This document shows positions 1-36,279 of a DNA stretch of 36,279 bases, one piece after another. The notes beneath the pieces are model-generated. The model had not been told where the DNA came from, ran no database searches, and saw only the letters and a program-made list of their open reading frames with translations. Within the stretch, counting starts at the first letter, position 1; every line of letters starts with the position of its first letter. The stretch comes from an uncultured Clostridia bacterium (lineage in GTDB: Bacteria; Bacillota; Clostridia; Lachnospirales; Lachnospiraceae). The position numbers and the translations under genes were made by a program. Location: positions 1-36,279 of the forward strand of contig CAMOXU010000017.1 in NCBI GenBank assembly GCA_946629525.1, read 5' to 3'.

Positions 1-54
1 TCCGAGGGCAAGGCAGTCCGCGTAATCGATAAGAGAAACCTTTACAAGGGCTGA
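1..54 (+). CDS. C-terminal fragment of an upstream CDS (SEGKAVRVIDKRNLYKG*), probably phenylacetate-CoA ligase family
   Basis: Open frame from base 1 to TGA at 52-54; tail resembles the GKAxRVIDxR end of phenylacetate-CoA ligases, which often precede an ACT-domain gene. Confidence 0.5.
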   Translation, partial: SEGKAVRVIDKRNLYKG

Positions 55-103
55 TCCGGGAAAGTGTAACTGTTTATGATTATTCATGGAAGGAGAAAAG
101 CAA

Positions 104-544
104 ATGGCCACACAGCAGATTTCCGTATTTCTTGAGAACAAGCCGGGGACGCTCGCTGAGTTCTGCAAGGTCCTCGAGAAGAACAACATCGATATGCGCG
201 CCATGTGCGTTGCAGACGCGATGGATTTCGGCATCGTCCGCGTCATAGTGGACGACGTCTTTTCCACGGTCACGATCTTAAAGGACGAGGGCTATGTCTG
301 CCAGATCACGAAGGTCCTTACGGTCGAGATGGACGATAAGCCCGGTGCGCTCGGAAAGATCCTGGCCCTGCTCACGGACGCGGACATTAACCTTGAATAT
401 ACCTACGCGTTCCTCTCCCGCAAGAAAGCGAAAGCTTATCTGATCGTCAAGGTCAACGAGAGAAAGAAAGCGGAGCAGATCCTCTCCGGAGCGGGGATCC
501 ACGTCGTACAGCAGGATGAGCTGGCTGACATTTTCGGAAACTGA
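104..544 (+). CDS. Tandem ACT-domain protein
   Basis: ORF with start ATG at 104 after AGGAG; two ACT-like repeats (ISVFLENKPGTLAEFCKVL..., LTVEMDDKPGALGKILALL...). Confidence 0.85.
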   Translation: MATQQISVFLENKPGTLAEFCKVLEKNNIDMRAMCVADAMDFGIVRVIVDDVFSTVTILKDEGYVCQITKVLTVEMDDKPGALGKILALLTDADINLEYTYAFLSRKKAKAYLIVKVNERKKAEQILSGAGIHVVQQDELADIFGN

Positions 545-572
545 CAGCCGGAAAGTAAACTAAACAGTAAAG

Positions 573-615
573 AACTGTCCCTGACTCGGAAGTGAGAGCA
601 GGGACAGTTTTCATT
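573..615 (+). terminator. Rho-independent terminator
   Basis: AACTGTCCCTG ... CAGGGACAGTT perfect 11-bp stem (573-583/599-609) followed by a T-rich tract. Confidence 0.85.
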
Positions 616-765
616 TTTGTCTTCGTCGACGGTTTCGGTGGATTCCGGAGGGATTTTCTGATACGATAGTGCAGACAGATTTTGAAGAACAGCTTACAGC
701 AGACATTTTGGAGACGATGCTTCCGGAAGCAGGACATCCGGTGCACAGTCAGAGAGGGAAGATGT

Positions 766-2244
766 ATGAAAATCGGTTTCAGCAATGAGAAGTATGTCAA
801 GATGCAGTCCGAGCACATCAGGGAGCGCATCAGCCAGTTCGGCGGAAAGCTCTATCTGGAATTCGGCGGGAAGCTTTTCGACGATTACCACGCGTCCCGG
901 GTCCTTCCGGGCTTCGAGCCGGATTCCAAGCTCAAGATGCTCCTGAACCTCCGGGATCAGGCGGAGGTGGTCATCGTGATCTCGGCGATCGACATAGAGA
1001 ACAACAAGGTGAGAGGAGATCTCGGGATCACATATGACACCGACGTGCTCCGCCTGATCAATGAGTTCCGTGACTGCGGCCTCTACGTGGGCTCGGTGTG
1101 CATTACGCATTTTAAGAATCAGGACGGCGCGGTCCTCTTTAAGAATCACCTTGAAAAGTACGGGATCCGTGTATACCTGCACTACATCATCAAGGGATAT
1201 CCGAACAACCTTGACCTGATCGTGAGCGATCAGGGATACGGGAAAAATGAATACATCGAGACGAGCAGACCGCTCGTGATCATCACCGCTCCCGGACCGG
1301 GCTCCGGAAAGCTCGCGACCTGTCTCTCCCAGCTCTACCACGAGCACAGGAGAGGAGTGGAGGCCGGATATGCGAAGTTCGAGACGTTCCCGATCTGGAA
1401 CCTCCCGCTCAAGCATCCGGTCAACCTCGCCTACGAGGCCGCAACGGCGGATATGGGCGACGTGAATATGATCGACCCCTTCCATCTGGAAGCATACGGG
1501 AAGACAACGGTCAACTACAACAGGGATGTTCAGGCCTTCCCGGTCCTCCAGGCGATCTTTGAGTCGATCTACGGGGAATCGCCGTACAAGTCGCCGACGG
1601 ATATGGGCGTCAACATGGCGGGGAACTGCATTGTCGACGACGAAGTCTGCTGTGAGGCGTCAAAGCAGGAGATCATCCGGAGATATTACGAAGCACTCGC
1701 CGGACTTGCGGACGGAACGCGCCGCGAGGAGGAAGCGGACAAGATCGAGCTTCTCATGAAGCAGGCGCATATCGTGAAGGAGGACCGCAGGATCGTCGCC
1801 CCGGCGATGAAGCGGGCCGAGGAGACCGGTGCGGCGGCCTGCGCCATCGAGCTGAATGACGGAACCGTGATCACCGGAAAGACGACGAAGCTCTTAGGAC
1901 CCACTGCTGCCATGGTCATCAATGCGCTGAAGACGATCGCGGGTGTTCCCCATGAGATCCAGATCATTGCGCCGGAGGCGATCCAGCCGATCCAGACGCT
2001 GAAGACGACTTATCTCGGAGGGAAAAATCCGCGCCTGCACACCGACGAGGTCCTCATCGCGCTCTCGATCTCCGCGGCGACGGATGAGAACGCGGCTGCA
2101 GCGATGGCGGCGCTCCCGCAGCTGAAAGGCTGCCAGGCCCACTGCTCCGTGATGCTCTCCCCGGTAGACCAGAGACTGATGAAAAAGCTGGGGGTCCAGA
2201 TGACCTGCGAGCCGGTCTATGAGAACAAGAGGATCTTCCATTGA
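766..2244 (+). CDS. DUF1846 domain-containing protein
   Basis: ORF; MKIGFSNEKYVKMQSEHIRERI...GGKLYLEFGGKLFDDYHASRVLPGF is characteristic of the DUF1846 family; ATG at 766 preferred over the ORF-track start at 682. Confidence 0.85.
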   Translation: MKIGFSNEKYVKMQSEHIRERISQFGGKLYLEFGGKLFDDYHASRVLPGFEPDSKLKMLLNLRDQAEVVIVISAIDIENNKVRGDLGITYDTDVLRLINEFRDCGLYVGSVCITHFKNQDGAVLFKNHLEKYGIRVYLHYIIKGYPNNLDLIVSDQGYGKNEYIETSRPLVIITAPGPGSGKLATCLSQLYHEHRRGVEAGYAKFETFPIWNLPLKHPVNLAYEAATADMGDVNMIDPFHLEAYGKTTVNYNRDVQAFPVLQAIFESIYGESPYKSPTDMGVNMAGNCIVDDEVCCEASKQEIIRRYYEALAGLADGTRREEEADKIELLMKQAHIVKEDRRIVAPAMKRAEETGAAACAIELNDGTVITGKTTKLLGPTAAMVINALKTIAGVPHEIQIIAPEAIQPIQTLKTTYLGGKNPRLHTDEVLIALSISAATDENAAAAMAALPQLKGCQAHCSVMLSPVDQRLMKKLGVQMTCEPVYENKRIFH

Positions 2245-2335
2245 CCTTGATGAAGGCGCAGAGTGCGGTGCATTTCCTGCCGTACCGCGCAAAGAACAAA
2301 AGCGGCTTTCAAGGTGCGCGGCTTCGATCTGCCGA

Positions 2336-2357
2336 CGGCTTAAAAAGCCGGTTTTTT
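2336..2357 (+). terminator. Rho-independent terminator
   Basis: CGGCTT-AAA-AAGCCG followed by GTTTTTT. Confidence 0.65.
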
Positions 2358-2469
2358 GCAGGCTCCGGCGAAAAATCATAAGCGTTTGGATTTACGCTTC
2401 GGCATGGATTTGTTATTATAATATATATGGATCTGTTGACCAGGCAGAGTTAAAGGAAGGAATCAGGAT

Positions 2470-3240
2470 ATGAAAAATGTAAAGAAATGGACGGCTTTGA
2501 TGCTCGCCGGTATTATGGCGCTTTCCGTCACTGCGTGCGGATCCGGCGCAGGACGCGGCACGGTTGAGACGAAATCAGGAAGCTCGGCAGCGTCCGGAAG
2601 TACGGCAGCGGAATCCACTGCAGCGGAATCCACTGCAGCGGTATCCCCGGAGGAAGCGGCTGAGGCGGAAGCCGAGAAGGAAGATGAGAACTTCTCCACA
2701 GGTGAAGTGAGCGGAACGACCTACAGGCAGGATTTCTTTAAGATCCAGCTTACAAGAGATACACCGTGGGTCTTCGAGTCTGAGGAAGAGCTCCAGGCGC
2801 AGAATCAGGCGATCGTGGATGCAAGCGACGATGCCGAAGTCAAGGATGCCGTGGAGAACGGAAATCTTTATGTGGACATGACTGTCGCCAATGAGGAGAC
2901 CGGTGAGACTACCATGGTAAGGATCCTTAAAGTGGGTCTGGGAGAAATGCTTGCATCCGATTCCGATCTGGCCGATACGATGAAGGAGAGCCTGATCGAG
3001 GACCTGAATTCCACGGACGGCGTTTCCGGCGGAACAGGCGTTGTTGAGGATACGACCTTCCTCGGGAAGACCGTTCCGAGCGCGTACGTCACAGGAGTTC
3101 TGACTTACGGGGATTCTCAGTTCGACGTATTTGAGCGGTGCGTAATTGTCCGCAAGGGCACATTCGTCGCTGTCGTCATCGCCACAGCGCTGATCGACGA
3201 TACGACGGCAGATCAGCTGGCGGCCTTCACCGCGATCTGA
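2470..3240 (+). CDS. Putative lipoprotein, function unknown
   Basis: Signal peptide with lipobox (MKNVKKWTALMLAGIMALSVTACGSG); RBS GGAAGGAA; low-complexity STAAESTAAESTAA linker. Confidence 0.75.
   Translation: MKNVKKWTALMLAGIMALSVTACGSGAGRGTVETKSGSSAASGSTAAESTAAESTAAVSPEEAAEAEAEKEDENFSTGEVSGTTYRQDFFKIQLTRDTPWVFESEEELQAQNQAIVDASDDAEVKDAVENGNLYVDMTVANEETGETTMVRILKVGLGEMLASDSDLADTMKESLIEDLNSTDGVSGGTGVVEDTTFLGKTVPSAYVTGVLTYGDSQFDVFERCVIVRKGTFVAVVIATALIDDTTADQLAAFTAI
2605..2640 (+). repeat. 15-bp tandem repeat (about 2.3 copies) encoding the AAEST linker of the lipoprotein
   Basis: GCAGCGGAATCCACT GCAGCGGAATCCACT GCAGCG. Confidence 0.8.
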
Positions 3241-3289
3241 TCGAGGGGCTTCGGACTGATCACAGACTACATCGGGACAGCAATATTTC

Positions 3290-3324
3290 GCAGGGAAAGC
3301 AGGCCGCTTTCCCTGCATTTTTTC
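3290..3324 (+). terminator. Rho-independent terminator
   Basis: GCAGGGAAAGC-AGGCC-GCTTTCCCTGC (11-bp stem) followed by ATTTTTT. Confidence 0.9.
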
Positions 3325-3378
3325 TGGATATTTACAGGGTTTTCACAAAACTTTCATATCAGGAAATGAATAACAATC

Positions 3379-3407
3379 TTGAATTATGCCCATGCTGTTT
3401 TTATAAT
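3379..3407 (+). promoter_or_regulatory. Candidate sigma-A-type promoter for ftsH
   Basis: TTGAAT - 17 bp - TATAAT. Confidence 0.6.
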
Positions 3408-3477
3408 AGTGAAATGGTACATTATGAACCCGGCCTTTATGTATCATTAGAAAAATGGGTTTTTTATAAGGAGAACT

Positions 3478-5811
3478 ATGGACAACAATAACAATAACCG
3501 CCCCGGTGGCGGCAACAACAGACAGAGTATTATCATTTTCTGCATCTGCCTGCTTGTGGGTCTCATCGGAATGAGCGTTTTCTCCAATGCGCTGAGCACC
3601 AGCACGTCGCGCGAGATCTCATATGATCAGTTCGTCAGGATGCTGGATGAAGGAAATGTCGAAAAAGTCGAGATCCTGCAGGAACGTCTGGAGATCACGC
3701 CGAAGAATCAGACGGAAGGCTACGGCAGCATCACCTACTACACGCAGCAGACGGAGGATATCACCGCGCTGACGGAAAGACTGATCGCCCATGGGGTCAG
3801 CTTCTCCAGACAGGAGACCTCGGTGGTATCGGAGATCGTCTACTCGATCCTCTCCTTCCTCATACCGTTCGTCCTCTTTATGGTCCTTCTGAGCGTCTTC
3901 ATGAACCGGATGAACAAGGGCGGCGGAGTGATGGGAGTCGGCAAGAGCAAGGCCAAAGCGTACATCCAGAAGGATACCGGGATCACATTTGCGGATGTTG
4001 CCGGTGAAGACGAAGCCAAGGAAAGCCTTCAGGAGTGTGTGGAGTTCCTGCACAATCCGGGCAAATTCACGGCTGTCGGCGCGAAACTGCCGAAGGGCGC
4101 GCTGCTCGTCGGACCTCCCGGCACAGGCAAGACGCTGCTTGCCAAGGCGGTAGCGGGGGAGGCGCATGTTCCGTTCTTCTCGCTTTCCGGTTCTGAATTT
4201 GTCGAAATGTTCGTCGGTGTCGGTGCAAGCCGTGTCCGTGACCTCTTTGAGGAAGCCAAGAAGAACGCTCCATGCATCATTTTCATCGATGAGATCGATG
4301 CGATCGGAAAATCCCGCGACGGCGGACGCTACGGAGGAAATGACGAACGCGAACAGACGCTGAACCAGCTGCTTGCGGAGATGGACGGCTTTGACGGGAC
4401 AAAGGGGATCATGATCCTCGCTGCGACGAACAGGCCGGAAGTCCTTGACAAGGCCCTTCTGCGTCCGGGCCGCTTTGACAGACGTGTCATCGTCGACAGA
4501 CCTGACCTGAAGGGAAGGATCGCGATCCTCAAGGTGCACGCGAAGGATGTGCTCATGGATGACACGGTCGATCTCGAGGGAATCGCGCTCGCGACCAGCG
4601 GTGCAGTCGGTTCGGATCTCGCCAATATGATCAATGAGGCGGCTATCCTTGCCGTCAAGAAGGGAAGACACCAGGTCTGCCAGAAGGATCTGCTCGAGGC
4701 TGTCGAGGTCGTGCTCGTCGGCAAGGAGAAGAAGGACAGGATCCTTGGAGTCGAGGAGAGACGGATCGTATCCTACCATGAGATCGGACACGCGCTCCTT
4801 TCTGCTCTTCAGAAGAATACGGAGCCTGTGCAGAAGATCACGATCACCCCGCGTACGATGGGCGCGCTCGGCTATGTCATGAATGTTCCGGAAGAGGAGA
4901 AGTTCCTGAATACCCGGAAAGAACTTGAGGCACGTCTGGTCCAGCTGCTTGGCGGCCGTGCAGCCGAGGAGATCGTCTTCGATACGGTAACGACCGGCGC
5001 TTCCAACGATATCGAGCAGGCGACGAAGATCGCGCGCGCGATGATCACACAGTACGGCATGTCCGAAAAGTTCGGCCTTATGGGACTTGCGAGCGTCGAG
5101 AACCAGTATCTCGATAACCGGGCTTACCTGAACTGCGGCGACGCAACGGCGACAGAGATCGACCACGAGATCATGAAGCTCCTGAAGAAGTCCTATGAGG
5201 AGGCCCTCCGCCTGCTCCGGGAGCACAGGGGCACGATGGATAAGCTTGCCGAGTATCTTATTAAGAAAGAGACGATCACCGGCGAAGAATTCATGAAGAT
5301 CTTCTGCGAAGTGGAAGGACTTCCGCTGCCGGAGAAAAAGACCAACACGCGGGAAGAGATCAACCGCGTGAAGCTTGATAAGGGAACCTGGGACGGCTCG
5401 CAGAGGAACCGGGACGAGCGCGGCCAGGATGCGTACGATCCCTATCGTACGGGATATGGAGCGCAGGATCCGTCCGGGAGCGGCAGAAGGATCTACCCGC
5501 AGAGTCAGGGCGGAAACGGCAGGACAGACTACCCGCAGGATCCGTACGGTGACAGAAGAGATGCTTCGCGGGATCCCTACGGCAGTCAGAGGAATGTTCC
5601 GCAGGATCCGTACGGCAGCCGGAGAGGATCTCAGAGGGATCCGTACGGCAGCCGGAGAGAAGGCTCGCAGGATTCTTACGGACCGCAGAGCAAAGAGGAC
5701 AGAATTTATCACGCTCCGGTCTATCCGGAAGATATGGGCTTTGAGGATTATGACTTCTCCGATCAGAAAGGAGAGGGAGGCTCTCAGGGCAGCAAAGAGA
5801 ACAAAAACTGA
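3478..5811 (+). CDS. ftsH: ATP-dependent zinc metalloprotease FtsH
   Basis: Walker A GPPGTGKT, Walker [13 protein letters not shown] region, HEIGH zinc motif, N-terminal TM segments; RBS AAGGAG. Confidence 0.97.
5539..5703 (+). repeat. 33-bp (11-aa) tandem repeat in the FtsH C-terminal tail
   Basis: [48 protein letters not shown]...; D codons at 5539, 5572, 5605, 5638, 5671. Confidence 0.9.
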
Positions 5812-5818
5812 CCGGCAG

Positions 5819-5870
5819 GACCGGCCGCCGCATGACCGCTTTGGCGCGCTGCGGCTGGCCGGTCTTTTCT
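5819..5870 (+). terminator. Rho-independent terminator
   Basis: GACCGGCC ... GGCCGGTC followed by TTTTCT. Confidence 0.8.
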
Positions 5871-5959
5871 GATCTTATATAGGCGATTGCGAAACGCTCT
5901 GCACATAGTTTCGCTATCCCTTATCTGGTCTGACAAAGATAAAGGAGGCCTGAGGCAGT

Positions 5960-8053
5960 ATGAGCGAGCACAAAGTGAAGAACGAACAGGAGTCGTCCGA
6001 AAAAACGACAGGGGATACAGGCAGGAACGAGCAGGAGCCGTCTGAAAAAACGGCAGGGGATACAGACAGGAACGAACAGGAATCGTCCGAAAAAATGACC
6101 GGGGATACAGACAGGAACGAACAGGATCCGTCCCAAAAACTGACCGGGAACAGAGACTTTATCATAGAGGAGGAACTGAAAAAACTCCCGGCACGGCCCG
6201 GCGTCTACATCATGCACGACGAGCACGACACGATCATATACGTCGGGAAGGCGGTCGTTCTGAAGAACCGGGTCCGCCAGTATTTTCAGAAGGGCTATAA
6301 GAAGAGCCCCAAGATCCAGCGGATGGTCTCGAAAGTGAGCCGTTTCGAGTATATCGTGACAGACTCTGAGCTGGAAGCCCTTGTGCTGGAATCCAACCTG
6401 ATCAAGGAGCACCGCCCGAAATACAACACGATGCTGAAGGATGACAAGAATTATCCTTATATCCGCGTCACGACGAACGAGATGTATCCGAGAGTCCTGA
6501 TCGCCAGATCGATGAAAAAAGACGGGTCAAAGTATTTCGGTCCGTACACGAACTCCACGGCAGTAAGGGATACGATCGAACTTCTGCGAAAGCTCTACCG
6601 GATCCGGGCCTGCAGCAAGCGCCTGCCTCAGGATGCCGGGAAGGACCGTCCGTGCCTCTACTACCATATCGGACAGTGCCTTGCCCCCTGCCAGGGGAAT
6701 GTCCCGGAGGAGGTCTACCGGGAGGGGATCGACCGGATGCTGGAGTTCCTGAAAGGAAAATATCAGCCGGAGATCGACCGCCTTACCGAGCGGATGATGA
6801 GCGCGTCGGAGGAAATGAATTTCGAGGAGGCCGCCCGCTGCCGTGACCTGATCGAGAGTATCCGCCAGATCGGAGAAAAGCAGAAGATCACAGGATCGGA
6901 CAGCGACGACAGGGATATTATCGCGATCGCGATGGACAGCGCGCAGGCGGAAAATGAGCCCGAACTCGCCTTCACCAGAAATGCTGTCGCTGCGGTGTTC
7001 TTCGTCCGCGGAGGCCGGCTGATCGGGAGAGAACATTTTCTGCTGGGCCCGGGGGATACGGATGAACCGGCGGAGGTGCTTTCCGCTTTCATTTCCCAGT
7101 ACTACGCGGGAGCGCCGTTCATACCGAAGGAGCTGATGCTTGACCGCGGGATCGCTGACCGGGAGCTTCTGGCGAGCTGGCTTACGAGCCGGCGGGGGGC
7201 AAAGGTCTCGATCCTGGTCCCGCAGAAAGGGACGAAGGAAAAGCTTGTGCAGATGGCGAGGGAAAATGCCGAGATGGTGCTCTCCCGCGACCGGGACCGC
7301 ATGAAAAGGGAGGAGCTGCGGACGATCGGGGCGGTGCGTGAGATCGCGCAGATACTGGGCCTTGCGACCGCAGAGCGTATGGAATCCTACGATATCTCCA
7401 ATATCAGCGGATTTGATTCCGTCGGCTCGATGATCGTCTACGAGAAGGGAAGGCCGAGGAAGAGCGATTACAGAAAATTCAAGATCAAGTGGGTCGAGGG
7501 ACCGAACGATTACGCCAGCATGGAGGAGGTCCTGACCAGAAGGTTCCGGCGGGCGAAGGACGGGGATCCGGGCTTTTCAAAGCTCCCGGACGTGATCCTG
7601 ATGGACGGCGGAAAGGGGCAGGTCCACTCCGCCGAGAAGGTCCTTCAGAAGCTCGGATTTGACATCCCGGTCGCCGGAATGGTGAAGGATGACTTTCACA
7701 GGACGCGCGGACTGTATTTCCATGATGAGGAGCTTCCGATCTCCAGAGATTCCGAGGGTTTTAAGCTGCTCACGAGGATCCAGGACGAGGTGCATCGCTT
7801 TGCGATCGAATATCACAGGCTCCTTCGCTCGAAGGGACAGGTGCACTCGGTCCTCGAGGACATCGAGGGAATCGGGGACGCCAGAAGAAAGTCCCTCCTT
7901 CGAACCTTCAAAACGGTGGAAGCTATCCGTGACGCCGGGATCGAGGAGCTCGCCCACGCACCGTCGATGAACCGTCAGGCAGCGCTCTCGGTCTACCGAT
8001 TCTTCCATGGTGAGGCGGGTGAGGAGACTGCCGCAGAAACCGATGAGGGTTGA
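5960..8053 (+). CDS. uvrC: Excinuclease ABC subunit C with a repeat-containing N-terminal extension
   Basis: PARPGVYIMHDEHDTIIYVGKAVVLKNRVRQYF GIY-YIG domain, UVR motif, C-terminal nuclease/HhH; RBS AAAGGAGG at 5941-5948. Confidence 0.95.
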   Translation: MSEHKVKNEQESSEKTTGDTGRNEQEPSEKTAGDTDRNEQESSEKMTGDTDRNEQDPSQKLTGNRDFIIEEELKKLPARPGVYIMHDEHDTIIYVGKAVVLKNRVRQYFQKGYKKSPKIQRMVSKVSRFEYIVTDSELEALVLESNLIKEHRPKYNTMLKDDKNYPYIRVTTNEMYPRVLIARSMKKDGSKYFGPYTNSTAVRDTIELLRKLYRIRACSKRLPQDAGKDRPCLYYHIGQCLAPCQGNVPEEVYREGIDRMLEFLKGKYQPEIDRLTERMMSASEEMNFEEAARCRDLIESIRQIGEKQKITGSDSDDRDIIAIAMDSAQAENEPELAFTRNAVAAVFFVRGGRLIGREHFLLGPGDTDEPAEVLSAFISQYYAGAPFIPKELMLDRGIADRELLASWLTSRRGAKVSILVPQKGTKEKLVQMARENAEMVLSRDRDRMKREELRTIGAVREIAQILGLATAERMESYDISNISGFDSVGSMIVYEKGRPRKSDYRKFKIKWVEGPNDYASMEEVLTRRFRRAKDGDPGFSKLPDVILMDGGKGQVHSAEKVLQKLGFDIPVAGMVKDDFHRTRGLYFHDEELPISRDSEGFKLLTRIQDEVHRFAIEYHRLLRSKGQVHSVLEDIEGIGDARRKSLLRTFKTVEAIRDAGIEELAHAPSMNRQAALSVYRFFHGEAGEETAAETDEG
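5981..6160 (+). repeat. 45-bp (15-aa) tandem repeat, about 4 units, in the uvrC N-terminus
   Basis: NEQESSEKTTGDTGR | NEQEPSEKTAGDTDR | NEQESSEKMTGDTDR | NEQDPSQKLTGNRD. Confidence 0.9.
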
Positions 8054-8097
8054 AAAGGAATAACCGTTGCATTTACGCTGAATGAATCTCAGCAAAG

Positions 8098-8126
8098 TTG
8101 TAAATGAATTACCGGTATGATAAAAT
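8098..8126 (+). promoter_or_regulatory. Candidate promoter for hprK
   Basis: TTGTAA - 17 bp - TAAAAT, about 175 nt upstream of the start codon. Confidence 0.5.
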
Positions 8127-8303
8127 ATTATTTACGAAAAATGCACATGACGGGAGGGCGCAGACTGCTGCAGACGGACCGGCCGGCTTCGCTGTGGAAG
8201 ATCGTCTCTATGGGAAAAACGAAGCTCTCTTCATTGTGAAAGCGAATAGAACGAGAGGACAGGCAAAGCCCCTTTCATTCGGTACAAGGCAGGGATAAAA
8301 AAG

Positions 8304-9248
8304 ATGAAGACAGTAGTAAAACTTGCCAAGCTGGCTGAAGCTCTGAAACTTCAGAATCTCACTCCGGAAATCGATATGGAGAAGATTGAACTTACGACCA
8401 AGGACATCAATCGTCCGGCCCTTCAGCTTGCAGGATATTATGAACATTTTTCCAGCGAGAGAGTAGAGATCATCGGCTATGTGGAGTATTCGTACATTAT
8501 GCAGATGGAGCCGAAGGAACGGCAGGAGCGGTTCGAGAAGTTCATCTCCAGCGGGATTCCCTGCGTGATCTTTACAACGCTCACGGAGCCGACCGCACAG
8601 ATGATCGAGACTGCTCTGAAATACAACGTTCCGCTGCTCGTGACATCCCGCACGACAAGCTCTTTTATGGCGGAGATCATCCGCTGGCTGGGACTTGAGC
8701 TGGCACCGAGCCTTTCCATGCACGGAGTCCTCGTCGATGTCTACGGTGAGGGTGTGCTGATCATGGGTGAGAGCGGGATCGGTAAGAGCGAGGCAGCTCT
8801 TGAGCTGGTCCGGCGCGGGCACCGTCTGGTCAGCGACGATATCGTAGAGATCCGGAAAGTGTCGGACGCGACCCTGATCGGGACGGCTCCGGATGTCACG
8901 AAGCACCTGATCGAGCTTCGCGGCATCGGAATCATCGATGTCCGGATGCTTTATGGCGTCGAGCATGTAAAGGACAGTCAGGAGATCGATCTGGTCATAA
9001 AGCTTGAGGACTGGGATAAAGAGAAGGAATACGACCGGCTCGGCCTGGAGGATGAGTATATGGAGATCCTCGGCAATAAGGTCGTCATGCATTCCCTGCC
9101 GATCCGTCCGGGCCGCAATCTGGCGGTGATCGTTGAGACCGCGGCGGTCAATCACCGGCAGAAGAAAATGGGGTACAATGCTGTACACGAGCTTTACAGG
9201 CGTGTGCAGGAGAATATGATAAAAAAGCGAGGTGCTGAAGATGGGTAA
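8304..9248 (+). CDS. hprK: HPr kinase/phosphorylase
   Basis: GESGIGKSEAALELVRRGHRLVSDD P-loop and HprK signature. Confidence 0.96.
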   Translation: MKTVVKLAKLAEALKLQNLTPEIDMEKIELTTKDINRPALQLAGYYEHFSSERVEIIGYVEYSYIMQMEPKERQERFEKFISSGIPCVIFTTLTEPTAQMIETALKYNVPLLVTSRTTSSFMAEIIRWLGLELAPSLSMHGVLVDVYGEGVLIMGESGIGKSEAALELVRRGHRLVSDDIVEIRKVSDATLIGTAPDVTKHLIELRGIGIIDVRMLYGVEHVKDSQEIDLVIKLEDWDKEKEYDRLGLEDEYMEILGNKVVMHSLPIRPGRNLAVIVETAAVNHRQKKMGYNAVHELYRRVQENMIKKRGAEDG

Positions 9249-10173
9249 GTATTGTTTTGGAATCGATGTCGGCGGAACGACGGTGAAGTGCGGACTCTTC
9301 GAGGAGAGCGGAACACTCATTGAGAAGTGGGAGATCCCGACCCGCACGGAGAATGGCGGAGAAAATGTTCTTCCCGATATCGCGGCAACGGTCATGTCCA
9401 AAATGGCAGTGAAGAAGCTCACGAAAGACGATGTCATCGGTGTGGGCGTCGGCATTCCCGGACCGGTCATGCGGGGCGTGGTCCCTGTAGCGGTCAATCT
9501 GCACTGGGGAGAGAAGAATGTCGAGTATGAGCTTGGAAATCTGCTTGAGATGAAAGTCCGCGCGGGAAATGACGCCAATGTCGCTGCTCTGGGCGAGCAG
9601 TGGAAGGGCGGCGGAGAAGGCAAGGATTCCGTCATCATGATCACGCTGGGAACCGGAGTCGGCGGAGGAATCATTGTCGACGGCAAGATCGTCGAGGGTG
9701 CACACGGAGCCGGCGGTGAGATCGGTCATATGCATGTCGAGGACAGCATTACGGATCCCTGCGGCTGCGGAAACTGCGGCTGCCTGGAGCAGGTCGCTTC
9801 CGCGACCGGCATCGTTCGTCTTGCAAAGGAAGAGCTTGCAAAGAATCCTGTTCTTCCGTCGGCACTGCGCGATACAGAGGTCACTTCCAAGGCCGTATTT
9901 GACGCTTACAAGGAAGGCGACGCAATGGCATCGACCATCGTCAACCGTTTTGCAAAGTACCTCGGAACAGCCATCGCATCAATCGCGACGGTCACGGATC
10001 CGGAAGTCATCGTAATCGGCGGCGGCGTCTCCAAAGCGGGAGAGTGCCTCACGGATATCGTAGGAAATTATTTTCGTGCACGCGCGTTCTCCGCATGCCG
10101 TCACACCATGATCGTCCTTGCAAAGCTTGGAAATGACGCAGGAATGTACGGAGCAGCAAGACTCGTTCTTTGA
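9241..10173 (+). CDS. ROK-family glucokinase
   Basis: CFGIDVGGTTVKCGLF; GHMHVE...CGCGNCGCLEQVAS ROK zinc motif; ATG at 9241 overlaps the hprK end. Confidence 0.93.
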   Translation: MGKYCFGIDVGGTTVKCGLFEESGTLIEKWEIPTRTENGGENVLPDIAATVMSKMAVKKLTKDDVIGVGVGIPGPVMRGVVPVAVNLHWGEKNVEYELGNLLEMKVRAGNDANVAALGEQWKGGGEGKDSVIMITLGTGVGGGIIVDGKIVEGAHGAGGEIGHMHVEDSITDPCGCGNCGCLEQVASATGIVRLAKEELAKNPVLPSALRDTEVTSKAVFDAYKEGDAMASTIVNRFAKYLGTAIASIATVTDPEVIVIGGGVSKAGECLTDIVGNYFRARAFSACRHTMIVLAKLGNDAGMYGAARLVL

Positions 10174-10255
10174 TCCGGTCATGTGACCAACCACTGAGAC
10201 GGACAGGATACTGGTCTGTCCCAGACTTACAGAAGCGGGAGTCTTCCCCGCTGAG

Positions 10256-10295
10256 ATAAAAAAAGCCCGGCGCAAAAGCGCCGGGTATTTTTTAT
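10256..10295. terminator. Bidirectional terminator between convergent glucokinase and PBP genes
   Basis: AAAAAAAG CCCGGCGC-AAAA-GCGCCGGG TATTTTTTA. Confidence 0.9.
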
Positions 10296-13015
10296 TCAAC
10301 TGCGACGGGTTCTCCGCCGGTATCCTCACCGCCGGTACCTTCTCCGCCGGTATCGCCTCCGGTCTCACCACCGGTGCCTTCGCCGCCGGTATCGCCGCCG
10401 GTGCCTTCTCCGCCGGTGTCGCCACCTGTCTCCCCGCCGGAGCTTTCGCCGGGAATACTGCCGGTATCACCGCCGGTGCCTTCGCCGCCGGTCTCTTCGC
10501 CCGGAGTCCAGGCGGGTTCTGTGGGCGCGGGCGTTGTGCTGCCCGGTGTGGGCGTCACGGTCTCGGCAGGTGTCTCCTGCCACTGATTCCATGTGTTATC
10601 CCATGTATTCTGCTGCGGCACGTAAGTGTGCGAGGAATCGCAGGTCTTTGTCGGAGCAGTGTTCGGAGCGAAATATTCAAGTCTGGAGCTGCATCCGTAG
10701 GTGGAGAGCAGTCCGGTCTCGAGACAGATCTCTTTCTTGAGCATTTCCTCCGGCATCTTGAACTGTCGTACCACCTGTGTCTGGGAAATCCTGTTCATTA
10801 CCTTCTTCCAGAGGATCTGATGATACGTATGTCCGATCCCCTCGTCCGGAAGATGCTCATCCCTGTCATAACCTGCCCACACACCGCATGTGTAGTAGGG
10901 TGTGTAACCGACGAACCAGACGTCGTTATAATCTGAAGTCGTACCGGTCTTGCCGGCGACAGGCATTCCGCAGTCGAGCTGGAGATTCTGGCCTGTACCG
11001 ACCGTGACGACGTCCTGCATCGCGCTGGTCAGAAGAGCGGCCGTGTACTTGCTGACGGCGTGCGTCTCCTCCGGTGTGTTGTCGATTATAATATTTCCGT
11101 CGTTGTCCTTGATGCTCGTGTAGAAAACGGGCTTGATATAGGTCCCATCATTCGCAAGGGCGGCATACGCTGCGGTCAGTTCCAGATTCGAAACACCGTT
11201 GTAGATACCGCCGAGAGCGAGCGGCTGGTAGACGTCGTAGCGGTTCGACAGCGTCGTGAAGCCGAACTTGAGAAGCTGATTATATGCTTCCTCAGGCGAG
11301 CTGTACTCTGTGATCGCCTTTACCGCGAGGACGTTCACGGAGTTCGCGATACCGTCGCGGACCGTAAGATTGCCCTGATAAGTATCCGTTAGCCAGTTGT
11401 GGACGTCCGTGCCGTCCGAGTACTTATACGGCTCGTCGACGATCACGGTCCCGAGCGTCAGCTTGCCGGTATCGATCGCGTTCGAGTAGGCTGCAAGGAC
11501 CTTGAACGTGGAACCCGGCTGTCTTGTCGTGTTCGTTGCGCGGTTCAGAGTCAGGGACGCGGTCTTCTGACCTCTTCCTCCGACGATCGCCTTTACCTTG
11601 CCTGTATTCTGCTCGATGATTACCATCGAGGACTGCGGCTGCGGCGTAAAGGAGGACGTCTCCGCGATGATCGTGTTCCCCTCGTCGGGATTCGCGACTT
11701 TGCTGCGGTAATCGTCGATGTAGACCTGACCTTCCTCCGGCGAATTGAAATACAGAGAGAAATCCGGGTGGCCGTTCTCCTGATAGAAGGTCCGGAGCAT
11801 TTCTCTGCTGTAATTGTGTACCTCGCCTGCGGCATCCTGTACGGAGAGTGCCCAGTCGAGCTCATAGATCGTGCCCTCCGGGAAATTCTCCGGGTTTGCA
11901 TATTCTTCATCACAGATGGCCTGAATGTCTATATCGAGAGTGGTATAGATCTTGAGACCGCCGGAATAAAGAGCCTGATAAGCCTGCGTCTCGGAGTAGC
12001 CCTTCTGCTTCTGCAGATCGCTTACGACCTGCTCGGTCAGCTCATCGATAAAGTAGGAGTAGACCGTATTTTCCGTCTGCGCGATCACTGTCTGCGCATC
12101 CAGGATCTCCTGATGGACGCGGTCGGATTCCGCGATCGCCCAGTCATGCTCCTCCTGTGTGATGTAGTTCTGCCGGAGCATGTCGCCGAGGACCTTCTCT
12201 CTGCGCTCGAGATTGTTTTCCCAGTGGCGGATCGGGTTGTATTTGCTCGGATTCTGAGTGATTCCGGCGATGACTGTCGCCTCCGCCAGATCCAGATTCT
12301 TCACATCCTTATTAAAATACTTTTTGGATGCCGCCTGGACACCGTAGGTCCCGCCGCCGAGATTGATCGTGTTGAGATAATTCTCGAGAATACGCTTCTT
12401 GGCAGCTTCCTTGCTGCCCAGGTCCTCGATGAGCTTCTCCTCGAGCTGCACAGCCAGGAACTGCTCCTGGAACTTTCGCTTGATGCGGTCGAGCAGAGTG
12501 ACTTCCTGCGTCCAGGTCGTGAAGACGTTGTTTTTCAGCAGCTGCTGGGTGATTGTGCTCGCTCCCTCCGTAAATTTAAAGCGATTTCTGACTCCGACGA
12601 CCGCGGCACGGATAATGCCCTTGGCGTCGATCCCGCTGTGCTGGAAAAAGCGCTCGTCCTCAACGGCGATGACCGCATTCTGAAGGCAGAGAGGAACATC
12701 ATCGATCGACACCGCGATCCGGTTCGAATTCGAGGTCGTGAGCTTCTGCAGCTGAATTTCATTTCCGTTGTTATCCGTCGCGTAAATGAAAGTCGCATAT
12801 CCGCTCGGCGCGATATTGATGTCCGAGATATCGGGGGCGTTCGCAATGATCCCCCTCGCAATGCCCAGAGTGCCGAAGATGCCTGTGATCAGGACAGAGA
12901 TAAATAAAATGAGGAGCAGCCGGAGCAGCATTACCCCGATGCGCCTCTGGAATCCCAGTGACGAGGATTCCAGCCGTTCTTCAATTCTTTCAATATTTTC
13001 TGTCGTGTAATTCAT
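10292..13015 (-). CDS. Class A penicillin-binding protein (transglycosylase/transpeptidase, PBP1A-like)
   Basis: EDERFFQHSGID, GASTITQQLLKN, GSTFKVLAAY (SxxK), KTGTTSDYNDVWFVGYTP; ATG at 13015 preferred. Confidence 0.95.
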   Translation of the reverse strand: MNYTTENIERIEERLESSSLGFQRRIGVMLLRLLLILFISVLITGIFGTLGIARGIIANAPDISDINIAPSGYATFIYATDNNGNEIQLQKLTTSNSNRIAVSIDDVPLCLQNAVIAVEDERFFQHSGIDAKGIIRAAVVGVRNRFKFTEGASTITQQLLKNNVFTTWTQEVTLLDRIKRKFQEQFLAVQLEEKLIEDLGSKEAAKKRILENYLNTINLGGGTYGVQAASKKYFNKDVKNLDLAEATVIAGITQNPSKYNPIRHWENNLERREKVLGDMLRQNYITQEEHDWAIAESDRVHQEILDAQTVIAQTENTVYSYFIDELTEQVVSDLQKQKGYSETQAYQALYSGGLKIYTTLDIDIQAICDEEYANPENFPEGTIYELDWALSVQDAAGEVHNYSREMLRTFYQENGHPDFSLYFNSPEEGQVYIDDYRSKVANPDEGNTIIAETSSFTPQPQSSMVIIEQNTGKVKAIVGGRGQKTASLTLNRATNTTRQPGSTFKVLAAYSNAIDTGKLTLGTVIVDEPYKYSDGTDVHNWLTDTYQGNLTVRDGIANSVNVLAVKAITEYSSPEEAYNQLLKFGFTTLSNRYDVYQPLALGGIYNGVSNLELTAAYAALANDGTYIKPVFYTSIKDNDGNIIIDNTPEETHAVSKYTAALLTSAMQDVVTVGTGQNLQLDCGMPVAGKTGTTSDYNDVWFVGYTPYYTCGVWAGYDRDEHLPDEGIGHTYHQILWKKVMNRISQTQVVRQFKMPEEMLKKEICLETGLLSTYGCSSRLEYFAPNTAPTKTCDSSHTYVPQQNTWDNTWNQWQETPAETVTPTPGSTTPAPTEPAWTPGEETGGEGTGGDTGSIPGESSGGETGGDTGGEGTGGDTGGEGTGGETGGDTGGEGTGGEDTGGEPVAVE
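10304..10500 (-). repeat. Degenerate tandem repeat encoding the Gly/Thr/Glu/Asp-rich PBP C-terminal tail
   Basis: GGETGGDTGGEGTGGDTGGEGTGGETGGDTGGEGTGG. Confidence 0.85.
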
Positions 13016-13080
13016 GCTACATATTATAAGCAAATTCCGGAGATATTGCAACTCATTGAAGTTTTGCGTAAAATAAAGAC
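13016..13080. promoter_or_regulatory. Divergent promoter pair sharing a palindromic -35 box (TTGCAA, 13046-13051)
   Basis: Plus: TTGCAA-17 bp-TAAAAT (13069-13074). Minus: TTGCAA-17 bp-TATAAT (13028-13023). Confidence 0.65.
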
Positions 13081-13746
13081 ATGAGCGATACTTATACGAC
13101 GATCCGTGTGTCCGGTACGGGCGAATATATTGAGAAAAAATCGAAATTTATAGGGGAAGTGCATTTTGCGAAGACGCTTCCGGAGGCGGAGGCTTACCTT
13201 CAGGCGGCCAGAAAGCGGTACTACGATGCCAGACATCACTGCTTTGCCTGCATTACGGGGGAGCCGGGCACTCCTTCCGAGATACTGAGATCGAACGACG
13301 ACGGCGAACCGGGAGGCACGGCCGGAAAACCGATGCTGGAGGTCCTGACGGGAGCGGGACTGCATTATGCCGCCGCAGTCGTGACCCGGTATTTCGGAGG
13401 CACGCTTCTGGGGACCGGAGGACTGGTCCGCGCATATACGCAGGCTGTCAAGGCTGCACTTCTGAACGCGGAGACCGTGACCGTGACCCGCGGCGTTCAG
13501 CTTCGCTACAGGCTGACGTATCAGCAGGCCGGGAAGCTGCAGTATCTCTATGCCAGGGAAAATCTGCCGACGCCGGAGCTTGAGTACGGGCAGGATGTCA
13601 TACTCAGCGTACTCATGCCGGCTTCGGATGCGGAGAGGATCAAAAAGGCGACGGTCCAGGCGACGGACGGAAAGGCGGAGCTGATCCTGAGCCGCGACCT
13701 GGAGTATCGTATTGTCGGAGGAAAAGTAGAGCAGGAGGGGCTTTAA
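13081..13746 (+). CDS. YigZ/IMPACT (UPF0029) family protein
   Basis: KKSKFIGEVHF...DARHHCFACITG...SNDDGEPGGTAGKPMLEVL...VVTRYFGGTLLGTGGLVRAYTQA. Confidence 0.92.
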   Translation: MSDTYTTIRVSGTGEYIEKKSKFIGEVHFAKTLPEAEAYLQAARKRYYDARHHCFACITGEPGTPSEILRSNDDGEPGGTAGKPMLEVLTGAGLHYAAAVVTRYFGGTLLGTGGLVRAYTQAVKAALLNAETVTVTRGVQLRYRLTYQQAGKLQYLYARENLPTPELEYGQDVILSVLMPASDAERIKKATVQATDGKAELILSRDLEYRIVGGKVEQEGL

Positions 13747-13897
13747 GCCCCTCCTGAAGTGAGAAAGATATTTTCTGAATGGAAATACGAATTTATCTTA
13801 CGGCAGAAGCCGCGAGATGAGTGCGTCATACGGGCAGGAGCGCCCAGGCGGTGCCGCCGTACCGAAAAAAGCACGAGACACCTTCCTACGTCACAGA

Positions 13898-14416
13898 TCA
13901 GACTGTTTCCGGCTCCGGATATTCTGTTCCGAATGTTTCGACCGTCACGGTCTTCATGACGACCGGCTTGAGCGGCTTATCCGTGAAGCTCGTGCGGACA
14001 TTTGCGATCTCGTTCACCGCATCCATTCCCTCGGTCACCTTGCCGAATGCGGCGTACTGGCCGTCCAGATGCGGGGCAGCCTTGTGCATGATGAAGAACT
14101 GGCTTCCGGCTGAGTTCGGGTTCATTGCCCGCGCCATGGAGAGGACGCCGGGATCGTGCCGCAGATTATTCTCAAATCCGTTCATGGCGAACTCGCCGCG
14201 AATGTGATATCCCGGACCGCCTGTGCCTGTGCCAAGCGGGCAGCCGCCCTGGATCATGAAGCCGCTTATGATCCGGTGGAAGGTGAGGCCGTTGTAGAAG
14301 CCCTTTTTGACGAGGCTGATGAAATTATTGACTGTGTTCGGGGCGATCTCCGGATAGAGCTCGGCTTTGATGACTTTCCCGTCTTCCATGTTAAAGGTTA
14401 CGATTGGATTTGACAT
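13898..14416 (-). CDS. Peptidyl-prolyl cis-trans isomerase, cyclophilin type
   Basis: GLTFHRIISGFMIQGGCPLGTGTGGPGY...GSQFFIMHKAAPHLDGQYAAFGKVTEGMD; RBS AAAGGAG. Confidence 0.95.
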   Translation of the reverse strand: MSNPIVTFNMEDGKVIKAELYPEIAPNTVNNFISLVKKGFYNGLTFHRIISGFMIQGGCPLGTGTGGPGYHIRGEFAMNGFENNLRHDPGVLSMARAMNPNSAGSQFFIMHKAAPHLDGQYAAFGKVTEGMDAVNEIANVRTSFTDKPLKPVVMKTVTVETFGTEYPEPETV

Positions 14417-14457
14417 GACGATTCTCCTTTACGCAAGTATTCATGATGGGAACAATT

Positions 14458-14722
14458 ATAGCTTATCACAAGTTGCAAAGCAACTTGTGATAAAAAGGGC
14501 TGCTTATGCAGCCCGAATTCTGCTTACAGGGTTCGCGAAGCGGTTCCTGTAAGAATAGCTTATCACAAGTTGCAAAGCAACTTGTGATAAAAAGGGCTGC
14601 TATGCAGCCCGAATTCTGCTTACAGGGTTCGCGAAGCGGTTCCTGTAAGAATAGCTTATCACAAGTTGCAAAGCAGCTTGTGATAAAAAGGGCCCCCGAG
14701 GGGCCGGTCCGGCCCCCTGCAC
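14458..14722 (+). repeat. 96-97 bp tandem repeat array (two full units plus a diverged third) made of three successive hairpins
   Basis: ATAGCTTATCACAAGTTGCAAAGC starts at 14458, 14555 and 14651; each full unit holds a 14-bp, a 7-bp and an 8-bp stem hairpin. Confidence 0.92.
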
Positions 14723-14737
14723 AGAATATGTTTCTAA

Positions 14738-14766
14738 TTTACGGAAGAGGGATTGTGTGATATACT
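14738..14766 (+). promoter_or_regulatory. Candidate promoter for tsaE
   Basis: TTTACG - 17 bp - TATACT directly downstream of the repeat array. Confidence 0.5.
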
Positions 14767-14836
14767 TTGTTCTCGGCTGTAAAGCCGGGACGTACTTTGC
14801 GTTCAGTACCTGTACATTTCTATAGAAGGAACGATT

Positions 14837-15283
14837 GTGAATCCGAAAATGAGAATTATTGAATCCATGAGCCGGGAGGAGACCTTCGAACTCGGCCGGG
14901 AAATCGGAAAAAATGCAAAGCCGTATTCCGTCTTCGCCCTCACGGGAGATCTTGGGACGGGCAAGACGGTCTTTACGCAGGGCGTAGCCTGCGGGCTCGG
15001 GATCACCGAACCGGTCACCAGCCCGACCTTTACGATCCTGCAGACATATGACGGGGGCAGACTTCCCTTTTTTCATTTTGATGTATACCGGATCGACGAT
15101 ATCGACGAGATGGAGGAGATCGGCTATGACGACTGCTTCATGAAGGGCGGAGTGTGTCTCATCGAGTGGGCGGAGATCATTGAGGAACTTCTGCCGGAGA
15201 ATACCGTGAGAATAAAGATCGAGAAGGATCCCGCGAAAGGGACGGAGTACAGGCGGATCACTGTCACGGGAGAACTGTTCTGA
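14837..15283 (+). CDS. tsaE: tRNA (adenosine(37)-N6)-threonylcarbamoyltransferase complex ATPase TsaE
   Basis: LTGDLGTGKTVFTQGVACGLGI...SPTFTILQTY...HFDVYRI...LIEWAE. Confidence 0.95.
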   Translation: MNPKMRIIESMSREETFELGREIGKNAKPYSVFALTGDLGTGKTVFTQGVACGLGITEPVTSPTFTILQTYDGGRLPFFHFDVYRIDDIDEMEEIGYDDCFMKGGVCLIEWAEIIEELLPENTVRIKIEKDPAKGTEYRRITVTGELF

Positions 15284-15411
15284 CATAATTCCGATTAAAG
15301 GCCGGCAGAGAGCCGGATACCGCCCGCGAATGCGAAGCACGAGCGCCCGCGGAACCGGCATCCGAAAGGATCTTGTCAGATAATAACTGGTGTTATTAGA
15401 GGAAATCACAC

Positions 15412-16290
15412 ATGAAAATATTAGCGCTCGACAGCTCGGGTCTCGTCGCATCCGTCGCGATCATAGCAGACGGGATCCTGCTTGCCGAATACACCGTAAA
15501 TTACAAGAAAACGCACAGCCAGACGCTGCTTCCGATGCTCGATGAGATCGCCCGCATGGTCGAACTGGACAAAAAAACGATCGATGCGATCGCTGTCGCG
15601 GCAGGTCCCGGATCCTTTACGGGCCTCCGGATCGGATCGGCCACCGCGAAGGGACTTGGTCTCGCGCTTCAGAAGCCGATCATCGAGGTTCCTACCCTTG
15701 CCGGAATTGCGTATAATCTCGGATTTGTAAAGGGCCTCGTCTGCCCGGTCATGGATGCGAGACGGCAGCAGGTATACAGCGGGATCTATCGTTTTGAGGG
15801 AGATCGTCTGGTCACAGTGAGGGATCAGACGCCGATCTCAGTGACAGACCTCATCGCGGAGCTGAACGGGATGGAGGAGACGCTGACGGGAGAAGGCGTC
15901 ATTTTCCTGGGAGACGGTGTCCCGGTCCTCAGATCCGAGGCGGACAGCACGCTCTCCGTTCCGCATTCCTACGCACCTGCCCATCTTGCCATGCAGAGAG
16001 CGGGCGCTGTCGGTGTCCTGGCTTGTCAGCTCTATGCCGAAGGAAAGTACGTGCCTGCAGAGAAGCACGTGCCGATCTATCTGAGAAAGTCCCAGGCGGA
16101 GCAGCAGCGTGACCGCATGAAAGGGGAGAGTGCAGGGAATGCACCCGCGGAATCAGACCTCATCTCCGTTCAGGTGGAAGCTGCCTCCAAAGTGGTCGAG
16201 GAGCTTCGCGCGAGGGCGCGGACAGAAGCAGACCCGACCGGCGGGACTCCGGATAATTCGGAATTTCAGAAAACGGAGGAAAACCCATGA
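15412..16290 (+). CDS. tsaB: t6A biosynthesis protein TsaB with a C-terminal extension
   Basis: MKILALDSSGLVASVAI...HSQTLLPML...AAGPGSFTGLRIGSATAKGL. Confidence 0.94.
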   Translation: MKILALDSSGLVASVAIIADGILLAEYTVNYKKTHSQTLLPMLDEIARMVELDKKTIDAIAVAAGPGSFTGLRIGSATAKGLGLALQKPIIEVPTLAGIAYNLGFVKGLVCPVMDARRQQVYSGIYRFEGDRLVTVRDQTPISVTDLIAELNGMEETLTGEGVIFLGDGVPVLRSEADSTLSVPHSYAPAHLAMQRAGAVGVLACQLYAEGKYVPAEKHVPIYLRKSQAEQQRDRMKGESAGNAPAESDLISVQVEAASKVVEELRARARTEADPTGGTPDNSEFQKTEENP

Positions 16291-16763
16291 TCATTCGGGA
16301 GATGGCCTTCGACGATATTTCGCAGGTCGCGGAGATTGAGCGCATGAACTCCCTGACCCCATGGGATGAGAACGGTCTCCTGACATACCTGCTCCGGAAC
16401 GATACGATCTTTCTCGTCGCGAGCGACCCCTTCGAGGGCGCGGAGACGGCGGACGACGACTCTTACATCGAGCCGCACATTTACGGATACGTCGGACTTC
16501 TCATGGTACCCTACGAGTCGGATATCCTGAATATCACGGTGAGAAATGAAAACCGCCGTGCAGGCATCGCCACCCGACTTCTCAGGGAGATCATTGCGCG
16601 CTGCCCGGAACACGGCGTCAGCGTGATCCACCTCGAAGTGCGGGAGAGCGGACTGCCGGCCCGAAGCCTCTACCGGAAGATGGGCTTTACGGAGGACGGT
16701 ATACGAAAGCGGTACTATACGGACCCGGTCGAGGACGCAGTCCTCATGACGCTCACACTTTAA
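16287..16763 (+). CDS. rimI: Ribosomal protein alanine N-acetyltransferase-like GNAT protein
   Basis: GNAT fold (NITVRNENRRAGIATRLLREII...LEVRESGLPARSLYRKMGF); ATGA overlap with tsaB. Confidence 0.88.
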   Translation: MIIREMAFDDISQVAEIERMNSLTPWDENGLLTYLLRNDTIFLVASDPFEGAETADDDSYIEPHIYGYVGLLMVPYESDILNITVRNENRRAGIATRLLREIIARCPEHGVSVIHLEVRESGLPARSLYRKMGFTEDGIRKRYYTDPVEDAVLMTLTL

Positions 16764-16834
16764 GGAGCTTGAGCTGTAAGAACACGGAATGACCGGAGCG
16801 TTCATGCAGAGACATCAATTTACAAGGGGAATAT

Positions 16835-17746
16835 ATGCTTGATATTACATTACTCGGGACAGGCGGAATGATGCCCCTGCCGCGCCGGTGGGTCACATCG
16901 CTCCTCGTCCGCTACAACGGGGCGAGCCTGCTCATCGACTGCGGAGAGGGCACCCAGATCGCCCTTCGGGAAAAAGGCTGGTCCTTCAAGCCTGTCAATA
17001 CGATCCTTCTGACGCATTTTCATGCGGATCATATTGCCGGTCTGCCCGGATTTTTTCTCACCATGGGCAATTCCGACCGCACGGAGCCGGTCACTGTGAT
17101 CGGACCCCGCGGCCTCGCCCGGATCATGGGCGCGGTCCGGACCATTGCGCCGGAGCTTCCCTTCGAAGTCAACTTTATAGAAATCGAAGGCAATGAACAG
17201 ACCTTCCTGATCGACGGGATGGAGATCACCGCATTCCGCGTTCAGCACAATATCACCTGCTACGCCTACGAGATCGCCGTGCGCCGCAGCGGCCGGTTCG
17301 ATGCCGCCCGCGCAAAAGCGCAGGAGATCCCGCTCCGCTTCTGGAATCCGCTCCAGAAGGGGGAGGTGATCCGGGACGGAGACCGCGTGTATACACCGGA
17401 GATGGTCCTCGGGGAGGAGCGGAAGGGGTTGAAAGTCATCTATGCGACAGACACCCGGCCGGTCCCGGCGATCGCGGAGCACGCGGAAAATGCGGACCTC
17501 CTCGTCTGCGAGGGCATGTACGGCGAACCCGGGATGGACAAAAAGGCAAGGGAGCATAAGCACATGACCATGCAGGAAGCCGCGCAGATCGGAAGAGCCG
17601 CGCAGCCTGCGAACATGTGGCTCACACACTACAGCCCGTCGCTTGTCCGCCCCGACGCATTTATGAATTCCGTCTGTGCGATCTGGCCGAACGTTATCGC
17701 AGCCAAAGACGGACAGGAGATCACGCTGAAATTTGAGGACGAATAA
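16835..17746 (+). CDS. rnz: Ribonuclease Z
   Basis: LLGTGGMMPLPRR...LLIDCGEGTQIALREKGWSF...LTHFHADHIAGLPGF. Confidence 0.92.
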   Translation: MLDITLLGTGGMMPLPRRWVTSLLVRYNGASLLIDCGEGTQIALREKGWSFKPVNTILLTHFHADHIAGLPGFFLTMGNSDRTEPVTVIGPRGLARIMGAVRTIAPELPFEVNFIEIEGNEQTFLIDGMEITAFRVQHNITCYAYEIAVRRSGRFDAARAKAQEIPLRFWNPLQKGEVIRDGDRVYTPEMVLGEERKGLKVIYATDTRPVPAIAEHAENADLLVCEGMYGEPGMDKKAREHKHMTMQEAAQIGRAAQPANMWLTHYSPSLVRPDAFMNSVCAIWPNVIAAKDGQEITLKFEDE

Positions 17747-17749
17747 AAA

Positions 17750-18766
17750 ATGAGTGTAGATATACTTGCAATTGAGACCTCGTGTGACGAGACCGCCTGT
17801 GCGGTGGTCAGGGACGGCAGGGAGATATTATCCAACGTGATTTATACCCAGATCGACATGCATACCGTATTCGGCGGAGTCGTTCCTGAGCTCGCTTCGA
17901 GAGCGCACATCGACAAGATCAATTACGTGGTGCAGAAGGCGCTCGATGACGCGGGGAAGACGCTCGAAGATGTCGACGCGGTCGCCGTGACCTACGGTCC
18001 GGGGCTTGTGGGAGCGCTCCTCGTCGGAGTCGCGGAGGCGAAGGCCATGGCCTGGGCTGCCGGAAAACCGATCATAGGCGTTCATCATATCGAGGGACAT
18101 ATCTCCGCGAACTATATTGAACACCCGGATCTTGAGCCGCCCTATCTCGGACTGATCGTCTCGGGCGGACACACGCATCTCGTCGTGGTCGAGGACTGGT
18201 CGAAATACAGGATCCTCGGCAGGACGGTGGATGACGCGGCGGGAGAGGCCTATGACAAGGTCGCTAGGGCGATCGGCCTCGGGTACCCGGGCGGACCGAA
18301 GATCGACCGGGAGGCAAAGAAGGGAGATCCGAATGCGGTGCATTTTCCGATCGCGCACGTGAACGGCTCGGAATATGACTTCAGTTTTTCGGGGATCAAG
18401 AGCGCGGTGCTGAACTACCTGAACCATGCGCAGATGACAGGGGATGCGGTGGACCGTGCGGATCTCGCTGCCAGCTTTCAGAAAGCCGTCGTCGATGTGC
18501 TTGTGGAGCACACGATCCGGGCGGCAAAGAATCTGAAGATCAACAGGATCGGCATGGCCGGCGGCGTAGCCTCCAACAGTGCCCTTCGGGCAGCCATGCA
18601 GGAGGCCTGCACGCGCGAAGGTTATTCGCTGTACATTCCGTCGCCGATCTTCTGCACGGACAATGCTGCGATGATCGGCGTTGCTGCCTATCATGAATAT
18701 ATGGCCGGAGTACGGAGCGGATGGGATCTGAATGCGGTTCCCAGTCTCAGATTAGAAGATCGATAA
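17750..18766 (+). CDS. tsaD: tRNA threonylcarbamoyladenosine transferase TsaD
   Basis: [16 protein letters not shown]...[13 protein letters not shown]...[10 protein letters not shown]. Confidence 0.97.
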
Positions 18767-18780
18767 AGAGCGGAGGGATT

Positions 18781-19449
18781 ATGACATCTGCAATTATACT
18801 TGCCGCTGGCAGAGGACAGAGAATGGGAACGGAGCTGCCCAAGCAGTTCCTCTCCATGGGAGACGGCATGCTCCTCACGAAGACCATCAGGGTCTTTGAG
18901 GAGAGCAGTGTGATCCAGGATATTGTGCTCGTCACAGGGAAAGACTGGGTCGGTTTCTGCAGGACGGAGATCGTTGAGAGAGAAGGGTTCCGAAAGGTCC
19001 GGAAAATCGTGACTGGCGGAAAGGAGCGGTATGACTCTGTCTATCAGGGGCTTCTTGCCTGCCCGAACGCTGACTATGTGTTCATCCACGACGGGGCAAG
19101 ACCCTTCGTGACGGAAGATATCCTTGTGCGCACGCAGGAGGCGGTGGAAAAGTATGATGCCTGTGCTGTCGGCGTCCCGACCAAGGATACGATAAAGATC
19201 GCAGACGGGGATGAATTTGTGGAGAGCACGCCGCCCCGGAAAAACGTCTGGAATATTCAGACCCCGCAGGCCTTCTCCTATCCCCTGATCCGCGCGGCCT
19301 ATGAGCTCGTCCGGGAGAATAATATGACCGGCATTACCGACGATGCGATGATCATCGAGAGATCGAAGCTTGCGAAGGTAAAGCTCGTCATGGGATCCTA
19401 CTATAATATAAAGATCACGACCCCGGAAGATATGAAATGGCTAATGTGA
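18781..19449 (+). CDS. ispD: 2-C-methyl-D-erythritol 4-phosphate cytidylyltransferase
   Basis: AIILAAGRGQRMGTELPKQFL...VFIHDGARPFV...VPTKDTIK...WNIQTPQAF. Confidence 0.92.
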   Translation: MTSAIILAAGRGQRMGTELPKQFLSMGDGMLLTKTIRVFEESSVIQDIVLVTGKDWVGFCRTEIVEREGFRKVRKIVTGGKERYDSVYQGLLACPNADYVFIHDGARPFVTEDILVRTQEAVEKYDACAVGVPTKDTIKIADGDEFVESTPPRKNVWNIQTPQAFSYPLIRAAYELVRENNMTGITDDAMIIERSKLAKVKLVMGSYYNIKITTPEDMKWLM

Positions 19450-19455
19450 TGCGAT

Positions 19456-19502
19456 AAAGAAAGAATCCCGGAAAGCCGATGACTTCCCGGGATTCTTTCT
19501 TT
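19456..19502. terminator. Bidirectional terminator
   Basis: AAAGAAAGAATCCCGG ... CCGGGATTCTTTCTTT (16-bp stem). Confidence 0.9.
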
Positions 19503-19512
19503 GATAACTGAG

Positions 19513-19598
19513 CGGAGAGGATGGGATTCGAACCCATGCGCCCTTGCGGACAAACGGTTTTCAAGACCGCCTCGTTATGACCACTTCGATACCTCTCC
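19513..19598 (-). tRNA. tRNA-Ser (anticodon TGA)
   Basis: Reverse complement GGAGAGGTATCGAAGTGGTC...CTTGAAAA...GGTTCGAATCCCATCCTCTCCG folds as a type II tRNA. Confidence 0.95.
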
Positions 19599-19721
19599 GT
19601 ATTGTCTGTACCCCCGTTCTTTTCGAGAGCATTGTTATTATAGCAAAGGGCGGGAGTCTATGCAAGTCTTTTTCACCGGCAGCGCGGAAAAGCGGAGCCC
19701 ATTTGCATTCGCTCAAAAGAA

Positions 19722-19750
19722 TTGCGCACGGCACAGGCATCTGCTATAAT
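19722..19750 (+). promoter_or_regulatory. Candidate promoter for cobS
   Basis: TTGCGC - 17 bp - TATAAT. Confidence 0.55.
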
Positions 19751-19872
19751 CGGGTTGCTTTTGGAGATGAAATCTTCGGAGGAGGCATCCGCGCAGATGA
19801 GAAGGCGCTCTGCAGCCTGCGCGGTGCAGCAGGAACGCTGGTGCGTTCCTTTGAACTATGCGGAGGTCACGG

Positions 19873-20667
19873 ATGACGCTGCTCTTTTCGTTTATCATAT
19901 GCTTTTCCCTATATACGAAGATCCCCATGCCGCGCGTTGAGTGGACGAAGGAGAACATGCGCTTCTCCATCTGTTTCTTTCCCCTCGTCGGAGCTCTTGC
20001 AGGACTTTTCGAAGGGCTCTGGATCCTTGCCTGCATGCACTTCGGCATCGGACGTCTCACGGAAGTTCTGGTCCTCGCGGCGATACCGATCATACTGACC
20101 GGCGGGATCCACCTTGACGGGTTCATGGATACGATGGACGCCGTGAATTCCTGGCAGGACCGGGAGCGGAAGCTCGAGATCCTGAAGGACAGCCATATCG
20201 GAGCATTCTCCGTCATCATGCTTCTGCTCTATTATCTGCTGGACATCGCAGCGATGAGTTCCCTGCTGGACCGGCTGTCGGAACAGGGCCTTACCGAAAA
20301 AGAATTCTTTCTGAAGCTTCTCCCCTTTCTTCTCATTCCGGTCTTTGCGAGAGCGGTGACGGGAACGGTCCTCGTTTTCGGAAAAAGCGCGAGAACGGGC
20401 GGAATCGCATACACCTTTGCGGAAGCGGGAAATATTCCGGCAGTCAGGATCGTCATGGTCTGCTGGGATGTCGTTCTTCCCATTCTCACAGGGTTCATAA
20501 ATCCGCCTGCCGGGATCGGGTTCGCCATTCTGGCAGCGGGAGGAGCGGCATTTTTCCTGAAAGATACACAGAAAAAGTTCGGCGGGATCACGGGAGATCT
20601 CTGCGGCTGCCTGATCCTTATGGTCGAGCTGCTTCTTCTCATCGGATACAGGATCCTGCTCAGATAA
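19873..20667 (+). CDS. cobS: Adenosylcobinamide-GDP ribazoletransferase
   Basis: FSLYTKIPMPRVEW...GGIHLDGFMDTMDAVNSWQDRERKLEILKDSHIGAF. Confidence 0.93.
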   Translation: MTLLFSFIICFSLYTKIPMPRVEWTKENMRFSICFFPLVGALAGLFEGLWILACMHFGIGRLTEVLVLAAIPIILTGGIHLDGFMDTMDAVNSWQDRERKLEILKDSHIGAFSVIMLLLYYLLDIAAMSSLLDRLSEQGLTEKEFFLKLLPFLLIPVFARAVTGTVLVFGKSARTGGIAYTFAEAGNIPAVRIVMVCWDVVLPILTGFINPPAGIGFAILAAGGAAFFLKDTQKKFGGITGDLCGCLILMVELLLLIGYRILLR

Positions 20668-20692
20668 ATCTTTGGAAGAGGTCGGCGGACGC

Positions 20693-21310
20693 ATGGAATT
20701 GATTTTTATCAGACACGGGAAGACACAGGGGAATCTGGAGGGCCGGTATGTCGGCCGGACGGATGAGGCGATCCTTCCGGAGAGCCGGCAGGAAATTCTC
20801 TCGCGGAAAATGAAAAACGAATACCCTCCTGCGGACATCATTTTTACGAGCCCGATGCTTCGATGCATCGAGACTGCGCAGATCATCTATCCGGGGCAGG
20901 AGCTCATCGAGATCCCCGATTTTCGCGAATGCGATTTCGGAGAATTCGAGATGAAAAGCTTCGCGGAGCTCGACGGCCGGGCGGACTATCAGGCCTGGAT
21001 CGACGGGGGCGGGAAAGATCCTTTCCCGGGCGGAGAGTCGATGGAAATGGTAAGGAAGCGCACCATGCGCGGGTTTTATCGCGCCATGGAGATGGCTTCC
21101 CGGGGACCGGAGGGCCTTATGGAGAAACTGCCCGGAATGAATGAGCTGATGATGCCGGGACTCACCCCGGGCGCGGATTCCGCCGCATTTGTCGTTCACG
21201 GCGGAACGATCATGTCGATCCTCAGCGCGGTCTGCGGCGGGGATTTTTATGACTATCAGATCGGAAATGGAGAATGCGTGACCGTTACAGTCGAGCCGCC
21301 GCTCATGTGA
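20693..21310 (+). CDS. Histidine phosphatase family protein (possible alpha-ribazole phosphatase)
   Basis: ELIFIRHGKTQGNLEGRYVGRTDE RHG motif; adjacency to cobS suggests a CobC-like role. Confidence 0.85.
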   Translation: MELIFIRHGKTQGNLEGRYVGRTDEAILPESRQEILSRKMKNEYPPADIIFTSPMLRCIETAQIIYPGQELIEIPDFRECDFGEFEMKSFAELDGRADYQAWIDGGGKDPFPGGESMEMVRKRTMRGFYRAMEMASRGPEGLMEKLPGMNELMMPGLTPGADSAAFVVHGGTIMSILSAVCGGDFYDYQIGNGECVTVTVEPPLM

Positions 21311-21422
21311 CGAAGGGGATTTTAAGAGGAGACGCTGACAACGTCTGCGCGGTCCGGAAGGTGCTTCGCACTTTGCGCGGCGCGGCATGACGCCGGGGCG
21401 CTCCTGATCATGGAGAAACAGA

Positions 21423-22352
21423 ATGAAAAGAATTGTGACCATTCAGGATATATCCTGCATCGGAAGGTGCTCGCTCACCGCTGCGCTTCCGGTCATCTCG
21501 TGCATGGGCGTGGAGACGTGCGTCATTCCGACAGCTGTCCTGTCGAATCATACGGCTTTTTCGGGCTTTACCTTCCGCAGCCTGACTGATGAGATCGGGA
21601 AGATCTCGGATGAGTGGAAGAGACAGGATCTGCATTTCGATGCGATCTACACAGGCTATCTGGGATCGGCGGATCAGATCCGGATCGTGGAGGATTTCAT
21701 CGACCGGTTCAAAGATGAGAATACGCTTATCATCGTGGATCCCGCCATGGCGGACTTCGGCGTCCTCTACAAGGGCTTCGATGCGGATTTTGTTGCGGCG
21801 ATGCGTGAACTCTGCCGGAAGGCTGATATCATTGTTCCGAACATCACAGAGGCGGCATTTCTTCTGGAAGAGCCCTACCATGATCCGTGGGAGAAGAGAG
21901 ACGGGGAAGCGAATATCCGAATGACTCCCGAAGAGTCGGAGGCAGCCACGCTCCATATTAAAGAACTGCTCAGACGGCTTACAGGCCTCGGTGCCGGGAA
22001 AGCGGTCCTGACCGGGGTGAGGAATGCGGAGGGAAGGATCGGCTCGGCCGCATACGATCTGCGGACGGAAAAGTACTATGAGCATTTTGCGGCGTTCTAT
22101 CCGATGCATTTTCATGGGACGGGCGATCTGTACGCATCTGTCCTGACGGGGGCGATGACCCGCGGGCTTGAGCTTTCTGAGGCGATGGGGCTCGCAGTGG
22201 ATTTTATCGCGGAATGCGCCAGGATCACTCTGAGAGATCCGGACCGACGCTGGTACGGAGTGAACTTCGAGGAGGCGATCCCGTATCTCGTCGACAGGCT
22301 CCGCGCGATCCAGGAGGATCCGGACTCGCCGATCCTTCGGTACGGTATCTGA
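21423..22352 (+). CDS. Pyridoxamine/pyridoxal kinase, PfkB/ribokinase superfamily
   Basis: VTIQDISCIGRCSLTAALPVISCMGVETCVIPTAVLSNHTAF...FHGTGDLYASVL. Confidence 0.9.
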   Translation: MKRIVTIQDISCIGRCSLTAALPVISCMGVETCVIPTAVLSNHTAFSGFTFRSLTDEIGKISDEWKRQDLHFDAIYTGYLGSADQIRIVEDFIDRFKDENTLIIVDPAMADFGVLYKGFDADFVAAMRELCRKADIIVPNITEAAFLLEEPYHDPWEKRDGEANIRMTPEESEAATLHIKELLRRLTGLGAGKAVLTGVRNAEGRIGSAAYDLRTEKYYEHFAAFYPMHFHGTGDLYASVLTGAMTRGLELSEAMGLAVDFIAECARITLRDPDRRWYGVNFEEAIPYLVDRLRAIQEDPDSPILRYGI

Positions 22353-22417
22353 GCGATCGATGCGCGCGGTTGAGAAGCCGGCGCTTAAAAGAGCGGGAGA
22401 TAAGACCGCAGCACCTG

Positions 22418-22444
22418 AAAGCCCTTTACATAAGGGCTTTTTTT
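22418..22444 (+). terminator. Rho-independent terminator
   Basis: AAAGCCCTT-TACAT-AAGGGCTTT followed by TTTT. Confidence 0.9.
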
Positions 22445-22457
22445 CTGTATAATTTTA

Positions 22458-22476
22458 AATGAGATATAATCTCATT
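22458..22476. promoter_or_regulatory. Perfect 8-3-8 inverted repeat overlapping a TATAAT -10 element; candidate Fur/PerR-type operator
   Basis: AATGAGAT-ATA-ATCTCATT, with TATAAT at 22465-22470, about 70 bp upstream of a Fur-family gene. Confidence 0.65.
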
Positions 22477-22546
22477 AGTTAGCTGTGGCAAATGCTCGAA
22501 GAGTACACGTTTCATCGGACTGGAAGGTCTTAAATCGGAGGCTGCC

Positions 22547-22969
22547 ATGACAAAAACAGAAAAGAGACGGACGAACCAGAAGAATGCGATCCGTGAAGCG
22601 CTCTTTCGCATGGACAACCATCCGACCGCTTCCATGGTGGCAGAGGAGCTCTCGGGAGAAGTGCACAAGGCTTCCCGCGCGACGGTCTTCCGGGTCCTTG
22701 CGGATGCCGCGGAAGAAGGCCGGATCAGCCGGATCCAGCTGCTCGGCGAGGATGTCCGCTACGACTATAAGACCGATCCTCACTACCATCTGCACTGCGT
22801 GCGCTGCGGAAGGATCTGGGACAGTGCTCTGCCGTATGACTCTGCTCTGGATGCGGCTGCCTCTCTGAATGGTTTTCTGGTGGAGAGTCACCTTATCGAA
22901 TTCCGCGGGATCTGTGAAGAGTGCAGACAGCGTGAGGGGAATGAGAACGGTTCTCAGAGTGATCTGTGA
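22547..22969 (+). CDS. Fur-family transcriptional regulator (PerR-like)
   Basis: MTKTEKRRTNQKNAIREALF...ASRATVFRVL...HYHLHCVRCGRIWD...CEEC zinc motifs. Confidence 0.88.
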   Translation: MTKTEKRRTNQKNAIREALFRMDNHPTASMVAEELSGEVHKASRATVFRVLADAAEEGRISRIQLLGEDVRYDYKTDPHYHLHCVRCGRIWDSALPYDSALDAAASLNGFLVESHLIEFRGICEECRQREGNENGSQSDL

Positions 22970-23013
22970 ATCGCCTGGCAGGATTTGAAAAATTAATCTG
23001 GAAATGAAAAGAC

Positions 23014-23043
23014 AGTGCCGGAATCCGGCACTTTTTCTTTTTC
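23014..23043 (+). terminator. Rho-independent terminator
   Basis: AGTGCCGG-AAT-CCGGCACT followed by TTTTTCTTTTTC. Confidence 0.9.
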
Positions 23044-23175
23044 AGGCAATTCGAAAAAGTCTTCGCAATTTTAACTCTTTTGCTCAAAAAAATCCTTTGT
23101 ATGATAAAATAGATGCAGGATTTGTTGGTAAAAATCCCTTTTTGCGGCAGTTTTTGAGTAACGGAGGATTCATCT

Positions 23176-25626
23176 ATGAAGTGTCTGATTCTTGCAGGCG
23201 GACGCGGCGAACGCATGTGGCCGCTTTCGAGACATAATTATCCGAAGCAGTTTATCGAAATTCAGAAGAACCATTCTCTCTTCCAGGAAACAGTCTCCCG
23301 TAATCTTCCTTTCTGCGATGAGTTCATCATCATTACGAGGGCGGAATACCGCTTTATCGTAGAAGATCAGATGAAGGCTTTCCAGGGGACGCCGTATCGT
23401 TGTGTATACGAGGAGGAATCCCGCGGGACCATGCAGGCGATCGCGCTCGCATGCCTTGATCTGACACCCTCGGAATATGTATTTGTTGTCGTTTCCGACC
23501 ATGTCATCTACTCCCGGCCGGAGTCGGGGAGCGGTGAGATGGATTATAAGGACTGTGTCATGCAGGCCAAGGAATATGCCCGTCAGGACAGGATCTCCCT
23601 CTTTACGCTGCGCGAGACCTCGATCAACAGGCGCTTCGGCTACATTCTCGACCTGAAGCCGGATGGCGTCGTCGGCCGCTTTATTGAAAAGCCGACCGAA
23701 GAGCAGGCTGCTGCGATCGACTTCCGCAAGGAGGCTGTCTACCGGAACCTCGGCATGCTGCTTTTCCGGGTGGATGTGTTCCTGAATGAACTTCGTCTCA
23801 ATTCGCCGGAGGAATATTACAAGTGCCGCGTCGTCTATGACGAGCGGCTTACCGTCAACGCGAAGCTCACCTACGGGATCGAGGATTCCCAGGTGACCTA
23901 TGATCTCACGGCTGCCAGAAAGCGGAGCGCCCTCATCGACGCCCCGACGCTGACGGGCAACTATGCCTACTATCCCGCGGAAATCGAGAAAGTGTTCCGG
24001 GAGGTATCCATCGCGAAGGAGCTTCTCGAGAAGACCGACAAGCTTTCTGCGGTAAAGGGTGTTTTCCTGTGGAGCCAGATCGACGCCCTGGAGGATATCA
24101 CGGATACGGACTATTTCCTGGGTTCTGAAAATGTAGTGACGAACGACTGCTACAACGCAATCGTCATGAATAACTCCTCCAAACAGACGGTGGTGGTCAA
24201 CGGTCTCGACAACGTGATCGTGGCAAATACACCGGACGCGGTCTACATCGGCCGATACGGCAGATCCGCCGAGGTCCGCGAGATCATCCGCAATACGCCG
24301 GAGCTTTCGGCCGTTGCGGAGTCCGGAACCGTCTTCTACAGGCCCTGGGGCCATTATGAGGAACTGGTCAACACGGGACATTACCGTGTGCGCCGTGTCT
24401 TCGTCCCCTCGGGCAATACGATCCCGCTGCACAGCCATGTGAGAAGAGCGAAGAACGTCATGATCGTCGAGGGCGAGGCGAAGATCGTAAAGAACGGCGA
24501 GTCGAAGATCTACGGCGTCAATATGAACGAATCGTTCCCGGCGGGCTGCGAGCACTCGATCAGCAACAGCGGGAAGGACGAGCTCGTCTTCATCGAGACG
24601 ACCATCGGCGATACCGGCAAGGAATCGGATTTCGTCCTCAGCAAGAGCGCTGACAGATTCGGCGCGGGGTACGCTGTGGAGCCCCTCATCCGCCTCATGC
24701 CGGCCTTCAAGGACAATCTGTGGGGCGGCACGAAGCTTCGCGACATATACGGCATGAAGTGCGACTATGACATCATCGCGGAGGCATGGATGATGTCGGC
24801 GCACAAGGCAGGGCAGAGCATTCTGGCAAGCGGAGACTATCGCGGCATGTATTTCGGCGATTACCTCAAAGGGGCAGGAAAGGAAGTCCTCGGATGGAAA
24901 TGCAGCCCGCTGCAGAACTTCCCGCTTCTCGCTAAGTTCATCGACGCGAAGGACGCGCTCTCCGTGCAGGTCCACCCGAACGACGATTATGCTCTGGAGC
25001 GCGAAAATGACTACGGAAAGAACGAAATGTGGTATGTCATGGACGCGGAGCCGGGTGCGGGACTCTACGTTGGCTTTAACCGGGATGTCTCTGCAGAGGA
25101 AGTGGAGCGAAGGATCGCGGAGAACACCATCATGGAAGTCCTCAACTTCTTCGAGACGAAGCCGGGTGACGTCTATTATATCCCGGCCGGGACCGTCCAC
25201 GCGATCGGCGGAGGAAATCTGATCTGCGAGATCCAGCAGAGCTCCAACTGTACCTACCGTCTGTACGACTTTGACCGTCGGGACAAGTTCGGCAATCCCC
25301 GTGAGCTGCACGTAAAGAAAGCTCTCGACGTCCTGAACTTTAAGAAATATGTGCCGGCGGAGTTCGAGAAGGAAGAAGACGAGGCGGGAACGACGGTCAC
25401 GCGCTGCAAGTACTTTGAGGTCACGGTCTACGAGGTCGAGGATCACACCGAGGTCGCGATGGACACGAGCAAGTTCACATCCGTCATCTGCATGAGGGGC
25501 GAGGGAACGATCAGCTTCTGCGGGTCCTCCATGGACGTGAAGGCGGGCGACAGTGTCTTTGTGCCGGCGATGGAAGGAATTCTCGCTGCAGACGGGAAGA
25601 TGACCCTGATCCTGTCCCACGTATAA
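23176..25626 (+). CDS. Fusion: mannose-1-phosphate guanylyltransferase + PMI type II-like cupin + type I mannose-6-phosphate isomerase
   Basis: N-term LAGGRGERMWPLSRHNYPKQF; middle RPWGHYEEL...YRVRRVFVPSGNTIPLHSH; C-term LMPAFKDNLWGGTKLRD...VQVHPNDDYA...GTVHAIGGGNLICEIQQSSNCTYRLYDFDR. Confidence 0.92.
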   Translation: MKCLILAGGRGERMWPLSRHNYPKQFIEIQKNHSLFQETVSRNLPFCDEFIIITRAEYRFIVEDQMKAFQGTPYRCVYEEESRGTMQAIALACLDLTPSEYVFVVVSDHVIYSRPESGSGEMDYKDCVMQAKEYARQDRISLFTLRETSINRRFGYILDLKPDGVVGRFIEKPTEEQAAAIDFRKEAVYRNLGMLLFRVDVFLNELRLNSPEEYYKCRVVYDERLTVNAKLTYGIEDSQVTYDLTAARKRSALIDAPTLTGNYAYYPAEIEKVFREVSIAKELLEKTDKLSAVKGVFLWSQIDALEDITDTDYFLGSENVVTNDCYNAIVMNNSSKQTVVVNGLDNVIVANTPDAVYIGRYGRSAEVREIIRNTPELSAVAESGTVFYRPWGHYEELVNTGHYRVRRVFVPSGNTIPLHSHVRRAKNVMIVEGEAKIVKNGESKIYGVNMNESFPAGCEHSISNSGKDELVFIETTIGDTGKESDFVLSKSADRFGAGYAVEPLIRLMPAFKDNLWGGTKLRDIYGMKCDYDIIAEAWMMSAHKAGQSILASGDYRGMYFGDYLKGAGKEVLGWKCSPLQNFPLLAKFIDAKDALSVQVHPNDDYALERENDYGKNEMWYVMDAEPGAGLYVGFNRDVSAEEVERRIAENTIMEVLNFFETKPGDVYYIPAGTVHAIGGGNLICEIQQSSNCTYRLYDFDRRDKFGNPRELHVKKALDVLNFKKYVPAEFEKEEDEAGTTVTRCKYFEVTVYEVEDHTEVAMDTSKFTSVICMRGEGTISFCGSSMDVKAGDSVFVPAMEGILAADGKMTLILSHV

Positions 25627-25705
25627 AGAAAGCCGGGTGCCTGCAGAGGTCTGCAGCTCATGGAGATCGTCTGAATGGACGGCCGGCACACTCAAAAAAG
25701 TTCTA

Positions 25706-25737
25706 TGCTGCGCAGGGCGTGAAGCGCCCTGCGCAGT
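25706..25737. repeat. Perfect 12-bp inverted repeat (hairpin)
   Basis: CTGCGCAGGGCG-TGAAG-CGCCCTGCGCAG (25708-25736). Confidence 0.85.
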
Positions 25738-25738
25738 G

Positions 25739-25863
25739 ATTCATTCCCGGGCTTTGCCGCGTTGACAGCGGCAGACTCTCTATGGTGTGAAGTATCTCCT
25801 GCTAAGAGAATCATTCCCGGGCTTTGCCGCCCTGACAGCGGCAGACTCTCTATGAGGTGAAGC
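25739..25863. repeat. 70-bp-period direct repeat (2 copies of about 53 bp) with an internal hairpin
   Basis: TCATTCCCGGGCTTTGCCGC(GT/CC)TGACAGCGGCAGACTCTCTATG at 25741 and 25811. Confidence 0.9.
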
Positions 25864-25931
25864 TTCCGGTGCAGAGATTCGGTCCGGGAAATCCAGTCCG
25901 GAGAATTTTGCGCAGGAAATAAAAAAAGTAC

Positions 25932-25960
25932 TTGCATGGGAGAATGCTCTCTGCTATAAT
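25932..25960 (+). promoter_or_regulatory. Candidate promoter for tRNA-Ser
   Basis: TTGCAT - 17 bp - TATAAT, about 70 bp upstream of the tRNA. Confidence 0.65.
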
Positions 25961-26026
25961 TAATCTTGCTGTTGCGGATGGCAGCAGCGCACAACATCAT
26001 AAGGAATTATGATTCGAGCAATTTGT

Positions 26027-26116
26027 GGAGAAGTACCCAAGCTGGCCGAAGGGACACCCCTGGAAAGGGTGCAGGTCGTTAATAGCGGCGCGAGGGTTCA
26101 AATCCCTCCTTCTCCG
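26027..26116 (+). tRNA. tRNA-Ser (anticodon GGA)
   Basis: GGAGAAGTACCCAAGCTGGCCGAAGGG...CCTGGAAAG...GGTTCAAATCCCTCCTTCTCCG. Confidence 0.95.
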
Positions 26117-26120
26117 CCTC

Positions 26121-26158
26121 AGGAGCCATGTGTGAAAGCACATGGCTCCTGTTTTTTT
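26121..26158 (+). terminator. Rho-independent terminator
   Basis: AGGAGCCATGTG-TGAAAG-CACATGGCTCCT followed by GTTTTTTT. Confidence 0.95.
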
Positions 26159-26169
26159 GATATCCGATA

Positions 26170-26198
26170 TTGATTTTTAATTAAATTATTTGTACAAT
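26170..26198 (+). promoter_or_regulatory. Candidate promoter for the lacI-family gene
   Basis: TTGATT - 17 bp - TACAAT; a TTGTACAA palindrome overlaps the -10. Confidence 0.5.
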
Positions 26199-26247
26199 TG
26201 TTTAAAATTTAAGTGATTAATTAAGTCTTTTGAGAATCGGTGTCAAT

Positions 26248-27318
26248 ATGGCGGAACGAAAAAAAGTTATTTTAAAAGATATAGCCGAACAGCTGGGCGT
26301 AAGTGTGGTCACGGTATCCAACGCCCTTGCCGGACGCAGAGGAGTGAGCCTTGAGATGCGTCAGAAGATCATCCGTCTGGCCGGAAAGATGGGCTATGAA
26401 TCTGCATACGACCTTTCCGGAGGCGGCAGGACGATAAGGATCGGCATTTTCACGCCCCATAAGGAGTCTCTTGAAGCCACTCCCGTGATCCTTGCGCTCG
26501 GAAAGCAGGAGCTTCGGCGGAACCGCATGAACGAAAAGCTGGTCTTTCTGCCGATTCCCAGACGCGGCAGACGTCTCGACAGCTTCAGTGAAGATCAGTT
26601 TGACGGGTATATCGTCTTCGGTGCCGAATCGCAGGAATTACTGAACAGTATCTGCGAAAAGGCAAGCGTGCCTGTCCTGAGCTTCGGCAGGATCAATGAG
26701 GCTGACCGCACGGACAGTGTAGTCATGGATTGCTTTCACGGAATGTTCCAGGTGGTCTCACGGCTGATCGATATGGGGCACAGACGCATCTGTCTGTTCG
26801 GTGCAACGAACCAGTATGGTCTGGATCAGGAGATGGGATACCGCAAAGCCTTTGATGCCGCCGGTCTCCCTCCGGAGGAAGACATGATCTTCAGAAATTT
26901 CTACATCGGAAAGAACGGGTACCAGAATAAGCAGGAAGACTGCATGCGTCTTGAAGCCCTGATCCGGGAGCAGATGAGCCGGGAAGTGAAACCGACTGCG
27001 ATCGCCTGCGGAAGTGACGGGATTGCGGAGGAAGCACTCAGGATCCTGCGGGAAATGAATATCCGGGTCCCCGAGGATGTCTCGGTCACGGGCTTCTTTA
27101 AAGCGGATGAGGAGGATACGGGGATCGCATCCATGACCTGGCCGATCAGGAACATGGCAAAGGCAGGGATGTACATCCTCCGGAGACGCATGGAGGGCGA
27201 GAAGGACGCATTTGGAGTGATATCCATCCAGGGGAAGTGGTATCCGGGAGGCTCCGTCGCCCGGCCCGATGACGATTTCCCCATGAATCCGACCATCATT
27301 CACATTTTCGGAGAGTAA
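26248..27318 (+). CDS. LacI-family transcriptional regulator
   Basis: VILKDIAEQLGVSVVTVSNALAGRRGVS HTH plus periplasmic-binding-like domain. Confidence 0.9.
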   Translation: MAERKKVILKDIAEQLGVSVVTVSNALAGRRGVSLEMRQKIIRLAGKMGYESAYDLSGGGRTIRIGIFTPHKESLEATPVILALGKQELRRNRMNEKLVFLPIPRRGRRLDSFSEDQFDGYIVFGAESQELLNSICEKASVPVLSFGRINEADRTDSVVMDCFHGMFQVVSRLIDMGHRRICLFGATNQYGLDQEMGYRKAFDAAGLPPEEDMIFRNFYIGKNGYQNKQEDCMRLEALIREQMSREVKPTAIACGSDGIAEEALRILREMNIRVPEDVSVTGFFKADEEDTGIASMTWPIRNMAKAGMYILRRRMEGEKDAFGVISIQGKWYPGGSVARPDDDFPMNPTIIHIFGE

Positions 27319-27324
27319 ACCACA

Positions 27325-28329
27325 ATGGACAAGGTCAGATTAAAAGATATTGCGGAAAGAGCAGGGGTCAGTATCGTTACGGTATCCAATGCCCTGTCCG
27401 GGAAGAAGGGCGTGAGTTCCGCTCTGCGGAAAAAGCTCATCCAGATAGCGGACGAGATGGGATTTGACTTCGAAAAATACAAGAACCGGTCTGTTCCCGG
27501 AAAGTCGATCAGTGTGGTGATGCCTGCAGAATTCGTCAAGGAGGGCACATCATACTACTGGGAGCTCTATCAGAAGGCTGCCATGGAAATCTCAAAAAAT
27601 GAAGGCTTCACGATCCTTGAGCTCGTCAGGTATGAAGAAGAAAAGCGGTTCAGGATCCCCAGGGGGATTCTTGAAAAGGAGTATGACGCGGTGCTTCTGA
27701 TCGGCGGTTTCGGAACAAGGTATATGAAGCAGCTGCTCACGAGCATTAAGGCTCCGGTCGTTCTGCTCGACTGCATTTCCCATGACGTCAGAACGGATGC
27801 TGTACTGTCCGACAATTATAACGGAATGTACCGCATGACGAAATATCTTATGGACGCAGGGCACAGAGAGATCGGGTTCATAGGCAGCAGGTCTTCGAAT
27901 AATGCGGTCGACGACAGATACTTCGGATACAGGAAAGCGCATGCGCTGGAAGATATCAGGATCCGGAAGGAATGGTTCCTTGAAGACAGAGATGCCGATA
28001 CCGGAGAGCGGAGGATCCGGCTGCCCCATAAGCTGCCGACGGCATTTGTCTGTGCCAGCGACTACAGCGCGCTGATCCTTGCGGGAGAGCTCACAGCAAG
28101 AGGTCTCAGAATACCGGAGGATATATCGGTCGTCGGATACGACGATCTGATGGATGAGAATCCGTTCCTCGGCACACTGACGACATACCATGTCGATACG
28201 GACAGAATGAGCAAAGAAGCGGTGCGCATGCTCATGGGAAAAATACTGCATGAGTCAGAGGAACCGGAGGTCCGGCAGATCGACGGGCGCATCATCGAGA
28301 GATCGTCCGTAAAGAATCTCAGGAGATGA
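27325..28329 (+). CDS. LacI-family transcriptional regulator (adjacent paralog)
   Basis: VRLKDIAERAGVSIVTVSNALSGKKGVS...GHREIGFIG...IPEDISVVGYDD. Confidence 0.92.
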   Translation: MDKVRLKDIAERAGVSIVTVSNALSGKKGVSSALRKKLIQIADEMGFDFEKYKNRSVPGKSISVVMPAEFVKEGTSYYWELYQKAAMEISKNEGFTILELVRYEEEKRFRIPRGILEKEYDAVLLIGGFGTRYMKQLLTSIKAPVVLLDCISHDVRTDAVLSDNYNGMYRMTKYLMDAGHREIGFIGSRSSNNAVDDRYFGYRKAHALEDIRIRKEWFLEDRDADTGERRIRLPHKLPTAFVCASDYSALILAGELTARGLRIPEDISVVGYDDLMDENPFLGTLTTYHVDTDRMSKEAVRMLMGKILHESEEPEVRQIDGRIIERSSVKNLRR

Positions 28330-28416
28330 AAAACCTGAAGGGCATTTCCTGTACACACTTGACAGATCAGGGGGAAAATGCCATCCTTTTGACGAAGAGA
28401 GGAGGAGAGCACTGAT

Positions 28417-29754
28417 ATGAATATGAGAGCTGAAATCGAGAAGCATCTGAACGATCTGATCATCCCTTTCTGGGAAAAACTTATAGATAAGGAAAACGGC
28501 GGATTTTACGGCTACATGGGGTATGATCTCGCCGTCGATAAAGAAGCGGTGAAGGGATGCATCCTGAACAGCCGCATCACATGGGTCTTCTCCGCCGCGG
28601 CCAAATATTATGAAGAGAGGAACCCGGAGAAGGCTTCGGAGCTCCTTTCCTATGCCCGCCACGGATATGAATTCATGAGATCCGCCTGCTATGACGGGGA
28701 ATACGGCGGGATGCTCTGGTCCGTCACATTTGACGGGAAGCCGGAGGATACGACGAAGCACACCTATAACCAGGCTTTCTCGATCTATGCGCTCGCGGCC
28801 TACTACGATGCTTCGGGGGATTCGGAAGCACTCGCCCTTGCGCAGGAGATCTACAATATCATCGAGACGAAGTGCCGCGACGAGGGCGGTTATCTCGAGG
28901 CCTTTGACAGAGCGTTCGGGCCCGGGTACAATGACAAGCTCTCGGAGAACGGCGTCATCGCAGAGCGCACGATGAATACCGCTCTGCATGTCCTTGAGGC
29001 ATACACGGAATTCTACAGGATGCTTACAGTCTGCGAGCGGGAAGGCAAAACCTTTGCCGGAGCCGTTCCGGCAAGAGAAGTCGGGGAGAAGCTCGTCGAG
29101 ATCCTCCGCATCTTCGCCGACAAGATGTATAATCCCGAAAAGCACCGCCAGGAAGTCTTCTTTGACCATGAGTACAATACGCTGATCGACCTCATTTCCT
29201 ACGGGCACGACATTGAATCCTCCTGGCTCATTGACCGCACGGTGGATGTGATCCGTGCCGCCCTGACGGGAGGAGAACTCACGGCCGACGCTGTCACGGC
29301 GATGGCGGCTGAACCGGCTCCTGTCCTTCAGGAGTTCGCCTCCACCGACGAGGCCATGTCAGAGGTCTTCGCGCTCCTTGACCGCGTGAACCGCATGGAT
29401 GCCGAGATGCTCGACAACGTGACGCGGGAAGCCTTCGACGGGCATTCGCTTGCCATGGAGGCGGAGAACGGCGTGAAAAATGAAGACCGCATCTGGTGGG
29501 CCCAGGGCGAAATGATCACCGCGTTCTGGAACGGCTGGCAGCATGATCCGGAGAGAGAAGACTATAAGGAAAATGCAGAGGCTGCCTGGGTGTTCGTGCG
29601 CGACATGCTGACGGATAAGCGCGAGGGATCCGAATGGTTCTGGCTTCTTGACAAGGACGGAAAGCCCTATGAGGACAGGCCAATCGTCGAGCCGTGGAAG
29701 TGCCCGTACCACAACGGACGGATGTGCCTTGAGATGATGCGGCGGCTTCCGTAA
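28417..29754 (+). CDS. AGE-family epimerase (cellobiose 2-epimerase / N-acylglucosamine 2-epimerase-like)
   Basis: IIPFWEKLIDKENGGFYGYMGYDL...SRITWVFSAA...KHTYNQAFSIYALAAYY...WWAQGEMITAFWNGW. Confidence 0.88.
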   Translation: MNMRAEIEKHLNDLIIPFWEKLIDKENGGFYGYMGYDLAVDKEAVKGCILNSRITWVFSAAAKYYEERNPEKASELLSYARHGYEFMRSACYDGEYGGMLWSVTFDGKPEDTTKHTYNQAFSIYALAAYYDASGDSEALALAQEIYNIIETKCRDEGGYLEAFDRAFGPGYNDKLSENGVIAERTMNTALHVLEAYTEFYRMLTVCEREGKTFAGAVPAREVGEKLVEILRIFADKMYNPEKHRQEVFFDHEYNTLIDLISYGHDIESSWLIDRTVDVIRAALTGGELTADAVTAMAAEPAPVLQEFASTDEAMSEVFALLDRVNRMDAEMLDNVTREAFDGHSLAMEAENGVKNEDRIWWAQGEMITAFWNGWQHDPEREDYKENAEAAWVFVRDMLTDKREGSEWFWLLDKDGKPYEDRPIVEPWKCPYHNGRMCLEMMRRLP

Positions 29755-29915
29755 GCATGAGTGTACGAGATGATGAGACGGATCCTGTGAAGCGCGAGTA
29801 TACGAGATGTTGACACGGATCCCATGAAGCGCGAGTGTACGAGATGCTGACAGGGATCCTGCGAAGCATGACTATACCGGATGATGGAGCGGCCTTCATG
29901 AGGCACGAATATATC
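29718..29915 (+). repeat. Degenerate tandem repeat, about 37 bp period, about 4-5 copies, extending from the AGE epimerase 3' end
   Basis: TGTACGAGATGATGAGACGGATCCTGTGAAGCGCGAG and variants; the gene 3' end (GAGATGATGCGGCGGCTTCCGTAAGCATGAG) matches the unit. Confidence 0.8.
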
Positions 29916-29916
29916 A

Positions 29917-30588
29917 ATGGACGATAAGAACGAACGGAAGAAACAATGGAAATCGATGAGCCTCGGGGAGAAGGTAGGGTATTTTAAAGACTATTATCTT
30001 CTGTGGGTGGCCGGCGGAGCACTGATCGCCGGCCTCCTTTTTACGATGATATGGAAAGCGCTGTCGCCGGCTCCGGAGAGACAGCTTTTTGTATATGTCT
30101 TTAATGACCTTTTATCGGAAGAGGCGGAAAGTGAAGCCGTCCGCGCCTTCTGCGCGGAATATGGATTGGAGGAAGACCTCGTCGAGATCTCCGACGGACA
30201 TGACCCGGATGCGGACGCTCTTCTTTTTGCGACCCTCACAGGGGACGAGCAGCTGGACCTTGTGATCTGCAGGGAGGAGGACTTCGCAGACTTCGCCGGG
30301 GAGGGAATGTTCTTCCCGCTTGGGGACGTCTTTACGGCGGAGGAACTTGACAGATGGTCGCAGTCGGTCGTCGCCTGCCCGGGTCTCCTCGCGACAGAGT
30401 CCGCGCCGGAGGATATCTATGACTACTACGGGAAGGGCGAGGTGCAGGACTTCGGACTTCGCATTTCCGACAGTGAGACCTGGCGGAAGCTCATGCAGAG
30501 TGACGGGGACTACGTGTGCGGGATACTGGGACTCGGCGCGAATCCGGAGAATGCGGAGAAGTTCGTGCGGTTCGTGATGGGGCACTGA
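29917..30588 (+). CDS. Hypothetical membrane-anchored protein
   Basis: ORF with one N-terminal TM segment (YYLLWVAGGALIAGLLFTMIW). Confidence 0.7.
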   Translation: MDDKNERKKQWKSMSLGEKVGYFKDYYLLWVAGGALIAGLLFTMIWKALSPAPERQLFVYVFNDLLSEEAESEAVRAFCAEYGLEEDLVEISDGHDPDADALLFATLTGDEQLDLVICREEDFADFAGEGMFFPLGDVFTAEELDRWSQSVVACPGLLATESAPEDIYDYYGKGEVQDFGLRISDSETWRKLMQSDGDYVCGILGLGANPENAEKFVRFVMGH

Positions 30589-30670
30589 GACGCCGGCACC
30601 CCCTCACTCTGCGCAGTACAGCAGGATGCCGGGATGCTCCTCTTGCAGATTATTTTTGGGAGACAGAGAG

Positions 30671-31333
30671 ATGCTTGACAAAATGATGGGTTCAGACAAT
30701 AAATTTCACAAATTTATGGGGAATTTATTCTATATGGCGGTCGTGAACATTTTCTGGATCGTCTGCTGCCTGCCGGTCTTCACGATCGGCGCGTCGACCA
30801 CTGCCATGTATGCGGCGGCATTCAAGATCGTCCGCGGAAAGGAAGGCAGGCTGACGGACGAATTCTTCGGAGCTTTCAAAAGAAACTTCCGGCAGGCGCT
30901 TCCGATCACTGTGATCATGCTCTTTACCGCTGCGCTCCTTGCGACGGGGATCATCAGCCTGCGGGGCATGGAGGACCCGAATTCCATTCTGTACGGCCTG
31001 CTGATCTTTCTCAGCGTGGCCGCGATCGCGATCTTCTCCTATGTCTATCCGCTGCTTGCGGTCTTTGACAACACGACGCCGGTCCTCTTCAACAACGCAT
31101 GGAGACTCGCGCTCACGAACCTTCCGGTGACGATGATGTGCGTCATCCTCAATGCGTTCCTTCTGCTGTTCGCCTTCACATTTCCGGGTGCGGTCGCCTA
31201 TGTGATCGGACCGTGGGTCGTGTTCGGCTTCGCGCTGGCCCATCTTATCGACACGATCTATCTGTATAAGATCTTTGAGAAGTATATGCCTAAGGAGACG
31301 GATCCGGAGGAAGAGACGGAGCAGGAGGCATGA
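30671..31333 (+). CDS. YesL/DUF624-family integral membrane protein
   Basis: FMGNLFYMAVVNIFWIVCCLPVFTIGASTTAMYAAAFKIVRGKEG; multiple TM helices. Confidence 0.88.
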   Translation: MLDKMMGSDNKFHKFMGNLFYMAVVNIFWIVCCLPVFTIGASTTAMYAAAFKIVRGKEGRLTDEFFGAFKRNFRQALPITVIMLFTAALLATGIISLRGMEDPNSILYGLLIFLSVAAIAIFSYVYPLLAVFDNTTPVLFNNAWRLALTNLPVTMMCVILNAFLLLFAFTFPGAVAYVIGPWVVFGFALAHLIDTIYLYKIFEKYMPKETDPEEETEQEA

Positions 31334-31435
31334 GGTTAGTGCACCCCCGTTTAGTAAGAGTAAAAAGAACACAGAGTACAGCTGTCCTCTGCAGGGAAAG
31401 AGAGAAACACGGCCGCACATGGCCGGGAAGAAAAT

Positions 31436-32053
31436 ATGACGCACATTAAAAATATACGGAAAAAAACCGACAACAAATTCCTGAATCTTTACGAACTCGA
31501 TTTCACGGACCGCTCCGGTGCGGACAGGAACTACTATTTTGTCACCCGTAATGACGACGACCACATTAAGATCCGCACGCACTCACTGGAGCCGGAAGGA
31601 ATCGTCATCTATGCCGTGACCAAAGAAGAACATCCGAGGCTGGTGGTCGAACGGGAGTACAGATTTCCCGTCGATGAGGAGATCTACCAGCTCCCGGCAG
31701 GCCTGATCGATCCGGGAGAGACTCCCGGCCAGGCGGCGGTGCGGGAGATGAGAGAGGAGACGGGATATCATTTTACAGAGTACACCGGCGGGGAGGCCTT
31801 CACGAGAAGGCCGTTCTTTCTTGCGCCGGGATTTACCGACGAGCCGGGCAGTGCCGTCTTCGGATATGCAGACGCGGAGGGGCGGAGCGAGCTCGAGAGC
31901 TCAGAGTGGATCGAAGTCATTCTGGCGGACAGGGAGGAAGTTCGAAGGATCCTCAGGGAGGAGAAGGTGTCGCTTCGATGCGCGTTCCTCATGATGCACT
32001 TTCTTTCTCAGCCGGATGAAGAGCCGTTCCGCTTTCTGGACTGCCGGGTCTGA
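31436..32053 (+). CDS. NUDIX hydrolase
   Basis: NUDIX box GLIDPGETPGQAAVREMREETGY. Confidence 0.92.
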   Translation: MTHIKNIRKKTDNKFLNLYELDFTDRSGADRNYYFVTRNDDDHIKIRTHSLEPEGIVIYAVTKEEHPRLVVEREYRFPVDEEIYQLPAGLIDPGETPGQAAVREMREETGYHFTEYTGGEAFTRRPFFLAPGFTDEPGSAVFGYADAEGRSELESSEWIEVILADREEVRRILREEKVSLRCAFLMMHFLSQPDEEPFRFLDCRV

Positions 32054-32105
32054 TCGTGACGAAGGTCCGGTGGCTGCGTGAAAAAGAGTCGTTGGCCCCA
32101 CCAAA

Positions 32106-32170
32106 ATGTTAAAGAAATGTTAAGCATTTTTTGCGGCGAGGTTGACTTTTCTGTTCGGGGCTGAGATAAT
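32106..32170 (+). promoter_or_regulatory. Promoter with upstream 11-bp-phased direct repeats
   Basis: TTGACT (32142-32147) - 17 bp - GATAAT (32165-32170); TGTTAA at 32107 and 32118. Confidence 0.55.
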
Positions 32171-32277
32171 GAGTACCTGTGCAGAAAGTGTTGAATGAAC
32201 CAGGAACACTTCGGCGGTCCTGCCGCATAGAGTGCAAAGTACATTCCGATTCTGCAACGAATATCCCGGAGGATTTT

Positions 32278-32895
32278 ATGAAAAATCGATTTCATATGAT
32301 GCTGGCTCTTACCCTGTCATTTCTGATAGGCGGACTCCTTACTGCCTGCGGTTACGCGGAAGATGACGCGAAGGACTACACACAGATGGCTCTGGACATC
32401 ATCAGCGCCGGAAAGTCAGATATTGCGATCGAATCTGCGCAGGCGAGCGATGAGGATTTTGAGGCGGTCAGGGACGAGATGGTGAAGAACTCCGGGCTTT
32501 TGAATCTGACTGCCGATCAGGAGATCACATCCGGTTTCAAGACGGTCCTCCGCAATGCCTATAAGAAGATCGATTACAAGGTGGGCAGCGCCCGCGCGGT
32601 GGAGAACGGCTTCGAGGTGGATGTGACGATCCGTCCGCTCCGGCTCTTTGAGGAGATCGACACAGATCTCAATGACGAGATGAGCAGGAGCCTGGAGGAG
32701 ATCCAGAAGCTTTCCGAGGACGAGGTCATGGATTATACTCTTAAGAAAGAGCTGGAGATCCTGAGGGACCGCGTCAACAATCCGAAGTACGGGGATCCGC
32801 AGGAGATTTCCATCTTCATCACGGAAAATGAAAACAAACGCTACGCCATCACATCCGAATCGATGGCGCTGATCGGGGACAGCCTTTTCTATTGA
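32278..32895 (+). CDS. Putative lipoprotein, function unknown
   Basis: MKNRFHMMLALTLSFLIGGLLTACGY lipobox; RBS GGAGG. Confidence 0.8.
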   Translation: MKNRFHMMLALTLSFLIGGLLTACGYAEDDAKDYTQMALDIISAGKSDIAIESAQASDEDFEAVRDEMVKNSGLLNLTADQEITSGFKTVLRNAYKKIDYKVGSARAVENGFEVDVTIRPLRLFEEIDTDLNDEMSRSLEEIQKLSEDEVMDYTLKKELEILRDRVNNPKYGDPQEISIFITENENKRYAITSESMALIGDSLFY

Positions 32896-32958
32896 TGATT
32901 CCAAACGCTGCGCCATCGGATGCTGCTTTTCTGTCAACTGTAATTGGAGGGAAGGATC

Positions 32959-33363
32959 ATGACAAGACAGATCTCGATATTCGCGGAAAACAAAAAGGGA
33001 GCGATGCACACTCTTACCTCGATCCTGCAAAAAGCCGGGATCAACATGTCCTCGCTCGTGGCCAACGACAGCGCGGAATTCGGAATCGCGAGAGTTCTCT
33101 GCGACAAGCCGGAGGAAGCACTTAGTAAGCTCACGGAGGCAGGGTATATGTGCAGGATCGACAACGTTCTGTGCGTCGAGATCCCGGACGAGGTCGGAAG
33201 CCTCAACAGACTGCTCGGCGATATACACAATGCCAACCTGAACATCGACTATATGTACGTCGCCCTTTCGACTGAGAATGGAAAGGCTCTCGGCGTCCTC
33301 CGCGTGCCGGATATCGAGCTCGTGGAATCGATGCTGAAGAATAAGGGGTATAAGACGCTCTGA
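32959..33363 (+). CDS. Tandem ACT-domain protein (paralog of 104-544)
   Basis: RQISIFAENKKGAMHTLTSILQKAGINMSSLVANDSAEFGIARVLCDKPEEALSKLTEAGYMCRIDNVLCVEIPDEVGSL. Confidence 0.88.
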   Translation: MTRQISIFAENKKGAMHTLTSILQKAGINMSSLVANDSAEFGIARVLCDKPEEALSKLTEAGYMCRIDNVLCVEIPDEVGSLNRLLGDIHNANLNIDYMYVALSTENGKALGVLRVPDIELVESMLKNKGYKTL

Positions 33364-33421
33364 TCAGGGGTCGGCTTTCGCCTTAATCGGTGAAATTTTT
33401 GCATCAAATCAGAAAAATATC

Positions 33422-33450
33422 TTGTAAATGAGATATGAAAATGGTAATAT
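33422..33450 (+). promoter_or_regulatory. Candidate promoter for the tRNA cluster
   Basis: TTGTAA - 17 bp - TAATAT. Confidence 0.45.
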
Positions 33451-33490
33451 TGTTATGTTCGCTGAAGGACAGAAGTTCTTCTGCGTATAT

Positions 33491-33562
33491 TCCTCGATAG
33501 CTCAATGGTAGAGCACTCGGCTGTTAACCGAGTTGTTGTAGGTTCGAGCCCTACTCGGGGAG
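33491..33562 (+). tRNA. tRNA-Asn (anticodon GTT)
   Basis: TCCTCGATAGCTCAATGGTAGAGCACTCGGCTGTTAACCGAGTTG...GGTTCGAGCCCTACTCGGGGAG. Confidence 0.95.
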
Positions 33563-33632
33563 CTGCGAAGCATATCAGATTCCAAACCGAATGACTGTTC
33601 CGGATCGGAAAACTGAATCCTTCGTTTTCCCT

Positions 33633-33706
33633 GGATCATTAGCTCAGTTGGTCAGAGCAGTCGGCTCATAACCGATCGGTCCGGGGTTCAAGTCCCTGAT
33701 GATCCA
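33633..33706 (+). tRNA. tRNA-Met (anticodon CAT)
   Basis: GGATCATTAGCTCAGTTGGTCAGAGCAGTCGGCTCATAACCGATCGGTCCGGGGTTCAAGTCCCTGATGATCCA; a lysidine-modified Ile tRNA cannot be excluded by eye. Confidence 0.88.
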
Positions 33707-33765
33707 CTTGCGGCAGTGCGGGCGATATGCCCGTCGGTCGCAGGAAAACTAAATATCTTCATTAC

Positions 33766-33839
33766 GGCTCAGTGGTACAGTTGGTTAGTACGCCGCCCTG
33801 TCACGGCGGAGGTCGAGGGTTCGAGTCCCTTCTGAGTCG
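33766..33839 (+). tRNA. tRNA-Asp (anticodon GTC)
   Basis: GGCTCAGTGGTACAGTTGGTTAGTACGCCGCCCTGTCACGGCGGAGGTCGAGGGTTCGAGTCCCTTCTGAGTCG. Confidence 0.95.
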
Positions 33840-33902
33840 CTTTTTTGTTATCTTTTTTTGGCTGGCTCCCATGCCGGCCGCTTGAAGATCACAATACAAT
33901 GC

Positions 33903-33987
33903 GCCGGCATGGCGGAATTGGCAGACGCAAGAGACTTAAAATCTCTCGATTATCTCAATCGTACCGGTTCGACCCCGGTTGCCGGCA
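33903..33987 (+). tRNA. tRNA-Leu (anticodon TAA)
   Basis: GCCGGCATGGCGGAATTGGCAGACGCAAGAGACTTAAAATCTCTCG...GGTTCGACCCCGGTTGCCGGCA. Confidence 0.95.
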
Positions 33988-33993
33988 GATAAG

Positions 33994-34033
33994 AAGGGCT
34001 GTGAAAGATGAATATTCATTTTTCGCAGCCCTT
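33994..34033 (+). terminator. Terminator-like hairpin after the tRNA cluster
   Basis: AAGGGCTG ... CAGCCCTT; weak downstream U-tract. Confidence 0.55.
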
Positions 34034-34196
34034 ATATTGTGCGATTCTTTCGGGTTATGGTATCATAACTGGTTGGAACATGGATATTCGGATCATGACA
34101 AAACTGTATGCGGAATGGAGCTGTCACGAGGTTATGCGAGTATAATGTTTCGATAATTACCGGATAAGATCCGATCTGAAAGGTATATGGATTCAA

Positions 34197-34634
34197 ATGA
34201 TTCAGAACTTCCTCAATCTTCCCGAAGAAAAACTAAAAGAGATCGATTATATGATCGAACGCCTGGAAAAGGACCACCCGCTGCAGTTCACAAGGCTTGA
34301 AAAAGACCTCTGCGAGGCGGTGATGGAAGTAAAGCCCGAGATGCTGAACTTCTACGAGATGGTTTACGGCGGGCAGACGTACAACCTCATGGACGTCGTC
34401 GCAGGCGTCGCGAACATCTGCGGCGGAGGCTACGGACCGACTGTCTCCGGCAGCGTGGAGTACGTCAGCGGGACGAAGGGCCAGAAAGCCCTCCGGGCGG
34501 TCGGACGCGTCAGGAGGAACGGAAGGACATTCTCCTATATTGATGTGGACGTCATGGGGACAGACGGAAGGCTGGTATCCAAGGGATCCTTCATCTATTA
34601 CAATATGGCTTCGAGAGAAGACAGGAAGGGATAA
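34197..34634 (+). CDS. PaaI-like hotdog-fold thioesterase family protein
   Basis: YGGQTYNLMDVVAGVAN...SGSVEYVSGTKGQKALRAVGRVRRNGRTFSYIDVDVMGTDGRLVSKGSFIYYN. Confidence 0.65.
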   Translation: MIQNFLNLPEEKLKEIDYMIERLEKDHPLQFTRLEKDLCEAVMEVKPEMLNFYEMVYGGQTYNLMDVVAGVANICGGGYGPTVSGSVEYVSGTKGQKALRAVGRVRRNGRTFSYIDVDVMGTDGRLVSKGSFIYYNMASREDRKG

Positions 34635-34692
34635 AGGACATTCCGGAATGCCCCGCAGGGGGAGTGAATCATTATGAAAGGACGGCTTGGAT

Positions 34693-35949
34693 ATGGCACA
34701 TTTTCTTCTTATTATCGGCCCTCTCTACATTGTCGCACTTGCGATTCTTCTGCTCTGGGTGTTCGGGTGGTGTGAGACATTCCTCCCGTTTTCCAGGAAC
34801 CTACACTTCAGATATATCAGCGGAATCATTTTCACGGGCTTTGCGATGCTCATGCCGGCTGCATTCTTCCTTGCGGACGGGAAGGTGAGGATGTTCTTCC
34901 GGAGAGTCGGATATATGTCTGTCGTCATCATCATGTATCTTGCCATGCTGATCTTCGCCGCTACGATCCTTCTCTGGATCCTTCGGCTGATCATCGGCCT
35001 GATCCGTCCGGAAAGCATTTACCGTGAGGCGACGGACAAAAAGGGCGAAGTGAAGCGCGTGAAGCGTCCTCTCTGGGGCGTATGGTCCTATCGTATTCTC
35101 GGGACTCTCATTATTACGGCTGTCGCTTTTGTGTGCTGGTATGGACAGAAGCATGCCCGGGAGATACAGGTACACAGATATGAGACCTCTGTCAATAAGG
35201 ACGGAGGGAACATCGACCACCTGAAGGTAGCGCTCATCGGAGATACCCATCTGGGTTATAACGCGGGTCCGGAGCTCATGGAGCAGATGGTCGAAAAGAT
35301 CAACGCCGAGAAGCCGGATGTCGTATTCCTTGCGGGCGATATATTTGACAACCAGTGGGCCGCAGTCAGGGAACCGGAGAGGACAGAGCAGATCCTTGCG
35401 GGCATCAAGGCTCCGTACGGGGTCTACGGTGTCATGGGCAATCACGACGTAGAAGACAATCTGATATTCGGCTTTAACTTCTCCGCGGATATAGTTCAGC
35501 TGACCGACCCCCGCTACTTTGAATTCTGTGAAAAGGCGGGGATAAAGATCCTGCAGGATGAGGTCACGATGATCGGGGATTCAATCTATGTCGTGGGCCG
35601 TCTTGACCGCGAGGAGACGGGAAATGAAAACCAGACACGCCTCTCCTCCGCAGAACTCATCGAAAAACTCGACAAGACGAAGACCATCATCGATCTGGAA
35701 CACGAGCCGTCTGACGTGGAGACGCTCGCGGAAGAGGGCTATGATTTCCTCATGGCCGGCCACACGCATGCCGGGCAGTACTTCCCGATCACGATCGGAA
35801 CGGACCTTCTCTGGTACAATGCCTGGGGTTACAAAACATGCGGTGCGCTGCAGACCTATGTGACGAGCGGTGTCGGCTGCTTCGGCCCGTATTTCAGAAC
35901 TATGACGGATGCGGAAATCATGATGATCGATATTGATTTCCGAGGCTGA
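34693..35949 (+). CDS. Membrane-anchored metallophosphoesterase (YkuE-like)
   Basis: GDTHLGY...AGDIFDN...GNHDVED...AGHTHAGQ motifs; N-terminal TM helices. Confidence 0.9.
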   Translation: MAHFLLIIGPLYIVALAILLLWVFGWCETFLPFSRNLHFRYISGIIFTGFAMLMPAAFFLADGKVRMFFRRVGYMSVVIIMYLAMLIFAATILLWILRLIIGLIRPESIYREATDKKGEVKRVKRPLWGVWSYRILGTLIITAVAFVCWYGQKHAREIQVHRYETSVNKDGGNIDHLKVALIGDTHLGYNAGPELMEQMVEKINAEKPDVVFLAGDIFDNQWAAVREPERTEQILAGIKAPYGVYGVMGNHDVEDNLIFGFNFSADIVQLTDPRYFEFCEKAGIKILQDEVTMIGDSIYVVGRLDREETGNENQTRLSSAELIEKLDKTKTIIDLEHEPSDVETLAEEGYDFLMAGHTHAGQYFPITIGTDLLWYNAWGYKTCGALQTYVTSGVGCFGPYFRTMTDAEIMMIDIDFRG

Positions 35950-36164
35950 CGGGAATTTGGACGCAGGATGAAACTGATATAAAAATCCATGAAATAGCAC
36001 TTCAAATTTCGGTGGGACATGCTGTATAATGGTGGAGTATGCCCTGCATCAGGAATATGCTGAAAGATCCGGTCATTTTTGCCGTGACGGATCTCCGCAC
36101 ATCCTGAAGGATACAGAGGCTTTTTTGCGCGAAGAAGATGGAAGAAGAGGGGTCTTCATTTCTT

Positions 36165-36279
36165 ATATATCTTATCGGAAGTTGCGTAAGCAACTGACGA
36201 TAAAAGGGCTGCAACGCAGACCGAATTATGATTATGAGGTTCGCGAAGCGGTTCTCATAATATATCTTATCGGAAGTTC
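36165..36279 (+). repeat. Second locus of the three-hairpin repeat (95-bp period), truncated by the window end
   Basis: ATATATCTTATCGGAAGTT at 36165 and again at 36260; contains the invariant core GTTCGCGAAGCGGTT. Confidence 0.88.

Follow-up and report, generated by a model that had tools for sequence, protein, structure and literature searches.

A three-hairpin tandem repeat family of Lachnospiraceae found behind TAAT and -10-like motifs at gene starts

Among the closest described repeats, REP hairpins carry a GTAG or GTGG tetranucleotide as their 5′ foot (PMC6006769) and REP clusters alternate in orientation (PMC2817692), the pneumococcal elements BOX, RUP, and SPRITE are over-represented between convergent genes (PMC3049150), and BrickBuilt is a MITE that contains a minisatellite (PMC4596501). 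Here, we analyzed a stretch of 36,279 nucleotides from a Lachnospiraceae genome (the window, meaning the whole stretch), in which an intergenic tandem array had been predicted to be a structured repeat family similar in concept to REP/BIME elements. Lachnospiraceae are major gut bacteria.

The family resembles REP/BIME elements in consisting of imperfect palindromes that are short and extragenic, in its copy number of about 100 per genome, in having a hairpin with an internal mismatch, and in its species-patchy distribution and clustering, and as a concept the likeness holds. However, both the GT[AG]G foot and a linked RAYT (TnpA-REP) were sought and neither was found; aligned copies have ATATC or AGATC at the foot of hairpin I and TGATTA at that of hairpin III, with no GTAG or GTGG. 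The units are also arranged head-to-tail rather than alternating, are located at gene starts after TAAT or TATAAT, and consist of three hairpins in about 95 bp. With BOX, RUP, and SPRITE of Streptococcus pneumoniae, the family has in common its modular build, variable tandem copy number, RNA fold, and intergenic location, as well as an autonomous partner that is not encoded within the repeat, but it is depleted between convergent genes and points with the downstream gene; BOX was set apart by description. MITEs (Correia, BrickBuilt, and others) are likewise non-coding, strongly folded, and inserted near genes or promoters, whereas the copies studied here have no terminal inverted repeat that is consistent across them and no proven target-site duplication. 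Finally, an IS200/IS605-type single-strand hairpin element would be expected to have subterminal hairpins and a short motif at its boundary, for which TAAT would stand here, but none of the units tested has a Y1 gene as its neighbor, and IS200 copies examined by eye have ends unlike the unit.

The repeat is of a known broad kind, the short interspersed palindromic repeats, and is real, ordered, and new to the resources searched; what is unusual for that kind is its place of residence and its very strict core. In the literature searched, no description of such a Lachnospiraceae repeat was found, although it may be present unnamed in the supplements of a large microbiome RNA survey (PMC8040213). 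On balance, we think it likely that the family is a non-autonomous, REP/BOX-like, and probably mobile palindrome that has TAAT or the -10 box as its target and is transcribed in 5′ leaders.

The array, its units, and its relatives

The array at 14458 to 14722 on the plus strand contains two complete units and one truncated unit, head-to-tail. Re-derivation of the hairpin coordinates confirmed the predicted three-hairpin tandem unit and its starts at 14458, 14555, and 14651 (spacings of 97 and 96), and TRF reported an array at 14458 to 14693 with a period of 96, 2.4 copies, and 98% matches. Unit 1 (14458 to 14551, 97-bp period; covariance-model match 14463 to 14552, 93.6 bits) is composed of hairpin I (14463 to 14493), with a 14-bp perfect stem (−17.9 kcal/mol), hairpin II (14497 to 14514), and hairpin III (14523 to 14553), which holds the near-invariant family core GGTTCGCGAAGCGGTTC. 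In unit 2 (14555 to 14650; model match 14560 to 14648, 93.9 bits), the three hairpins are at 14560 to 14590, 14594 to 14610, and 14619 to 14649, and the loop of hairpin II is one base shorter. Hairpin I of both units reads TTATCACAAGTTGC-AAA-GCAACTTGTGATAA, and hairpin II of a complete unit has a 7-bp stem with A5 in front. Hairpin III has an outer 8-bp stem and an inner CGC-GAA-GCG, with GUU facing GUU in between; once folded, it forms an unbroken helix in which one U-U mismatch is flanked by two G-U pairs.

Unit 3 (14651 to 14722) gave a partial model match (L001:1699-1752, 36.2 bits). Its hairpin I (14656 to 14686) is a G-U variant with one wobble, as had been noted from the single change in this stem. 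The replacement of its hairpin II by other palindromes was also read correctly, these being unrelated and G+C-rich, with GGCCCCCGAGGGGCC (14691 to 14705) overlapping GGGGCCGGTCCGGCCCC (14700 to 14716), but the unit is truncated and lacks hairpin III altogether. The 283-nt array RNA folds at −145.7 kcal/mol, compared with −82.1 ± 4.7 kcal/mol for dinucleotide shuffles (z = −13.6), so that the folding of the array is far above chance.

A second, diverged array of the same family, overlooked in the original prediction, is located at the end of the window (36172 to 36279, plus strand), where one complete unit (36172 to 36260) is followed by the start of another that is cut by the contig end. The repeat breaks assemblies: besides the window's own contig, which stops inside a unit, contigs C77, C93, C143, C161, C41, and C79 of G000 end in this way. 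Because contigs end inside units, the copy numbers given below are minimum values, and arrays may have been collapsed in length.

A covariance model (R1) built from 27 units gave 126 matches (E < 1e-3) in the window's own 2.73-Mb genome, in which blastn gave 47, and the 17-nt core, with two mismatches at most, 93 (reversed control, 0). Rather than being few and broken by random substitutions in the stems, the copies are non-random and carry compensatory stem changes, which bears out the proposed structured repeat family. Within the genus, 13 of 42 genomes carry the family, with 1 to 103 matches each, and the others have none. Across Lachnospiraceae, 12 of 299 genomes matched by the model and 6 of 397 by pattern, the matches in other genera being patchy and diverged, and in a class-wide sample of 392 genomes the hairpin III pattern was found in the window's own genome only. 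As far as sampled, matches are confined to Lachnospiraceae, in keeping with the placement suggested initially.

At least 100 stretches matched hairpin III in a scan of GTDB contigs, and the titles among the matches listed read Lachnospiraceae, Roseburia, Acetatifactor, Eubacterium sp., uncultured Clostridiales, or bacterium with no further name. At least one hairpin III is present in the culturable Acetatifactor muris DSM 23669. Of 91 hairpin III occurrences among the matches listed, 47 are accompanied by hairpins I and II and 44 are not; some of the latter are short tandem arrays of hairpin III only, often directly behind TATAAT. The core of hairpin III was also found without the other two hairpins in other genera. 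Since 44 of 91 occurrences lack them, hairpin III is the common module, with hairpins I and II as its partners in the genus and some others. Rfam release 15 has no family that matches over the array, at gathering or relaxed thresholds, so no exact counterpart among described families emerged there; a weak match elsewhere, to a eukaryotic snoRNA (E 3.9), is a chance one. DNA searches of viral contigs, phage records, and plasmid records returned no unit.

Stem covariation and the core of hairpin III

In an alignment by MAFFT, made without fitting to the structure, 91.5% of the cells pair, and 14 of 29 pairs have changed on both sides. The covariation score was 0.249, compared with 0.097 for shuffled alignments (0 of 500 as high) and 0.05 to 0.09 for slid ones. 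Covariation is carried by hairpins I and III, while MAFFT misaligned hairpin II owing to the variable length of its loop. To collect the units, the core had served as anchor and the beginning of hairpin I had been defined loosely, a rule that leaves the outer stem of hairpin III untouched. On the plus strand, G-U exceeds A-C (49:26 outside three inherited columns, p 0.01), a weak sign that this is the folding strand.

Among 150 distinct hairpins III in which both the outer and the inner stem are intact (counted on both strands as 300 entries), 145 retain the facing GTT/GTT, although the invariance of the core is somewhat inflated by its having served as query or anchor for part of the sampling. 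A single one of the 150 is a perfect palindrome (L044), and this is what would be produced by template-switch (quasi-palindrome) correction, by which pairing could be maintained in old, functionless palindromes that no longer move. Such correction should erase the mismatch, yet nearly all hairpins III retain it, and neither the TAAT boundary nor the orientation of the arrays would be explained; we hold this to be the most improbable of the explanations weighed here. Palindromic arms, high copy number, and intergenic location are also what would be expected if the repeat were bound as double-stranded DNA by an architectural or regulatory protein, as has been proposed for some REP/BIME functions. 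The best conserved segment, however, is the non-palindromic one, whereas the palindromic outer arms change freely in pairs, and a double-stranded site is therefore very improbable as well.

For a mobile palindrome, the conserved mismatch fits better with a folded single strand than with a double-stranded palindrome as the recognized form, and movement would require a trans-acting factor that recognizes the folded single strand of hairpin III. This strictly conserved mismatch offers a defined bait for the factor that recognizes or moves the repeat.

Promoter motifs, gene orientation, and transcription

The location of the family after TAAT or TATAAT at gene starts, co-oriented with the downstream gene, had escaped the original prediction. 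The left flank reads (T)ATAAT-A-T/G-ATC, hairpin I usually begins 5 nt after TAAT, and 51 of 129 arrays have a TATAAT-like hexamer at a fixed distance ahead of hairpin I, compared with a mean of 1.05 per other offset. In this TATAAT subset, -35-like hexamers (at least 4 of 6 positions) peak at spacings of 17 (24%) and 18 (14%), with usually 2 to 6% and at most 10% at other spacings, and the extended -10 motif TGn precedes the hexamer in 27% versus 6%. Because of the hexamer, the -35 spacing, and the TGn enrichment, a substantial minority of arrays are predicted to start at about +1 of sigma-70-type promoters.

The family is mostly intergenic. By gene calls that were crude (open reading frames defined by codon usage) and array counts that include orthologous sites and are hence not fully independent, the right-hand gene is co-oriented with the array in 70 of 90 cases (70:20, p 1e-7), and arrays lie between divergent rather than convergent genes at 27:3. 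Co-orientation is 27:1 behind TATAAT and 43:19 without it.

Such a leader position with co-orientation would also be produced by a selected cis-regulatory leader RNA, acting as a 5′-terminal stabilizer, an attenuator, or a binding site for a protein or small molecule. Stem covariation, the tolerance of G-U above A-C on the plus strand, and the conserved internal mismatch of hairpin III are all consistent with this. On the other hand, the genes downstream of the arrays are unrelated to each other, presence is patchy and the loci are not conserved, no attenuator is visible, the plus-strand hairpins having no U-run, and of the 62 arrays that lack TATAAT, 19 are directed away from the gene on their right. 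The placement would, moreover, be the same for a mobile element with a target, and we regard a selected leader RNA as possible but doubtful. A passive mobile repeat with a promoter target explains most with least, and a role as leader RNA may follow from it.

If the repeat is such a mobile palindrome, a unit would enter directly 3′ of a TAAT, often the end of the -10 box TATAAT, and its right end would provide another TAAT, after which the array would expand in place by tandem duplication. Because its left end would be at or near the promoter +1, the unit would then be read within the 5′ leader of the downstream gene at many loci. The transcribed hairpins may alter expression, either as a 5′-terminal hairpin or through hairpin II with its U-run stopping antisense transcription. 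Should units land at -10 boxes and be transcribed, dozens of genes per genome would have removable leader structures of variable copy number, and thereby offer a natural series in which to test the effect of leader hairpins on expression. The -10 element is single-stranded in the open transcription complex, and a more specific, rather unlikely version is that the family targets promoters by inserting units as folded single strands at this element in the open complex. The promoter would then be kept, with hairpin I at the first transcribed bases, and the repeat could add structured leaders to many genes while leaving their promoters intact.

In the window, the array sits between divergent genes: on the left, a cyclophilin-type peptidyl-prolyl isomerase gene (13898 to 14416, minus strand; PF00160, E 2.2e-49), and on the right, tsaE for tRNA threonylcarbamoyladenosine biosynthesis (14837 to 15283, plus strand; PF02367, E 9.6e-41). 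A promoter-like site for tsaE, TTTACG-17-TATACT with TG before the -10, is present at 14738 to 14766 on the plus strand, and its -10 region is conserved in the related genome G033. The array is followed by this probable promoter and only then by the gene, and is therefore outside the tsaE leader. For the cyclophilin gene on the minus strand, the array takes the place of the DNA upstream of the -10.

Read on the minus strand, hairpin II of unit 1 is followed by TTTTT, and together they are predicted to have the shape of an intrinsic terminator, on this strand only; hairpin II of unit 2 is likewise terminator-like there. It could accordingly be proposed that the function of the repeat is to end opposing transcription and insulate promoters, with the other hairpins as passengers. 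The window region has 10 terminator-like sites versus 1.9 expected, three of which are hairpin II of units, GGGCUGCAUAAGCAGCCCUUUUU folds at −14.7 kcal/mol, and the A4-5 ahead of hairpin II is conserved. But hairpin II, less conserved than either of the other two, is replaced or absent in relatives, and hairpins I and III, the covariation, the near-invariant core, and the TAAT boundary would be left unexplained. We find this explanation improbable.

Mobility, array growth, and the search for a helper

Comparisons between related genomes are consistent with a repeat that moves. Two close relatives lack the array at this locus, G033 in the intergenic region between ppi and tsaE (TsaE 90% identical; 24 matches elsewhere) and G035 upstream of tsaE (TsaE 93% identical; 45 matches elsewhere), in a region that is otherwise changed too, such that the exact empty site is not readable. 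At L092, the sequence is homologous to that of two relatives, G003 and G017, up to GGTAAT and no further, and this is precisely the point at which the unit starts. No empty/filled pair that is clean at both junctions was found, and a query composed of flanks, run against the genus to find empty sites, gave no junction-spanning match, mostly hitting another dispersed repeat. This second repeat, of about 185 bp (AAGCCTCCGGCGGATCGCAGCC...GGCGTTCCTGAA), makes up positions 451 to 638 of the flank query, is abundant in the unit-rich genus genomes G035, G033, G022, G020, and G000, and sometimes abuts a unit (L010, L102, L243, L258, L262, and L279).

Adjacent units have a median identity of 98.5%, compared with 75% for random pairs, and since neighboring units are usually near-identical, arrays grow through duplication in place. 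A few arrays of mixed units point to insertion on more than one occasion or to recombination. G020 (L204) and G022 (L089) share an insertion site that is occupied by about one and a half units in one species and by one in the other, and a hybrid of hairpin III and hairpin I is found there, as if units had recombined within the array.

Most copies have TAAT at both ends. Unusual left variants have a right-end counterpart in a few copies (e.g., L352) and are unmatched in most, and a long target-site duplication as a rule is therefore unsupported. The inverted pair TTATCGG/CCGATAA occurs in one hairpin III subtype only and not in the TACAGG or TATGAG subtypes.

With respect to a helper, no Y1 gene (IS200/IS605/RAYT) was found beside the units tested, and an all-against-all comparison of neighboring proteins gave no recurrent transposase-like cluster; as no Y1 gene adjoins units, Y1/RAYT was rejected as a linked helper. 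Strong or fragmentary IS200-type Y1 genes are present in 16 genus genomes, namely all 9 with at least 4 units versus 7 of the 33 others (p 3e-5), a co-occurrence that is weak because unit number also rises with genome size. The Y1 genes were of two kinds, short and strong IS200-type ones that co-occur with units, and longer, weaker RAYT-like matches mostly in genomes with zero or one unit.

The window also contains other tandem repeats. Two adjacent genes have in-frame ones, with 33-bp units in the FtsH C terminus (5533 to 5681) and 45-bp units in the annotated start region of UvrC (5980 to 6139). Further repeats are located in the C-terminal part of a penicillin-binding protein gene (10311 to 10501), and an N-acylglucosamine 2-epimerase-like gene ends in 37-bp repeats (29731 to 29908).

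Follow-up and report, generated by a model that had tools for sequence, protein, structure and literature searches.

Mobile elements of the IS200/IS605 group (HUH/Y1) have end hairpins that are recognised in single-stranded DNA, and they insert 3' of a short AT-rich sequence. A fixed multi-base target duplication is the mark of most DDE transposases. REP elements typically lie at the 3' ends of genes, and Correia elements of Neisseria have terminal inverted repeats with a TA duplication. The Correia elements are small mobile repeats that adjoin promoters, one of them directly downstream of the mtrCDE promoter, and they have been reported to encode promoters (PMC10969869). Pneumococcal BOX elements are modular structured repeats of variable tandem copy number that affect neighbouring genes and have been read as parasitic (PMC3049150). 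The bcr1-bcr18 families of Bacillus cereus are structured, mobile-like repeats in 5' and 3' UTRs, some of which were suggested to be RNA elements (PMC3446304).

Being small, mobile and structured, the element analysed here resembles the BOX, Correia and bcr families. Like BOX, it is modular and varies in tandem copy number; in BOX, however, the end modules boxA and boxC enclose a repeated boxB, whereas here the whole three-hairpin unit repeats, and a sequence relation between the two was checked via Rfam only (PMC3049150). Like Correia elements, it lies next to promoters (PMC10969869), but it lacks terminal inverted repeats and prefers to land behind existing -10 boxes. The bcr repeats belong to another genus, and the cited portion of their description reports no -10-box preference (PMC3446304). 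A search of Rfam 15 placed the element in no family above its gathering threshold, the window giving tRNAs only and the array weak matches at chance level. The literature search found nothing relevant on the core sequence or on -10-targeting elements, and the family seems to be undescribed in the literature searched.

On balance, we think that this is probably a dispersed, non-autonomous element of ~95 bp that inserts as a single strand in the manner of IS200/IS605 and prefers promoter -10 boxes. With non-autonomous elements derived from IS200/IS605 (PATE/MITE, HUH-Y1) it shares hairpins at both ends without terminal inverted repeats, duplication of at most 1 bp at a filled and empty pair, and an AT-rich right end that resembles the target; a fixed orientation 3' of a short AT-rich target would be a further likeness, although many copies lie behind weaker sites. 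Unlike them, it has three hairpins, a -10-box target and head-to-tail arrays, and no parent IS with matching ends was found. A classical DDE-transposase MITE was rejected for want of terminal inverted repeats and of a fixed target-site duplication.

The window, that is, the whole stretch of DNA that was analysed (36,279 nucleotides), is the entire contig C17 of a 2.73-Mb genome in 163 contigs that is 82% complete. It contains two arrays of the element (Table 1), and direct reading of the second confirmed the observation of the earlier note. Hairpin III there consists of the stem ATTATGAG (36231-36238), the core GTTCGCGAAGCGGTT (36239-36253) and the stem CTCATAAT (36254-36261). The copies compared with it, at 14523-14553 and 14619-14649, read CTTACAGG-core-CCTGTAAG, and exactly four of the eight stem pairs are changed on both sides between the loci. 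Hairpins I and II are imperfect, as claimed. The 95-bp tandem period was also recovered, with CTTATCGG at 36171 and again at 36266, and the array is cut by the end of the window, contig C17 stopping inside it. The 15-nt core had been called invariant; it is nearly so, many copies having GGA, GCA, GTA or CAA around the tip. Nor is it an unpaired loop: RNA and DNA folding both continue the stem through CGC/GCG to a GAA loop, giving a CGC-GAA-GCG tip over a symmetric, conserved GUU/GUU mispair.

Table 1. Positions of the element's units, their hairpins and neighbouring features in the window.
Feature	Position	Strand	Basis
Full unit, hairpins I-II-III	36171..36262	+	Covariance model R1, 91.8 bits
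Hairpin I of unit 36171, imperfect	36172..36203	+	Direct reading; folding
Hairpin II of unit 36171, imperfect	36206..36222	+	Direct reading
Hairpin III: 8-bp stem, GTT/GTT mispair, CGC-GAA-GCG tip	36231..36261	+	Direct reading; folding
Start of second tandem unit, cut by contig end	36266..36279	+	Direct reading; window is whole of C17
First array, unit 1	14462..14554	+	Covariance model R1, 98.1 bits
First array, unit 2	14559..14650	+	Covariance model R1, 99.6 bits
First array, third unit, truncated: hairpin I kept, hairpin II replaced by a different, GC-rich hairpin	14655..14706	+	Sequence; terminator scan
Unit 1 hairpin II, antisense: intrinsic-terminator-like, stem then TTTTTAT	14497..14514	-	Terminator scan
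Unit 2 hairpin II, antisense: intrinsic-terminator-like	14594..14610	-	Terminator scan
GC-rich hairpin of truncated third unit, antisense: terminator-like	14691..14705	-	Terminator scan
CTATAAT-containing stretch between first array and start of minus-strand gene 13898-14416; putative -10	14450..14462	-	-10 role inferred
tsaE, gene downstream of first array	14837..15283	+	Pfam TsaE 9.6e-41

The core was matched three times in the window, against 0.12 expected, and in the genome 48 times exactly and 106 times with at most two mismatches, against six matches for the reversed pattern; we concluded from both excesses that the repeat is not due to chance. The covariance model R1, built from 69 sequences and spanning the entire unit (92 positions), gave 141 matches in the genome at E <=0.1. 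The 113 that were taken forward fell in 88 places (69 single, 13 double, 6 triple). Units were 92-95 nt long, and the genome holds ~90 dispersed copies, single or in short tandem arrays. Several assembly contigs start or stop within a copy. Within the genus the distribution was patchy, 11 of 42 genomes carrying from 1 to ~100 copies each, and the same element was found on rumen, ileum and faecal contigs that carry the title uncultured Lachnospiraceae (RUG13128, RGIG2452, RUG12161, RGIG5770, RGIG2359). Ten core matches in viral contigs all lacked the stem context, and scattered 17-mer matches (Streptomyces and others) lay in coding-like sequence with the stem absent; we rejected both as chance, and a viral origin with them.

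Hairpin III was also found without hairpins I and II in other Lachnospiraceae, again in tandem, with a period of 36-43 bp. Such hairpin-only arrays of 36-43 bp period were seen in G067 (L215, L230, L378, L388, L394), where in some arrays the 3' arm recreates a perfect TATAAT and every unit has a -10-like box. In G068 and UBA7188 (L132, L139, L212, L223, L231, L235, L376-L401) hairpin III stood in another recurrent context, AACTGCTGCAATTTCCCTTTGATTACAGG...CCTGTAATNTNTTCAGGCAAAA, which is apparently a further composite element without the TATAAT flank.

The three hairpins covaried across 69 distinct units. Two-sided changes were seen at 19 of 33 pairs, compared with 11.6 in shuffles; the covariation score was 0.258 versus 0.117, with 0 of 500 shuffles as high, and sliding the structure lowered the paired fraction from 92% to 35-45%. 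When copies of hairpin III were picked genome-wide by the core alone, 353 of 376 stem cells were paired (shuffle maximum 336), and elsewhere in Lachnospiraceae 539 of 568 (shuffle maximum 502), although independent compensatory events are fewer than these cell counts suggest because the stem alleles swap as blocks (GAG/CTC, CAGG/CCTG, CGG/CCG). The earlier argument that structure, and not only sequence, is selected thus stands in that the structure is maintained, its covariation exceeding that of shuffles in the 69 units. G-U and A-C pairs outside the core were equally frequent (66 vs 67), which does not single out RNA over DNA as the selected form. The left end of the element is (A)NATCTTATCGG and the right end CTCATAAT, CCTGTAAT or CCGATAAT. 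Covariation and folding placed imperfect hairpins near both ends; there were no terminal inverted repeats, the ends ATCTTATCGG and GCGGTTCTCATAAT not being inverted copies of each other.

Placement relative to promoters had no part in the earlier account. The consensus of the upstream flank was TATAAT-NNAT-CTTATCGG. TATAAT with at most one mismatch lay directly upstream of 17 of 52 copies in the genome, against 2-3 of 52 at control offsets, and of 10 of 18 copies in other species. All ten hairpin-only copies in G067 followed a TATAAT within the same limit, six of them with a -35 box at the right spacing as well, and the order there was promoter, hairpins, ribosome-binding site and start codon. 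The preference was confined to one register, with many copies behind weaker sites: about two-thirds of the genome's own copies had no TATAAT at this threshold upstream, both window arrays among them. A clean same-strand TATAAT was absent at both; CTATAAT lies on the other strand at the first, next to the divergent gene, and the second is preceded by CTTATATAT. A promoter-like site for tsaE (-10 TATACT, 14761-14766), which is kept in G033, lies between the first array and the gene.

With gene orientation taken from a simple codon-usage gene caller, the next downstream gene was on the same strand as the element in 61 of 83 cases (61 vs 22), and gaps bearing the element were divergent in 29 cases and convergent in 8, compared with 17 and 28 for element-free gaps (p 0.0003). 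The downstream genes were functionally unrelated (class I tRNA synthetase, Ham1, G3P acyltransferase, Asp23, TsaE, DAHP synthase, DivIC, RpiB) and showed no single-pathway theme of the kind that marks a riboswitch or regulon.

For eight loci the element was removed in silico, and the flanks so joined were searched for in twelve related genomes. At five loci, C54 (divIC), C57, C48, C41 (asp23) and C40 (glycoside hydrolase 32), G033 and/or G035 had the -10 box and the gene start without the element, the spacers between box and gene not always being alignable. The cleanest pair came from a dispersed flank, of which this genome (G000) had two filled copies, GATTGTT-[GATCTTATC...CTCATAAT]-TTGAATTG, and G035 empty ones, GATTGTTTGAATTG, with at most 1 bp duplicated. 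Such clean filled and empty pairs indicate that copies are gained or lost as exact units, loss and gain not being separable at single loci. No fixed multi-base target duplication was present at this pair (<=1 bp) or evident at the five empty loci. Bases preceding the element match those at its 3' end slightly more often than expected, a hint that there could be a short target duplication, although the decay of old copies can also cause it; we rejected such a duplication as a weak signal that the clean filled and empty pair does not support. At the window's first array the spacer alignment was too poor to place a junction. The dispersed repeat AAGAAGTTCYAAGGCTTGTGCAGATTGTTTGAATTGYTCACAYAATT was seen with and without an inserted element (L008, minus, around 1411; L040, plus, 37; L085, plus, 1569; L404, minus, 2187). 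A second recurrent flank, AAAAGCCTCCGGCGGATYGCA (L076, L092, L094 at 1525; L103, minus, at 2018), looks like a further dispersed repeat: in three genomes it adjoined the element, and in one it adjoined a copy of IS200.

Of the 69 units, 62 had a run of at least four A directly 5' of hairpin II. On the minus strand this becomes hairpin II followed by a T-run, and the terminator scan predicted intrinsic terminators of this form in the first array and none there in the sense direction. In most copies hairpin II and the conserved A-run form the motif of an intrinsic terminator for antisense transcription. The unit at 36171, being imperfect, gave no terminator score. The first array's truncated third unit is still predicted to form an antisense terminator despite the replaced hairpin II.

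Mutation alone, through unrelated inverted duplications or palindrome correction, might give the look of covariation, as hairpin-templated correction can yield paired changes without selection. The blockwise change of stem alleles and one copy (C75) with arms of two alleles point that way, but one three-hairpin plan with core and linkers recurs in dozens of dispersed copies in several species, and template correction would have repaired the GTT/GTT mispair, yet it is retained uncorrected in nearly all copies; we consider the explanation highly improbable. Its form as unrelated inverted duplications is largely refuted by the genome core counts, the covariation and the R1 matches. Because template-switch palindrome correction would have repaired it, the mispair is better evidence than covariation for a recognised structure, and the best sign of recognition by something. 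The earlier note had proposed looking for a RAYT (TnpA_REP)-type transposase in the genome; on that reading a REP-type element would be moved by such a protein, with hairpin III as the REP and the array as a BIME-like cluster. The element is like REP/BIME in being a short imperfect palindrome (REPs are ~20-40 nt) with a conserved internal mispair, present at high copy, intergenic and in tandem, and hairpin III alone forms tandem arrays in other Lachnospiraceae. Nevertheless, no RAYT was found in the genome, an absence that is not final at 82% completeness; the only Y1 transposase there, at the end of contig C124, is of the IS200 type and its end hairpins are unrelated to the element. Long RAYT-like Y1 proteins do not track the repeat and occur mostly in genomes without it. 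No GTAG/CGTC-type tag stands beside the palindrome, the conserved flank of hairpin III being GAATTATGA; units follow one another head to tail and do not form inverted pairs; copies lie close to promoters and are over-represented in divergent gaps; and the host belongs to Lachnospiraceae. Among the features tested, the element lacks some that define REP/RAYT elements and others that define classical MITEs, and RAYT as mobiliser was rejected for now, given the IS200-type Y1 and the RAYT-like proteins that do not track the repeat; we consider a REP origin unlikely.

The copies could also be host cis-regulatory RNAs or operators, 5' message hairpins that are bound by a host factor and have spread because they regulate. 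Placement in the 5' leader between the -10 box and the ribosome-binding site, clearest in G067, would suit this, as would covariation together with the conserved GUU/GUU mispair. We find it unlikely, since no theme unites the downstream genes, the element is missing from orthologous promoters of relatives and from most species of the genus altogether, and many copies are not behind a -10 box. A site-specific recombinase or other enzyme acting via a circle, whose joint CATAAT-ATAT-CTTATC would recombine with ATAAT-like targets, could account for tandem growth, for a tandem junction identical to the circle joint, for the short ATAAT identity between target and element end and for the slight agreement of left and right junction letters. 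Against it, no gene is linked to the element, end hairpins with conserved mispairs better fit single-strand recognition, and dispersed promoters would be unusual targets for such enzymes, so that we hold this explanation, too, to be improbable.

Searching for a mobiliser, we found no element-type hairpins at any transposase gene and no core hairpin near any Y1 gene examined. IS200 ends were rejected as parents of the element for want of a match; the element is consequently classed as working like the IS200/IS605 group and not as a member. IS200-type TnpA was present in 11 of 11 element-bearing genomes, G022 having only fragments of the gene, compared with 5 of the 31 remaining genomes in the genus (p 1e-6). 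This co-occurrence is a lead only and may reflect general mobile-DNA load or shared ancestry, because a genome with many copies of one mobile element often has many of others too. IS256 leaned towards element-bearing genomes more weakly (p 0.02) and reverse transcriptase showed no lean; both were rejected as mobiliser, neither being found in our genome, which has the most copies.

Single-strand insertion of the IS200/IS605 type fits because insertion is clean, terminal inverted repeats are absent, hairpins lie at the ends, orientation appears to be single, and the short AT-rich target matches the right end. The sequence itself shows how many copies there are, how they fold and covary, where they lie and their bias in orientation, as well as the clean empty sites and the antisense terminator motif; the single-strand mechanism, enzyme class, transcription and effect on the host are inferred. 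The element would fold as a single strand into three hairpins and insert, in a single orientation, 3' of a TATAAT-like sequence, above all at promoter -10 boxes, with neither terminal inverted repeats nor multi-base target duplication. Its right end recreates the ATAAT target, so that a new copy could insert behind the old one and build 95-bp tandem arrays. A copy behind a promoter would be transcribed in the sense direction as a structured 5' leader at the front of the host gene's message. Hosts might tolerate such copies because the unit is not predicted to terminate in sense, and hairpin II with the A-run would terminate antisense transcription.

Melting of the -10 box in the open promoter complex leaves its non-template strand single-stranded, which would explain both target choice and orientation. 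We put forward only tentatively, as rather less than probable, that the element targets the open transcription bubble, joining the non-template strand that an active promoter exposes just 3' of its melted -10 box, and becoming the first transcribed sequence of host genes across Lachnospiraceae. Repeats that are small and structured are common, but one with a preference for the interval from the -10 box to the first transcribed base would bring a new target logic to bacterial mobile DNA, and a means of rewriting many 5' leaders at once; insertion frequency should track promoter activity, and hairpin I should stand at the start of messages. The hosts are abundant bacteria of the rumen and gut, and their assemblies break at the element, C17 and several other contigs ending inside it.

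The window also carries a cluster of four tRNA genes on the plus strand (33491-33987). Other tandem repeats in it, at 5533-5681, 5980-6139, 10311-10501 and 29731-29908, have periods of, for example, 33/66, 45, 27/39 and 37/74 bp, and lie mostly within long open frames or at their ends.
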